Source of the DNA: Deltaproteobacteria bacterium
GTDB taxonomy: Bacteria > Desulfobacterota > Desulfuromonadia > Geobacterales > Pseudopelobacteraceae
Length of the DNA stretch: 64,000 bases
Reading direction: 5' to 3'
Assembly: GCA_019162745.1 (NCBI GenBank)
Contig: JAFLLC010000072.1
Location: forward strand, 49,509-113,508
Position numbers and translations under genes: made by a program. Each line of letters starts with the position of its first letter. Positions within the stretch are counted from its first letter, which is position 1. Below are positions 1 to 64,000 of this stretch, piece by piece. The notes beneath the pieces were generated by a model. The model did no database searches. It was given only the letters and a program-made list of their open reading frames with translations, and was not told the DNA's origin.

Positions 1-89
1 GGCATGGTTTAGCCATGTGTGTACTCATGTAAGTAGATCATGCACTGATACACAGAGACAAACGCGTTAACTGTTTTTCTGCACCACTC

Positions 90-123
90 AAAAAACCTCC
101 GGGAATTTCTGGCACCCCGGAGG
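90..123 (-). terminator. Intrinsic terminator-like hairpin, strongest when read on the minus strand
   Basis: CCTCCGGG (96-103) pairs with CCCGGAGG (116-123); the minus strand continues into TTTTTT (complement of A90-A95). Confidence 0.55.
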
Positions 124-249
124 ACTCCTACCGTTACGTCCATTCCCCAATGTAAAATAATTGCGTCAACGTGTCGGATAAATTTGCATAGTACATGGTT
201 GTTTTAATGAGTGTGTTGAATATTGTGTAGTATTCCAGGTTCTTAGCCA

Positions 250-266
250 TTGGCGCGTTTGTTGCT
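250..266 (+). promoter_or_regulatory. Sigma-54-like promoter
   Basis: TTGGCGCGTTTGTTGCT matches TGGCAC-N5-TTGCW with one mismatch in the -24 box; about 100 nt upstream of the 367 start. Confidence 0.6.
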
Positions 267-366
267 CATTCCTGATGATAAGGTAGATTGACTCATCGTG
301 AATTTATCTGCCAATGCAGTTCATCGTCTTGACGGTTTCAACAAACACTTTATAAGGAGGTGTACT

Positions 367-2547
367 ATGAAAATGTATCTGAGAAGCGTAGTGAAAAGGT
401 ATCTTTTCTTGCTTGTTTCTTGTTTTCTGGTTCTTGGCAATGGTGTCTCAGGAGGATCTTCAGCCCAGGCAGCAGTCAATGGCGTTCTCCGCCAAATCGG
501 CACTCAGCAGGTACTCAGCCTCTGGGGCTCCAACTATGAGATGGGTTATGCACATGGCTATTTAATGGCTGATAAAATACGCGACCTTGTTGATACGTAT
601 ATGGTCGGCTTGATAGCGGAAGGAAATGTTTCTGACTATAATTATCATCTTTCCCTTATCCCGCTTTACCACACCTTTCACCCTGAATATCAGGAAGAAA
701 TCAATGGCATGATTGCCGGAATGATTGCCAGCGGCAAGAGTCTGTATGTCTCAAAGCTTGGGAGGAATGTTGATGACAGAGACATAAAGGCGTTCAACCT
801 GTTCATCCAGTACTCTTTTGCCTGCTCTTCTTTTGGGGCCTGGGGGACATCAACCGCAAACGGGGAGACTATCCTGGCAAGAAATTATGATTTTTATTAT
901 GATGCCCAGGGCAGCATCCTTAATAACCAGCTGCTGATTACCTATGAACCGGTCGGCAAGCCCAAATTTGTCTCATTTGCCTGGCCAGGTTGGTACGGTA
1001 TCGCTTCTGGTATGAATGAATATGGTGTCGCCGCGATGGCAAATGCGGCGAACGGCGAAAGCTCCAACAGTTCCGATAAATTCTACCCTTCAATAGAAGT
1101 CTTCCGCAAGATTCTTGAGAATACAACGCTTAACAGTTACTCGACTCAACCACTGGCGATCGTAAATTCAACTTCCGAATACATTCCGATGACTATTCAA
1201 GTCGGCACACCTTACCGAAATGCTGCTGATCCAGTTTACTATGTTGAAGATTCTTCAACCCTGAATTTAATCCGTAAAGCTGCAGATACCGAGCCTGCCT
1301 ACAATCATATTATTGCCACCAATCATTTTTTGAAAGTCACCCCGGCGCCGACATCAGGCGATACGGTCACCCGCTATAACACGTTGCGGAGCGGGTTGAT
1401 CAATCTTTACGGAACCGGCGATCGTAAAGTGGATTCGACCGAAGCATGGTCTCTTCTCGGAGCTGTTGACAATATTGTCGCCCCGACATTAACCAGTATT
1501 GTGATGCGGCCAAACAGGATGGAGTTTGATGTGTCATTTGCCAAGATAGTGAATGGTGCTTTTAAATCTGCAGCGCTGATGACACCGCAAACATATAGCT
1601 GGGCGACCCTGTTTCCCTCTGAATCACTTCCTGACCTGATCGTCCAGAGCATCACACCGGTTCCGGTTTCCCCGGCGACAGGTCAAGCGGTGAACGTAAC
1701 GGTGACAGCTAAAAACCAGGGCAATGCCGATTCAGGCAGTTTTACGATAGATTTCTACAAAAATTTGTCTACAGCGCCGGCTTCGCTGCAATTAGGGGAT
1801 GTATACTGCCTCATAAGTGGTCTGGCAGCAGGTGCAACAGGTAGTTGTACGTTCACTGCGGCATACCCAGTAGCTGGCAGCTATAAAATGTGGGCTCAGG
1901 TTGATGCCGGTCGGCAGGTGTCGGAACTGAATGAAGCGAATAATGTGTTTGGCCCGCAGGCCATTACTGTCGGCGGCACTGCTACGCCTGTCGCCGTTTC
2001 CATAACGGCGCCGGCTGTCAATTCGACGGTCAGCGGAACGGTTAACGTTGCCGCAACCGCGACCAGCAGCGTTGGAATAAGCAAGGTTGAGTTCTCTGTT
2101 AACGGTTCACTGAAACGTACGGATACGAGAGCCCCCTATACCTACACCTGGTATACGACCACAGTCGCCAATGGTTTATATTCTCTCACCGCCAAGGCCT
2201 ATGATGCCGCCGGTAACGTGGGACAGTCCGCCGCCGTGAATGTAAGTGTAAGTAATGGTACGGCAGATACGATTGCACCCACGGTTGCCATTACCTCTCC
2301 GGTAGCTAACGCAGTGATCAGAGGCACTGCCTGCGCCGCGGTATCTGTAAGTGATAATGTAGGTGTGACCAAGGTGGAGTACTACGTGAACGGCTGGTTG
2401 GATAAAACCGTTACGGCAGCTCCATTCGGCTACTGCGTGGCTACAACCGCGGCGTATAACGGCAGCTACACCATGTTTGCCAAAGCATATGACGCTGCAG
2501 GCAACGTAAGGCAATCCGCATCGATAAACTATACGATAAAAAATTAA
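367..2547 (+). CDS. Secreted C45-like (Ntn-hydrolase/acyltransferase) protein with CARDB and two Ig-like domains
   Basis: ORF 298..2547; AAGGAGG at ~355-360 favours ATG at 367. Signal peptide; SFACSSFGAWG...NGETILARNYDFY typical of C45-family Ntn hydrolases; C-terminal CARDB-like (LPDLIVQSITPVPVSPATGQAVNVTVTAKNQG) and VAITSPVANAVI-type Ig domains. Confidence 0.75.
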   Translation: MKMYLRSVVKRYLFLLVSCFLVLGNGVSGGSSAQAAVNGVLRQIGTQQVLSLWGSNYEMGYAHGYLMADKIRDLVDTYMVGLIAEGNVSDYNYHLSLIPLYHTFHPEYQEEINGMIAGMIASGKSLYVSKLGRNVDDRDIKAFNLFIQYSFACSSFGAWGTSTANGETILARNYDFYYDAQGSILNNQLLITYEPVGKPKFVSFAWPGWYGIASGMNEYGVAAMANAANGESSNSSDKFYPSIEVFRKILENTTLNSYSTQPLAIVNSTSEYIPMTIQVGTPYRNAADPVYYVEDSSTLNLIRKAADTEPAYNHIIATNHFLKVTPAPTSGDTVTRYNTLRSGLINLYGTGDRKVDSTEAWSLLGAVDNIVAPTLTSIVMRPNRMEFDVSFAKIVNGAFKSAALMTPQTYSWATLFPSESLPDLIVQSITPVPVSPATGQAVNVTVTAKNQGNADSGSFTIDFYKNLSTAPASLQLGDVYCLISGLAAGATGSCTFTAAYPVAGSYKMWAQVDAGRQVSELNEANNVFGPQAITVGGTATPVAVSITAPAVNSTVSGTVNVAATATSSVGISKVEFSVNGSLKRTDTRAPYTYTWYTTTVANGLYSLTAKAYDAAGNVGQSAAVNVSVSNGTADTIAPTVAITSPVANAVIRGTACAAVSVSDNVGVTKVEYYVNGWLDKTVTAAPFGYCVATTAAYNGSYTMFAKAYDAAGNVRQSASINYTIKN

Positions 2548-2585
2548 TACGATTATAATTAACTCACTGTTGTGGCGGCAAAAAT

Positions 2586-2634
2586 GCCCTCTCCCTGAGG
2601 ACCCTTGACCCTCTGGGGGCCTTAAGGAGAGGGC
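2586..2634 (+). terminator. Inverted repeat downstream of the C45-like gene (possible terminator)
   Basis: GCCCTCTCC (2586-2594) / GGAGAGGGC (2626-2634). Confidence 0.4.
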
Positions 2635-2867
2635 CAGGACAAAGGGGGGGGAGCGTTGATGCATATGGCACTGCTACCCCTTTTTCTTTGGTTTTGGGGG
2701 CGACAATTTCATAACACTTGCGACTATTTTAACATTTACCTTTCTACCCTGTAAATTTCAGCTTCAGGGACTGACCAACTCCGGTCGCACCATTTTGTCA
2801 TACCTCGTAAAATTGCATGCATATTATGTAATACACCGTTTTTATAACTAAAATTAGATTTTATGAG

Positions 2868-2884
2868 TTGGCATGATTTGTGTT
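2868..2884 (+). promoter_or_regulatory. Sigma-54-like promoter variant
   Basis: TTGGCATGATTTGTGTT; GG-N10-G spacing kept, terminal C of the -12 box is T. ACCGTTTT lies 33 nt upstream. Confidence 0.5.
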
Positions 2885-2965
2885 CATTACATTATAAACT
2901 CACCCGGCGGCATGTAGTCATGTCACGTCAGACCTGGAAGAGAGTCCACACAGGGGATCGTGGAT

Positions 2966-4573
2966 ATGAGAGAAGAAAGCATAACATTCAGTCATCGCTA
3001 TGTACTGGCTTTTTCAATAGTTTTAGGCGCTTTTCTCCGCTTTTATCAAATAGGGAGTCAACCGCTTTGGCTTGATGAAGCGTGGAGTTATTGGTTTTCA
3101 GGAAGAACGATACTTGAACTTTGGACGATTATTCCCCAGTTTGAAACAAACCCGCCGCTTTATTATTCTATTTTAAAAATATGGGAAAATTTATTCGGAT
3201 CATCTGAAGCATGTTTACGAAGTTTATCAGCAGTAATGAGCATCGGATGTATCCCCTTGATTTACATGGTCGGAAGGCTGCTGGGGAAGTCAATCGGCGG
3301 CAATTGGCTGGGCACAATATCAGCGTTACTGTTTGCCGTATCTCCAGTGCATATCCAATATGCTCAAGAAACACGACCATACGCAATGCTAACGTTTGCG
3401 ACTACTTTGACACTATTGGTAGTTCTTTGGATCATGCGCCATCCTGCCGAAGCCTGCGAACCCATATTCAGTAGAACTTCCGATATGAATCCGTATGCAA
3501 CAGAAGGAATTGCATGGCCCGGACTCTTCACGTGGATGCTCATGATTATTGCCATATCTTTTGCGCTCTGGCTCCATAATACCTCTGTTTTATACATGGT
3601 TACCCTGTTGCTTGTCGTGCTGGCGTGGGTTGCCTTGCAGTTAGAATTCAACAGGTCTTTACTAACAAAAATCCTGATTGTCGTCGTCATCACGTTTTTG
3701 CTCTGGATACCATATCTTATCTATCTAATTCCGCAGTCGCTAAACGCAAGTCTCCCTATTCCACAGCCAACGATACTCTCAACAATTAATACTGTTACCT
3801 GGTTACTACTGGGGAATTCGATTGCCTGGGGTTCCTCTATTAACGATATTCTGAAAATGACTGCTTTTTTATTTCTCATCACTCTCGCTGCGGCGGGGTT
3901 GATACATATTCGTAAACATTCCGGTTTATTTATTTCGATCTTGATCCTTGCGGCAATAGTGGGACCAATTTTAATGGAACTACTCTTCAGTATGGCGTTA
4001 AGACCCATTTTTCTCGCGAGAACGATCATTTATGTAAGTGTGCCGTTCTACATAGCCATTGCTGCAGGGATAATGATGTTAGGCGATACACGAAAAAGCA
4101 CGCTGGCCGTTATCCTGATCTCGTTCATATTCACGAAATGGACCTATAGCTATTTCGTGAATTTCCAGAAGGAGTCCTGGGATAAAGTTGCACAGACGGT
4201 GAGTTATCAATCCAAGGGAGATGTTGTGCTGTTTGTCCCAAACAGTATTGAAATCCCTTTTTCATATTATGCGAAGAGAATCATCAATAATAATCTTCAC
4301 GTTATTCCCCTGCCATGCCCGATATCTGACTTCCTGCGCCAAGACCCCGGTATGGAAATCCTCGCTTTGGATCCTTTTAAAGCCATATGTATCAAGCCTT
4401 CTGATGTCAACTCAATCGATAGGGCGATTGGAAACAAATCACCGGTATGGTTGATTACCAGAAGAGAAGAGTTGTTCGATCGGGACAAAATTGTATTCAA
4501 CCGGCTAAGCAGTAAAAGAAATCTGGTTGCCACTCTACGTTTTGGTGAGATTGATGTATTTAAGTTTAATTAG
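2966..4573 (+). CDS. GT39/ArnT-like multi-pass membrane glycosyltransferase
   Basis: ORF 2960..4573; FLRFYQIGSQPLWLDEAWSY N-terminal DE motif and many hydrophobic helices. Confidence 0.8.
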   Translation: MREESITFSHRYVLAFSIVLGAFLRFYQIGSQPLWLDEAWSYWFSGRTILELWTIIPQFETNPPLYYSILKIWENLFGSSEACLRSLSAVMSIGCIPLIYMVGRLLGKSIGGNWLGTISALLFAVSPVHIQYAQETRPYAMLTFATTLTLLVVLWIMRHPAEACEPIFSRTSDMNPYATEGIAWPGLFTWMLMIIAISFALWLHNTSVLYMVTLLLVVLAWVALQLEFNRSLLTKILIVVVITFLLWIPYLIYLIPQSLNASLPIPQPTILSTINTVTWLLLGNSIAWGSSINDILKMTAFLFLITLAAAGLIHIRKHSGLFISILILAAIVGPILMELLFSMALRPIFLARTIIYVSVPFYIAIAAGIMMLGDTRKSTLAVILISFIFTKWTYSYFVNFQKESWDKVAQTVSYQSKGDVVLFVPNSIEIPFSYYAKRIINNNLHVIPLPCPISDFLRQDPGMEILALDPFKAICIKPSDVNSIDRAIGNKSPVWLITRREELFDRDKIVFNRLSSKRNLVATLRFGEIDVFKFN

Positions 4574-4627
4574 CAACAGCTTATTATTTTAGCCTCAATT
4601 GTATGGAGGACGCCATGGAACGCCGCT

Positions 4628-5584
4628 ATGAATAGCCAAATTCGTTTTTTCATACAGACATTGGGGTCTCTCGGATGCTTCTGGTGGTTATTTCAAATGG
4701 TATCACCAGAGCTGCTGTTTGATTCATTGAAGAAATCCAACTACCTGTTTGTAGTTTTAATCACCGCAATCATGGTTCCGGCGGTACTTGCGAGGGCATG
4801 GAGATGGCATTACATATTAACTCGCGGCGGGATTCCGGTTTCCATGGGTTCCATAACAAATGCGACGTTTATAGGCATGGCGCTGAATCTTATTCTGCCT
4901 GCAAGCGCAGGTGATGTGGTCAGAAGTTACTACAGTTGGCAAAAGTATGGCCATAAAGAGGAAATGCTGGCATCGACTCTCGCGGATAAGGCCGTAGCGC
5001 TCATCTCATTATTCTTGTTAGGAGCCGTTGGTGGTTTTATGTGCGGTGAAACCAAACTTGCCATGTTAGCGGCTATCTTAATCATTCCGGCTGGTTTAAT
5101 CCTCATTGTACCTGTCCGCTGGCTATGGAATATTCTTGCGCTGCTTGTGAACAGAGTGCTGAAAAAGGATCTGGATGTCGATCTCCTCCTACGCTCTTTC
5201 CACATGAGTTTATCGACCTTTTTCGGAGCCATGTTCATTTCGATAGTGGGGTGGATGATTACGAACCTGATGTATTTTCTTGCGGTCTCGTCTGTGGGAG
5301 CACACGTCGGGATGGGGTATGTTTTCGCAATAGCTCCTTCAGTCAACATACTACGTATGCTTCCTATCTCCATTTCAGGACTTGGATCGGCAGATGCGTT
5401 AATGGTGCAGCTGTTGGGAGTGGTTGGTGTAGAGCAACATCTTACACTAGCGGCGTCAATGATCGTCAACATGACGTTGATTGTTATCCCCGGAATCATT
5501 GGGGCTGTATTGATGCTGGTAAATGCCCGCAGCCTTAATAAGGCGGTAATTTTGAAGCAGGCTGCGCCGAATATCGATGTTTAA
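4628..5584 (+). CDS. Lysylphosphatidylglycerol synthase-TM/flippase-like (UPF0104) membrane protein
   Basis: Multi-TM; ARAWRWHYIL, LILPASAGDVVRSYY and PISISGLGSADALMVQLL motifs. Confidence 0.75.
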   Translation: MNSQIRFFIQTLGSLGCFWWLFQMVSPELLFDSLKKSNYLFVVLITAIMVPAVLARAWRWHYILTRGGIPVSMGSITNATFIGMALNLILPASAGDVVRSYYSWQKYGHKEEMLASTLADKAVALISLFLLGAVGGFMCGETKLAMLAAILIIPAGLILIVPVRWLWNILALLVNRVLKKDLDVDLLLRSFHMSLSTFFGAMFISIVGWMITNLMYFLAVSSVGAHVGMGYVFAIAPSVNILRMLPISISGLGSADALMVQLLGVVGVEQHLTLAASMIVNMTLIVIPGIIGAVLMLVNARSLNKAVILKQAAPNIDV

Positions 5585-5594
5585 GGGGGGAGAA

Positions 5595-6836
5595 ATGCAT
5601 AAAATCCTATTCATCCTTGGAACACGCCCGGAAGCAATCAAACTTGCGCCTCTTATCCATCAAGCCAAAGAATCGGATCGTTTTACAACTCATGTATGCT
5701 CAACAGGGCAGCATCAGGAAATGTTGCAGCAGGTTCTGGATTTCTTTGATTTGATCCCTGATTATGACCTGCATCTCATGCAGCGGGACCAGACGCTGCA
5801 TGACCTTGCTTCGTGTGCTTTACGGTCCCTTAGTACGGTGATGGAGGAGTTAAGCCCGGACCTGGTTGTCGTTCAGGGCGATACAACGACAGCGATGATA
5901 GGTGCCCTGGCTGCATTCTATCGTCGGACGAGCGTCGCGCATATTGAAGCAGGTCTGAGGAGCAATGTAAAATTTTCTCCCTATCCGGAAGAGGTCAACA
6001 GAGTCTTGGTGACCCATCTGTCTGATTTTCACTTTGCACCGACAGAACGATCTGCGGGCAACCTACGGAAAGAGGGCATTCCAGAGGAGAAGATATATGT
6101 CGTTGGCAATACTGTAGTGGATGCCCTTTTACTGGGTTTACGGGAAGTGAATAAGTTGAGCATGGATGATATTAACCCGGCAGTGAAGCATATTGATTTC
6201 TCTAAAAAAATAATCCTGGTGACCGGGCATCGGCGTGAAAGCTTTGGCAGGCCGCTCGAAAACGTATGCCATGCGCTGAATGAAATAGCTAAAGATAACC
6301 GGGTCGAAATCATATACCCGGTGCATCTGAATCCCCATGTCAGGGAGCCTGTGTTTGGCATACTCGGTGGCAGGAATAATATTCATCTCATTGAACCGGT
6401 AGATTATTCGACCATGATCTATTTGATGAGTAAATCCTACATCATTCTTACCGATTCCGGTGGAGTGCAGGAAGAGGCGCCTTCTCTTTGTAAGCCGGTG
6501 CTGGTGTTAAGGGAGGTGACGGAACGGACCGAAGGCGTTGAACAAGGTGTGACAAAGCTTGTTGGAACATCGAAAGAAAATATTGTCAGAGAGACCTTCG
6601 CATTACTTAACGATATCAATCATTATAACCGGATGGCGACAGGTGATAACCCATACGGTGACGGATTCGCATCAAAAAGAATTGTTGATGTGCTGGAGCA
6701 TGCTTTTGAGGGTCATACTCGTGTAGGTGACGGCTTAATCCGTGTCACAGGGACTTTAAATAATAGTGATGTCATCATTAATAAGGAGGATCTAAATGGA
6801 CAGGCCCAAGATAATAGTTGCTTTGCCCGCCTATAA
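5595..6836 (+). CDS. wecB: UDP-N-acetylglucosamine 2-epimerase (non-hydrolysing)
   Basis: ILFILGTRPEAIKLAPLI, HIEAGLRS, LTDSGGVQEEAPSL; GGGGGG RBS before ATG 5595. Confidence 0.93.
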   Translation: MHKILFILGTRPEAIKLAPLIHQAKESDRFTTHVCSTGQHQEMLQQVLDFFDLIPDYDLHLMQRDQTLHDLASCALRSLSTVMEELSPDLVVVQGDTTTAMIGALAAFYRRTSVAHIEAGLRSNVKFSPYPEEVNRVLVTHLSDFHFAPTERSAGNLRKEGIPEEKIYVVGNTVVDALLLGLREVNKLSMDDINPAVKHIDFSKKIILVTGHRRESFGRPLENVCHALNEIAKDNRVEIIYPVHLNPHVREPVFGILGGRNNIHLIEPVDYSTMIYLMSKSYIILTDSGGVQEEAPSLCKPVLVLREVTERTEGVEQGVTKLVGTSKENIVRETFALLNDINHYNRMATGDNPYGDGFASKRIVDVLEHAFEGHTRVGDGLIRVTGTLNNSDVIINKEDLNGQAQDNSCFARL

Positions 6837-7563
6837 TGAGGCCCTTAATATTGGCGCTTTACTTGATAATTTTGAGAGCACGCTCGCTTTGAATCTGGGT
6901 TTTGGTTTTGACCGTAAATACGTGATTGTAGATGATGGCAGTGCTGATGAAACGCGAAAAATCCTAAAGGATTATGCGACCAAAATACCCATGAGGATTG
7001 TTGTACACGAGCAGAATCAAGGATTAGGACCTACCATCAGGGATGCTCTCCAGGCTGCGACAGAAGAAGCGAGTTCAGGAGATATTATAATTACCATGGA
7101 CGCTGACAACACACATTCTCCGGGCTTGATGCCGTTAATGGTGCAGAAAATCCTTGAAGGGCACGATATTGTGATCGCTTCGCGCTTTAGGAAAGGTGCA
7201 CGGGTCATCGGTTTAAGCTGGCTGCGGAAGTGCTTGAGCATAGGTGCCAGCGTGATGATGAGAATTATTTTTCCTCTGAAAGGTGTGCGAGATTACACCT
7301 GCGGATTCAGAGCGTACCGTGCGGAATTACTCCAAAAGGCATTCAAAGTGTATGGTGCATCGTTTATAGATCAGAAAGGATTTCAGTGTATGTCTGACAT
7401 TCTTATAAAACTCAGGCGGTTTAATCTGATAGCTGAAGAAGTCCCAATGATATTAAGATATGATTTTAAAAAGGGAAATTCCAGCATGAACGTCGGTTTA
7501 ACGGTTATTCAGACGCTGCGGCTGGTCGTGTTAAGACGCTTTGGGGTGGTCGGCAACAGTTAA
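6796..7563 (+). CDS. Family 2 glycosyltransferase (dolichyl/polyprenyl-phosphate sugar synthase-like)
   Basis: IIVALPAYNEALNI, VIVDDGSADET, MDADNTHSP. Confidence 0.88.
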   Translation: MDRPKIIVALPAYNEALNIGALLDNFESTLALNLGFGFDRKYVIVDDGSADETRKILKDYATKIPMRIVVHEQNQGLGPTIRDALQAATEEASSGDIIITMDADNTHSPGLMPLMVQKILEGHDIVIASRFRKGARVIGLSWLRKCLSIGASVMMRIIFPLKGVRDYTCGFRAYRAELLQKAFKVYGASFIDQKGFQCMSDILIKLRRFNLIAEEVPMILRYDFKKGNSSMNVGLTVIQTLRLVVLRRFGVVGNS

Positions 7564-7588
7564 CCCGGTACAACAAGGAGTTGTGAGT

Positions 7589-10500
7589 ATGAATTTTTTT
7601 TCTATTGCTGTTGTGTGGTTTGTTATGTCGATATTGGCGGGGCCGTTGCCTGCTTCAGGAGACACTATTACCGGGTGGTTCGATCCAGCCTGGAATAACC
7701 GAAGCACCATAATGGTCTCCAACCCCGGGGGGGGCCTGCTGAACAATTTTCAGGTTCACCTTTCCCTCGACAGCACTTTTGATTTTGCCAATGCCAACGT
7801 CGATGGCTCCGATGTGCGCTTCACGAGCGGAGACGGCACTACCCTTATTCCATACTGGATCGAGTCCTGGAACCCGGTCGCCAAGTCTGCCAGTATCTGG
7901 ATCAATATCCCGGCAATCGCGCCTTCGGGTACTACGCTTTACCTTTACCACGGTAATCAATTGTCGAGCAGTGCGTCGAATGGTACGGCAACATTCGATT
8001 TTTTCGACTCATTTGAGCCGGGAGATTCCGTGCCGGGTTATTATCTGTTAGGTTCTGAGCAGACGGCATTAGTTAAAGATCAAATTTGGGAGACATCGGC
8101 GCCACATACCTTGTCCGTTTTGCCTAATAACAGCGGAGGCTATGCCTATAGGGGTTACTATGGGCTTCAGGCGGGTTGCGGAGGCGTTGGACTGGCATTC
8201 AGTAATGACCTGTCCCGTTGGACCAAGTATGTCGGCAACCCACTGTTTGTAAACGGAAGGTGGCCCTCAGTTCTGAAGAAAGAAAATATCTTTTATATGC
8301 TCTATACACAGGACTTCTGTGCCACCAGTCACATAAACCTTGCTACTAGCAGTGATGGCGTCAACTTCAGCAACGTGAAGACCATCGTTCCCGCCCACTC
8401 TGGGTACCGTAACCAGAATTCCCATCTTTTCTATAACCAGGAGGATGGTAAATATTACATCTATTGGTACAGTGGTGACGACACTACATTTTGGGAAATT
8501 CGTGCGAGAAACGCTAGTACACCTGAAGGATTGGATGATCCAAGCTCCGAGATCGTTGTTCTGCGTTCAACCGACGTGCTGGCAGCACCGAACATGCTTT
8601 TGATTGATGGCACATATTTTCTTTCAACAGAAATATTGGATAGTGCTAACCAGTGGGCCACCAAAATCTATTCCAGCAGTTCGCCAACCAGTGGTTTTTT
8701 ACCGCTCCCCGGGAATCCAGTTCTCGCCGACGGCTCTGCCTGCTTCTTCCAGCATGTGATCGGAACGCAACTCCATAATTACTACTGCAAGGCTACTGAA
8801 AATATTTGGACCGTAGATCACCGTGTCGCTGATCTAACTGCAGGAAGGATTCTGTTACAAGAGCAGGTGCCTGCTCCGAGCAGGTGGACAGCCAGTGGTG
8901 GGACATGGACAAGCGCCACCGACACACAGCAGGACGGCTCAACAGGTGGTGTGGTTAAGGGCAGCATTGGAAGCAGCATTCGCGAATTACTTCTCTCCTC
9001 ATACACCGGCACTGATTATGTTCTGGAGGCGTATGGCAAGCTTCTCGGTGGGAATGCGTGGGGTCTTGGCGCACGAGCGACTGACAAATACCACCTTTAC
9101 TCCAGCAACCTTTACGAGAATCTTGATTCAACCAACAATCTGTATGAATACAGTTGGCTGGGCGGAGGGGTCGCGACGCTTGCATATGCCGCGACAGGGC
9201 AGGTTGATATGGGATCATGGAACAAACTTTCTGTGAAAGTGCATGGAAATATGATCGATGTTTACAAAGATGATGTGTTAAAGCTGCAAACAACTTCCAC
9301 ACAATATGCTTCTGGGGCGGTAGCACTTTTCGGCTCGCCCTACACGGTCGCAGAGTTTAACAACGTACTGGTTAGAAAGTATGAGGCTGTTGAACCCACT
9401 GCGGCAGTTGCCTCAGGAACGGCTACGGCTGTTGCGTCGGTGTCTCTGGATCCTGTAGATGTTCCAGGGGGGAGTACTTCCCAGGGGACGGTATGGTTGA
9501 ATGGGATTGCACCAGCCGGCGGTGTGCTGGTGTCATTGAACGATAATTCGCCGGCCGCCGCTGTGCCTGCCACCGTAACGATCCCGGCCGGCGACGTTAG
9601 TGCCGCATTCACTATAACCACAACCTCGGTAACCAGTTCCACATTGGCCACCATTTCAGCTGGTTATGGCGGGGTGATCAAAACGGCGGTACTCACAATT
9701 AATCCTGTCACTATCCCACTCTTTTCAGATGACTTCACACGAGCTCCAGGTACCCCGAACCAACTATCCCCGTGGACCAGTGCCCTTGGCTCCTGGGCAG
9801 TAACCGGCGGTGTTTTGCAAGGTTCCGGATTGCCCTTCTCATATAGCCAAAGCTATTATGCTCCTACTCCTCTTTGGGATAATTATGCCGTGGAGGGCCG
9901 CTTCCAGTTTCCATCTGCGGCCTTTGGCGGGGGCATCGGTTGTCGGGTGAATCCGGCAACCGGAGCCCAGTACAGTGCATGGATTTTCCCTGACAATTCA
10001 GAGGGTGGTAAGAATGTGTTGAAGCTGGGGAAACTCTGGAGTTGGTCAACCTTCAGCGGGACATCAATGGCCGAGGCCAGCCTCCCCAGCGTCGGGACAG
10101 GCTGGCACACACTAAAGATTGTCTGTAATGGCAATCGGATCCAGGTTTATTACGACGGGACTTCAAAGATTGATGTCAGAGACAACAACTACGATTCACG
10201 GCCAGCGTATTTGAATGGCGGAATCGGCGTAGCTATGCTGACATTAAATGCCGCATATACCATGTCAGTCGATAACGTCGTTGTGAGCAGCTTGAGTACG
10301 AACCAGGCTCCTGTGGCGACGAATGACAGTTACAGCACCAGCGCAAATAAGTCGCTGAACCAAGCTGCACCGGGGGTGCTGAGTAACGACAGCGATCCCG
10401 AAGGCGCGACCCTGACGGCACAACTGGTGAGCGGCCCATCTCACGGGACACTCACCCTCAATAGCAACGGCTCGTTTGCCTATACCCCGACAGCGAGCTA

Positions 10501-11476
10501 TGTAGGGAGCGACAGTTTTACCTACCGTGCGAGTGACGGTAACCTCATGTCCAATATCGCAACAGTAACGATAACGATCGCCATGGCCAACCAGTCACCT
10601 GTGGCGACGAATGACAGTTACAGCACCAGCGCAAATACGGCCATGAACCAAGCTGCACCGGGGGTGCTGAGTAACGACAGCGATCCCGAAGGCGCGACCC
10701 TGACGGCACAACTGGTGAGCGGCCCATCCCACGGGACACTCACCCTCAACAGTAACGGATCATTTGTCTTTTCTCCGATAGCGAATTACGTGGGAAGCGA
10801 CACTTTCACGTACCGTGCGAGTGATGGGACAACAAACAGCAACATTGCCACTGTGACCATATTGGTTGCATCAAGCAGTGGGGTGTTGTTCTCAGATGAT
10901 TTTACACGGCCTGCCGATGCGTCAGCCCCTTTATCCCCGTGGACCAGTGCCCTTGGCTCCTGGGCAGTAACCGGCGGCGTTTTGCAAGGATCCGGTTCGC
11001 CTTTCTCATATAGCCATATATATTATGCTCCCACTCCTCTTTGGGAGAACTACTCCGTGGAGGGTCGCTTCCAGTTTCCATCTACTACGGCTTTTGGCGG
11101 GGGCATCGGCTGCCGGGTAAATCCGGCTACCGGAGCCCAGTATAGTGCATGGATTTTTCCTGACAATTCAGAGGGTGGAGGCAATATGTTGAAGTTGGGG
11201 AAACTGTGGAGTTGGTCAACCTATAGCGGGACATCAATGGCCGAGGCGACTCTGCCGAGCGTCGGGACAGGGTGGCACACACTAAAAATGGTCTGTAATG
11301 GCAATCGAATCCAGGTTTATTACGACGGGATTTTAAAGCTTGATGTCACAGATAACAACTACGATTCACGGCCAGCGTATTTGACTGGCGGGATAGGCGT
11401 AGCTATGCTGACATTAAATGCCGCATATACCATGTCAGTCGATAAGGTCGTTGTGAGCAGCGTGAACAATAATTAG
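7589..11476 (+). CDS. Giant secreted modular protein: DUF2341 + GH43/GH32-like beta-propeller + Ig-like + LamG-like + two cadherin/VCBS-like repeats + LamG-like
   Basis: ORF 7541..11476; ATG 7589 follows AAGGAG and gives a signal peptide. WFDPAWNNRSTIMVSN (DUF2341), propeller segment, NQAPVATNDSYS...GVLSNDSDPEG repeats, duplicated LFSDDFTR...NNYDSRPAYL modules. Confidence 0.8.
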   Translation: MNFFSIAVVWFVMSILAGPLPASGDTITGWFDPAWNNRSTIMVSNPGGGLLNNFQVHLSLDSTFDFANANVDGSDVRFTSGDGTTLIPYWIESWNPVAKSASIWINIPAIAPSGTTLYLYHGNQLSSSASNGTATFDFFDSFEPGDSVPGYYLLGSEQTALVKDQIWETSAPHTLSVLPNNSGGYAYRGYYGLQAGCGGVGLAFSNDLSRWTKYVGNPLFVNGRWPSVLKKENIFYMLYTQDFCATSHINLATSSDGVNFSNVKTIVPAHSGYRNQNSHLFYNQEDGKYYIYWYSGDDTTFWEIRARNASTPEGLDDPSSEIVVLRSTDVLAAPNMLLIDGTYFLSTEILDSANQWATKIYSSSSPTSGFLPLPGNPVLADGSACFFQHVIGTQLHNYYCKATENIWTVDHRVADLTAGRILLQEQVPAPSRWTASGGTWTSATDTQQDGSTGGVVKGSIGSSIRELLLSSYTGTDYVLEAYGKLLGGNAWGLGARATDKYHLYSSNLYENLDSTNNLYEYSWLGGGVATLAYAATGQVDMGSWNKLSVKVHGNMIDVYKDDVLKLQTTSTQYASGAVALFGSPYTVAEFNNVLVRKYEAVEPTAAVASGTATAVASVSLDPVDVPGGSTSQGTVWLNGIAPAGGVLVSLNDNSPAAAVPATVTIPAGDVSAAFTITTTSVTSSTLATISAGYGGVIKTAVLTINPVTIPLFSDDFTRAPGTPNQLSPWTSALGSWAVTGGVLQGSGLPFSYSQSYYAPTPLWDNYAVEGRFQFPSAAFGGGIGCRVNPATGAQYSAWIFPDNSEGGKNVLKLGKLWSWSTFSGTSMAEASLPSVGTGWHTLKIVCNGNRIQVYYDGTSKIDVRDNNYDSRPAYLNGGIGVAMLTLNAAYTMSVDNVVVSSLSTNQAPVATNDSYSTSANKSLNQAAPGVLSNDSDPEGATLTAQLVSGPSHGTLTLNSNGSFAYTPTASYVGSDSFTYRASDGNLMSNIATVTITIAMANQSPVATNDSYSTSANTAMNQAAPGVLSNDSDPEGATLTAQLVSGPSHGTLTLNSNGSFVFSPIANYVGSDTFTYRASDGTTNSNIATVTILVASSSGVLFSDDFTRPADASAPLSPWTSALGSWAVTGGVLQGSGSPFSYSHIYYAPTPLWENYSVEGRFQFPSTTAFGGGIGCRVNPATGAQYSAWIFPDNSEGGGNMLKLGKLWSWSTYSGTSMAEATLPSVGTGWHTLKMVCNGNRIQVYYDGILKLDVTDNNYDSRPAYLTGGIGVAMLTLNAAYTMSVDKVVVSSVNNN
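10311..10872 (+). repeat. 288-bp (96-aa) tandem duplication of a cadherin/VCBS-like module
   Basis: CTGTGGCGACGAATGACAGTTACAGCACCAGCGCAAATA at 10311 and 10599; AACCAAGCTGCACCGGGGGTGCTGAGTAACGACAGC... at 10358 and 10646; constant 288-nt offset. Confidence 0.9.
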
Positions 11477-11613
11477 TTTCTCCGTGGCAGCTAATGCCAA
11501 TTATAAAGCTGGATACAGTTCGGCAACAGTCAGCAGAGAAGTATTAAGCGCATTAAACGCGCAAGAACGTGACTGTGTCTAATCCTGATTAGGAATTAGA
11601 AGGATGCGCTTCG

Positions 11614-14064
11614 ATGAAAACAGATATATGTCTCATATTAATATTACTCTGCCTTGCGCCTTCTGTACCACCGGCATTAGCGGCATCACACACAATTACA
11701 CCTTGGCGGGGAAATAAACCAGCGGCCGTGAGTCTCACTTTTGACGACGGTTATTCTTCGCAATATACTTTTGTTTTACCCTCCATTAATGAACGGGGCT
11801 TCAAGGGCACGTTTTTTATATTCACTGACTTTGTTGATTACTTTAACGGCTGGAATTGGTGGAAAGAAGCAGCAAGCAAGGGCCATGAGATAGCTAGTCA
11901 TACCAAAACACATCCCTATCTGACTGCGCTTCCTTTGAGTGAAGCCGAGTATGAAATCAGCATGTCAAAGGCGCTGATAGATGCGAACATACCCAGCCAG
12001 AAATGTTTTACCTTTGCGTATCCGTATGGTGACGTCAACACTGTAGTGAAGGCTTTGGTTCAGAAGTATTATATAGGTGCGCGTGGGACAGGCGCGGTGC
12101 TGAATGACTCTTTGACAGATACCCACAATGAGAACGCTTATGATGTGATCGGCTATACTGTTTTGCAGATGAAGAATTTGACTGATCTGGCGGTAAGCCA
12201 GAAGAAGTGGCTGATCCCCTGTTTCCACAGCTTCAGCCCCGGAGAATACGGGGGATGGACCTCAGATCAGTTACTCGCCTACCTGGACTACCTGAAGGGC
12301 AGGTCGGATCTGTGGATCACACCATTTGGGACAGCGATCAAGTATATAAAAGAGCGTGGTGCGGCAACGGTGAGCGTTTCAACACAAACCAGTGACATGA
12401 TAACATTGAATCTGACCGATACTCTGGACAATGCCATATTTGATTGCCCACTGACTTTGAGAAGCGAGGTGCCGACAAGCTGGACAAGTGTGAAGGTGCA
12501 GCAGGGAACAACAGTCACAGCCCGGGTGCCTGTCGCTGAGGGGAGCTCATGGGTTGTCTATTACGATGCAACCCCCGATAAAGGGATCATTACCCTGACT
12601 TCTGGAGCCGTTAGTTTACAACTAATTGCAGTCAACGACAGTTACGGCACTACCATGAATATTACACTGGACCAGGCGACTCCGGGTGTTCTGAGTAACG
12701 ACACTTCTCCCGAAGGTATGATCATGACCGCTCAACTGGTGAACGGCCCCTCCCATGGCACCATTACTCTTAATAGTAACGGCTCGTTTGTCTATGCTCC
12801 GATTTCGAACTATGTGGGAAGCGACAGCTTCACCTACCGTGTCAGCGATGGTACAACAAACAGTAATATTGCTACCGTGGCCATTTCGGTTACATCAACC
12901 AGTGGGGTACTGTTTTCAGATGACTTCACACGAACTCCAGGTGCCCCTAACCCTTTATCCCCATGGACCAACGGCCTAGGTTCGTGGGCAACAACCACCG
13001 GCGTATTGCAAGGTTCCGGATCGCTATTTTCATATAGCCAAATATATTATGCACCTACTCCTTTTTGGGATAATTATGCAGTGGAGGGGCGATTCCAGTT
13101 TCCAACTACAGCCTTTGGCGGGGGCATCGGTTGTCGAGTAAATCCGGCTACTGGCGCCCAGTACAGTGTATGGATTTTCCCGGATAATTCAGAGGGTGGA
13201 GGCAATGTATTGAAGTTGGGGAAAATGTGGGACTGGACAACATTTAGCGGTACTCCGATGGCCGAGGCCAGTCTCCCGAGCGTTGGCACGGGTTGGCATA
13301 CGCTTAAAATGGTCTGTAATGGCAACCGGATCCAGGTTTTTTACGACGGGATATCAAAAATCGATGTCACCGACAACAACTACGATTCACTGGCAGCGTA
13401 TTTAAGCGGGGGGGTCGGTGCGGCTATGTTGACATTGAATACCGCATATACCATGTCAGCTGACAACGTGGTGGTGAACAGTTTGAACATTAACTTACCC
13501 CCTGTAGCGGTTAACGACAGTTACAATATTACCGCAAATATCCCTCTTGATTTTGCTGCTCCTGGGGTACTGAGTAACGACAGCGATTCCGAAGGTGTGG
13601 CCCTGACAGTGCAACTGGTGAGTGGTCCGTCTCATGGTACCATCGTACTCAACAGCAACGGTTCTTTTGTCTACACCCCGGCAGCGGGCTATGTAGGCAG
13701 CGATAGCTTTACGTACAGGGCAAACGATGGGACATACAGCAGTAATGTTGCAACAGTCACAATTACTGTTGTGCCGGCGCTGGCATTAAGTTCGCTTTTG
13801 CTTAACCCGACTAGTGTTAGGGGCGGTACGACCTCCATGGGTACTGTGACATTAAGCGGTCCTGCGCCGGGTGGCGGTGTGGTGGTGTCGTTAAGCGACA
13901 ATTCATCATCAGCAACTGTTCCTGTAAATGCCACTGTACCGGCTGGAAACACAAGCGCCACATTCAAAATTTCAACCACAGTAGTGACTCGGAATAGATC
14001 AGCCACTATTACAGCAGTTTATGGCGGTGTGACCAAAAGTGCCATATTGACAATTACCCGATAA
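11614..14064 (+). CDS. Secreted polysaccharide deacetylase (NodB-like) fused to cadherin/VCBS, LamG-like and Ig-like modules
   Basis: Signal peptide; AAVSLTFDDGYSSQYTFVLPSI, EIASHTKTHPYLT; C-terminal modules closely similar to those of the preceding gene. Confidence 0.88.
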   Translation: MKTDICLILILLCLAPSVPPALAASHTITPWRGNKPAAVSLTFDDGYSSQYTFVLPSINERGFKGTFFIFTDFVDYFNGWNWWKEAASKGHEIASHTKTHPYLTALPLSEAEYEISMSKALIDANIPSQKCFTFAYPYGDVNTVVKALVQKYYIGARGTGAVLNDSLTDTHNENAYDVIGYTVLQMKNLTDLAVSQKKWLIPCFHSFSPGEYGGWTSDQLLAYLDYLKGRSDLWITPFGTAIKYIKERGAATVSVSTQTSDMITLNLTDTLDNAIFDCPLTLRSEVPTSWTSVKVQQGTTVTARVPVAEGSSWVVYYDATPDKGIITLTSGAVSLQLIAVNDSYGTTMNITLDQATPGVLSNDTSPEGMIMTAQLVNGPSHGTITLNSNGSFVYAPISNYVGSDSFTYRVSDGTTNSNIATVAISVTSTSGVLFSDDFTRTPGAPNPLSPWTNGLGSWATTTGVLQGSGSLFSYSQIYYAPTPFWDNYAVEGRFQFPTTAFGGGIGCRVNPATGAQYSVWIFPDNSEGGGNVLKLGKMWDWTTFSGTPMAEASLPSVGTGWHTLKMVCNGNRIQVFYDGISKIDVTDNNYDSLAAYLSGGVGAAMLTLNTAYTMSADNVVVNSLNINLPPVAVNDSYNITANIPLDFAAPGVLSNDSDSEGVALTVQLVSGPSHGTIVLNSNGSFVYTPAAGYVGSDSFTYRANDGTYSSNVATVTITVVPALALSSLLLNPTSVRGGTTSMGTVTLSGPAPGGGVVVSLSDNSSSATVPVNATVPAGNTSATFKISTTVVTRNRSATITAVYGGVTKSAILTITR

Positions 14065-14066
14065 TT

Positions 14067-14115
14067 ATCCTGCAAAACCTCCGCGGCATTAAAGATATCG
14101 GTAGTTTTGCAGGAT
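14067..14115 (+). terminator. Long hairpin after the modular deacetylase gene
   Basis: ATCCTGCAAAAC (14067-14078) perfectly complementary to GTTTTGCAGGAT (14104-14115). Confidence 0.45.
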
Positions 14116-14280
14116 ACCCTATTTGTAACACGCGCCTAATTTTTAACATTGTTCTTTCTTCCTCGCAAATCCGGCGCTAAAGCCAACCTACCCGCGTCTC
14201 ACTAATATTATCTTACTCTGCCCTAACACACACTAAGTGTCTAATATACCGTTTTATATGATAAATACAGATTTATACTT

Positions 14281-14297
14281 TTGGCATAATTCATGAT
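14281..14297 (+). promoter_or_regulatory. Sigma-54-like promoter variant
   Basis: TTGGCATAATTCATGAT; upstream TAATATACCGTTTT aligns at the same distance as in the 2868 site. Confidence 0.5.
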
Positions 14298-14395
14298 TAA
14301 TAATTTAGCAGCATATACCATTATCAGTCCTATTGTTGCGTCGTCATGATTGTGATGAGATGCCTGAAAGTGAATTGTGTGAGTGGAGGCATGTG

Positions 14396-15658
14396 ATGAA
14401 AAAATCTATTGATGATCTGGCTATCTTTGGCGGATCTCCCTCTTTTCAAGAGCCGCTTCATGTTGGACGTCCTAATTTCGGCGACCGGTCGAGATTGTTT
14501 GAGCGTATCAATGACATGCTGGACAGAAAGTGGCTCAGCAATAATGGGCCTTACGTACAGGAGTTTGAACGGAGAGTTGCCGATATGATCGGTGTTAAAC
14601 AGTGCATTGCTCTATGCAACGGTACGATTGCGCTGGAGATAGCCATCCGGGCACTTGAATTAAAAGGTGAAGTCATTCTCCCTTCATTTACCTTTGTGGC
14701 TACCGCACATGCGCTGCAATGGCAGGAGATAACACCGGTCTTCTGCGATATTGATCCAAACACACATACTATTGATCCTGCCTGCATAGAAAAGATGATC
14801 ACACCCCGGACAACAGGAATTATCGGAGTGAATGTTTGGGGGCGCCCTTGTGACATAGAAGCAATAGAAAAAATCGCCGCTGAGCATCATTTGAAGCTGC
14901 TCTTTGATTCCGCTCACGGATTTGGCTGCTCCGCTAAAGGTAAAATGCTTGGCGGCTTCGGAAATGCTGAAATATTCAGTTTTCATCCAACAAAGTTTTT
15001 TAACACATCCGAAGGTGGTGCGATAGTTACCAATGATGATGCTTTGGCCAAGAAAATACGACTGATGAAGAATTTCGGGTTCTCCGGATATGACAATGTT
15101 GTCTATGTAGGAACAAATGGAAAGATGAACGAATTCTCAGCGCTTACCGGCCTGACAAATTTCGAAAGCATTGATAGATTTATTTCAGTAAACAGCATGA
15201 ATTATGATTCATACAGGTGTGAACTCAACCATATACCAGGGATAAGTCTGATTCAATACGACAAACAGGAAAAATGCAATTTTCAATATATCGTCCTTGA
15301 AATAGATGAAGCCAACACCGTTCTTTCGAGAGATCAGCTCGTGGACATTTTATGTGCTGAGAATATTCTTGCCAGACGTTACTTCTATCCCGGATGTCAC
15401 AAAATGGAACCGTACCGTTCTTATTTTCCACATGCAGGGCTGATGCTGCCGGAAACAGAGAAGCTTACAAAGCGTGTGCTTTCTCTACCTACAGGCACTG
15501 CTGTCAGCTCAGATGAGATTCAAAAAATATGTCAGATAATAAGATTATCGGTATCAGATGGTTACGAAACAACTAAACGGATGCAAGGGAAATTTATTGT
15601 GGAACCGCCTAGTGATGCACACAGCTTTAAAAATCTGCCGATCATGGCCTCAGCATAG
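14396..15658 (+). CDS. DegT/DnrJ/EryC1/StrS aminotransferase
   Basis: Start MKKSIDDLAIFGG after GTGGAGG; LPSFTFVATAHALQW, FSFHPTKFFNTSEGGAIVTN. Confidence 0.92.
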   Translation: MKKSIDDLAIFGGSPSFQEPLHVGRPNFGDRSRLFERINDMLDRKWLSNNGPYVQEFERRVADMIGVKQCIALCNGTIALEIAIRALELKGEVILPSFTFVATAHALQWQEITPVFCDIDPNTHTIDPACIEKMITPRTTGIIGVNVWGRPCDIEAIEKIAAEHHLKLLFDSAHGFGCSAKGKMLGGFGNAEIFSFHPTKFFNTSEGGAIVTNDDALAKKIRLMKNFGFSGYDNVVYVGTNGKMNEFSALTGLTNFESIDRFISVNSMNYDSYRCELNHIPGISLIQYDKQEKCNFQYIVLEIDEANTVLSRDQLVDILCAENILARRYFYPGCHKMEPYRSYFPHAGLMLPETEKLTKRVLSLPTGTAVSSDEIQKICQIIRLSVSDGYETTKRMQGKFIVEPPSDAHSFKNLPIMASA

Positions 15659-15741
15659 AACCAATACGAATATTTGGCCGACGACCGTGGGAAAAGTTTT
15701 CAGAACGGAAATGACCATGAATCTTCATTAAAAGAGGCGAT

Positions 15742-16779
15742 ATGAAAGTAAGCGTAGCAATCGTTACGTACAATCATGAAAAATATATTGCGAAAGCTCT
15801 CGATACCGTTCTGATGCAGAGGGTCAGCTTTGAGTACGAAATCATAATCGGCGAAGATTGCTCGACAGATAATACCCGGAATATCGTAACCACATACAAA
15901 GCACGATACCCGGATAAGGTCAGACTGTTTTTGAATGAAAGAAATCTGGGCATGCACGCTAACGGTGCTCAGGTTTTACAGGCGTGCGAGGGTGAATATA
16001 TTGCCATGCTTGACGGCGACGATTATTGGACTTCGCCGGAAAAACTGCAGAAGCAGGTGAATTATCTCGACAGCCATCCCGAATGTTCAGCCTGTTTTCA
16101 TGACGCCCTGATTATCCCGGATGACCGGAGCGATGAGCCGTTGCATTATCGCGCAAAGCAAAAAGAGTTCTCAACCGTGGAGGATTTGTTGCTAGACAAC
16201 TTTATTCCGACTGCCGCTGTGATGTTTCGCCGCGGGTTGATAGAAAGTGTGCCTGGCTGGGCAAAAACGTTAAAAATGGGCGATTGGGTCATTCATATTC
16301 TGAATGCTCTTCATGGCCCGGTTGGCTACATCGATGAAACAATGTCCGTGTATGTCGTTCATCGTGGCGGCGTATGGTCTATGAAAACCTGGCAGGAGCA
16401 TACCATGGCGATGATTGAACTGTTTGAAGCTCTGGACAGACACCTGGAGCCAAAATATACGAGTAGTACAAGACAAATTTTACGTTGGAGGTATTTCGAT
16501 GCTTCTGTCAAGTACGAACAATTAGGCGAGATGGCATGCGCCAGGTCTTTTGCGGTGAAGGCCTTTGTAAAGCATTTATTGATATTTAGTGAGCAACTTT
16601 TTTGTTGGAAGAGAACGGAGTCAAATGTATTACCGACTTATATGACGTCAGTGAAGGGTGCATGTCTGTTTAAATCATTGTTGAGATTATGCGTAGTTCC
16701 TGTGATGCGAACATATTTTCCGCTCCCTCTGTACAAGTTTATGGGTGCCATTGCCAGGAAGCTTGATTTGGGGCTTTAG
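15742..16779 (+). CDS. Family 2 glycosyltransferase
   Basis: KVSVAIVTYNHEKYIAKALDTVLMQ, GEDCSTDNT, MLDGDDYW. Confidence 0.9.
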   Translation: MKVSVAIVTYNHEKYIAKALDTVLMQRVSFEYEIIIGEDCSTDNTRNIVTTYKARYPDKVRLFLNERNLGMHANGAQVLQACEGEYIAMLDGDDYWTSPEKLQKQVNYLDSHPECSACFHDALIIPDDRSDEPLHYRAKQKEFSTVEDLLLDNFIPTAAVMFRRGLIESVPGWAKTLKMGDWVIHILNALHGPVGYIDETMSVYVVHRGGVWSMKTWQEHTMAMIELFEALDRHLEPKYTSSTRQILRWRYFDASVKYEQLGEMACARSFAVKAFVKHLLIFSEQLFCWKRTESNVLPTYMTSVKGACLFKSLLRLCVVPVMRTYFPLPLYKFMGAIARKLDLGL

Positions 16780-16824
16780 AGATAATCCGGGTATTGCTGC
16801 AGTGTGTCCTGGAGGTAATTTAAA

Positions 16825-17736
16825 ATGCAGGAATTACCGTTGGTAAGTATCATTATCCCAACCTACAACAATAACCCGGTGGTATGTCAGGCTATTGATT
16901 GTTCGCTGAATCAGACCTACGGGAATTTGGAAATAATAGTTGTTGACGATGGGTCCACTGACAATACAGAGCAATTGCTGAATGAAAAATATAAAGGGAG
17001 AATTATTTACGTACACCAGAAAAATAGAGGGCCTGGGAGTGCCAGAAATACAGGGATAAGGCACTCATCAGGGAAATATGTACAGTTCCTTGATGCCGAT
17101 GATCTGCTCGACCCGGACAAGATACGCATCCAGATAACGGGCTTGAGAAAAATCTCCGGAAAGGCGTTGAGTTACTGCGATTATGTCCGTTGCGACATGG
17201 ATGATGTCACGGTGGCGTATGGCCGCACCAGTCCGGTATTGCAGAATAAATCCCCTTTTGATGACATTTTGATGAAATGGGAGACGCAGTTGTGCATCCC
17301 GATGCACTGTTTTATCTTCGATGCGGTGTTTTTCAAGGAATGCGGCATAGCATTCGATGAAAGTCTGCCTGCTAACGAGGACTGGGAGTGTTGGATGAAC
17401 ATCTTTGCCCTTTCCCCCATGGTTGATTTTGTCGACAGGGTCCTGGCCAGTTATCGCGTAAGGGAAAATTCCAGATGTGCTGACAGGCTGAAGATGAGAA
17501 ACAGCCATATTATGGCGATAGATATGCAGATCAAAAAGAACCGATTTAAGAGAGATGTTGTTGAAAAACTTGAAATAAGGAAAAAACAAATTATGCACAT
17601 CTATAGGGATGTGCGTTTGATGGCCAGGATAATAAAAGTGTTTCCTCCGGTTGTGAAAAAACTGTGCAGTGAAATTATCCCTTGGAGAATTCAAAAGAAC
17701 TTCGATTTACATGAATGCTTTATGGCAAGGGATTGA
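16825..17736 (+). CDS. Family 2 glycosyltransferase
   Basis: PLVSIIIPTYNNNPVVCQAIDCSLNQTY, VVDDGSTDNT, FLDADDLL. Confidence 0.9.
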   Translation: MQELPLVSIIIPTYNNNPVVCQAIDCSLNQTYGNLEIIVVDDGSTDNTEQLLNEKYKGRIIYVHQKNRGPGSARNTGIRHSSGKYVQFLDADDLLDPDKIRIQITGLRKISGKALSYCDYVRCDMDDVTVAYGRTSPVLQNKSPFDDILMKWETQLCIPMHCFIFDAVFFKECGIAFDESLPANEDWECWMNIFALSPMVDFVDRVLASYRVRENSRCADRLKMRNSHIMAIDMQIKKNRFKRDVVEKLEIRKKQIMHIYRDVRLMARIIKVFPPVVKKLCSEIIPWRIQKNFDLHECFMARD

Positions 17737-17851
17737 AAAGGACATGAAGAGGCAGGCGTTGAAATAACGATGATGTGCCATGGAGACACAATAAACAATG
17801 TAACAAATACAATATGATGTAAAAAAAATTTGCGGCGTTAGGAGTTTTTTT

Positions 17852-18919
17852 ATGGCCCGATTGATTGCTTTCTATCTCCCGCAATATCATCCGATTCCGG
17901 AGAATGACGAGTGGTGGGGTAAGGGTTTCACAGAGTGGACAAACGTCGGAAAAGCGAAACCGCTGTTCCGGGGGCACTATCAGCCCCATGTCCCTGCCGA
18001 CCTGGGTTATTATGACCTCAGGGTGCCTGAAACAAGATCCGCACAAGCTGAAATGGCGAGAGAATACGGCATTGAGGCATTCTGCTACTATCACTACTGG
18101 TTTGCCGGAAAGAGAATACTGGAACGACCTTTCACCGAAGTTCTGCGCTCAGGACAACCTAATTTTCCCTTTTGCCTGTGCTGGGCAAATGGGACATGGA
18201 CTGGCATATGGCATGGTTGTCCGAATAAAGTACTTATAGAGCAAACCTATCCCGGCTATGATGACCATCGTGCTCACTTTTACGAGTTATTGCCGGCATT
18301 CTTGGACAAACGTTATGTAACTGTAGATGGTAAACCACTGTTGTTGATTTATCAGCCTAATGAAATTCCTGATGTTCATAAGGTTTTGGACTTCTGGAGG
18401 GGCATGGCGGTGAATGCCGGGCTGCCAGATCTGCATATGGTGGCGATCTTACATAGAGACAAATCCTGGAATCCCCAACAGCATGGATTCGATGCAGCAG
18501 TTAGGCAAGATCTTCCGCGGCCTAGGTGGGTAGATGTGCCATCGCGTCGGCCTATTACAAAGATTATTGATTTATTAAATGACAAATGCGGCAAGCCTAC
18601 AATTTATCGTTACGAGGACATGCTGTTGAAAATGCTTCCTGACAAAGTTTCGAGTATCGAAAATTACCTCTGCTTAATCCCAAACTGGGATAATACACCT
18701 CGAAGCGGACATAATGGTCTTGTGTTGCAAGGATCCACTCCTGAATTGTTTAGAGTTCAAGTAAAGAAGGCGCTAGAAATAATGAAAGATGTTCCCGTGG
18801 AGCACAAAGTTATTTTTGTTAAGTCATGGAATGAATGGGCAGAGGGAAATTACCTTGAGCCGGACCATAAATTTGGGAGGGGTTATCTTGAAGTTATTCG
18901 TGATGAAGTATTTAGGTGA
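17852..18919 (+). CDS. WbsX-like / GH99-like domain protein
   Basis: LIAFYLPQYHPIPENDEWWGKGFTEWTNVGKAKPLFRGHYQPHVPADLGYYDLR; FVKSWNEWAEGNYLEPD. Confidence 0.9.
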   Translation: MARLIAFYLPQYHPIPENDEWWGKGFTEWTNVGKAKPLFRGHYQPHVPADLGYYDLRVPETRSAQAEMAREYGIEAFCYYHYWFAGKRILERPFTEVLRSGQPNFPFCLCWANGTWTGIWHGCPNKVLIEQTYPGYDDHRAHFYELLPAFLDKRYVTVDGKPLLLIYQPNEIPDVHKVLDFWRGMAVNAGLPDLHMVAILHRDKSWNPQQHGFDAAVRQDLPRPRWVDVPSRRPITKIIDLLNDKCGKPTIYRYEDMLLKMLPDKVSSIENYLCLIPNWDNTPRSGHNGLVLQGSTPELFRVQVKKALEIMKDVPVEHKVIFVKSWNEWAEGNYLEPDHKFGRGYLEVIRDEVFR

Positions 18920-19010
18920 GTTGGTAGATTTGGTAGAGTAAATGGCATAGCTATGGATATCAGCATCGTTAGTGTAAATACAACAAAATCGTTATCCAAG
19001 GAAAATAGTA

Positions 19011-20339
19011 ATGAAAATATTTTCAAGATTAATTAATGAGATATACGAATGCTGCTCTTTTGCGCTGAGACTTGCTATCGATGTGTGCCGGCGAGTCAAG
19101 AAGCCGATTACTCGGATTCGCCGTGCGGCCATAGTAACACGCAAAGACTTGTTTCCTGTAAATCATGGCGGTGCTGTCAAAATAGTGCAAACTGCCAAAT
19201 CCTTATCTCATCATTACGATGAAGTTCTTGTCATTACCCAATCCTGCTATAATTACTATGTGTTCAGTAAGGGCGAAGTCCATCAACATACTTATCCTTT
19301 GATAGCGAGATGGGCTTTCAAAGTACAATCAATAGATCATAATCGATTGCTCCGCTCAACGGGATTTCCTAAGTGTGAGCAATGGATGACCCTGCCTTTT
19401 TTTGACAGTAATTTTAAATTCCGAGTTCTGTATCTTGCCGTTCAGCGTTCATTCGAGGTTATGCAGGCAGAGTTTTCCCCATTCGTATATGCTTGTGATT
19501 GGGCCTCCAGAGTTTATCCCGATCTTTCCAGAATCGCTGTTGAGCACAATATCGAATTCATGCGGATAGGCGCAACCTACAATCTTTCCGCTTCCGACAT
19601 TCAAAAAATGAAGAAATTTGAGATTAAAGCATGTAGATCCTGTGATCGTGTAGTGGCCGTTTCTGAAGTGGATAGAGACGCATTGATTCAGAATGGCGTT
19701 GAAGCCTCACGAATGTCCGTTATCCCATTAGGTGTGGATTTATCAGAGTACAAGAACCTGGATATTGAAGCGGTCAGTGCCATCCGACAGGAATATGGCT
19801 TTCTCCCTGATGATTTCATCATTATGTTCCATGGTGTTCTTTGTTATAAACCCAACTATGATGCAGTTCGCCTGCTTGCACAGGAAATCATGCCCCGTCT
19901 CCGCTCCATGGGATGTTCTGCCAAATGTCTCTTGGTCGGCAGATATCCATCAACTGAATTTGCAGCCAGCGATATCATCCTGACAGGAGCAGTGGACAGG
20001 CTTTCTCCTTTTATTCAGGCGGCCGATGTTGCAGTGGTCCCCTTGCTTGATGGAGGTGGCACCAGATTGAAAATATTGGAATACTTTGCCGCCGGTGTCC
20101 CTGTAATATCAACAGCCAAGGGGGCGGAAGGAATCAAAGCTGAATCTGGTAAAGATATCCTCATTGAAGACTCAATGGATGGCATTGCCGGACTAATCAA
20201 TGAATTACGAGCCAATACTGCGATACGTCGCACCATAAGTAATAATGCTCGTCAGTTTGTACAAAACTTCGGATGGGATCGATTGGCTGAAGACTATTGT
20301 CTCCTTTATACAGAAGTAATGCAGTCAAAATTTATTTAA
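19011..20339 (+). CDS. GT4-type glycosyltransferase
   Basis: VIPLGVDLSEY, VPLLDGGGTRLKILEYFAAGVPVISTAKGAEG. Confidence 0.88.
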   Translation: MKIFSRLINEIYECCSFALRLAIDVCRRVKKPITRIRRAAIVTRKDLFPVNHGGAVKIVQTAKSLSHHYDEVLVITQSCYNYYVFSKGEVHQHTYPLIARWAFKVQSIDHNRLLRSTGFPKCEQWMTLPFFDSNFKFRVLYLAVQRSFEVMQAEFSPFVYACDWASRVYPDLSRIAVEHNIEFMRIGATYNLSASDIQKMKKFEIKACRSCDRVVAVSEVDRDALIQNGVEASRMSVIPLGVDLSEYKNLDIEAVSAIRQEYGFLPDDFIIMFHGVLCYKPNYDAVRLLAQEIMPRLRSMGCSAKCLLVGRYPSTEFAASDIILTGAVDRLSPFIQAADVAVVPLLDGGGTRLKILEYFAAGVPVISTAKGAEGIKAESGKDILIEDSMDGIAGLINELRANTAIRRTISNNARQFVQNFGWDRLAEDYCLLYTEVMQSKFI

Positions 20340-20446
20340 TGAGGCCAAGTTAGATCACATTCAAGGCTGAATTGTGAAAGCAGGTTATGCCAATGTGGCG
20401 TTCAGCTTATGCTGATTACTGATGATGTAAGCCAGGAATATCACCC

Positions 20447-21646
20447 ATGACTCAAATCGGAAAAGAAAAAATTCTGGTAATTTCTCCCTCGGTACCGCGA
20501 CCCGACATTAATTCAGGAGATTTGCGGCTCTACTCGATCCTAGCAATACTGGCAAAGGAATATGAGGTGACTTTTGTTGCTTCCGGGTATGGTCCTGCAG
20601 ATTCTGGCTATGTTGCGCTTCTTGAGCAGGGTGGCATTACCGTCTATGCGAACAACTTTTCCCTGAAAAAGCTTCTGGAAACTAAAAAGTTCAGTCTTGC
20701 AATCCTCGAATTTTATTTCACCGCGGAATATTTTCTGGAACGGCTTAGAATCTTACATCCAGAATGCCGCGTGATTATTGATTCGGTTGATGTTCATTAT
20801 CTCAGGTTAAAACGCAAGTACGATCTCACAAACGCTGAAACAGATCATGCCAATTACCTGAAAACTAAAGAGAGGGAGTTGAGCGTTTATCGTAAGGCAG
20901 ATGCGGTGATAACCGTTACCAAGGATGATGCTGTCAAGCTTCTGGAAGAGCACTCTGACATAACATGTGAAGTTGTACCTAATATCCATGAATTATGTTT
21001 AAGCGACATCACACCTGAAAGTAATTCACTCATTTTTGTTGGCGGCTTTATCCATACCCCGAATATCGATGCGGTCCACTATTTTTGCCGTGACATTCTG
21101 CCGCTGATAAAAAATGTCAAACCTGACACACAGTTAACCATTGTCGGCAGCAAACCGCCGGAGCAGATCCGGATGCTTGAAAGTGAACATATCAAAGTAA
21201 CCGGTTATGTACCTGAAACCTCATCTTACCTGCATAGAAGCCATGTTTCTGTCGCACCACTCCGCTATGGAGCCGGGATGAAGGGGAAGATCGGAGAAGC
21301 CATGGCTCATGGCGTTCCCGTGGTGACAACGTCTGTCGGTGCGGAAGGTATGGGGTTGCTGCACCGCACAAATGCGATGATAGCCGATTCTCCGCAGGCG
21401 TTTGCCGCCGCTGTTCTGGAATTGCTGGATAACAGCAATCTGCATGCAAGTATACGTGAAAATGCCATTCGGCTCATAGATGAGAACTACACGCCTGAGC
21501 AGATTGCAAAATGCATGACCAATGTTCTTGGAAATGTTTGTAACAGGAAGGCTAAACATATGAGCATTTTCGACAAAGCACTGTTTTTAAAGAACTATGT
21601 AATGGATTGTATTAAACCCAGGCAGCATTGCGCCGAGGTTGAATAG
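20447..21646 (+). CDS. GT4-type glycosyltransferase
   Basis: VSVAPLRYGAGMKGKIGEAMAHGVPVVTTSVGAEGM. Confidence 0.88.
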   Translation: MTQIGKEKILVISPSVPRPDINSGDLRLYSILAILAKEYEVTFVASGYGPADSGYVALLEQGGITVYANNFSLKKLLETKKFSLAILEFYFTAEYFLERLRILHPECRVIIDSVDVHYLRLKRKYDLTNAETDHANYLKTKERELSVYRKADAVITVTKDDAVKLLEEHSDITCEVVPNIHELCLSDITPESNSLIFVGGFIHTPNIDAVHYFCRDILPLIKNVKPDTQLTIVGSKPPEQIRMLESEHIKVTGYVPETSSYLHRSHVSVAPLRYGAGMKGKIGEAMAHGVPVVTTSVGAEGMGLLHRTNAMIADSPQAFAAAVLELLDNSNLHASIRENAIRLIDENYTPEQIAKCMTNVLGNVCNRKAKHMSIFDKALFLKNYVMDCIKPRQHCAEVE

Positions 21647-21689
21647 ATATCTGCGTCTAACCTTGTCGCCTGAATGCTGATGCAAGGAG

Positions 21690-22670
21690 TTGCCATTGAC
21701 ACCGAATGATCTGATCAGCGTCGTAATTCCTACCTACAATGGAAGTAAATATATTCTTTCCACGGTCTTATCCGCTCTTAGTCAGACCTATTCTCCTGTT
21801 GAAATTATTGTTGTCGATGATGGCTCGACCGAGGACATGGCAGCTGTCCTTAATCCGGTAATCGGGCACATAAATTATATCCGCCAGGAAAACAGCGGAC
21901 CGGCCGCTGCGAGAAATCACGGCATACTGGTGAGTAAAGGCGAGTATATAGCTTTTTTGGACCATGATGATCATTGGCTGCCGGAAAATCTGACGGATAA
22001 AATGGCGGTCATGAAAAATAATCCGGAATGCGCCATGGTGTATAGCTATCCTGAATTGATAGATGGTTCAGGAATGGCACTTCGCCAGGAATATCCCTTG
22101 ATTTTTCCGAGTGGAGAGGTATTTGAAGAGTTTCTTCTCAGTAACAGGATTACGACCTTTTCCGCGACATTGATTCGTAAGAACATATTCGAAATGGTGG
22201 GAATGCTGGACGAAAGGCCCGAAATAACCTGCTGTGATGACTATGACATGTGGCTCAGGATAGCGGATGTGGATAAAATTATATTTTCACCTGATAGAAA
22301 TGTAAAATACCGACTCCATGAGCAAAATCTTTTAAAGAATCACAACTTAAGTTTTTGCTCCCATTTAAATGTTTTTGAAAAAGCCTTGAACGAATGCAGC
22401 ACTGTTTCTCAAATATCACAAAAAAAACTTTCCAAAATAGTAAATGAGCATCTTTACAATAAGTATTGGAGCTACGCCTTCAAATTTTACTATGACATGT
22501 GTAATTACAAAATGACCCGAAACCTTCTATGGCATTGTGTCCTGTCGAAACCATTTAACTTTAGAAACTGGATTTATTTATTGTTATGTTCGTTGCCCTC
22601 ATCTTTTATTACCAGCTTAAGGTCAGCTAAGTCATTTGTGAAGATGATTGTTTTAATTTGTCCAGACTGA
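21690..22670 (+). CDS. Family 2 glycosyltransferase (probable TTG start)
   Basis: LISVVIPTYNGSKYILSTVLSALSQTY, VVDDGSTED, FLDHDDHW; AAGGAG just upstream of TTG codons at 21690/21696. Confidence 0.88.
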   Translation: MPLTPNDLISVVIPTYNGSKYILSTVLSALSQTYSPVEIIVVDDGSTEDMAAVLNPVIGHINYIRQENSGPAAARNHGILVSKGEYIAFLDHDDHWLPENLTDKMAVMKNNPECAMVYSYPELIDGSGMALRQEYPLIFPSGEVFEEFLLSNRITTFSATLIRKNIFEMVGMLDERPEITCCDDYDMWLRIADVDKIIFSPDRNVKYRLHEQNLLKNHNLSFCSHLNVFEKALNECSTVSQISQKKLSKIVNEHLYNKYWSYAFKFYYDMCNYKMTRNLLWHCVLSKPFNFRNWIYLLLCSLPSSFITSLRSAKSFVKMIVLICPD

Positions 22671-22697
22671 GGCTTGGAATAAAAGGAGTGCCATATA

Positions 22698-23852
22698 ATG
22701 AAAATAGTTAATTTTGGGTACAATCGTTGGAGTCCATACTGGAAGCGAAATCAGACTATATTCTACCTGCTTAGTAATATGGATCAGGTGCAATCGGGGC
22801 TCTTTGTTAATCCGAGTATATGGATTGCAGAGTTTGTTAGCTCACCACAGAAGCTTTTTCAATGCGATACGCGCTCAATTTTTACTCAGGCTGTTACAGA
22901 AAAAATACGGGTTAAAACTCCTGTTTATCTGCCATATGTTACTAAAAATAAAAAAATTAGAATGATAAACAACTATTTCAATAGCCTTAATTTCTCCAAT
23001 CCAGATGACGGTATTATTCTGATTCTTAATGATTTACAAGCTGATCCATATCTTCTGGATATTGTTCTTAGTAAAGCAAAATTAACAATATTTGATTGGT
23101 CAGATGATTTTGATGAATTTTCCAATAGTGAGCAGGGGAGGCTTTCCAGTCGGCTGAGGTGTAATTACTATTGCGAAAAAGCCGATATAGTTTTGACAAT
23201 AAATGACAATTTGTGTGAACGTGCCCTAGAGATTAATAAAAATTCGCACGTTGTTAAAAATGCGACTAACTTCTTTACATTCTCTCCACCAGATGAAGAC
23301 GAGAAAATTATTCGCAGGATTCGTCAATATGGTGACAAAGTTATTGGCTATGTGGGATGGTTGAATAACCTCAGGCTCGACCAGGAGCTAATTAAATTTG
23401 TTGCCGAAAAAAGGCCGGAATATCAATTTGTTTTTATGGGACCAGAGTGTCAAAAGATGCCACTGGGAAAAGAAATCCAATCATTAAAGAATGTTCATAT
23501 TCTCCCGCCTGTCCCCTATGAAAAATATCCGTCCACTCTTAAGGCTTTTGATGTCTGCATTCTGCCAAATATTATAAATGCCCATACAAACGGTAATGAC
23601 CCGATCAAGATCTATGATTATTTGGCAAGTGGCAGGCCGATCGTTGCAACTAAAACTGCCGGGACGGATTTTTTTTCAACCTTGCTTTATCTGGCAGATA
23701 GTAAAGATGACTTTTTGAATCTGTTGGATTATGCAGTAAACGAAAACTCAGAATTGTTACAACTAGGACGTGTACAAGCAGCTCGTAAGAATTCTTGGCA
23801 AGAAAGATATAATGAAATTGAATCCCTCATCCAACCTTATATGATGAATTGA
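22698..23852 (+). CDS. GT4-like glycosyltransferase (TuaH-like)
   Basis: FDWSDDFDEFSNSEQGR, VIGYVGWLNNLRLDQELI, DPIKIYDYLASGRPIVATKTAG; AGGAG RBS. Confidence 0.75.
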   Translation: MKIVNFGYNRWSPYWKRNQTIFYLLSNMDQVQSGLFVNPSIWIAEFVSSPQKLFQCDTRSIFTQAVTEKIRVKTPVYLPYVTKNKKIRMINNYFNSLNFSNPDDGIILILNDLQADPYLLDIVLSKAKLTIFDWSDDFDEFSNSEQGRLSSRLRCNYYCEKADIVLTINDNLCERALEINKNSHVVKNATNFFTFSPPDEDEKIIRRIRQYGDKVIGYVGWLNNLRLDQELIKFVAEKRPEYQFVFMGPECQKMPLGKEIQSLKNVHILPPVPYEKYPSTLKAFDVCILPNIINAHTNGNDPIKIYDYLASGRPIVATKTAGTDFFSTLLYLADSKDDFLNLLDYAVNENSELLQLGRVQAARKNSWQERYNEIESLIQPYMMN

Positions 23853-24064
23853 CAGTTATGTTGTCATGAATCCCTCGATACTGACTATCTGAATTCCCCC
23901 CAATTTCTTGGCCATAAATCTAACAATGTAAATATTTTAAACAATCACCTCTACTTCCCTTTGATAAAGTATCCAACAGCATTTCAGACAATAAAAACAA
24001 TTATTTGTTTAGCATTTGTAGCTAGCTTGCTACCTGTAAGTATCTGTAAATTATGCAAATATTG

Positions 24065-24081
24065 TTGGCACTAATAGTGCT
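24065..24081 (+). promoter_or_regulatory. Sigma-54-like promoter of the aminotransferase/exosortase operon
   Basis: TTGGCACTAATAGTGCT, near-consensus with GG-N10-GC. Confidence 0.7.
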
Positions 24082-24137
24082 GTTCCATAGTTAAATTAAG
24101 CTGCTTGAGTTACTGATACTTGAGACAGGATTCCATT

Positions 24138-25340
24138 ATGGCAAAGCGTATAGGCAGAACTCTTCCCCCGGCAGCATCGCCGTTTCACCTTAAGGATATC
24201 GTGTCCGGTATTGCCGGAATTTTCGAGGGTGAGGGGATAGTTGAGCGCTTTGAGAATGAACTCAAATCATTTTTCAAGGTCAGATACTGTTTCGCAGTTT
24301 CGTCCGGAAAGGCGGCCCTTGTTCTCATACTACACGCACTACATGAGATCTGCCCCGAGAGAGATGAAGTCCTTATACCGGCCTATACCTGTTACTCGGT
24401 TCCGTCTGCGATAGTAAAGGCCGGGCTCAAAATACGTTTATGCGAGATGGCACCGGGAACGCTCGATTTTGATTTCGACCGTATCGCGGAGGAGCTGAAA
24501 AATCCCCGGCTCCTCTGTGTGGTCCCGACCCATTTATTCGGCATGCCGGCGGATGTGGAACGGCTAAAGGCCTTGATCTGCCGGGGCGATATATTCGTGC
24601 TGGAAGACGCCGCCCAGGCGATGGGTGGTGTCTGGAACGGAAATAAAATGGGAACGCAGGGAGATGTGGGGCTGTTCAGTATGGGTCGTGGAAAGGCCTT
24701 TTCTACTGTAGAAGGTGGGATAATTCTGACAGACAACGATCAGATTGGGCAAATACTTGAAAAACGACTGTTCGCTATTAAAGGATATGGGGACCTCGAC
24801 AGTCTGAAGCTGTTCCTTAATGCGATTGCACTGTCGATTCTCATCTACCCTGAAATATACTGGCTACCAAAGTTGTTGCCATTTTTGAAGCTCGGAGAAA
24901 CGCATTTCAATCCATCCTTTCCAATCAGGAGGTTGTCATCATTCCAGGCAGGGATGGCGAGAAAATGGAGTACGGCAATTAATAAATTTAAGGCAGCTCG
25001 TTTGTTGAATGTGAATAAAATCGCCAGGTACGGGATAAAGTTTCCGGGCGTTTACAGGGGATCAATGCCGGATTTGATCAGATTTCCAGTGTTGGTCGCT
25101 GATACTGAGACTAAAAAGAAGATACTCAAAAAAAGTGAGATGATGGGGTTGGGAATATCAGGCGGTTACCCACATTCCATTGATGGTATCAATGAACTTC
25201 GGAACCTTTTAGGTGCTAATAAGTTTCCAGTTGCGAAAGACCTTGCCGAAAGAATAGTAACTCTACCTGTGCATCCTTATGTGAACAACGATGATCTCGG
25301 AAACATCATGCACTTATTTCAAGAGAGCTCTTATGTCTAA
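24138..25340 (+). CDS. DegT/DnrJ/EryC1/StrS-like aminotransferase
   Basis: SSGKAALVLILHAL, LIPAYTCYSVPSAIVKAG, LEDAAQAMGG, MGRGKAFSTVEGGIILT. Confidence 0.85.
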   Translation: MAKRIGRTLPPAASPFHLKDIVSGIAGIFEGEGIVERFENELKSFFKVRYCFAVSSGKAALVLILHALHEICPERDEVLIPAYTCYSVPSAIVKAGLKIRLCEMAPGTLDFDFDRIAEELKNPRLLCVVPTHLFGMPADVERLKALICRGDIFVLEDAAQAMGGVWNGNKMGTQGDVGLFSMGRGKAFSTVEGGIILTDNDQIGQILEKRLFAIKGYGDLDSLKLFLNAIALSILIYPEIYWLPKLLPFLKLGETHFNPSFPIRRLSSFQAGMARKWSTAINKFKAARLLNVNKIARYGIKFPGVYRGSMPDLIRFPVLVADTETKKKILKKSEMMGLGISGGYPHSIDGINELRNLLGANKFPVAKDLAERIVTLPVHPYVNNDDLGNIMHLFQESSYV

Positions 25341-26166
25341 AAATGACAAAATAAAAATAGTGATACTTGTTTTGCTTTGGGCTGCGGTCTTTTATCCGCT
25401 CTACCCGGAACTGGTCCGTGAATGGTTAGGTAATTCCGATAACTCCCACGCCTTTATTGTTCCTCTGATATCTATGTATTTTGTATGGCAAAGAAAAAAC
25501 GCGCTGCAACTCACTCCTATTACGACGTCTTTATGGGGTGGGGGGCTTCTTGGCGTAAGTTTGTTGCTTTATGTTTTGAGCAGTGCAGGTGGACTTGCAT
25601 TCCCTGCTAGAATAGCCATGGTGACATCCCTTTTCGGGCTTGTCTGGTTCTGTCTCGGAAAAGAATTTATTCAAAAACTTGCTTTCCCTATCGCATTCCT
25701 GTTGTTCATGGTTCCCGTACCATACTCTTTAATAAGTCTGGTTTCCACGCCTCTTCAGCTGATGGCAACCGAGGTTTCTGCAGCACTCATAGGGAAGTGC
25801 TCAATACCGGTCTACCGGGAAGGAAACATGCTTTATTTTATGCAGACTCAACTGGAGGTTGCTGAGGCATGCAGCGGTGTCAGATCGATCATGGCACTGA
25901 CGATGATTAGTTTTGTATTCTGTTTTTTATCCAGAGATGGCTGGTGGAGAAGAGCAGTTCTTGTTATTGCTGCAATTCCGATTGCCATTGTGGCGAATAT
26001 ATTTCGAGTGACAGGCACAGGGGTGCTGGCACACTTTTACGGGGACGGAGTTGCCAGGGGCTTCCTCCATGAATTTTCAGGAATAGCGATATTTATTTTT
26101 GGCTTTGCACAGCTCTTTGCGGTTTTTTTTCTCGTAAACAGGAAAATAACGAATGATATCCGATAA
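25333..26166 (+). CDS. Exosortase (Xrt family)
   Basis: Polytopic; SDNSHAFIVPLIS and catalytic-type EACSGVRSIMALT ... ANIFRVTGTGVLAHFYG ... GFLHEFSG. Confidence 0.93.
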   Translation: MSKNDKIKIVILVLLWAAVFYPLYPELVREWLGNSDNSHAFIVPLISMYFVWQRKNALQLTPITTSLWGGGLLGVSLLLYVLSSAGGLAFPARIAMVTSLFGLVWFCLGKEFIQKLAFPIAFLLFMVPVPYSLISLVSTPLQLMATEVSAALIGKCSIPVYREGNMLYFMQTQLEVAEACSGVRSIMALTMISFVFCFLSRDGWWRRAVLVIAAIPIAIVANIFRVTGTGVLAHFYGDGVARGFLHEFSGIAIFIFGFAQLFAVFFLVNRKITNDIR

Positions 26167-26845
26167 AACGTTCGAAATATGCCTTGTGAGCCTGTGTATG
26201 ACTCTGTTGATTGCAGGCGTACTGTCAATACGTCCAAAACCCGTTATTGCACGCACCAATCTTGAATACCTACCGAAAGAGATAGCTGGCTACAAAGGGG
26301 TTGATGACACCTTCCCGGATGCAGTAAATCGTGAACTTAATGCCGATACACAGCTTTACCGTCATTACCGCTCCAGTGACGGAAGCCAGATTGATTTATA
26401 CATCGGCTATTACGGCACGGCCAAGGGTGGGCGGACGGGGCATAACCCGTATGCGTGTCTGCCTGGTGCCGGATGGGCTATTGTTGATTCCCGAAAGATA
26501 GGAATCCGTCAACCGAATAAAACGTCAGATGTGGAGTTGAATTACGTTCGGGCCCGTAGAGACGGAGTCAATACCGTTATGGTTCACTGGTATCAGACAG
26601 CGGGAACCACAGTGGTGTCCACTGGACTCCAACAAAATATAGAAAAAATCCGGGGACGATTGCTCCGTAATCGGCATGATGGCGCATTTGTCCAGATTTC
26701 TATGCAAGTGCCGGATGAATCAGTCTTGGTTTCAGAAGCAAAAGCCATTGTTTTTGCCGGTTCGATTCTTAAAATTCTCCCTGATTTTTGGCCGGTCGAA
26801 GAGCAGATAGGCTTACTACGCTTCAAAAACGTTTGGAGATTGTAG
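26153..26845 (+). CDS. epsI: EpsI family exosortase-associated protein
   Basis: Overlaps the exosortase; DLYIGYYGTAKGGRTGHNPYACLPGAGW, VMVHWYQT. Confidence 0.88.
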   Translation: MISDKTFEICLVSLCMTLLIAGVLSIRPKPVIARTNLEYLPKEIAGYKGVDDTFPDAVNRELNADTQLYRHYRSSDGSQIDLYIGYYGTAKGGRTGHNPYACLPGAGWAIVDSRKIGIRQPNKTSDVELNYVRARRDGVNTVMVHWYQTAGTTVVSTGLQQNIEKIRGRLLRNRHDGAFVQISMQVPDESVLVSEAKAIVFAGSILKILPDFWPVEEQIGLLRFKNVWRL

Positions 26846-26849
26846 AAAC

Positions 26850-28064
26850 ATGAAAAAGCCCGTACCAGTACTGATTTTGGACAACAGTATAAACTTTGGC
26901 GGATCTACCCAAAGCCTTTGTTATCTGCTTCGAGCCCTCGATAAAGAGCAGTTTGAGCCGATACTGGTCACCGGTCAGTCCACGGAGTTTCTTGCGAAAC
27001 ATTTTGACTGTGCCTGGTACCATTATGTGCCCAAACTCCCTTGGGTTAACAACTTGGTTTACAGTAAAGTTGCCGCTTTCCAGGTATTCCGTTTCAGAAT
27101 GTTGCGAAAAGTCCTCAATCTTTCACGTTTTCTCTATTGGCTCGCATTTATTACCATCCCCGAGGCCTTTAAATATTATCAGTTAGGGCGCAAGCATCAG
27201 GTGGAACTGGTACATCTCAATAACATTTTGGGGAGCCAGTTTGCCGGTATTCTTGCAGCAAAGTTACTGCGTGTACCCTGTGTTGCCCATTTAAGGGATT
27301 TTGAAGAGGTTCATCCTGTCACCCGTTTTTATGCAAGGCTGGTTGACCACCACGTGGCGATATCGGAGGCTGTGCGGGAAAATCTGCAACAACTTGGAGT
27401 GCCTGATGAGCGGATTACGGTTGTTCACGATGCCATTGACCTGGCAGATTTTCAACCCGAAGTTGAAGTAGGTCACCTGGCTGAGGAGTTCAGCCTTGCC
27501 CCCGGACAGCCCACATTCGGAATTTTTGGCCGGGTGGTAGAATGGAAGGGAATTCGAGAGTTCATATTAGCCGTTCGGGAAGTACTCAAAATAATACCCA
27601 AGGCACGCGGCTTTATAGTGGGCGCCAATTCTGATGGTGATAAGAGCTATTTTAGCGCCATGCAACAACTTGCCTCAGATTTGGGACTGAAAGAAAATGT
27701 AGTCTTTACCGGTTTTCGGGATGATGTGCCAGCGTTGATGGGCTTGATGGATGTCATTGTTCATGCCTCGATTCGGCCGGAACCTTTTGGGATGGTTATA
27801 ATTGAGGGCATGGCCATGAAGAAGCCGGTTGTTGCAACAAGAGGTGGAGGAGCGCTTGATATCGTTATAGACAAAGAGACCGGCTTCTTAGCTGATATGG
27901 ATGATGTCAAGGGATTGGGACGCGCGATCAGCGCCCTGCTGGAACAGAGTGAGTTGCGGAAATCAATGGGACTAGCCGGTAGGGCGCGAGTCGAACAGAA
28001 ATTCACCAGTCGCCGCTATGCTAACCAGATGTCTACAATATACGAAAGTTTGGTGGCGGCATGA
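26850..28064 (+). CDS. GT4-type glycosyltransferase
   Basis: FGIFGRVVEWKGIREFI, HASIRPEPFGMVIIEGMAMKKPVVATRGGG. Confidence 0.92.
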   Translation: MKKPVPVLILDNSINFGGSTQSLCYLLRALDKEQFEPILVTGQSTEFLAKHFDCAWYHYVPKLPWVNNLVYSKVAAFQVFRFRMLRKVLNLSRFLYWLAFITIPEAFKYYQLGRKHQVELVHLNNILGSQFAGILAAKLLRVPCVAHLRDFEEVHPVTRFYARLVDHHVAISEAVRENLQQLGVPDERITVVHDAIDLADFQPEVEVGHLAEEFSLAPGQPTFGIFGRVVEWKGIREFILAVREVLKIIPKARGFIVGANSDGDKSYFSAMQQLASDLGLKENVVFTGFRDDVPALMGLMDVIVHASIRPEPFGMVIIEGMAMKKPVVATRGGGALDIVIDKETGFLADMDDVKGLGRAISALLEQSELRKSMGLAGRARVEQKFTSRRYANQMSTIYESLVAA

Positions 28065-28651
28065 TCGGGACTCTTTTAAAACAGCTCATTCCGCAACAGC
28101 TGAAGAGGCCGGTGAAGCGGGCTGTACTTAATTCTTGGGATTCAGCCCGTTACGGGTACTCCAAGGGGAATTTAGATAGCGGTAACAAGCACCATGTCAT
28201 CTTCGTCTGTAAGGGTAATATCTGCAGGAGTGCTTTTGCCGAATATTACTTAAGAAGTGTTATGGCCGAAGGGGCGCACAAAATAGAATCTTGCGGCCTT
28301 GATGTGGATCAGGGGTTATTTTCCCCGCAGGAGGCTGTAAGCGTTGCCAAAGAGTTTAAAGTAGATCTTGAATTACATCAATCAAAGGGAGTGGCTTCTT
28401 GTGACATACATAATGCCGACCTGATACTCCCCATGGAATTCCGTCAATATCAGCGGTTAAAGGCCATGTATCCTGGCAAAAAAAGTAAAATAAGGCTGTT
28501 ACGTGATTTTGCACCGTGGCCGGATCGCCTCTTGTGCAACATCAGTGACCCATACGGATCTGATGAGGACGAGTTTAGGCGCTGCTTTAAACGGCTACAA
28601 AGATCGCTTGACGGTCTAAAGAACCATCTGGCTATCTCGGAGAACATGTAA
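28061..28651 (+). CDS. Low-molecular-weight protein tyrosine phosphatase-like protein
   Basis: HHVIFVCKGNICRSAFAEYYLRS (CX5RS loop), DLILPMEFRQY, ISDPYGSDEDEF. Confidence 0.88.
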   Translation: MIGTLLKQLIPQQLKRPVKRAVLNSWDSARYGYSKGNLDSGNKHHVIFVCKGNICRSAFAEYYLRSVMAEGAHKIESCGLDVDQGLFSPQEAVSVAKEFKVDLELHQSKGVASCDIHNADLILPMEFRQYQRLKAMYPGKKSKIRLLRDFAPWPDRLLCNISDPYGSDEDEFRRCFKRLQRSLDGLKNHLAISENM

Positions 28652-28652
28652 A

Positions 28653-29753
28653 ATGAAAGTATTGAAAATAATACATACTCTTGGCCATGGTGGTGCTGAA
28701 AACACGTTCCGTTGGCTTGCGTGGGGGCTACAGCGGAAGGGCGTAGAGGTGATAGCAGCAATTCCACGAGTTAACCACCCACAAGAGGAAATCTGGCTCA
28801 CTTCGGCATTGTCTGTGCAAGGAGTTCCATTCATCACATTTGATAAGCAAGGAAGCCCCAGGCAACTTTTAAAAAATATCACAGCTGTTATTGAAGATAT
28901 TCGACCAGATGTTGTGCATTCACACCTTTTGGATTCAAACGTATATTCATCTTTAGCCTGCAGGAAAAACTCTATCCCCCACGTATGTACCGAGCATGGA
29001 GACGTGTCGTTTAATAAAACAACAGTTTCTAAAATTAAGTACGGGTTGATTTCTCTCTGTAGTGACTTCGTTGTATGTGTTTCCGATGCCGTACTGAAAA
29101 GTGCATCCAGAGTCATTCTAACAAAGAGCAAGCTGAAAACTATTTATAACGGTGTCCATTTCATGGAGAAAAACGGCACTTCCTTTCGGTTGGAATTTAA
29201 TATTCCTGACGATGCCGTTCTGATTGGCACTGTGGGGAATCTCTATCCGGTGAAGGGACACAAATATTTGATCAGGGCCTTTGCCAATATTTGCTTTTCT
29301 TACCCTCAAACCTTTCTTGTGCTTGTGGGACGTGGTGAAGAGGAAAATAATCTCAAACAACTAGTGGCTGACTTGAACATACCTGGTAACCGGGTTCTTT
29401 TTACCGGTTTCCGTAATGACATAGAAAATATCATGAATGCATTTGACCTGTATGTGCAGCCAAGCCTTTCAGAAGGTCACCCGGTAGCGGTTCTGGAGGC
29501 CATGTCACTGGGAATACCGGTTATTGCTACTTCGGTAGGCGGCATACCCGAAATTATCGGGCAGGATCGTTATGGGACTTTGGTCCATCCGGAATCCTGG
29601 GAAGAACTTCATCGTTGCATAGAAGACTATCTGCACTGTCCTGATATGTTTCTGGAAAAGTCCTCTGATGCAAGGAACTACACTCGTGATGCTTTTTCTG
29701 TTGAGAAGATGGCATGTAACTATATAGATGTTTATCAGCAGGCTCTGACATAG
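28653..29753 (+). CDS. GT4-type glycosyltransferase
   Basis: IHTLGHGGAENTFRWLA, GTVGNLYPVKGHKYLI, PSLSEGHPVAVLEAMSLGIPVIATSVGGIPEII. Confidence 0.92.
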   Translation: MKVLKIIHTLGHGGAENTFRWLAWGLQRKGVEVIAAIPRVNHPQEEIWLTSALSVQGVPFITFDKQGSPRQLLKNITAVIEDIRPDVVHSHLLDSNVYSSLACRKNSIPHVCTEHGDVSFNKTTVSKIKYGLISLCSDFVVCVSDAVLKSASRVILTKSKLKTIYNGVHFMEKNGTSFRLEFNIPDDAVLIGTVGNLYPVKGHKYLIRAFANICFSYPQTFLVLVGRGEEENNLKQLVADLNIPGNRVLFTGFRNDIENIMNAFDLYVQPSLSEGHPVAVLEAMSLGIPVIATSVGGIPEIIGQDRYGTLVHPESWEELHRCIEDYLHCPDMFLEKSSDARNYTRDAFSVEKMACNYIDVYQQALT

Positions 29754-29761
29754 AGAAGGAA

Positions 29762-31057
29762 GTGAATCCTATGATCTCATCAGAAAAATATTTATCGGTT
29801 AATGTAAAAGCTATTTGGACACAGCTTAAACAGGAGCCATTATATTTCTGGTTTTTTTGTGGATATTTGTTTTTTGAATATGTCAGGCCACAATCGATCT
29901 ATACATCCATAGATATTCTCCCGTGGGCAAAGTTATTGGTCATTGGGGCATTAATAGGTAGTTTCATGTCAAAAGGGATAGTCTCTTGGTCCTCCTCGCT
30001 TACAAAATATTACTGGGGTCTGATTGCTGCTGTCTTCTTGTCCTCTGTCTTTGCAGAGTTTCCGAGCTTTGCGTTTGCCAATATTAACGCCGTGCTGAAT
30101 TGGCTGATCGTTTATTTCCTGTTTATTAGGATTGTTACGACAAAATTCAGATTTTTCGTCGTAATGCTTTTATTGATGCTGGCGTCATATAAAATGTCGC
30201 AGCATGCGGCAATTGTATGGGCGAGAAGGGGATTTGCTTATGAAACGTGGGGCATTGCAGGAACACCAGGTTTTTTTGGAAACGCTGCTGACCTTGGGGT
30301 GCAGATGTTGATCATATTGCCTCTATCAATTTGTTTTGTTATCGGTTGCCGATCTTATTGGGGCACTCTTAAAAAATCTTTTTTTATTTTTTTACCAATG
30401 ACAGCACTAATGACAATCATTGCTACGGGTGAGCGTAATACACTTGTTGGGTTAGCTGCTATATGCTCCGTGGCTGCACTGTCCGCAAAAAGTCGCATTA
30501 GGAACATATTCCTGATGGCAGCCTTCGCTGTCTGCCTTATTGCAGTAATGCCTCAGGCGTTTCTTGATAGGTTCGATACGGCTGGGAAAGACGGAACTTC
30601 GTTGTCCAGATTGACGTATTGGAAAAGAGGAATTGAGTTCTTTGAGGAACATCCCGTTTTGGGCATCGGTTATAATAATTGGGCCCCGTATTATTTGAAG
30701 TATCATCCGGGTGAATCACTAAGAGGAGAAAAACAGGAGGTTGCACATAGCACCCCGGTAACAATATTGGCAGAGTTAGGAATTTTGGGGTTTATTTTTT
30801 ATTATGGTATTGCATTAAAGACTATTTCAATAAATCTTCACTCGATGAAAATATCCCGCTCTAATGCCGAACGTATATGGAGAGATATCCCCTTTGCGCT
30901 GAATATCGGTCTAGTTGGTTTCTTGGCGGCCAGTATTTTTATATCAGTTACGTTCTATCCATTTTTATTTATTCAAGCTTCGTTGTCGGCAGCACTATAC
31001 AATATTCTGTCGAGAGAAAATCGGAATAGTGGCGTGGCCGCTTTACCTGGCCAATAG
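29762..31057 (+). CDS. O-antigen ligase/polymerase-like protein, resembling the exosortase-A-associated O-glycosylation ligase family
   Basis: Polytopic; GYLFFEYVRPQSIYTSIDILPWAK, RLTYWKRGIEFFEEHPVLGIGYNNW, AHSTPVTILAELGILGFI. Confidence 0.82.
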   Translation: MNPMISSEKYLSVNVKAIWTQLKQEPLYFWFFCGYLFFEYVRPQSIYTSIDILPWAKLLVIGALIGSFMSKGIVSWSSSLTKYYWGLIAAVFLSSVFAEFPSFAFANINAVLNWLIVYFLFIRIVTTKFRFFVVMLLLMLASYKMSQHAAIVWARRGFAYETWGIAGTPGFFGNAADLGVQMLIILPLSICFVIGCRSYWGTLKKSFFIFLPMTALMTIIATGERNTLVGLAAICSVAALSAKSRIRNIFLMAAFAVCLIAVMPQAFLDRFDTAGKDGTSLSRLTYWKRGIEFFEEHPVLGIGYNNWAPYYLKYHPGESLRGEKQEVAHSTPVTILAELGILGFIFYYGIALKTISINLHSMKISRSNAERIWRDIPFALNIGLVGFLAASIFISVTFYPFLFIQASLSAALYNILSRENRNSGVAALPGQ

Positions 31058-31136
31058 AAACTCATTTAAATTCTTTTGAGTAATCCCCCACCTTTGGTGG
31101 GGGACTCACAAAGTTTGACAGTTCCTGAAATATGTA

Positions 31137-31183
31137 GAAGCCTCCTTAACGTGAACCGCTCAAAGTACACGAAAGGAGGCTTC
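31137..31183 (+). promoter_or_regulatory. 5'-UTR stem-loop sequestering the tnpA Shine-Dalgarno
   Basis: GAAGCCTCCTT (31137-31147) is the exact reverse complement of AAGGAGGCTTC (31173-31183), ending just before ATG 31185. Confidence 0.85.
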
Positions 31184-31184
31184 A

Positions 31185-31622
31185 ATGGACGACGCACAAA
31201 GTTTATGTCACTCAGTGTGGGATTGCAAGTATCACGTAGTCTGGATTCCGAAATGCCGTCGTAAAGTGTTGTATGGCCGTATTCGTAAAGATCTTTCAGA
31301 ATATTTGCATGAGCTAGCTCGGCAGAAAGAGTGCAAGATTCTGGAAGGCCATTTATGTCCAGATCATATTCACATGCTGATATCGATACCACCAAAATAC
31401 TCCGTTGCCCAGATAATGGGGTTTATTAAAGGCAAGAGCGCAATTCACGTAGCCCGTACATATCTTGGTCAACGCAAGAACTATACTGGGATGCACTTTT
31501 GGGCAAGAGGTTACTATGTATCGACCGTAGGAGCAGATGAAGAGTCAATCCGCGAATACATACGTAAACAAGAACACGAAGATAATCGGCTGGACCAATT
31601 GTCACTTTTGACCGAAGGATGA
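31185..31622 (+). CDS. tnpA: IS200/IS605 transposase TnpA (HUH Y1)
   Basis: VWDCKYHVVWIPKCRRKVL, LCPDHIHMLISIPPKYS (HUH), ESIREYIRKQEHED. Confidence 0.96.
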   Translation: MDDAQSLCHSVWDCKYHVVWIPKCRRKVLYGRIRKDLSEYLHELARQKECKILEGHLCPDHIHMLISIPPKYSVAQIMGFIKGKSAIHVARTYLGQRKNYTGMHFWARGYYVSTVGADEESIREYIRKQEHEDNRLDQLSLLTEG

Positions 31623-31776
31623 CCACCAACAGTGGTCAGATAATCTTTTAAACAAACCGCTTTGAGCGGGTCACGATTTTTAATGCCCCCACCTTTGGTG
31701 GGGGATGCTTACTAGAACAATCTCTAACTTAAGTACTCAGAAATCTTACGCTTATTTCATAGGTACAGGCCGCAAT

Positions 31777-32796
31777 ATGTCAGTAAATATCATAATAAAA
31801 AAAGGGATTTCGGCATTTAACTCAGGTTGCGGACTGTTTTACATGCTTGACCATTACCGCTTGGCGGACAAAGCTTTTGTTCTTATGTACCATAGAGTGC
31901 TCAGTCGAGATAGCTCGCATGATATTTATGTTCAACCTGGAATGTTTGTCACTGATAAAACATTTGACCGGCACATGTCTTTTTTAAGAGAAAAATACCA
32001 AATCCTCTCCCTTGAGAAGCTGATCGAAAAAAAAAGCCAAAACGAGAATTTAAGCGGTTGCTGTGCAATCACTTTTGATGACGGTTGGCGTGACAACTAT
32101 ACAGATGCATTTCCTGTACTGAAAAAGTATCAAGTACCGGCCACCATTTTTCTTGCCACCGCCTTCATCGGTACAAACAGTCTCTTCTGGCCTGAGGAGA
32201 TATGTTGGCATCTTGAACAGCACTCTCTGGTTGATGCAACTGCAAACAAATCATTCCCCGTCCTCAAGTTTTACAATGAAATCGAGAAGTACGCATCTGA
32301 TAACAGAAATATGTTTTTCAATAAAGTAATTGAGCATTTAAAGGTGTATTCGCCGGATGAAAGAAACGCTGTCCTGGAGTATTTTCGTGGGTTGGGCACA
32401 TTACAACAAAATATTCCACGGCAGATGTTGAGTTGGGAAGAGGCTGACGAGATGAGAAAAAGCGGTTTAATAGAGTTTGGTGCTCATACCGTTCGGCATG
32501 AAATTCTTGATCAACTTCCGATTGCGAAAGTCAGAACTGAAATTTTGCAGTCTAAAAAAGACATTGAGGAAAAGCTCGGAGTTACGGTATCCACTTTTGC
32601 CTATCCAAATGGTAATTACAATGTAGATGTCTTAAACGTACTCAACGAGGGTGGTTTTGTTGGTGCCGTAACGACTAAAAAGGGTTTTCTTGGGAAACGT
32701 ACTCCACTGTTGGAAATTCCGAGGATAGGCATGCACGAGGATATAAGTAACACTACCCCCATGTTTCAGGGACGAATTCTTATGGAGAAGTTCTGA
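31777..32796 (+). CDS. Polysaccharide deacetylase (NodB-like)
   Basis: ORF 31705..32796; VLMYHRVLS, CAITFDDGWRDNYTDAFPVLKKY, EFGAHTVRHEILDQL. Confidence 0.9.
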   Translation: MSVNIIIKKGISAFNSGCGLFYMLDHYRLADKAFVLMYHRVLSRDSSHDIYVQPGMFVTDKTFDRHMSFLREKYQILSLEKLIEKKSQNENLSGCCAITFDDGWRDNYTDAFPVLKKYQVPATIFLATAFIGTNSLFWPEEICWHLEQHSLVDATANKSFPVLKFYNEIEKYASDNRNMFFNKVIEHLKVYSPDERNAVLEYFRGLGTLQQNIPRQMLSWEEADEMRKSGLIEFGAHTVRHEILDQLPIAKVRTEILQSKKDIEEKLGVTVSTFAYPNGNYNVDVLNVLNEGGFVGAVTTKKGFLGKRTPLLEIPRIGMHEDISNTTPMFQGRILMEKF

Positions 32797-32797
32797 A

Positions 32798-33991
32798 ATG
32801 AACGTACTGATCACCGACGGAGAAAACAGGTCAGCTCTGGCTGCTACAAGATCTCTTGGTAGAAAGGGCCATGATATTATTGTTACCGGATTGGATCCTG
32901 ATAATATCTCTGCGTGTTCTAAGTTCTGTAAAAGGAATTATCAGACGCCAAATCCTCTGAAGGATGGAATGAATTATTCAGAGAAAATAGCGGAAATCGT
33001 CACAAGTGAAAAAATAGATATTATTTTACCGATGACCGAACAATCTATTTATCAACTCAATAGAGTCAGAGACCACCTGCCAAAAAACGTTATTCTTGCC
33101 TGTCCCTGCCAGGAAAAAATGGATGCGGTATCTAACAAGTTCAGACTCTTTCAGTTAGCGCAAGATCTTGGAGTTCCTATACCGGAAACAACCTTTGTGA
33201 GTGGAATTGAAGATTTTTTAGAAAAAGAGCCTGGAATAGCCAATTTTCCAGCAGTGGTGAAGCCGGCTTTTTCCAAGATAGCAGATGGAGATGGATTGAT
33301 ATCGGCGGGGGTTATGTATGCCGCAGATCGAAATGAATTAAGGCTTCTCTACGAAACAAAAACGATACTCCGCTATCCTTCACTTATCCAAGAGTTGATA
33401 GTAGGTGAGGGAACTGGGTTGTTCACTCTTTTCGATCATGACCACCACTTGGTCTTATTTTCGCATAGGCGTCTGTTGGAAAAACCTCCTTCAGGAGGTG
33501 TGAGTGTAATGTCAGAAAGCATTCCACTTGATCCTGAAATGGTAAAATCTGCTGAAAAGCTGCTTTCCGAAGTAGGTTGGAAAGGAGTGGCTATGGTTGA
33601 GTTTAAGAGAGATATCCGGGATGGAAAAGCCAAACTAATGGAAATAAACGGCAGGTTCTGGGGATCTTTACAACTTGCCGTTTCGTCGGGTGTTGATTTT
33701 CCGGCATTATACTTGGACTATTATTTTAACAATAAACCATTTTGTATTTTGGATAACTATCGAATAGGGCATAGGTTAAAGTGGCTTTTGGGTATTATGG
33801 ATCATTTAATTATTCGTATTAAACATTTTGACCGTTTACAAAGGCTTCTTCCAGAATTTTACACGTGTAGGCAGGTGATAATGGAGCTTTTTATGGCAAA
33901 AAATGCAAATACAACGTTAGACGTATACGATTCGGAAGACAGGAAGCCTTTTATTTCTGAGATCAAATTCTATATCAAAAATTTAATATAG
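32798..33991 (+). CDS. ATP-grasp domain protein
   Basis: MNVLITDGENRSALAATRSLGRKGHDIIV, VKPAFSKIADG, LIQELIVGEGTGLF, LMEINGRFWGSLQLAVSSGVDFP. Confidence 0.88.
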   Translation: MNVLITDGENRSALAATRSLGRKGHDIIVTGLDPDNISACSKFCKRNYQTPNPLKDGMNYSEKIAEIVTSEKIDIILPMTEQSIYQLNRVRDHLPKNVILACPCQEKMDAVSNKFRLFQLAQDLGVPIPETTFVSGIEDFLEKEPGIANFPAVVKPAFSKIADGDGLISAGVMYAADRNELRLLYETKTILRYPSLIQELIVGEGTGLFTLFDHDHHLVLFSHRRLLEKPPSGGVSVMSESIPLDPEMVKSAEKLLSEVGWKGVAMVEFKRDIRDGKAKLMEINGRFWGSLQLAVSSGVDFPALYLDYYFNNKPFCILDNYRIGHRLKWLLGIMDHLIIRIKHFDRLQRLLPEFYTCRQVIMELFMAKNANTTLDVYDSEDRKPFISEIKFYIKNLI

Positions 33992-34067
33992 TTATGGTGA
34001 TAGGGGGACAGTCAGAACACACTTTTATTTTCTTGACTTACTATAGTACATTAATAAGGAAGTGAAA

Positions 34068-35453
34068 ATGATTGAAAATATATACATGCAGTCTCCTATA
34101 TGGATGCAAAATATTTTTGTTACAGCTGCCGGCCTTCAATTACATTTACAAAGAAAGGGCGGTAAATATAGACAATATTTGAATTTAATTAAGGACAATC
34201 AAACGCAAACACTTGATTCGATGGAGTCTATCCAATTGCGATCATTGAAACAAATTATTTCACATTCGTTTAATAGCGTGCCTTTTTATCAGGAATGGAG
34301 TCGCAATAATTGTGTTACGGTGGCAGATATAAATTCTATTAAGGATATTTCCATTCTTCCTGTAATTGAAAAGGAGGATATCCGCCAAAATCCCGACTGT
34401 TATTGTTCTAGCCATATGCTAAATAAATCGGGTAATTTTAATTTATACACCAGTGGCACAACTGGTAAGCCCCTTGTAGTCTCCTGTGATAAAGAATCTC
34501 GTCGCTGTCATTTTGCTTACTGGGAAAGATTTATTGGGTGGTTCGGAGTCGGTTCGAATTCTTGGCGAGCCACTTTTTGCGGGCGGGTAGTAGTACCTCA
34601 AGGTCAAAATAAACCGCCATATTGGAGATACGATCCTGTTCAAAGAAATGTATTGTTTTCTTCATATCATCTATCGAAAGACAATATGCCCTTCTATGTG
34701 AAAAAACTGCGTCAGATTGAACCTTCTTATTTGGATGGATACCCGTCCAGTCTTGCCTTTATAGCAAATTATATGTTGAATCATAAGGAACCACCGATAA
34801 AAAACTTAAAAGCGGTATTCACTTCAGCTGAAACTCTACTTCCATATCAAAGAGAAGTAATTATGCAAGCTTTTCAGGTTCCGGTGGCCGATCAGTACGG
34901 TTGTACAGAAATGGCAGTATTTATTTCTCAGTGCGATCATGGCTCTTATCATGTTAATTCTGATTACAGCTTGCTTGAGGTTTTGAATGAAAATGGAGAA
35001 CCTTCTTCACCTGGAGAATGGGGAGAAGCAATATGCACTGTATTCGTAAATAAGACTATGCCACTTATTAGATATCGTGTAGGTGATTTGTTGAGAGCAC
35101 CTGAACCATCATTCTGCCCATGTGGTTTGCCTTTTCCGGTAACCAAAGAAATTATTGGCCGAAAAGATGAAACAATTCAAACGCCTGATGGGAGACGAAT
35201 TGGTAGATTGGATCCTGTATTTAAAGGTCTTGAAAACATTATAGAAACGCAATTGGTTCAGACGGGTGTAAATGTATTGCTTGTCAGGCTTGTTCCGAGC
35301 ACAAACTACTCAGCTTCTGACAAACATAAGCTACTACAAGCACTCAAAGTTCGTATTGGCAACGATATGATAATTCAATTCGAGCTTTTAAATGAAATTC
35401 CACGAGATGCTAATGGTAAGTTTAGGTTCATAATTTCAAAGATCAATGAATAA
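34068..35453 (+). CDS. Phenylacetate-CoA ligase/CapK-like adenylate-forming protein
   Basis: NLYTSGTTGKPLVVSCDK, VFTSAETLLPYQREVIMQAF, QYGCTEMAVFISQC. Confidence 0.87.
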   Translation: MIENIYMQSPIWMQNIFVTAAGLQLHLQRKGGKYRQYLNLIKDNQTQTLDSMESIQLRSLKQIISHSFNSVPFYQEWSRNNCVTVADINSIKDISILPVIEKEDIRQNPDCYCSSHMLNKSGNFNLYTSGTTGKPLVVSCDKESRRCHFAYWERFIGWFGVGSNSWRATFCGRVVVPQGQNKPPYWRYDPVQRNVLFSSYHLSKDNMPFYVKKLRQIEPSYLDGYPSSLAFIANYMLNHKEPPIKNLKAVFTSAETLLPYQREVIMQAFQVPVADQYGCTEMAVFISQCDHGSYHVNSDYSLLEVLNENGEPSSPGEWGEAICTVFVNKTMPLIRYRVGDLLRAPEPSFCPCGLPFPVTKEIIGRKDETIQTPDGRRIGRLDPVFKGLENIIETQLVQTGVNVLLVRLVPSTNYSASDKHKLLQALKVRIGNDMIIQFELLNEIPRDANGKFRFIISKINE

Positions 35454-35559
35454 AAGCCTCATAAGTTTATTGTCCCTTACAGCCCTTATAAAGTTGTGTG
35501 GTGTGTTATATATTTTTATTGCAAAATAAGGCGCCACCAATAAGGCGGTGGAGGTTAAG

Positions 35560-36516
35560 ATGACGAATACTAATATTAGTGTTGATTTTGTAATACCTAC
35601 ATTGAATGAAGAAGTTAATTTACAGTTATTGCTTGCTTCTATTGCTGAGCAAGAACTAAATGAGCATGTCAAAATATCTAAAATTATTGTTGTAGATAAT
35701 GGCTCACAGGATAGAACACTTGAAATAGCAGGCAATTACGGAGCCACAACATTCTCAAAACCCGGTTTTTCAATTGCTGCTTTGCGAAATTACGGAGCAA
35801 AAACTGCTACAGCCGATATTATTATTTTCTCAGATGCTGACATTATCCTAAACAAAGATGTAGTAAAAAATATAGTTTTATTGTTAAGGAGTGAACATCT
35901 ATCTGCATTGGGGCCTGATGGGTACATGCCATACGGAACAGCTACTTGGATACAGAAAATATGGTATTATCACCTGACAACACCAAGTAAACAAACGCAT
36001 ACTACAGAAGTATATAACTTGAGTAGTGGATTATTTGCAATTAAGTCAAAAATATTTACAGAAATAGGAGGTTTTAATAGCGCACTATCTATTGGTGAAG
36101 ATTCAGAAATATCCCGTAGATTAATAAAAAATGGTCATATACTGGTAAAAAGCAATAAAATAATTGTATATACAACTGGTTATGCCAATTGCATCAAAAA
36201 CTTTGTACAAAGAGAGATGTGGCATGGCGATTCATTTAAACATTTGGCGGTGCATAGAAATATAGATTTATTAACTATATACATATTAACAAACAGTTTG
36301 ATGTGGGTAAGCCTTATTGTAGTATTTTTGTATACAAAATCTTTGGAATATCTTGCTATAAATGCAGCATTTATTATTATAGTCCCTTTATATAAAGCAC
36401 TAATAAAAACGAAAACTATTAATATTGCATATGTGCAATTGGCTTTCGTCTATGTACTATACTCTTTATCCAGAAGTATAGCCCTATTCAAAGTCAGTAA
36501 AAGTAACTATTTGTAA
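35560..36516 (+). CDS. Family 2 glycosyltransferase with C-terminal TM segments
   Basis: VDFVIPTLNEEVNLQLLLASI, VVDNGSQDRT, FSDADIIL; strikingly AT-rich. Confidence 0.87.
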   Translation: MTNTNISVDFVIPTLNEEVNLQLLLASIAEQELNEHVKISKIIVVDNGSQDRTLEIAGNYGATTFSKPGFSIAALRNYGAKTATADIIIFSDADIILNKDVVKNIVLLLRSEHLSALGPDGYMPYGTATWIQKIWYYHLTTPSKQTHTTEVYNLSSGLFAIKSKIFTEIGGFNSALSIGEDSEISRRLIKNGHILVKSNKIIVYTTGYANCIKNFVQREMWHGDSFKHLAVHRNIDLLTIYILTNSLMWVSLIVVFLYTKSLEYLAINAAFIIIVPLYKALIKTKTINIAYVQLAFVYVLYSLSRSIALFKVSKSNYL

Positions 36517-36593
36517 CAACGCAGTTCACAAATGTAGGGATTCATCAGCGAACCCCTACATTATTTTTAATTAGTATGTATTATGTAATGATG

Positions 36594-37691
36594 TTATTTG
36601 CTTAGTATTTTCAAATTTGAAGGAGGAACCAAGCCAGTGCTTATGCCAAAAATAATAGATTTTCCACTGCTTACTAATCCATTGCTATCTACAACATATA
36701 AATAACGAGCTGTAGAATCTGTTGAAAAGGCCCCTTTATTTATTGTTATAGTAATCGATGTTCCATCACTAGACCACGCAGTTGGTATTTGAATCTCACA
36801 AGTGCCACGATTTGACCATGTTGATCCAGAGCAGACCTCAACACGTGAAAGAGTTTTATCTATATACACATCATCAATATATACTGTGCGAGTTCCGTTC
36901 TCGATATAATAAGGCAAAAAAACTTGATTATAATTGGATCGTTGTGCTGCACTATTGAGAGTATTTACCGCTACACTTGAATACTGAGACACCCCATTAC
37001 GCCAAATCTGAACGGCACCATCTGAAGCATTCGGAGTTGATAGTACAGCCCAAGAATCATCTCTAACCCATTGATTCGTAAGCGCACCTGTGTAGACTAA
37101 AGGATGTTCTATTCCTTTATCTGCAAAAGCATACCAATATTCTGGTGCAATTGCAGTATAACCCACAGTAGGCATACTATGAACATCAGCATCACCCCCA
37201 ATACGACCCATTTTAAGATGGTCACCTGTTCCGGGCTGAATCCAATATTTATAACTAAAAAATATTTTACTTTGATTCCCCAATAAACCTGCTTTTGTTC
37301 GGGACCAACAAGGCAAATTATTAAATAACATCTGTTTAGCTGCTTTAGTTCCGGAGTAACTTTTTTCATTTGAAAATATCATTGACGGTGTACCCCCATT
37401 ATTCGAAGCGGCACATTCTATTTGTGTATCCCAGTTTGGTGAGGTGCTTAGTAATTGCCCCGTATTACCTGATTCAAAATTATCCCAAAACAAAGGTGCC
37501 GCAGGAGATTTAGTCCCAAATCCAGTTCCTTGTATTGTTATGCTTTTACCATCGCTAATTGTGCCGCTTACAGCATTAATAATTGGTGCAGCTAGCAAAC
37601 AATTTGCTGATAAAGAGATAATGCCCAATGAAAACAAAAATAACATGATCACGTTCTTAAACACAGAGATTGGTAATATTCTTTTAAACAT
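36594..37691 (-). CDS. Secreted protein of unknown function (IPT/TIG-like N-terminus, LamG-like body)
   Basis: Signal peptide; APIINAVSGTISDGKSITIQGTGFGTKSP; C-terminus VPPSNLKILSK; AGGAGC RBS; GEMM-I riboswitch upstream. Confidence 0.7.
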   Translation of the reverse strand: MFKRILPISVFKNVIMLFLFSLGIISLSANCLLAAPIINAVSGTISDGKSITIQGTGFGTKSPAAPLFWDNFESGNTGQLLSTSPNWDTQIECAASNNGGTPSMIFSNEKSYSGTKAAKQMLFNNLPCWSRTKAGLLGNQSKIFFSYKYWIQPGTGDHLKMGRIGGDADVHSMPTVGYTAIAPEYWYAFADKGIEHPLVYTGALTNQWVRDDSWAVLSTPNASDGAVQIWRNGVSQYSSVAVNTLNSAAQRSNYNQVFLPYYIENGTRTVYIDDVYIDKTLSRVEVCSGSTWSNRGTCEIQIPTAWSSDGTSITITINKGAFSTDSTARYLYVVDSNGLVSSGKSIIFGISTGLVPPSNLKILSK

Positions 37692-37943
37692 TATTTAGCT
37701 CCTTTTAACCTGGATGGATTAGTCAGCAATATGCTTTTTGAAATCCCTATAAACTCATGCAGTACATCATGACACCTCCTGATCTCTGCTATTCGCCACA
37801 TGTAACCTTTTCATCTCTAGGAAAATGGAAGGTTGATTGGCACTATTTATCAGTAGAGCGTGCCTCGTGCAATGGAGTAAATTTTTACGGTTTAAATCGA
37901 TCACACGGATCAAATAATTCATGTGATTCACATCATCAAAAAC

Positions 37944-38056
37944 AAAAAAGCCGGGTGCCGAATACGTGTAGTTGTATTTCGGCAACCCGGCTGTCTCGTT
38001 AAGACCCTGTAGGCTTTCCGCCCCATCCTCACGGATGGTTTAGTATTATCGTGTAC
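37944..38056 (-). ncRNA. GEMM-I riboswitch, A20-type (GEMM-Ib, 3',3'-cGAMP-like), with intrinsic terminator
   Basis: Minus strand: GTACACGATAATACTAAACCATCCGTGAGGATGGGGCGGAAAGCCTACAGGGTCTTAACGAGACAGCCGGGTTGCCGAAATACAACTACACGTATTCGGCACCCGGCTTTTTT. Confidence 0.92.
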
Positions 38057-38106
38057 TTCTGTTACTATTCTTATGTATTTTATAGCATGGTGCATGTGGC
38101 ATCCGA

Positions 38107-38122
38107 TGTGATTGGCATCACA
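38107..38122 (-). promoter_or_regulatory. CRP/FNR-family-like operator upstream of the riboswitch promoter
   Basis: TGTGATGCCAATCACA (minus strand) matches TGTGA-N6-TCACA; TATAAAAT lies about 30 nt downstream. Confidence 0.65.
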
Positions 38123-38170
38123 ATAAATTGAATTTATAAACACAAACGATTACGTTTACTTTATCAGCTA

Positions 38171-38586
38171 TCATTTACTATCCGGCATTACTTCAAAAAA
38201 AGGTTTGAGCGATGGATCATCGGCAATGTCTTCTGGAGTGATGCAAGTACCGGTCTTCTTTTGGAAGGCTATCCCGATGGTATTAAAACATTCCTCAACA
38301 AACTCGGAACAGATATATTCCTCATTTTTGGAATATCTACCTATACCGGTGGCAATTCGCAGTGCTATCTTGGCAATTTCGGCCTTGTCGTATTTGCGGT
38401 TGAGCAGGTCTACTGCTTTGCCAAGCATATTGTCTATTCTCGCCGAATCAAGAGTGGTAGTAAGGCGGCCTAAATAGAGTTTGCCATTATATCCATTCCC
38501 GCTGTTTTCATAGTTGGTTAGGTAGTGTGAAAGCGGCACGGCTCGAATGCCGTCGTCTTCTACACTCTCTAATACGACAACCCTGC
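38171..38586 (-). pseudogene. 5'-truncated YiiX/NlpC-P60-like hydrolase remnant, cut by the IS91-like element
   Basis: Frame stays open upstream of the GTG as ...SRVVVLESVEDDGIRAVPLSHYL and meets a stop inside the element's terminal repeat; EYICSEFVEECFNTIG typical of YiiX-like proteins. Confidence 0.65.
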
Positions 38587-38643
38587 TGTTGAACTAAACC
38601 GCTACGCGGTAATTTAAAACCGAACCAAAATCATTAAACCAGA

Positions 38644-38669
38644 GGCATCTCCCCGGAGATGTCTTTTTT
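38644..38669 (+). terminator. Intrinsic terminator near the left end of the IS91-like element
   Basis: GGCATCTCCCCGGAGATGTC followed by TTTTTT. Confidence 0.7.
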
Positions 38670-38744
38670 GTCTCTTCAAATATTTGTCTTTCCCATACCT
38701 TCTTCATGGCCTCTGGCCCAAATCCATTGAAGAGGAGAAAGATC

Positions 38745-39359
38745 ATGACCTTGTTGAGACGAAGAATGTATGAAGATTTGCAACTTGCCGGGTATGCACT
38801 GAAGACCCAGAAGAGCTATGTTGACGCTGTGCAGAGATTGGCTGTCATTACGTCGATCCGCAAGCCGGTGGTGCAGATGACCTTAACGATCATCTACTCC
38901 TGTGGTCTGCGAGTATCGGAAGCAGTCCGTCTCAAAGTCGAGGATATCGATGGTGAGCGGCGTCTACTGTGGGTGCGTGACAGCAAAGGTGGTAAAGACC
39001 GGAGCGTACCGCTTTCCGAGCCGACTCTGACACAACTACGAAAGTTCTGGCGTAACACCAGGACAAAGGAGTGGCTCTTTCCGGGATCGGACGGAGAACA
39101 CATCAACATCGCCACGGTGCAGGGTGCTTTCAAAACGGCTCTTCTTGAGAGTGGTATCAACAAGAAGGCGTCCGTACATTCGCTTCGACATTCCTTTGCC
39201 ACCCATCTTCTTGAATGCGGGGTCGATATCCGCATTATCCAAAAGATTCTGGGGCATGGGAGCATAATAACCACCTGCATCTACACCCATCTGACCGACA
39301 AGATCACTGACCATCTGAGCAAAACCCTCAATCATCTGATGGCCGATCTGTTGTCATGA
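38745..39359 (+). CDS. Tyrosine recombinase with an apparently shortened core-binding domain
   Basis: GAGGAG RBS before ATG 38745; YEDLQLAGYALKTQKSYVDAVQRLA then directly VITSIRKPVVQMTLTIIYSCGLRVSEAV; HSLRHSFATHLLE, ILGHGS, IYTHL. Confidence 0.85.
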   Translation: MTLLRRRMYEDLQLAGYALKTQKSYVDAVQRLAVITSIRKPVVQMTLTIIYSCGLRVSEAVRLKVEDIDGERRLLWVRDSKGGKDRSVPLSEPTLTQLRKFWRNTRTKEWLFPGSDGEHINIATVQGAFKTALLESGINKKASVHSLRHSFATHLLECGVDIRIIQKILGHGSIITTCIYTHLTDKITDHLSKTLNHLMADLLS

Positions 39360-40477
39360 TCGAGCTTGCCGACATTGTAGCCAAACACGGAAGAGAGTAC
39401 CTGAATGAATTCGGCGAGCGGATGTTGCCAAGCCATAAACGGGTGCTTGCCGACATACTCGCCTGCCGGACGGAAAGCATGGGCGGACACCTTGCCGAAT
39501 GCGAAGTGTGCGGCCATCAGCAGTACTCTTATCATTCCTGCAAAAACAGAAGCTGTCCCAAATGCCACACCAGCGACACAAAGCGTTGGTTGGAAAAACG
39601 GGAAGCAGAACTGCTTCCCGTCCGCTACTTCCACGTTGTCTTCACCCTTCCCCAAGAACTGAGAGACATCGTGCGAAGTAATCAAAGGAAACTCTACGCA
39701 GTCCTGATTCAAGCAGCGTCGGAAATGCTTATGAAGCTTGCCCTTGATCCCAAACATGTCGGCGGACAGCTCGCCATACTTGCTGTGTTACATACCTGGA
39801 CTCGCGCCATGGAGTTTAATCCTCACGTCCATATGCTGGTTCCCGCCGGTGGTTTGGACAAGGAGGGTGACTGGCCCACAACGAGAAAGAAGTGGCTTGT
39901 TCCGGTAAAAGCACTGTCCAAGCTATTCCGTGCACGGTTTATGAAACTTGCCTATAAGGCGCTGCCCGAAGAGAGCTTTCCGGGAGTGGTCTGGAAAAAG
40001 GAGTGGGTGGTGTACTGCAAACCACCGCTGACCAACTCAAAAAAAGTTCTTCGTTATCTCGGGCGCTATGTCCACCGTATCGCCATTACCAACAGTCGGA
40101 TCGAGTCAATGGATAATAGCAATGTGACATTCCGCTATCAGGAGAGCGCCACGGGAAAGCAGAAAAAGATGACCCTGACTGCCAGGGAGTTTCTGCGTCG
40201 TTACCTCCAGCATGTCCTGCCGCAGGGGTTCCATAAGGTACGGTACTACGGTCTGCTCAGCCCGGCCAATCGTACTACTTTAAAAAGGGTGCAACTACTC
40301 CTGGCACCAAGAAGGAAGATAACTCCAGATGACATTGAAGAGGGACAAGCGAAGCCGATAGACAAACATCTGTGCCCCTGCTGCTCGGAAGGGATCATGG
40401 TGGTGATCTCCTCTATACCGAGAAAATCACGCAGCCCGCCGCAAGGAGACATGAGTCCGGCTACAGCAATGGCCTGA
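39356..40477 (+). CDS. IS91-family transposase (zinc-binding, HUH)
   Basis: CEVCGHQQYSYHSCKNRSCPKC, MEFNPHVHMLVPAGG (HUH), YLGRYVHRIAI. Confidence 0.95.
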   Translation: MIELADIVAKHGREYLNEFGERMLPSHKRVLADILACRTESMGGHLAECEVCGHQQYSYHSCKNRSCPKCHTSDTKRWLEKREAELLPVRYFHVVFTLPQELRDIVRSNQRKLYAVLIQAASEMLMKLALDPKHVGGQLAILAVLHTWTRAMEFNPHVHMLVPAGGLDKEGDWPTTRKKWLVPVKALSKLFRARFMKLAYKALPEESFPGVVWKKEWVVYCKPPLTNSKKVLRYLGRYVHRIAITNSRIESMDNSNVTFRYQESATGKQKKMTLTAREFLRRYLQHVLPQGFHKVRYYGLLSPANRTTLKRVQLLLAPRRKITPDDIEEGQAKPIDKHLCPCCSEGIMVVISSIPRKSRSPPQGDMSPATAMA

Positions 40478-40790
40478 AGCTGAACCTGTGTGTGATAATG
40501 CCGGTGTGCGCTATAGGTGCGCCTGTTTTCTCTGGAAATGCCATCCGCTAGGCAATATCAGAGGTAAATAGCGATCAAAATATATGTGAAAGAGCGACTA
40601 AAACGAGAAAACCTATTTGTAAGACCTGTAGAAATGTCCTCATAAAGCCTGAACGACACTACACTCCGAGTTAAAAACCGAGACAAAAATCCAAATAGCA
40701 GCAGAGCAGGAGCGGTTTAGTTCAACAACAGTTTATGTGGTGGTTCCGCTGACGCTACACACCGCATAAACTCTTAAATCGTTAGCCGTT

Positions 40791-41912
40791 TCACCTCTCC
40801 GACGGTGCCCACATGACCATCCTCCTTCCCCTGGCGTATCGCCACCATGCCACAAAAATTGCTGCATTGACTGTGACGAAATACACAGGAATCTTACATA
40901 ACGCATGCGTAGGTATCGATTTAGCAGCCCAACTTCCCAGGGCGATGCCGTAAAAGCCAAGATGAAGGAGAAAAACAATGAAGTACCCGACCGAATGGAG
41001 ACTTAACACCGCATTGGCTATAAAAGCGTCAAGAAGGAAGAGAGGGACCAACCAGCGCAACAGTTTGTGGCAGAAATACTGATATGAAAACAGCCCATAA
41101 CGGAACGGATTAAGAAATTCGAGGTTGTGAAAAAACACCGTCAACCCCCTGAGCACTGTACGGATCTTGCGGTCGAACTCACGCCTGTTATCGGAAATAT
41201 CCTGGTAGTAGCCGATGGCGTCAGGATCACTCACACCACGCATCCCCAGCCTCATGCTGTTTAAAACTGTCCTGAAATCACTCTGCATCTCTCCGGAAAA
41301 ATCGCGGCACACCGTGTTGCGTGCGGCAAAGAAAGAACCGCTGAGGCCGACAAGAGAGTTGACCTGTGATTCCAGATCCCTCAGCCACATTTCGTACCTG
41401 ACGTAAAAACCCTCGCCGCAGGGCTTGCCATCGCGGCCGATGACCCTGTCGGCGCTGCTTACGCAGCCGACAGTCGGGTCGGCGAAGTTGGCTATGATTT
41501 CCCTCAGACCATGCGGATCAATGCGGGTGGCTACATCAGAAAACACTATGACTTCGCCGGTGGCGTGGAGTACCGCATCCTTCTGCGCGCTTTCCTTGCC
41601 GCGACGCTCCGGGAAGGCGAGGAGTTCTATGCCGTGGGGAGCATAACCCCGTACGATCTCGTTGGTGCCGTCAGTGGAGCCATCGGAGGCTACCAGTACC
41701 TGAAGTTTTTCCCGGGGATAGTCCAGAGTGAGGGTGTTTTCAAGCTTGTCCCTGATCCTGTGTTCTTCGTTACTGGCAGTAATAATAAGGGTTGCGTGCG
41801 GTTCAAATGGGGCTTTTATAGTTGGTTTCCGTCTAAGAAAGAGGAGGGATAACGGGTAACCGAAGTAGGCGTGAAAGATCAAAAATAGGGATGCTGCAAA
41901 AAGTAGTTCCAT
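40791..41912 (-). CDS. Family 2 glycosyltransferase (membrane, processive-type)
   Basis: ATLIITASNEEHRIRDKLENTL, VASDGSTDGTNEI, C-terminal TM helices; start MELLFAASLF. Confidence 0.85.
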   Translation of the reverse strand: MELLFAASLFLIFHAYFGYPLSLLFLRRKPTIKAPFEPHATLIITASNEEHRIRDKLENTLTLDYPREKLQVLVASDGSTDGTNEIVRGYAPHGIELLAFPERRGKESAQKDAVLHATGEVIVFSDVATRIDPHGLREIIANFADPTVGCVSSADRVIGRDGKPCGEGFYVRYEMWLRDLESQVNSLVGLSGSFFAARNTVCRDFSGEMQSDFRTVLNSMRLGMRGVSDPDAIGYYQDISDNRREFDRKIRTVLRGLTVFFHNLEFLNPFRYGLFSYQYFCHKLLRWLVPLFLLDAFIANAVLSLHSVGYFIVFLLHLGFYGIALGSWAAKSIPTHALCKIPVYFVTVNAAIFVAWWRYARGRRMVMWAPSER

Positions 41913-41960
41913 GGGAGACTCCTTTAGTAAGGCTTTATTCAGAAACGGAATTAGTAATAA

Positions 41961-42098
41961 CACGGAGCAACTGAGCAAGGGAGAAATCAGACATTACAGA
42001 AAAAAGATGATTCTTCACATTTGTGAAGCTGAAAAGATTTTCATAACAGAAATATTCTCAGATTTCTCTCTGTTGCTCTGTTGCTCCGTTGCTCTGTG
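41961..42098. repeat. Long imperfect inverted repeat enclosing a smaller hairpin
   Basis: CACGGAGCAACTGAGCAAGGGAGAAATC (41961-41988) pairs with GATTTCTCTCTGTTGCTCTGTTGCTCCGTTGCTCTGTG (to 42098); inner CTTCACATTTGTGAAG. Confidence 0.65.
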
Positions 42099-42116
42099 TT
42101 TCTAATGGTTTTTGGC

Positions 42117-43289
42117 TTATTGTGCCCAGTTTACGGTATCTGTAGTTTGCCAGTGCCGTTGACGGTTTTCTGGTACTATACTGCGATAGAGTCGGTAATA
42201 CTTCTCGGCCATCTTTTCTGCCGAAAAAGCTGCCTCTGCTCTTTCTCTGGCTGCTTTTGACATTCTTTCCCGTAATTCATTATCCTTCCACAAGAGCAGG
42301 CATTTTGCTGCAAAGGCCTCTGGGTTGCGACTCTCAATCAGGAATCCTTCGACGCCATCTGTGATGATCTCGCGTATCCCTCCCACTGCAGGGGCGATGA
42401 CCGGTATGCCCCGAGCGAGGGCTTCAAGAATAGTCATCGGGATCCCTTCGTGTACCGAAGTGTTAAGATAGATGTCTATTCCCCGATAAAAGGTATCCAT
42501 GTCGTCCTGATGCCCCTTCAAGTCGAAGCGGTCCTGTAATTTATAGCGCTGGATCATGGCCTCAATAGCAGGTCTCTCAGGACCTTCCCCCGCAAGCTGA
42601 AAATATACTTCCTCTCCATTGGTGGCCACAACTGCGGCCGCTATTTCAACCATGAGCGGATAGTCTTTGACCGGGAAAAGACGCCCGGAGGAGCCGATTA
42701 TAAACGTCCCGGTTTTTTGCCTGGACAAAGTAACGTCGGGTATTTCAATGCCGTTATGGATTGATTCAACGCGCTCTTTACTGAAAGCATAGTGTTTTAC
42801 AAGGGCGTTTTTGACATCTGCCGATACCGCCACTGTTCTTGTGAAATAGCGAGAAAGTATATGAAAATTAGCTTTAGAGGTGATTCGGTTTGCAAGAGTG
42901 CTGCACTCAGATGCCACTTCCGGTAAGCCGTGCTGGGTCGAGATCAGTTTTATGTCCCTATTGAAACCGGCTGCCAAGGTTGCTAAAATATTTTCCTTGT
43001 AACGATGAGAGTGAATCAGAACGGGAGGGGAAGTTTGCATAATTGAGCGTGTCCTGCGTAAGATTTCCAGGAATGAATGTTCTCTTTCATCGATAACGTG
43101 AACAGTTGTCCCGATTTTTCTCAAGTTATTAGCAAGTTTCCCCTCGTTAAGCAGGATTACCACAAGATCGAGATCGATATAGTCCTTCAGGTGACTAAGC
43201 AGGTTGAAGGCCATTGCTTCAGCCCCTGCCCAGAGGTCGCCGGAAATGATATGAAATACACTCAGTTTTGTAATGGGATGACTATTCAT
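42117..43289 (-). CDS. GT4-type glycosyltransferase
   Basis: VFHIISGDLWAGAEAMAFNLL, GSSGRLFPVKDYPLMVEI, NTSVHEGIPMTILEALARGIPVIAPAVGGI. Confidence 0.92.
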   Translation of the reverse strand: MNSHPITKLSVFHIISGDLWAGAEAMAFNLLSHLKDYIDLDLVVILLNEGKLANNLRKIGTTVHVIDEREHSFLEILRRTRSIMQTSPPVLIHSHRYKENILATLAAGFNRDIKLISTQHGLPEVASECSTLANRITSKANFHILSRYFTRTVAVSADVKNALVKHYAFSKERVESIHNGIEIPDVTLSRQKTGTFIIGSSGRLFPVKDYPLMVEIAAAVVATNGEEVYFQLAGEGPERPAIEAMIQRYKLQDRFDLKGHQDDMDTFYRGIDIYLNTSVHEGIPMTILEALARGIPVIAPAVGGIREIITDGVEGFLIESRNPEAFAAKCLLLWKDNELRERMSKAARERAEAAFSAEKMAEKYYRLYRSIVPENRQRHWQTTDTVNWAQ

Positions 43290-43893
43290 TACTCGAGGGA
43301 TAAGCATGTACGATGCCAGTATGTAACTGGCTGTAATTAAAGCAGATGTTTGCAGCAATAAATAAGTTTTACGGTTATATTTTTAGACAATAAAAGCAAT
43401 GTTTACGGCGGAAACGCCGGTATATGGGGGGGAAGGCGAAAGGTAAAAAAACTACCTTTGTTATGGAGTTTGCCTTCAACTGACAAAGGCTAAAATGGGG
43501 GGTGACGGCCTATCATGTTTGATGTCATTAAGTTTGGAAAATCCTCTTACGGCGATGGGCCAGGTGTACTGAAAATGAATTGCAATAGGCATTATCCGTA
43601 GTATATGGCACAGGGTGTCAGGGCTACACATTCGACATATCAACTACCATAGCCATCACACCTTGCTTGGTTTTCTCTGCGTATCTCTGCGCCTCTGCGT
43701 GATAAAGCCTTTCAATGAACTGGTACAATGCTTCCGTGTGATCATTTATGATTGATCAGAGTTAACGTTTCAAGCCTAGTTTCTCAGCCCTTCCAACAAC
43801 TTGCAACCTTGCCCCCCAGAGATACACAGATGTAGAGACTCTATGTGACAATCCAATCTACTGCCCCCAGAATAAGACATAATTTCATTCTGT

Positions 43894-44238
43894 TTAGTCC
43901 AAAAGCGTCCTGACACGTGCCAACACTTCCTCAACTATTATAGCAGGTGCAGCCTCAACAAGGTTTCCGCCACGCTCTTTGAAATCAAGCATACGAACCT
44001 GATTGCAGAGTATAACCCCGTGAGTTATGCCCCCAGAGCTCATCAGTGAGACAGTAAAACCGTTTTCACGGGCAAACTGACCGTCCTGGGTAATAGGTGC
44101 AACAAGTGCCAGACCAAAACGATTCATTTCGCATAGTGTAAGAATGAGGACATAGCGCTTCCCTTGCTGCTCGCTTCCAAGTGTAGGGTCAAGATTAAGG
44201 TGAAGAATATCCCCCCTATCAGGGATACCACGCCTCAT
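43894..44238 (-). CDS. MazF/PemK-like toxin
   Basis: MRRGIPDRGDILHLNLDPTLGSEQQGKRYVLILT, APITQ, NQVRMLDFKERG; ATG overlaps the antitoxin stop. Confidence 0.88.
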   Translation of the reverse strand: MRRGIPDRGDILHLNLDPTLGSEQQGKRYVLILTLCEMNRFGLALVAPITQDGQFARENGFTVSLMSSGGITHGVILCNQVRMLDFKERGGNLVEAAPAIIVEEVLARVRTLLD

Positions 44239-44498
44239 AAAGGTACTTCCTTGCCGACAGGTTTGCAATTTAACCACTCTTGATCATCAGTAGTAAGTGC
44301 CATATTTTCCTCCGTGCATTTTGCCAGTAGGTCGGAAAGAATGTATTTAGGTTTTATTTTTGGCTCGACTATCAGTCTACCAGCCTCAACATTGACCTCT
44401 ACCTGACTGCCTACGCCAAGATGTAACATACTTAATATCTGCTTAGGAAGCGACATCACCACAGAACCTCCAAGAGCCCTTAATGCGACTGTAGCCAT
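44235..44498 (-). CDS. MazE/AbrB-type antitoxin
   Basis: ALGGSVVMSLPKQILSMLHLGVGSQVEVNVEAGRLIVEPK. Confidence 0.85.
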   Translation of the reverse strand: MATVALRALGGSVVMSLPKQILSMLHLGVGSQVEVNVEAGRLIVEPKIKPKYILSDLLAKCTEENMALTTDDQEWLNCKPVGKEVPL

Positions 44499-44650
44499 TT
44501 CATACCCCCATAATTTAAGTTAAACAAAAATATAACAATAGTACAATAAAGACAAGCTATAAATCATTGATGGAGAAGGAAAATAATGCATTGCATCAGA
44601 AATTATTCGTAGTATACTCCGAACTATAACTGAATTGCTCGGAGTACAAC

Positions 44651-45952
44651 ATGTTTGAAACTCTTATCGTTGATAATAATCCGCATTGGGATGGGACGCT
44701 TTATCAGGAAGGTGTCACCCGCGCAGTCCTCAGTCGCGTTAAAGATTACCTGCCCTTGCCACACATCATTGCACTGGTCGGTGTGCGGCGCTCCGGCAAG
44801 AGCACCCTTGCCCGGCAGACGATTAATCATCTGATCCGTGACAAAGGAGTGCCACCGCGAAATATCCTTTTCCTTAACTTGGAGAATCCTCAATTCAGTC
44901 GCTACCGAAACGAAGTCTCCTATCTGGAGCAGGCATACAACGATTATCTGAAACTGGTTGCGCCGACGGGAACCGTATACTGCTTCCTTGATGAGGTACA
45001 CTACTTTACTGAATGGCAGGTGTTCGTCAAAGCAATGTATGAACAGAAGGGAATCAAGTTCGTTGTCACGGGATCAAATTCTCATCTCCTCACATCAGAG
45101 TTCATTACCATCCTGTCAGGTCGAGCAATGCCTGTGGAGGTATACCCGTTCTCATTCCCCGAATTTGTCGCCGCCAGCGGACTGCAACTTGCCGACACCG
45201 TGGAAATGATCAGGGAGCGAAATCGTCTGCGTGGACTGATGGATGACTACGTGCAACACGGTGGGTTTCCGGAAATCACCGCCATCTCTGAACCGACAAC
45301 AAAGAAAGAAATTCTGGTGATGTATGCCCGGAACATCCTCTACCAGGATATCGCCCCACGGTTCGCTATAAAGAAGGCTGTCGATCTGGAGAATTTGTTC
45401 TTCTACCTGGCATCGAACATATCCTCGCTCTACAGCTTCAATAAACTGGCAGCCTTGGTGGGCTTGTCCGATAAAACAGTCAAGGATTACATTGGCTATT
45501 TCAGTGACGCCTACCTATTGTTTACCCTTGATGCCTTCGCTTTTTCTGCCAAGGAACAGATCAGAAGCCCGAAGAAGGTCTATGCGATTGATACTGGATT
45601 GGCGGGTGCTGTCGGGTTTAGCTTTAGCGAGAACCAGGGGCGACTGCTGGAAAATTTGCTGTTCCTTGAGCTGAAACGCCGTGGACATGCGCTGTACTAC
45701 TACAAGACCAGTAATGGCTTGGAGGTGGATTTCGCCTGTCATGCAGGAGGGAAGATTACTCAGCTGATTCAGGTAACGTATGATATGGGAGAAGATCGGA
45801 CTCGTAACCGGGAATTGCGGGCACTGGTCAAAGCATTGGAGGAGACCGGATTGGCTGCGGGAGTGATCATAACGTATGAGCAAGAGGATGAAATCGTGGT
45901 GGATGGAAAGAAGATCTCTCTGATTCCAGCTTTCAAGTACCTGATGACATAG
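44651..45952 (+). CDS. AAA ATPase with DUF4143-like domain
   Basis: IALVGVRRSGKSTLARQ, YCFLDEVHYFTEWQ, VTGSNSHLL; C-terminal LENLLFLELKRRGHALYYYKTSNGLEVDF. Confidence 0.9.
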   Translation: MFETLIVDNNPHWDGTLYQEGVTRAVLSRVKDYLPLPHIIALVGVRRSGKSTLARQTINHLIRDKGVPPRNILFLNLENPQFSRYRNEVSYLEQAYNDYLKLVAPTGTVYCFLDEVHYFTEWQVFVKAMYEQKGIKFVVTGSNSHLLTSEFITILSGRAMPVEVYPFSFPEFVAASGLQLADTVEMIRERNRLRGLMDDYVQHGGFPEITAISEPTTKKEILVMYARNILYQDIAPRFAIKKAVDLENLFFYLASNISSLYSFNKLAALVGLSDKTVKDYIGYFSDAYLLFTLDAFAFSAKEQIRSPKKVYAIDTGLAGAVGFSFSENQGRLLENLLFLELKRRGHALYYYKTSNGLEVDFACHAGGKITQLIQVTYDMGEDRTRNRELRALVKALEETGLAAGVIITYEQEDEIVVDGKKISLIPAFKYLMT

Positions 45953-46066
45953 CCTGAAATTTAATCCCAACCCCTCTTTTACCAGAGAGTAAACACTGCT
46001 CCAGGGCTATATGCTGACGCCATATTTACTCTCATAACTGCAATATCAATCCAGTCCCTCCTTTTA

Positions 46067-46080
46067 GTGACACCAATCAC
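46067..46080 (+). promoter_or_regulatory. CRP/FNR-like operator, riboswitch module 1
   Basis: GTGACACCAATCAC (GTGA-N6-TCAC); GATAGT (-10-like) at 46103. Confidence 0.5.
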
Positions 46081-46124
46081 ATTAATTAAACCGCAGTTGT
46101 CCGATAGTACAAACAAAAGAAGTG

Positions 46125-46273
46125 CTGTTTCCGAAGAGGTAAACTCAGGGTAACCTGAGGACACAAAGCTGCGGATCCTGAATTATTCTAGACAAATATC
46201 AGGATGGCCGGGTTGGCGAAGGAACAGGTTCACCGTAGTTAATTCAACTACGTCGGACTGTCCCTTTTTTTTT
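46125..46273 (+). ncRNA. Cyclic di-GMP-I (GEMM-I) riboswitch, G20-type, with terminator
   Basis: GAAGAGGTAAACTCAGGGTAACCTGAGGACACAAAGCTGCGGATCCTGA...TCAGGATGGCCGGGTTGGCG; GTAA tetraloop; terminator GGAACAG...CTGTCCC-T9. Confidence 0.9.
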
Positions 46274-46320
46274 GTTCGCTGACTGAGATAAAAACGACTG
46301 AATACCGATGGAGGTTCAGA

Positions 46321-47391
46321 ATGAAAACAGGTTTAAACACGAGAACCATCAATACTGCAAAATATTTATCCGGCATCCTGCTGAGTCTATTTATTACAGC
46401 TTCGCTCTCGTCAATAGTATTCGCCGCGCCAGCCTCTGATCCTCAAGCCTCTTCAAAAACTCAAGCAGTGCTGGATTATATTACCAATCTTCCTAATAAA
46501 TCGGACAATCGAGTCGTGTCCGGGCAGCATACCTTCATGACCGATAACCTTATTGAAAACATTCACACCGATAGCGGTAAGTACGTCGGTCTTGTAGGGA
46601 TTGATTATTTCTACCAGAACAACAGTTCAACTAATAACCAAGTAATCGCCTGGTCGAACGCTAATACACTGATCAGTGTTGTCGATCATATGAACAATCC
46701 GTTAACCGGGGGAGACGCGTGGGATACTACCACTGTTGACCTGACACAGATGATTACTCCGGGTACCGCTCTCAACAATACGTTTAAGGGTGTTCTGGAC
46801 AAAATAGCCACAGGACTTACCACCTTGCAAAGCAATAACGTTGTTGTCCTCTTTCGACCTTTTCATGAGATGAACGGGGACTGGTTCTGGTGGGGAAACA
46901 AAAATACGACGCAATTCAAAAATCTATGGGTATACACCTTCAACTATCTGACGCAAACCAAAGGTCTTCATAATCTGCTATGGGTCTGGAGTTCCAACGC
47001 TGATCTTACTTGGACGTATTATCCCGGTTCGCAGTATGTGGATATTGTCGGAGTGGATCGATACTCTGCCCTTACCATACCAAAAGTAGCGGGATATGAC
47101 CAATTGTCCACATACAACAAACCCTTCGGTTTAACAGAATGGGGAGCGTGCGGTCCCGCTGGAGGATGCAGCCCGATGGATATTTCACCCATGATCGCAA
47201 GCATCAAGACCAATATGCCAAAAACTGCGTTTTTCATGGCGTGGGCCGAGGCTTTCAGTTTGGACTATAATACGGGCACTTCAAAGCTTCTGGCTGATCC
47301 CTGGGTTGTAACAAGAGATGAGATCGTGATTTCTGCTTCTCCGCAGCCACTGCCTGCACCGACCGGGTTACATATAGTCTCGGCACAATAG
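46321..47391 (+). CDS. Secreted GH26-like glycosidase (beta-mannanase type)
   Basis: Signal peptide; VVSGQHTF, VVLFRPFHEMNGDWFWWG, FGLTEWG; C-terminus LPAPTGLHIVSAQ. Confidence 0.9.
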   Translation: MKTGLNTRTINTAKYLSGILLSLFITASLSSIVFAAPASDPQASSKTQAVLDYITNLPNKSDNRVVSGQHTFMTDNLIENIHTDSGKYVGLVGIDYFYQNNSSTNNQVIAWSNANTLISVVDHMNNPLTGGDAWDTTTVDLTQMITPGTALNNTFKGVLDKIATGLTTLQSNNVVVLFRPFHEMNGDWFWWGNKNTTQFKNLWVYTFNYLTQTKGLHNLLWVWSSNADLTWTYYPGSQYVDIVGVDRYSALTIPKVAGYDQLSTYNKPFGLTEWGACGPAGGCSPMDISPMIASIKTNMPKTAFFMAWAEAFSLDYNTGTSKLLADPWVVTRDEIVISASPQPLPAPTGLHIVSAQ

Positions 47392-47490
47392 TCATGATGT
47401 CTATTGTTTGTGTGAAAATATTATTTAAGAACAGTCAAATGAGCTTCAAATAGATAGTTAATATTATATAATTAACTGAGTGATTATACA

Positions 47491-47504
47491 GTGACATGTG
47501 TCAC
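47491..47504 (+). promoter_or_regulatory. CRP/FNR-like operator, riboswitch module 2
   Basis: GTGACATGTGTCAC; same spacing to CCGATAGT as in module 1. Confidence 0.6.
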
Positions 47505-47549
47505 ATTAATTAAAACGCAGTTGTCCGATAGTATGAACAAATGAAAGTG

Positions 47550-47699
47550 CTGTTTCCGAAGAGGTAAACCCAGGGTAACCTGGGGACACAAAGCTGCGGG
47601 TCCTGAAATTATTCTAGGTATATTTCAGGATGGCCGGGTTGGCGAGGAACAGGTTCCCTGGTGGTTAGTTTAACTACAGCGGACTGTCCCTTTTTTTTT
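47550..47699 (+). ncRNA. Cyclic di-GMP-I (GEMM-I) riboswitch, G20-type, with terminator
   Basis: GAAGAGGTAAACCCAGGGTAACCTGGGGACACAAAGCTGCGGGTCCTGAAA...TTTCAGGATGGCCGGGTTGGCG; terminator GGAACAG...CTGTCCC-T9; compensatory changes versus module 1. Confidence 0.92.
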
Positions 47700-47766
47700 G
47701 CTCAAATGAGTGCTGTTGAGAGCAAACAAAAAAACAGTTATGCGCAAAATGTGAAGGAGCCAGTTT

Positions 47767-50739
47767 ATGAAACGCCATGCCCTCAAAATTCTGCTCTATG
47801 TGTGTATATTCAGCATAGTAACAGCTACGGCTAGTCAGGCAAGAGACGTGACCCTGCAGTGGGACCCCAGTACGGACAGTACTGTTACCGGTTATAAAAT
47901 TAATTACAATGCCGACTCTTCAGCTACACCTTTTAGCGGTACAGGAGCGATCCAAGGTACGTCTCCGTACAATGTCAATAAGGTTACAACCGCCACCGTG
48001 ACCGGTCTTGATCCTGGTCGGGCCTATTATTTTGCAGTCACTGCCTACAATGCCGCAGGGACGCAGAGCTCTTATTCCAACATCGTTAATGTTGCTGAAG
48101 CTACCCCGCCGACAGTATCTATTACATCTCCCGCGACAAATACGACCGTAAGCGGCACAGTTTCAGTGACCGCCAGTGCCACCGATAATGTGGGGGTGAC
48201 TAAAGTCGAGTTCTATCTGAACGGCGTGCTAAAGACCACCGATACGTCAACTCCGTATTTGTATTCGCTGAATACGGCTACTCTGACATCCGGGACGTAC
48301 ACGCTCATGGCCAAGGCCTATGATGCGGCCGGGAATGTTGGCCAGTCGAGTAGCGTTTCCGTCACGGTAGTTAATGATACAACAGCGCCGACAGTTTCCC
48401 TTACATCACCTGCCAACAATGCCACCGTAAGCGCAACAACAACAATTGTTGCAAGCGCTAGCGACAACGTTGGTGTGAGCAAGGTCGAATTTTACCGAAG
48501 CGGTACGCTTTTGTACGCAACCAATGTGGCTCCGTTCAGTTACGGCTGGAATACGTCTACAGTTGCTAACGGCAGCTACACCTTGACTGCCAAAGCTTAC
48601 GACAATACCGGAAATGTCGCTACGTCTGCGAATGTTGTCGTGACGGTGAACAATACAGTTGCGGATGTTACCGTTCCGGCTGTCTCCGTGACTGCTCCTG
48701 CCGCCGGTGCTACTGTCAGCGGAACCGTTTCTGTTGCTGCTTCCGCCTCGGATAACATTGGCGTCAGCAAGGTCGAGTTCTTCGTCAACAATGTTCTTGC
48801 CGCCACTGACACAGCATCCCCCTTCACATACAGCTGGAATACCGCTTTATTGTCCAATGGCTCCTATAGTGTAATGGCTAAAGCGTATGACGCAGTCGGT
48901 AATATCGGCCAGTCTGCCAGCGTGTCAGCTACCGTCAGCAATGGTGTGACACCGCCTGCAGGGACGATAACAGCCGTCTTTGGTAATGCTGCAGGTTCCA
49001 CGTACGCTAATACCGTTGAGGACACATTTCTCAATATTAACACCAATGTTAACGCAACCAGCGCGGTTCTCAATACCTACACCTGGCCGGCCGCCAAACC
49101 TGCCAACGCCATCCTGATGAACTGGGATCTATCCGCTCTTCCTGCCGGCGCCGTCATCCAGAGCGCCACACTCAGCCTGTACATGAGCGCAAGCGGTGGA
49201 GACGCCCTCTACGAAATGCCGGTATCTGCTATAATCAACAAATCGCCGGTCATCGCCAAGAGCAACGGCACCACCTATGATGGAACCAACGCCTGGACAG
49301 CAAGCAGTGTGCCTTATAACAGTATTCCTCTGGCACAGTCCGATATCGCTACAGCCGTTGATGCCCCTCTTGTCGACAAGACCATCGGCTATAAAAACTG
49401 GAACGTAACGAGCCTCGTCAAGGGTTGGATGGCAGCAGCGACCAGTAACAAGGGACTATTACTGAACTCGTCAAGCAAAGCCAGTTCAGACAGTAATCGC
49501 GTGTTTGCCTCCAGTGAAGCAGTTGATGCCAGCCAGAGACCCAAGCTTGTCGTATTATATACTCTGGCATCTGATACCACAGCCCCGGCGGTAGCAATTA
49601 CAGCTCCGGGTAACAGCACAACTGTCAGCGGTACGGTGGCTGTCAGCGCAACAGCATCTGACAATGTTGCCGTGACCAAGGTCGAGTTTTATGTGAATGG
49701 AACGCTGCAAACTTCAGACAGCGCATCCCCCTATTCCTTCAGCTGGAATACAACAGCAGTTGCCAATGATTCTTACGCCATAACCGCCAAGGCTTATGAT
49801 GCAGCGGGTAATGTCGGACAGTCGGCAAGCGCGAATGTCACAGTAAATAATGACAAAACAGCGCCTGTAACCTCTATTACCTCTCCTGCAGGTGGTACGA
49901 CTGTCAGCGGCACCGTTGCAGTATCATCCTCCGCCTCTGATAATATGGCGGTCACCAAGGTTGAGTTCTATGTCAACAGTGTGCTGCAGGCGACTGATAG
50001 CGCATCTCCCTACAGCTTTAACTGGAACTCCGCAACATTGACCAGTGGTTCATATATTCTGATGACCAAGGCGTATGATGCCGCCGGTAATGTCGGCCAG
50101 TCCGCAAGCGTAACAGTTGCGGTTAAAAATACCATCACCGCTGTTTTTGGTAATGCAACAGGAGCCAACTACACCAACACGATCGAAGATACGTTTATAA
50201 ACATCAATACAAACGTTAATGCGACCAACAAAGTGCTCAACACATATACCTGGCCAGCTGCCAAGCCGGCTAATGCAATCATAATGAAATGGAATGTATC
50301 GGCCATCCCGGCCAATGCCCAGATAGTAAGCGCCACACTCAGCCTGTACATGACAGCCAGTGGCGGAGATGCACAGTATGAAATACCGGTGTCAAAGATA
50401 ATCAACAAAACCCCGGTTGTCACCGCTAGTACCGGCAAAACATACGATGGGACCAACGCCTGGACAGCAAGCAGTGTTCCTTACGGTGGAATTCCCCTCG
50501 CACAGTCCGATATCGCAACTGCCGTTGCTGCACTGCTTGTGGACAAAACCACTGGCTACAAAAACTGGGACGTAACAAGTATTATTAAGGACTGGATGGC
50601 AACACCGGCAAATAACAGGGGTCTGTTGGTGAACTCATCAAGCAAAGCCACTGCTGACAGTAACCGCGTGTTTGCTTCCAGTGAGGCTGACAATGCCGCA
50701 CAGAGACCTAAACTGGTCGTGACTTATGTCTTACCGTAG
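47767..50739 (+). CDS. Secreted Fn3/Ig-like tandem repeat protein with two DNRLRE-type domains
   Basis: Signal peptide; Fn3 (VTLQWDPSTDSTVTGYKINY), repeated ITSPATNTTVSGTVSVTASATDNVGVTKVEFYLNG, two AVFGNAxGxxYxNTxEDTFxNINTNVNAT...RPKLVV units. Confidence 0.88.
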   Translation: MKRHALKILLYVCIFSIVTATASQARDVTLQWDPSTDSTVTGYKINYNADSSATPFSGTGAIQGTSPYNVNKVTTATVTGLDPGRAYYFAVTAYNAAGTQSSYSNIVNVAEATPPTVSITSPATNTTVSGTVSVTASATDNVGVTKVEFYLNGVLKTTDTSTPYLYSLNTATLTSGTYTLMAKAYDAAGNVGQSSSVSVTVVNDTTAPTVSLTSPANNATVSATTTIVASASDNVGVSKVEFYRSGTLLYATNVAPFSYGWNTSTVANGSYTLTAKAYDNTGNVATSANVVVTVNNTVADVTVPAVSVTAPAAGATVSGTVSVAASASDNIGVSKVEFFVNNVLAATDTASPFTYSWNTALLSNGSYSVMAKAYDAVGNIGQSASVSATVSNGVTPPAGTITAVFGNAAGSTYANTVEDTFLNINTNVNATSAVLNTYTWPAAKPANAILMNWDLSALPAGAVIQSATLSLYMSASGGDALYEMPVSAIINKSPVIAKSNGTTYDGTNAWTASSVPYNSIPLAQSDIATAVDAPLVDKTIGYKNWNVTSLVKGWMAAATSNKGLLLNSSSKASSDSNRVFASSEAVDASQRPKLVVLYTLASDTTAPAVAITAPGNSTTVSGTVAVSATASDNVAVTKVEFYVNGTLQTSDSASPYSFSWNTTAVANDSYAITAKAYDAAGNVGQSASANVTVNNDKTAPVTSITSPAGGTTVSGTVAVSSSASDNMAVTKVEFYVNSVLQATDSASPYSFNWNSATLTSGSYILMTKAYDAAGNVGQSASVTVAVKNTITAVFGNATGANYTNTIEDTFININTNVNATNKVLNTYTWPAAKPANAIIMKWNVSAIPANAQIVSATLSLYMTASGGDAQYEIPVSKIINKTPVVTASTGKTYDGTNAWTASSVPYGGIPLAQSDIATAVAALLVDKTTGYKNWDVTSIIKDWMATPANNRGLLVNSSSKATADSNRVFASSEADNAAQRPKLVVTYVLP

Positions 50740-50784
50740 CAATGGAGGGTAATTTATAATCTGACAAATAAGTATTAACCGGTA

Positions 50785-50823
50785 ACTAAAAAGCTGCCCT
50801 TCGCAAGAGGGCAGCTTTTTAGT
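50785..50823 (+). terminator. Strong bidirectional intrinsic terminator
   Basis: ACTAAAAAGCTGCCCT tcgcaag AGGGCAGCTTTTTAGT, 16-bp perfect stem. Confidence 0.95.
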
Positions 50824-50947
50824 TTGGTGCGGCATCAGAAAATATGTCTGCAAAAAATCCTGAAAATTATGTCGATGCAGCTTACAGTTTTAGCCGACTA
50901 ATGCCTTGCTATCACGTGTATCTATAAGAATTATAGCTACATATGAT

Positions 50948-50964
50948 CTGGCACGCTTGATGCT
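50948..50964 (+). promoter_or_regulatory. Sigma-54-like promoter
   Basis: CTGGCACGCTTGATGCT, near-consensus TGGCACG-N4-TTGCW. Confidence 0.7.
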
Positions 50965-51027
50965 AAATAGTTGATAATATATCCTGCCTGCCTCTCGCGC
51001 AGAACTCCAGCCTGAAGGGGGATTGTC

Positions 51028-51243
51028 ATGTTGATTAGAGTTAAATACGTAGATGAGCGTTTTGACATGGTCCGTCCTGAAATACTGGACCGTCTTCTTG
51101 AAGCGGGTAAGGTGCGAGAATTTCAGCGGAGTGATGGCTGGGTTATTCCCGGAATAGGCAACTTGCGCCGCAAGAACAGAAATGGCTATTCCGGCCCTGA
51201 CCGCCGCAAGATTCATGAAGACGAACGCAGAGTGTCGGTGTAG
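51028..51243 (+). CDS. Small conserved Geobacter-type (GSU3473-like) protein
   Basis: MLIRVKYVDERFDMVRPEILDRLLEAGKVREFQRSDGWV...GYSGPDRRK. Confidence 0.7.
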   Translation: MLIRVKYVDERFDMVRPEILDRLLEAGKVREFQRSDGWVIPGIGNLRRKNRNGYSGPDRRKIHEDERRVSV

Positions 51244-51322
51244 GCGGCATTCTACAATTACCCCGGTAAAAAAGTCTGCGCTGAATCCGTTCGTCAATCT
51301 ATTCTTGAGATAGGCGGATTTT

Positions 51323-53260
51323 ATGTTAAATAATTTCAGAATGTTACGGGCTGTTATGGGCATGTTTGTGCTCATTATAGTCTGCGCATGTAATTCCTCG
51401 TCTGGTGTAACGCCTGGAGTAACCGATGAGGTCATCGATCGGACCGCGCCCGTCATAACGACCTTTACGATACCGGTCGCTTCATCCACGCTGGTTGTGT
51501 CAGGCGTTGTTCTGGCTGCCAGGGATAACTTTGCTGTGACCGGGTATTATCTCAGTACCAACTCTACTCCTCCCGGGGCGGTGGCTTCTGCCTGGAGCGC
51601 CAGCAGTCCCTCCAGCTACATCTTTGCTTCACCCGGAACGATGACGCTGTACGCCTGGGTAAAGGACGCAGCAGGCAACGTTTCGGCATATCAGAGTGCA
51701 AGTGTGACCATTACACTGCCGCCAGCGCTGTCTCCAACGGCCGTCTTGGAAATTAATGCGGCAGGAACTGACACAGCGCAACTCCGTTCACCTTGGGATA
51801 CCTGGGCTTTGTGGACGCCGGCTCCCGTTTCTGCCGCTGCTGCGGCCAGTTCCCCGATGATTCGCTATGTTGCTTTTTTTAATGCAACCGGTGGTATGCC
51901 AGCCCTGCCGGAAAACGAACTCTATGACGAGGATGCAGCCGGCAACCCGGTTTACCACTTCGAGAGATTGACGCCGAAACTTGATTCTGTTCTGGCGGCA
52001 GGATTCAAACCCTATATTGTACTATCCTACACGCCGCTTAAGCTGGCCAGCGATCCGGCGGCTATTTCCCCTGAATTCGGCACCAACACCAGCCCGCCAA
52101 AAGACTGGAACAAATACTACAATTACATTAAAGCGTTTTTCGAAAATCTGAACCTGACCTATGGGGTCGGGGAGGTGGCGTCATGGCGTTTCCGCTGCGG
52201 TACCGAGCCGGACAATGGTTCGTGGTGGAGCGGCACCATGGAGGAGTGGTTCACATTCTACGATTACACCATTTCGGCGGCCAGGGCGGCGAACCCGAAT
52301 GTGAATATGCGCATCAGCATCAATCCGGGCAATTACATGTCTCCAACTTCCCCGTTCGTTGCTGCGCTGGCAGCGCGGATCCAGGCCGGAACTTTCAGTA
52401 TTCCCGGTGAATTACCCGTTGTGCCGTCAGTCATAAGTTTCTCGTACTACCAGGATGACCCGTCAAAGATCGCCGCTGCCGTATCTGATATCCGTTCTGC
52501 GCTGGCGCCGTATTCCCTGTTTGCCGGAATACCGCTCGGCATCGACGAGGGGTATATCTATGATGATGAAACTGGTGCAATCATGTATTCACGACTCGAT
52601 GGGACCGAGTTTGGCGGGGCTCATTTCGCGTTGCTCACGGCAACAATGGTTGACCAGAACATCCTCTGGGGTGCGTTGTGGAACACCGGTGCGGCTGATG
52701 TGCCGCCTCCTGCCCGGAACGTCCTCGAGCTGTTTCAGCAGCTACTTGTCGGTGGCATAAGATTAGGTTTGTCGACAGTTTATGGGAAGCCGGTGGATAA
52801 TAATGTGATCGGGGGACTGGCCGTCCGGCCTGTGGGTGTGCCTAATGGCCAGGTACGACTCATGGTGTTCAACTATAACGCCTCGCGTTATACTAATGCC
52901 GCTGAGTCTGTACTGCTGCGGTTGCGCGGGGTCCCGGCGAGCGGTGTGAAAGTAACCTGGTATCGGATCGATCGCAACCACGCCAACTACTCTGCCCGGT
53001 GGCTTGCGGACAGTGCCGAAATACCGAGAAATGCATATACACCCTCTGCTCTGTCACTCTATGATCTTGATCCAACAGATGGAATAATTCAGAAAGGAGT
53101 TGAACTGTGGAACGCCAATAAACCGATCTACGCCGCTCTCTCTAAGGTTTTTCCGGAGTCTGAACAGGCGGTTCGTATGCCGACTGCAGAAGGTACTCTG
53201 GAGATACCGCTGACTCTTCCTCCACATGGAGTCGTGTTTATGCGCCTGGATCCGCCCTGA
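51323..53260 (+). CDS. Secreted lipoprotein, GH39-like glycosidase with N-terminal Ig-like region
   Basis: Lipoprotein-type signal LIIVCACNSSSG; WRFRCGTEPDNGSWW, SFSYYQDD, LGIDEGYIYDD. Confidence 0.65.
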   Translation: MLNNFRMLRAVMGMFVLIIVCACNSSSGVTPGVTDEVIDRTAPVITTFTIPVASSTLVVSGVVLAARDNFAVTGYYLSTNSTPPGAVASAWSASSPSSYIFASPGTMTLYAWVKDAAGNVSAYQSASVTITLPPALSPTAVLEINAAGTDTAQLRSPWDTWALWTPAPVSAAAAASSPMIRYVAFFNATGGMPALPENELYDEDAAGNPVYHFERLTPKLDSVLAAGFKPYIVLSYTPLKLASDPAAISPEFGTNTSPPKDWNKYYNYIKAFFENLNLTYGVGEVASWRFRCGTEPDNGSWWSGTMEEWFTFYDYTISAARAANPNVNMRISINPGNYMSPTSPFVAALAARIQAGTFSIPGELPVVPSVISFSYYQDDPSKIAAAVSDIRSALAPYSLFAGIPLGIDEGYIYDDETGAIMYSRLDGTEFGGAHFALLTATMVDQNILWGALWNTGAADVPPPARNVLELFQQLLVGGIRLGLSTVYGKPVDNNVIGGLAVRPVGVPNGQVRLMVFNYNASRYTNAAESVLLRLRGVPASGVKVTWYRIDRNHANYSARWLADSAEIPRNAYTPSALSLYDLDPTDGIIQKGVELWNANKPIYAALSKVFPESEQAVRMPTAEGTLEIPLTLPPHGVVFMRLDPP

Positions 53261-53451
53261 CAATAGCAACCGGATAATCTTAAACTCTATTATTGCCATG
53301 CGCCGATGCCGGAAACAGGGCTATCTAAAAGAAAAATCTGAACTAATATATCCGGCTGCGCTGGATGTTTTTATTTTGTATGGTAGAATTACAACTGTTG
53401 TTGCGGTTGTGAATAACTGCTCCTTGCCAAAACAGTTAAAAGGAACCTGCC

Positions 53452-54645
53452 ATGCCGAAAGAAGAGTCCAGCATCTCTCTGGAAGAACAAGAGAAAATTA
53501 TCCATGCAAAACAGGAGTGGACGCATACCTTTGATGCGGTCTCAGATCTGATTTTTATTGTTGATAACGACCTTAATTTTGTTCGAGTCAACCGCTCCAT
53601 GGCGGAACATTGCGGCTGCAGACCCAATGAGCTGGTGGGACGTAAATGTTATGAAGTAATGCATGGAACTAAATGTGCACCTGTCGAATGCCTGCACGCA
53701 AAAGTCATCGAACTCAGGGAACCTCAAACAGCAGAGTTTGTTGTGGAAAAACTCAAAGGAATTTTTGAAGTAACCATGTCCCCGATGTTCAATACTGATG
53801 GTCAGATAACGGCCACTGTCCATGTCGCCCGGGATATTAGCGAAAAAAGACGCCAGGAAAAACTCCTGGCGAAACAGCAAAAGCAGCTTGAAGAGATAAA
53901 CAGCACTCTGGAGTCCCGCATCACCGAAGCTGTCGCCGAAATGCGCAAAAAAGATGATATCCTTATTCAACAGAGTCGCCTGACCGCCATGGGAGAAATG
54001 ATCAGCAACATTGCCCATCAGTGGCGTCAACCGCTCAACAATATCGGCTTGATTGTGCAGAACCTGCAGCTGGCTTTTAAGTCTAATGATCTATCGGTTG
54101 AGGAGATGGACGAAGATATTGCCGAGGTCATGAAAGTTCTTCAGCAAATTTCTGAGACCATTGATGACTTTCGCAACTTTTTCAGTTATGAGGAAAAAAT
54201 GAGTTCATTCATTGTTAATGAGCTGATTTCCCGTTCTCTCTCGTTCGTAGAGCCATCCTTGAAAAGGAAGGGGATCTTGCTAGAACTCGATGAACAGCCT
54301 GACATAGTAGTGAATGGGTATCCCAATGAATACATGCAGGCATTTCTCAATATTATGCTGAATGCGAGGGATGCTCTGCTGGATCACCAGGTGACCAAAC
54401 CGCTGATCAGCATCCGCATCTCCGGCGAAAAGGGACGTTCAATAATTACTGTTCGCGATAACGGCGGCGGTATCGATGAAGATATCCTGCCAAAAATATT
54501 TGATCCCTACTTTACCACCAAACATCAGAGCACGGGAGTAGGCCTCGGTCTGTACATGGCCAAGATGATAGTCGAAAAAAAAATGCACGGCAGTCTGGAG
54601 GCCCTTAACGTGGAGGACGGGGTCGAATTCAAAATAGAGATATAG
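53452..54645 (+). CDS. PAS-domain sensor histidine kinase
   Basis: PAS region; LTAMGEMISNIAHQWRQPLNNIGLIVQNL (H-box); FLNIMLNARDAL, VRDNGGGIDEDILPKIFDPYFTTKHQSTGVGLGLYMAK. Confidence 0.94.
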   Translation: MPKEESSISLEEQEKIIHAKQEWTHTFDAVSDLIFIVDNDLNFVRVNRSMAEHCGCRPNELVGRKCYEVMHGTKCAPVECLHAKVIELREPQTAEFVVEKLKGIFEVTMSPMFNTDGQITATVHVARDISEKRRQEKLLAKQQKQLEEINSTLESRITEAVAEMRKKDDILIQQSRLTAMGEMISNIAHQWRQPLNNIGLIVQNLQLAFKSNDLSVEEMDEDIAEVMKVLQQISETIDDFRNFFSYEEKMSSFIVNELISRSLSFVEPSLKRKGILLELDEQPDIVVNGYPNEYMQAFLNIMLNARDALLDHQVTKPLISIRISGEKGRSIITVRDNGGGIDEDILPKIFDPYFTTKHQSTGVGLGLYMAKMIVEKKMHGSLEALNVEDGVEFKIEI

Positions 54646-54887
54646 ATTTTGCAGGCAAGGCGGCTGCATCAATAAAATTGAAATATGGCGGGTCCAAGAC
54701 CTCGTCCCAAAAAAATGTTACAAAACGAGCCCCGGTAAAAAATATTACATTTCGTAACTTCCCGCTATAAAACATTTATCACCCTGCCATACTTAAATTT
54801 TGACCTGTCGGCTCAAATCCCTTACCGCCGTAGATCACATCACTGTTTATAACTACTTAAAATAACACGTTAAATATAGTAATAAAC

Positions 54888-54904
54888 TTGGCATGTCTTA
54901 TGTA
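54888..54904 (+). promoter_or_regulatory. Sigma-54-like promoter variant upstream of STAS gene 1
   Basis: TTGGCATGTCTTATGTA. Confidence 0.45.
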
Positions 54905-54949
54905 ATGCACTACCTGATTTAAAAAATAAATCAGGCGGGGGAGGTTTGC

Positions 54950-55264
54950 ATGACTATTTGTATAGCAGGTACAGAGGCGCGTCTGGAGGGGGATTGGACC
55001 CTCACAGGGGTGACCCGTAATCTGGATTCACTGGCACTTTCTTTACAACAACTGGAATCAGGGAGTGGGAAAAAACTTCGAATAGACTGCGGACAGATGG
55101 AAAAAGCAGATATAAGCGGTCTGCAACTTCTCAACGTGTGGATGCAGTGTGTCAGGTTTCGCGGCGTGGAGCCAACCTTGGTCAATGTGCCAGTAAAGCT
55201 GCGGCACGCCATGCAGGTCCTGGTCGGATATTGTTTAATGGATACCTGCCCTAAAGCCGCATAA
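54950..55264 (+). CDS. STAS-domain protein (anti-anti-sigma-like)
   Basis: ARLEGDWTLTGVTRNLDSLALSL, LRIDCGQMEKADISGLQLLNVWMQ. Confidence 0.8.
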   Translation: MTICIAGTEARLEGDWTLTGVTRNLDSLALSLQQLESGSGKKLRIDCGQMEKADISGLQLLNVWMQCVRFRGVEPTLVNVPVKLRHAMQVLVGYCLMDTCPKAA

Positions 55265-55319
55265 TGTTATCTGCTATAAATAAAATGATCCTTGCTCCCC
55301 CGTCCTGCAAAGGATCAGC

Positions 55320-55688
55320 ATGAATAGTCTCATGATATTAGCATTTAGCGAGGTTCTATTCGTGATGGGATGTGCCCCACCGGATGCTCATGCTGCTGAC
55401 CAGTGCTGTAACTGCATCAGCAGTCAGCAGAGGAATAACAATGAGTATATATCCATGGTCTGCCTCGAATTGCATAATGAGCTGTGCGACAAAGAACGAT
55501 CACGTGTGCTGCATCGGCATCAGTATTTTGATTGTGAAGAGGAGTGCAGCTGCAAGCTGCTGGAAGAAATAGTAAAAAACGAAACAGAGCGCCAAAAAAG
55601 TCAAGATATGCAGGCTGATATTCTGGAGAAGCTGCTTTTGGAATCAACAATTTCAGGAGAGGCTTCTAACCTTCCGGGACCACAGTAA
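55320..55688 (+). CDS. Small Cys-rich exported protein, unknown function
   Basis: Hydrophobic N-terminus, then CCNC, MVCLELHNELC, YFDCEEECSCKLLEE. Confidence 0.5.
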   Translation: MNSLMILAFSEVLFVMGCAPPDAHAADQCCNCISSQQRNNNEYISMVCLELHNELCDKERSRVLHRHQYFDCEEECSCKLLEEIVKNETERQKSQDMQADILEKLLLESTISGEASNLPGPQ

Positions 55689-55740
55689 AAAAACCTCTAC
55701 CAGTGATGAGGGTACTTATGAATAAAAACCGGGTTTAAAT

Positions 55741-58700
55741 ATGACCACACAGAGCAAGGTTTCTGACTTCTTCCGACACGTCATCCCGATTTCCTCCCGA
55801 CAGTGGCGCTCCCTCGGATTGGGAGCAGTTTCACGCCAAATTGGTGAACGGCGACTCCCTCCGGTAATATTTTTTCGCCAACTGGCTTTGTCTCTTAACA
55901 GTGCTCATCCCGCCGGTGCTCCAACGGTATACGCGGCGCACCTGAATCTATTTGCCATCCTGCAGTCAGTGTATCGATACCTGATTGATATCCTTGCTGA
56001 AGAGACTGCAGTTGGCGTGCTTGAACAGGCGCTGCGTCGCGCCGGCTTTGATCCGGCAGGTGGCGAAGCCATGCTGTCGGCATGGCGATTTGTAGAGCTG
56101 TTTCCACCCGCCGAAGTAATCTCCGGCGAAGTGTCTGCTGCAGCCTGGCTGAAGGGAGAGTCCCGGATGCGTGAGGTGCTGCGGGAGATGCTGCTTTTGC
56201 ACGCTGGCACCGGAAATCCGGCTGTTAAGAGCTTTTACGATATTTTAGATGATCAGGAGTTGGCACAGTCGTCATCATATAAGGACATTGCCGTAAAAAC
56301 TTACGCTGCACTGGCTGACAAACCGTTTGTAGCGCAGCTTGGATGCTCGCTTGGTGAGGCGCTCCGGGCGCCGGTTCAGGCGGCGCCTGATTCACTGGCA
56401 GAGCAGGTCCGTTTCGTGCGGGACAGATGGAGTGCCGTTCTGCCACCCGAACTGCTTGCAGAGTTGGCAACAGCCCTTGATATCCTGCTTGAGGAAGAGC
56501 GCGAGCGGGGGTGGGGCGGCGAACCGGGACCGCCACCGGTGCTGGAATTCAAGCGAGGCGGAGGGACGGATCCTGGCCGCGGCGACTCAATTTTCGCCGG
56601 GTTTGACTATCCTGAATACGAACGATTTTCCCAGGATGCCGACTGGATGTCCAATGTCGTTCTGATGTCGAAGATGGTCTATGTCTGGCTCGACCAGCTG
56701 AGTCGCAGTCACGGGTATCCCATCACCCGCCTTGACCAGATTCCGGATGCCGAGCTTGACCGATTAGCGTCTTGGGGCTTTTCGGGACTCTGGCTGATCG
56801 GGCTGTGGGAACGCTCCCCCGCTTCACAGCGGATCAAACAGATCTGCGGTAACCCCGATGCCATCGCCTCGGCCTATTCCCTGTATGATTATGAGGTCGC
56901 TGATGATCTTGGCGGGTGGGATGCGCTTGCCAGCCTGCGTGAACGTGCCGCCAGGCGCGGTATCAGGCTTGCCAGTGACATGGTCCCGAACCATGCCGGC
57001 ATCTATTCGCGCTGGGTGATTCAGCACCCTGACTGGTTTGTCCAGACCGACTATCCACCCTTTCCTACCTATCAGTTCAACGGTGAAGATCTGTCCCGTG
57101 ATGTCAATATCTGCCTTCAAATCGAGGACGGCTACTGGAGCAAAAATGATGCTGCCGTAGTTTTTAAACATTATGACCGGCGTGATGGCCGTACCCGTTA
57201 CATCTACCACGGCAACGACGGCACCAGCATCCCCTGGAACGACACCGCCCAGCTCAACTATCTGATCCCAGAAGTCCGTGAAGCGGTTATTCAGACCATT
57301 TTGCATGTAGCCCGCAACTTCCCTATCATCCGCTTCGATGCCGCCATGACCCTGGCCAAAAAACATTATCAACGTCTCTGGTTTCCGTTGCGTGGCCACG
57401 GGGGCGGCATTCCGTCGCGCGCCGAGCACGGTATGAGCAAAGAAGAATTTGATGCCGTCTTTCCTGTGGAGTTCTGGCGAGAAGTGGTGGACCGTACGGC
57501 AGAGGAGGTTCCCGGCACGCTGCTGCTGGCTGAGGCTTTCTGGATGATGGAGGGATATTTTGTCCGGACGCTGGGAATGCATCGTGTTTACAACAGCGCC
57601 TTTATGAATATGCTTAAGGCCGAAGAGAATCACAAATATCGCCATACTATTAAAAATGTACTTGAATTCAACCCCGAGGTCCTCAAGCGCTTTGTCAACT
57701 TTATGAACAATCCGGATGAGAAGACCGCTGTGGCGCAGTTCGGAACGCAGGATAAATACTTCGGCGCCTGTGTACTGCTTGTCACCATGCCAGGACTGCC
57801 GATGTTCGGCCACGGTCAGGTCGAGGGGTTTCACGAGAAGTATGGCATGGAGTACAAGCGTGCCTATTGGGATGAACAGGTTGACGAAGGTCTGATTGGG
57901 GGACACGAGTTGTGGATTTTCCCGCTGCTGCGCCGCCGCTGGCTTTTTTCCGGTTCGGAAAACTTCATGCTCTACGACTTCTACGCCTGCGACTGTATCA
58001 ACGAGAACGTTTTTGCCTATTCCAACCGGGCTGGAGAGCATCGGTCGCTGGTTTTGTACCACAACAGTTTTTCTACCGCTGCCGGATGGATCAGGGAGTC
58101 AACCGGTTTTGCGGTAAAGAACGGTAACGGCGAGCCGGAAATTCACCGGACAACGCTGGGGGTCGCCTTGGGTCTGACCAGCGAGGAAAGCGTCTATTGT
58201 GCTTTTTGCGACCATATCACCGGGTTGTCGTATCTGCGCAACGCTCACGAATTGTATGAATATGGGCTGTACGCCGAGCTGAAGGAATACCAGTTTTATG
58301 TTTTTGTAGATTTTCGCGAAATCCGGGACGATAGCGAGGGAAGCTGGGGGCGGCTTTGTATGGCACTGGAAGGCAGCGGGGTGAACTGTCTGGAGGATGA
58401 GCTGAAGCAGTTGCACTATGGAACACTGAATGATGCTTTCAGGACCGTGATAGAGCTGATGCAGGGCGTGATGGGATCCATGATTGGCGGCGCTGCGCCC
58501 GATTTTACAACTGCGGCAACTGCCGCGCATGTTTTTCTCATCGAGTTGCAGAGGTTGACAGATGATAAGGAAAATATTCAGAAGGATGCGCCCCAGCTTG
58601 AGCAATATCTAAAGATGATTGAATCACGGTTAAAGCGGGCTGCGGCGCTGTTGAAACTCAAGCCGGTTTCCAAGGATGCTAAGACCTTTCATGCCCGGCT

Positions 58701-59193
58701 AAGCGCTGTTTTTGACTCTGGCGACGACAGGCGGCTGCTATCGGTCTGGGTGCTGCTGTCCGGCATGAAACCGGGCGTCATGGAACAGTTTGGACTTGAT
58801 TGCACACTGCGTCGGATGTTGGAGGTGGGTGGCGCCATGTACAGAATTGGACTTCTCTCTGCGATGCTGACAGTTCCGGAAATATCAGCAATGCCGACGC
58901 ACGTTTTTTCTGCTTCAGCTTGCCGGGAGTTTCTGGATGTCCATGAAAGCAGGGGCACAGAGTGGTTTAACAAAGAGCGTTTTGAGGAAATGGGAGAGTG
59001 GCTGGCAATGCTCAGCCTGATTGGATCGGCTTCACATGCGAAATCTGTCGCATCAGTTTCGGCAGCGATGGTCAAGGCTGAAAATATGTTGAATTATTCA
59101 AGGGAGCTTGCAGCACATGCCGGGTATCGTACCGGCCTGTACCAGCGGATGGCGCTGATGTCCAGGCATGAATTATCATCAGATTGCACATGA
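55741..59193 (+). CDS. Large GH13 alpha-amylase-family protein with long N- and C-terminal extensions
   Basis: LASDMVPNHAGIYS, IIRFDAAMTLAKKH, LLLAEAFWMMEGYF, QFGTQDKYFG; no obvious signal peptide. Confidence 0.85.
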   Translation: MTTQSKVSDFFRHVIPISSRQWRSLGLGAVSRQIGERRLPPVIFFRQLALSLNSAHPAGAPTVYAAHLNLFAILQSVYRYLIDILAEETAVGVLEQALRRAGFDPAGGEAMLSAWRFVELFPPAEVISGEVSAAAWLKGESRMREVLREMLLLHAGTGNPAVKSFYDILDDQELAQSSSYKDIAVKTYAALADKPFVAQLGCSLGEALRAPVQAAPDSLAEQVRFVRDRWSAVLPPELLAELATALDILLEEERERGWGGEPGPPPVLEFKRGGGTDPGRGDSIFAGFDYPEYERFSQDADWMSNVVLMSKMVYVWLDQLSRSHGYPITRLDQIPDAELDRLASWGFSGLWLIGLWERSPASQRIKQICGNPDAIASAYSLYDYEVADDLGGWDALASLRERAARRGIRLASDMVPNHAGIYSRWVIQHPDWFVQTDYPPFPTYQFNGEDLSRDVNICLQIEDGYWSKNDAAVVFKHYDRRDGRTRYIYHGNDGTSIPWNDTAQLNYLIPEVREAVIQTILHVARNFPIIRFDAAMTLAKKHYQRLWFPLRGHGGGIPSRAEHGMSKEEFDAVFPVEFWREVVDRTAEEVPGTLLLAEAFWMMEGYFVRTLGMHRVYNSAFMNMLKAEENHKYRHTIKNVLEFNPEVLKRFVNFMNNPDEKTAVAQFGTQDKYFGACVLLVTMPGLPMFGHGQVEGFHEKYGMEYKRAYWDEQVDEGLIGGHELWIFPLLRRRWLFSGSENFMLYDFYACDCINENVFAYSNRAGEHRSLVLYHNSFSTAAGWIRESTGFAVKNGNGEPEIHRTTLGVALGLTSEESVYCAFCDHITGLSYLRNAHELYEYGLYAELKEYQFYVFVDFREIRDDSEGSWGRLCMALEGSGVNCLEDELKQLHYGTLNDAFRTVIELMQGVMGSMIGGAAPDFTTAATAAHVFLIELQRLTDDKENIQKDAPQLEQYLKMIESRLKRAAALLKLKPVSKDAKTFHARLSAVFDSGDDRRLLSVWVLLSGMKPGVMEQFGLDCTLRRMLEVGGAMYRIGLLSAMLTVPEISAMPTHVFSASACREFLDVHESRGTEWFNKERFEEMGEWLAMLSLIGSASHAKSVASVSAAMVKAENMLNYSRELAAHAGYRTGLYQRMALMSRHELSSDCT

Positions 59194-59229
59194 CTCTGTG
59201 CAAAAACCACTTCTATACACAGGAGCGTT

Positions 59230-59847
59230 ATGATTAGCGATACTATTTCAAGGGTACTTGACGACAGATACTATCGCCCGTTTACAACAGCCCTGCTTGG
59301 GGTAACCTCTGTTGTAATTGCGGCAACTGCGGGCTCATTGGCTGGAATAAAGGCGAACACAAACTACGGAACAGAAAAAGTACGGACTGTAAAATATTCC
59401 GATATATTTGACGTTATCCATGTACAGCGGGTGAGATTTGCTGCACTCCACGGGGTCGCAGATCCGACTGCACTTGTCGCCGCGGTCCGGCATAGTGCTA
59501 TGGCAAACCTGCTGATCAGCGTCGCAATTGAAGAAAGCCTTGGTGATCCGGTTGCCGTAGGTTCGGCCGGGGAACAGGGAGCCTGGCAGGTAATAGCCTC
59601 GGATTGGGGGGCAGTGCCAAAAGATATGCCTGGGCAGGCGGTACAGGCAGAAAGAATCATCTGTGCACTTCTGATCAATGCAAACGGGGATAAGAGAAAG
59701 GCATTGGCACGGTACAATGGCGGCCCAACACCTTCCGGGAAGAGTTACCGATATGCTGAACGTATCCTGAAACGGGCCAGGCACCTGCAGGTTGCAGTCA
59801 ATTACCTCCCGCCGAAAAGGAATAGTGTGAGAATGGCGGCTCTGTAA
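59230..59847 (+). CDS. Lytic transglycosylase/lysozyme-like protein
   Basis: LLISVAIEESLGDPVAVGSAGEQGAWQVIASDWG ... ALARYNGGPTPSGKSYRYAERIL; N-terminal TM segment. Confidence 0.7.
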   Translation: MISDTISRVLDDRYYRPFTTALLGVTSVVIAATAGSLAGIKANTNYGTEKVRTVKYSDIFDVIHVQRVRFAALHGVADPTALVAAVRHSAMANLLISVAIEESLGDPVAVGSAGEQGAWQVIASDWGAVPKDMPGQAVQAERIICALLINANGDKRKALARYNGGPTPSGKSYRYAERILKRARHLQVAVNYLPPKRNSVRMAAL

Positions 59848-60058
59848 GCCGGATGGCTGGCTATATTGCGAAAAAATCCAAAGATGTAACAAAAGATACT
59901 ATCGATAAAAAAGTAACGCGCTAAAAATATCCAGTATATTAGCCGGTTATCTGCAAGTTTCCGCTCTATTTCATCTGTATGTATTACATTTTGCACAGTC
60001 ATTATCCTTAGTGGTAATCACAACATACCGATAATACACGATAATTATCAGGAACTGC

Positions 60059-60075
60059 TTGGCATGAGATATGAA
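60059..60075 (+). promoter_or_regulatory. Sigma-54-like promoter variant upstream of STAS gene 2
   Basis: TTGGCATGAGATATGAA. Confidence 0.4.
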
Positions 60076-60126
60076 GTGATACGGTTTGATGTCCGGTGAT
60101 AACAGCAGGTGGGAATGGAGGCATAT

Positions 60127-60444
60127 ATGTCTGTTCGTATGGCAGGTACAGTGGCCCATCTGGAGGGGGACTGGACCATGACTGGAGTGGCAGACAATAT
60201 CGATTCGCTGATTTTGTCTCTTAAACAGATGGAATCTGACGGTGAAAAGAGTCTCCAGATAAACTGTGAGCAGATTGAAGAGACAGATACAAGCGGCTTA
60301 CAACTGCTGAACGTCTGGATGGAATGTGCCAGACTCCGGGGCATTGAACCGAAACTGATGAATGTGACCAGCGGTATGCGGCGAGCTATTCACGAACTTG
60401 GTTTCAATAAATGTTTTTCTGATAGCTGCCTGGAAGCGCACTGA
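60127..60444 (+). CDS. STAS-domain protein, paralogue of 54950-55264
   Basis: AHLEGDWTMTGVADNIDSLILSLKQME, LQINCEQIEETDTSGLQLLNVWMECARLRGIEPKLMNV; GGAGGCATAT ATG. Confidence 0.8.
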   Translation: MSVRMAGTVAHLEGDWTMTGVADNIDSLILSLKQMESDGEKSLQINCEQIEETDTSGLQLLNVWMECARLRGIEPKLMNVTSGMRRAIHELGFNKCFSDSCLEAH

Positions 60445-60499
60445 TTGTTTAGATGCGGGCATAACGCCTTTAAACAAAGTCTATAAAGGAGATTGGAGC

Positions 60500-60673
60500 A
60501 TGAAACTTGCCGATATTGAGGAGTTCGCAAAGCATAAAAAGAAAGAGCACCGCATGAAAATCGACAAAATAAGGGAATCAGCCAGGCAACAGAATCAAGA
60601 GAAACAGGACAGAAAATGCAACAAAGTCCTGTTGGAGAAATACCACTATGATTCAAAATATTGCGAAAGATAG
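60500..60673 (+). CDS. Small highly charged protein, unknown function
   Basis: GGAG RBS before ATG 60500: MKLADIEEFAKHKKKEHRMKIDKIRESARQQNQEKQDRKC...; overlaps the next CDS. Confidence 0.5.
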   Translation: MKLADIEEFAKHKKKEHRMKIDKIRESARQQNQEKQDRKCNKVLLEKYHYDSKYCER

Positions 60674-61658
60674 TCACCACCGTCAAACAAGGCTGCGTCT
60701 GCAGTCAGAGAGATTTACCGCTCTTTCCGGGGCGGAGTCAGCCTCTGCGCATCAGGACGAGATGCGAACTATCAGCGCTGCTGTTGAGAATCTGCTCAAA
60801 TGCACCGGTTTCCAGGGACGCGCCCGCAGAAATTGTACCGACTATCGACTGGTGCGGAATGAAGTCTACCTGCCGGACCTGCCTCCCGCCTTTGATGGCT
60901 ATACAATCCTGCATCTTTCCGATCTGCACGCTGACGGACTCGTCGATGAAGGGGAAGGCATCATGCGGATTGTCAAAAGCGTACCGTGTGACCTCGCGGT
61001 GATGACCGGTGACTTCAGCTTCGAAGAGGCCGGTGCTCATTACGAGCCATGCCTTGAGGCGCTCGTTCCGATAGTTCGCTCCATTTCGGTTCAGGATGGG
61101 ATCTTCGGGATTCTGGGCAATCACGATCTTCTGGAAATGGTACCGGAACTGGAGCGGATGGGTGTGCAGATGCTGTTGAATGAAGCGGCAAAGCTGCGAC
61201 GTGGTACAGCGGATATAGTGTTGGCCGGCGTTGATGACCCGCATTACTATAAATGCCACGATCTGCAGATGGCCCTTTCGGCGGTAACTCCCAAGCAGTT
61301 CGTTATTCTACTGTCACATTCACCGGAGATAGCAGCGGAAGCGTCAAGGCGCGGAGTTGACTTATACCTGTGTGGGCACACTCATGGTGGTCAGATCTGT
61401 CTACCGGGAGGAATAGCGCTGTTTGCCAATACTTCCTGCATTCGCAGCTATATATCCGGGAGCTGGAAATGCGGCGCTATGCAGGGGTACACCAGCAGGG
61501 GAACCGGGTTTTCTCTAGCGGCGGCCCGTTTGTTCTGTCCGCCGGAGATCACTCTGCATACACTTCACAGCGGAAGTTTGCCGTGCGACTTCTACGGAGT
61601 TGTTGAAGAAAATATTGGGAAATTGTTCAATATGGCGGGACATGCCGTATATGCGTAA
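60648..61658 (+). CDS. Metallophosphoesterase (YkuE-like)
   Basis: [66 protein letters not shown]. Confidence 0.93.
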
Positions 61659-61681
61659 AAGACACTAAAAGGAGAACACAA

Positions 61682-61885
61682 ATGGCAACAGGAACAGTTA
61701 AATGGTTTAACGACAGCAAAGGATTCGGATTTATTGAGCAGGAAGATGGCAGTGCCGATGTATTTGTCCACTTCTCCGCGATTAGCGGTGACGGTTTTAA
61801 AACACTTGTCGAGGGTGAAAAGGTTACATACAACGTTGTCAAGGGGCCGAAAGGACTTCAGGCGGAAAACGTGCAGAGGGTTTAG
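61682..61885 (+). CDS. CspA-family cold-shock protein
   Basis: [42 protein letters not shown]. Confidence 0.97.
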
Positions 61886-61922
61886 CTGCATTCCTCTCTG
61901 CCACAACAGCAGGGGCCGACAT

Positions 61923-62574
61923 ATGAATATTCCCAAGACCAGCACATTAGCGGTTCCGTTTCAAAGGATAGTCGGCCGGGCGGATCGCAGCCGCAGGGTT
62001 TACAGTATCGATAGATGGTTGGCAGAGGTATTCCTGCACTTCGTTGGTGATCCGGCGTTGCAGGTTACTTTGTGGGATGGAAAGAAAATCGAGGGATCGA
62101 CAACTACCTCCACCGTCGGCATGGTGATTCATGACCGGGCCGCTCTCTTGAGGCTCCTGGCCAACCCGCTCCTACATTTCGGTGATGATTACAGCGCCGG
62201 CCGGATCGAAATAGAGGGGGGACTGGTTCCGTTCCTGGAAACAGTATATCAGGCCATGGCCCGACTGCCGAGATTCCGGCAGGTTTCAGATCCTGCCGCG
62301 TATCGTCGCAATCAACCGCGCCTTAACTCCCTCTCCGGATCACGGCATAATATTCATCACCACTACGATATCGGTAACGATTTTTACCAGCTGTGGCTGG
62401 ATACAGACATGAGCTATACCTTTTATCCGGGCCTGGTGACTCTATCTGTCCGGCTGCATCGCCAATTTCAATATCGGCGCACTGCAGCTGTTTCAGGTCG
62501 TATTCTCGCGAGCAGCCAACAACCGACTCCCCTGGACACGGGCCCATCTCACGGCCCCGAAAGGGGAGTCCTGA
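61923..62574 (+). pseudogene. Cyclopropane-fatty-acyl-phospholipid synthase (cfa)-like gene with internal deletion and frameshift
   Basis: 5' fragment WDGKKIEGSTTTSTVGMVIHDRAALLRLL...HHYDIGNDFYQLWLDTDMSYT; 3' fragment in another frame, SGCIANFNIGALQLFQVVFSRAANNRLPWTRAHL...stop; SAM-binding middle missing. Confidence 0.8.
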
Positions 62575-62955
62575 TGGAAACCTGTGAGGTGCTTGTGGTT
62601 GGCGGCGGGCCGGCCGGGTCAACCTGTGCCGGCAAACTTGTGCAGGAGGGGCTTGATGTACTGCTGCTGGACAAAGAGTTGTTTCCGCGGGAGAAACCGT
62701 GTGCGGGGTGGATAACACCGGTTCTGTTTGAAGCGCTGGAGCTTGATGCTGAAGAATATCGGCAGGGGAGGGTGCTGCAGCGACAATCTGGAGCCGTATG
62801 CAGAGCGGCTGAATCTCCATTTCGGCAACGTAAATTCCACCATCTCTTCGTTACAGATATTCTCCTCAATCTCATCTTATCTCGCGACCAGGCTGCTCTC
62901 CAACGGCTGGTTTACGCGCCATATCCTTCTTGATCGCTGGTTCCTCCAGCGCTGA
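62574..62955 (+). pseudogene. FAD-dependent oxidoreductase (geranylgeranyl reductase-like) with internal deletion and frameshift
   Basis: 5' METCEVLVVGGGPAGSTCAGKLVQEGLDVLLLDKELFPREKPCAGW; 3' fragment in another frame, LEPYAERLNLHFGNVNSTIS...NGWFTRHILLDRWFLQR*; the middle of the enzyme is absent. Confidence 0.78.
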
Positions 62956-63204
62956 ATTCTGAGTAAGGGCAAACGCGCCATCAAACGGCCGAAAAACTTG
63001 TTATAGCTCTCCAAATATGTTGAAAGAAGATGTTATGAAGTGAGCCACGGGCAAAAAAAGATATTTCCGCAAAAACTCCAGCCGATGTTTATTTACCGGT
63101 ATACACCCTCTGTTCCCCTTCAGATTCCATGTAAATATTGAACCGCCGTTAATCTATACTAAATTTATAACAGTTTGAAATTAATCGTTTATTTGTGGAG
63201 CCTC

Positions 63205-63221
63205 TTGGCATGTACTGTGTA
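63205..63221 (+). promoter_or_regulatory. Sigma-54-like promoter variant
   Basis: TTGGCATGTACTGTGTA upstream of the lipoprotein gene. Confidence 0.45.
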
Positions 63222-63370
63222 AGTGTTTCACACAGTTTCATGTTCGCCTGCCTGTTAACGGCGTGAAGTACCCATGTTTACGACTAGCCTCAGCTCGGCA
63301 ACAAGACAAAGGCTCCGTCTTGGTTGATGTCCGACGTTATTCCACCGAGCCATATACAGGAGGGCAGGAT

Positions 63371-63991
63371 ATGCGAAGTAATGTAATCAATGTGATAATG
63401 GTGGCTTTTATTGCCGTGGTGCTTGGCATGGCTGGCTGTGGAGGAGGCGGGGATGAATCCTCTAAACCCGCAACTACGCCCATAACCGAACCGACAACTA
63501 TGCCCGTAACCGAACCAGCAACTACAACAGTAACCGACCCAGCAACTACAACAGTAACCGAGCCAGCAACTACAACAGTAACCGACCCAGCAACTACACC
63601 TGTGACCGAGCCCGTACCAGTACCTGTACCTGTGACCGAACCAGTAAATACAGTTTTCAACATTGCCAAGGTGGCGAGAAACGGGATGATAGTCACTTTG
63701 ACATCGGCCTCAATCTCCAGCACCGGGGTAAATAACGAATACACGTTCAAATACACCCAGAAAAACGAGACAAGTGGCACTCTTGATGAAGTTCGAATGA
63801 AGTTCTACTTCACCGATGGTACATCACTGCCTCAAGAGGGTTCATTCGGTACGCTTGTTCCAGGAGAGACAAAGTCGAGAACTTACACATTCACAGCCCT
63901 ATCAACTAAGGATCCTTCGATACTTGAGTTTGATCATGACAATGCTTCTGCATTGATCCCCGTTCCTGGTTCGATACAGATACCATGGTAA
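63371..63991 (+). CDS. Lipoprotein with Thr/Pro-rich repeat stalk and FxLYD-like C-terminal domain
   Basis: GMAGCGGGGDESS lipobox; TEPATTTVTDPATTTV repeats; VARNGMIVTLTSASISSTGVNNEYTFKY. Confidence 0.7.
   Translation: MRSNVINVIMVAFIAVVLGMAGCGGGGDESSKPATTPITEPTTMPVTEPATTTVTDPATTTVTEPATTTVTDPATTPVTEPVPVPVPVTEPVNTVFNIAKVARNGMIVTLTSASISSTGVNNEYTFKYTQKNETSGTLDEVRMKFYFTDGTSLPQEGSFGTLVPGETKSRTYTFTALSTKDPSILEFDHDNASALIPVPGSIQIPW
63484..63603 (+). repeat. 24-bp tandem repeat (5 units) coding (T)[ED]PATTTV
   Basis: aaccgaaccagcaactacaacagt / aaccgacccagcaactacaacagt / aaccgagccagcaactacaacagt etc. Confidence 0.95.
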
Positions 63992-64000
63992 TTGGCATTG

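Follow-up and report, generated by a model that had tools for sequence, protein, structure and literature searches.

A GEMM-Ib riboswitch with a candidate Crp-type operator in its promoter at a polysaccharide locus of a Geobacterales bacterium

Geobacter sulfurreducens carries 17 GEMM-I elements, and binding of cGAMP has been shown for 12 of them (PMC8835794). Such cGAMP riboswitches govern the access of Geobacter-type bacteria to metal oxides and surfaces. The pilM cGAMP riboswitch is an ON switch whose aptamer and terminator cannot form together, and a U15-G38 pair adjoins its ligand pocket (PMC9262584). In G. sulfurreducens, deletion of gacA lowers the transcripts behind GEMM-Ib elements 2- to 16-fold, and more termination occurs near the recognition site (PMC6456294). 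In the open-access literature that we searched, no description of promoter activation of cGAMP riboswitches was found.

We analysed a stretch of 64,000 nt (the window) from a Geobacterales genome assembled to about 99% completeness in 237 contigs (4.5 Mb). The features considered are listed in Table 1.

Table 1. Riboswitches, promoter elements and presumed target gene in the window
Feature	Position	Strand	Basis
Crp-type operator TGTGATGCCAATCACA, perfect palindromic half-sites	38107..38122	.	sequence; recurrence before A20 aptamers
Predicted extended -10 element TGCTATAAA	38079..38087	-	sequence; predicted start near 38072
GEMM-I aptamer, A20 (GEMM-Ib, cGAMP) type	37978..38054	-	RF01051 match; A at Vc2 G20 position; C-G at Vc2 G21-C46 pair
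Intrinsic terminator, 5' arm inside aptamer	37944..37992 (hairpin 37992-37949, T run 37949-37944)	-	fold z -5.6
5' leader, terminator to start codon	37692..37943	-	fold z -0.67
Presumed target, 365-aa secreted protein, TIG domain and jelly-roll-like region	36594..37691	-	ORF; PF01833 E 2e-5; low-confidence fold
Second GEMM-I in window, G20 (c-di-GMP) type	46128..46220	+	RF01051 58.7 bits; precedes GH26 glycosidase gene 46321-47391
Third GEMM-I in window, G20 type	47553..47646	+	RF01051 57.9 bits; precedes 990-aa Ig-like surface protein 47767-50739

A preliminary description of the window had proposed a GEMM-I element of the A20 type, and the sequence that it quoted is present on the minus strand where it was placed. 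The proposed GEMM-I core was confirmed with Infernal, by which RF01051 matched 38054-37978 (minus strand) over the full length of the model (positions 1-87) and scored 48.9 bits, where the gathering threshold is 35 (E = 1.6e-6). Model position 11, which we take to be G20 in Vc2 numbering, is occupied in the covariance-model alignment by A, the mark of GEMM-Ib. The pair adjoining A20 is C-G in this aptamer and G-C in the three G20-type copies of the genome; the A claimed at the G20 equivalent is borne out by the alignment. The next pair is U-G, the same as in the pilM switch. Judged by its sequence, the element is a genuine GEMM-Ib riboswitch, ordinary in kind, with cGAMP as its presumed ligand.

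A fold of 117 nt had a free energy of -48.1 kcal/mol (z = -5.6), and none of 200 shuffled sequences was equally stable. It contains a hairpin that competes with the aptamer and is followed by TTTTTT, so that the terminator described earlier as overlapping the 3' part of the aptamer is real. Of the 134 distinct A20 elements in our sample, 132 have the same arrangement, in which the 5' arm of the terminator hairpin lies within the aptamer and a T run follows the hairpin. By the fold and by this common layout, aptamer and terminator of the window element appear mutually exclusive, as in pilM. Because the layout matches pilM, and because of the gacA-deletion data in G. sulfurreducens, we infer with good support that the window element acts as an ON switch.

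The genome holds twelve GEMM-I elements, nine of the A20 and three of the G20 type. Among 58 relatives the A20 pattern occurs in 52, spread over all nine genera, and the reversed pattern in none; the A20 element is therefore a normal feature of the order, and its rarity had been overrated. While the earlier account was right about the switch itself, it overlooked the Crp-type site in the promoter and the two further GEMM-I elements of the window. These two G20 leaders (46066-46220 and 47490-47646) are near-identical, each with a Crp-type site of one mismatch (46066-46081 and 47490-47505, respectively) about 62 nt upstream of its aptamer. The first precedes a gene with a PF02156 match (E = 2.8e-54), and the product of the gene behind the second has Big_7 repeats. 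The terminators of both leaders start adjoining the 3' end of the aptamer, and for this reason these elements may also be ON switches.

Ahead of the A20 switch, a perfect TGTGA-N6-TCACA palindrome lies where a class II Crp site would be expected. A consensus scan yielded no sigma-70 promoter on the switch strand, and the predicted promoter has no evident -35 element; the palindrome is centred roughly 41.5 to 42.5 bp ahead of the predicted start. Perfect sites of this kind occur four times in the 4.5 Mb genome, three of them 69-82 nt upstream of A20 aptamers. When the window's own site is set aside, the chance that two of the three remaining sites would fall at A20 aptamers is about 3e-8. The fourth perfect site (L211, G000:C33:11651-11666) lies amid ordinary membrane and housekeeping-like genes, and no GEMM-I match was found on contig C33.

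The association extends beyond this genome. Across 58 genomes, a perfect site stands at the same spacing ahead of A20 aptamers in 12, as against none in the reversed control. Thirty loci, one per genome and chosen irrespective of the site, contained 34 A20 promoters. Four of these had a site with one mismatch or none 51-100 nt upstream, compared with an expectation of about 0.24 from the rate at the same loci. In a larger set, picked from the A20 list after the motif was known and hence not strictly blind, 16 of 136 A20 promoters (about 12%) matched the site with no more than one mismatch, and no other ordering of the half-site letters exceeded three. The GTGA core was present in 26 of 145 promoters, a set that includes ten loci fetched because they carry this core, compared with at most two for each of 95 other half-sites. 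Order-wide (112 genomes), the core palindrome was counted 72 times before A20 aptamers and three times in the reversed control; the 72 cases come from 47 genomes, which represent 15 of the 25 genera. The operator nevertheless precedes only a minority of A20 aptamers. In related promoters, the best -10 match most often lies 29.5 nt from the palindrome centre (11 of 26), as is typical of class II Crp activation from a site centred at -41.5; the distance is 30.5 nt in the window. These results point to a Crp-type operator that is conserved at some of the A20 riboswitch promoters and apparently undescribed in the open-access literature searched. They suggest that two signals may jointly control cell-surface genes.

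Crp-family proteins that might bind the operator were collected with the PF13545 profile. The recognition helix of E. coli CRP reads RET..R. Two proteins of this genome resemble it, with RETATR in L178 (contig C18) and RETVSR in L179 (contig C4, outside the window), and by this RETxxR helix they are candidate Crp-type activators. A third has SET in the recognition helix, as in FNR-like proteins. Arg180 decides the recognition of TGTGA (PMC545781). Inspected by eye, neither L178 nor L179 seems to have the Arg-Ser found in the E. coli cAMP pocket. L178 is encoded some 4 kb away from a further A20 switch with an operator, and near an exosortase-like gene. At L212 (G000:C18:36500-44622), a Crp-family gene whose product has a CRP-like recognition helix is flanked on one side by an exosortase-like gene and on the other by an A20 switch with an operator, which in turn precedes genes of Ig-like surface proteins.

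The palindrome might instead belong to another Crp/Fnr-family regulon, for example that of an HcpR-like regulator of nitrosative stress, or it might serve repression. Indeed, HcpR of Desulfovibrio uses the identical TGTGA-N6-TCACA motif, but HcpR of Geobacter and Desulfuromonas has TTGAC-type sites and a changed recognition helix, and TGTGA-type HcpR sites are reported absent from Geobacter (PMC1274295, PMC545781). That three of the four perfect sites adjoin riboswitches, and that the spacing to the -10 element is that of class II activation, also speaks against this explanation, which we regard as possible but unlikely.

Activation by a Crp-type protein would be only one of two inputs; the other would depend on the ligand of the switch. 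As would suit a host of GEMM-Ib elements, the genome contains genes of two putative Hypr enzymes, i.e. GGDEF proteins in which serine replaces the canonical cyclase aspartate. The first (L029) is of the GacA type and combines a receiver domain with a GGDEY motif and the diagnostic serine. Its best PDB match is 6d9m, the GGDEF domain of GacA from G. metallireducens (E = 7.5e-61), ahead of every other chain. It is 91% identical to GacA of a Desulfuromonadaceae MAG, which marks the host as an uncultured relative of Geobacter, and the serine is retained in all 30 GacA orthologues checked. The second (L037) has membrane segments, a GGDDF motif and the serine, and is of the type of GSU1937, which makes cGAMP (PMC8835794). 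Its gene directly follows a gene with a cGAMP-type switch (L075, G000:C58:16402-19899). We considered co-transcription of the synthase with this preceding gene and rejected it, as a strong terminator-like repeat separates the two on contig C58. Across relatives, GacA and A20 elements track each other loosely: four genomes lacking an A20 match still have a GacA match, and four A20-bearing relatives have no GacA match at E = 1e-60. The loose co-occurrence is due in part to the fact that nearly all relatives have both. The cGAMP-type GEMM-Ib reading of the preliminary description is thereby supported in those parts that sequence can address, namely the covariance match, A20, the C-G swap, the overlapping terminator and the Hypr enzymes.

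A relaxed cyclic-dinucleotide switch would offer a different account of the signal, if the A20 variant answered mainly or equally to c-di-GMP in the cell. In G. sulfurreducens, the omcST riboswitch responds to both nucleotides (PMC6456294), and the Vc2 G20 position tunes the selectivity between cGAMP and c-di-GMP without being a hard filter (PMC9262584). Moreover, the canonical aspartate is present in about 20 GGDEF domains encoded by the genome. However, A20 and the pocket-side G-U pair of the window aptamer are those of characterized cGAMP switches, and the genome keeps two serine-type synthases as well as separate G20 copies. We therefore consider a relaxed response quite unlikely and retain cGAMP as the probable ligand.

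The only long ORF in line downstream of the switch is the presumed target gene, and its start codon lies about 250 nt beyond the terminator. In the intervening leader no unusual structure was found by folding; a possible seven-codon ORF (MMYCMSL) with a strong ribosome-binding site is located at 37747-37770 (minus strand). The product had been described as an uncharacterized secreted protein. The ORF and a signal-like N-terminus are present, but the protein is not wholly uncharacterized, as it contains an IPT/TIG domain. No relatives were found in named genomes, and matches occur in six of the 58 genomes, the window's own included. Within flanks of about 1.5 kb around these homologues there was no GEMM-I match, and the conservation of the target therefore does not back the link between switch and gene. 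A single-sequence structure model gave no usable fold (pLDDT 33). With five sequences, the mean pLDDT was 57 and the model resembled, at low confidence, jelly-roll beta-sandwiches related to carbohydrates; its matches to large clostridial toxin complexes reflect the common jelly-roll fold. Because glycosyltransferase genes neighbour the locus, the product is likely a polysaccharide-binding or -cutting surface protein, which the switch would control. Upstream of the switch, at 38706-40477, a tyrosine recombinase gene is followed by a transposase-like gene, presumably of the IS91 type. The pair immediately precedes the gene at 38171-38539, which is on the same strand as the switch and resembles a truncated permuted papain-like amidase.

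The position of this last gene, the long leader and the target homologues without a nearby GEMM-I would fit a hairpin that chiefly ends the transcript of 38171-38539, and the protein gene, 250 nt farther on, would then lie outside the control of the aptamer. Against this stand the -10-like element and the operator between the upstream gene and the aptamer, the lack of any other long ORF in line, and a gap of about 200 nt between another switch in the genome (L074) and its gene. We judge such a role in upstream termination to be very unlikely. That the palindrome stands before aptamers by coincidence is hardly credible in view of its strong excess over permuted and reversed controls and its preferred spacing, even though only about 12% of the sampled A20 promoters carry it.

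On balance we think it likely that the element is a GEMM-Ib transcriptional ON switch that senses 3',3'-cGAMP behind a Crp-type-activated promoter, so that two inputs are needed. A Crp-family protein bound at 38107-38122 would recruit RNA polymerase to a promoter with a -10 element and without an evident -35 element, and the nascent RNA would fold into the aptamer. Without cGAMP, the downstream CCCGGCT would capture the 3' strand of the aptamer (from AGCCGGG), and transcription would stop at the T run. When GacA or the GGDDF enzyme supplies cGAMP, the aptamer would keep its 3' strand and the gene of the TIG-domain protein would be transcribed. Output would thus require both the Crp-type signal and cGAMP. 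In this scheme the sequence itself establishes the aptamer with its A20, the overlapping terminator, the operator with its conservation and the synthase genes, while we infer the ligand, the direction of switching, activation by a Crp-type protein and the identity of the protein.

More broadly, there is about an even chance that an undescribed Crp-family activator, not driven by cAMP, has cyclic-dinucleotide riboswitch genes as a main part of its regulon throughout this order of metal reducers and their relatives, and that surface and electron-transfer genes are doubly gated. If this is true, the double gate would combine a protein signal at initiation with cGAMP or c-di-GMP at elongation. The shared operator suggests a concrete and testable second input, and cGAMP need not be the sole signal. 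Since one cGAMP-type switch and two c-di-GMP-type switches lie in a single polysaccharide locus, each with an operator of this type (imperfect in two cases), the locus offers a natural setting for studying how cGAMP and c-di-GMP are kept apart.

The closest described systems share parts of this arrangement. With the Geobacter GEMM-Ib elements (Gs1761/pgcA, Gm0970 and pilM; RF01051), the window element has in common the aptamer consensus, A20 and the pocket-side G-U pair, as well as a terminator that shares the 3' strand of the aptamer and the ON logic (PMC6456294, PMC9262584). Their targets are cytochrome or pilus operons, whereas the presumed target here encodes a secreted protein with a TIG domain and is surrounded by glycosyltransferase genes. 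Unlike these comparators, the window element has a Crp-type operator in its promoter. A partial precedent is gbpA of Vibrio cholerae, a gene with a GEMM-I (Vc1) leader that is subject to Crp-type activation; there, however, c-di-GMP acts independently of Vc1 and the activator is genuine cAMP-CRP (PMC4545359), while the aptamer in the window is of the A20 type. With the HcpR/CRP-type regulon of Desulfovibrio the window site shares the operator sequence TGTGA-N6-TCACA (PMC545781, PMC1274295), but that regulon covers hcp and sulfate-reduction genes, whereas sites of the window type adjoin cyclic-dinucleotide riboswitches.
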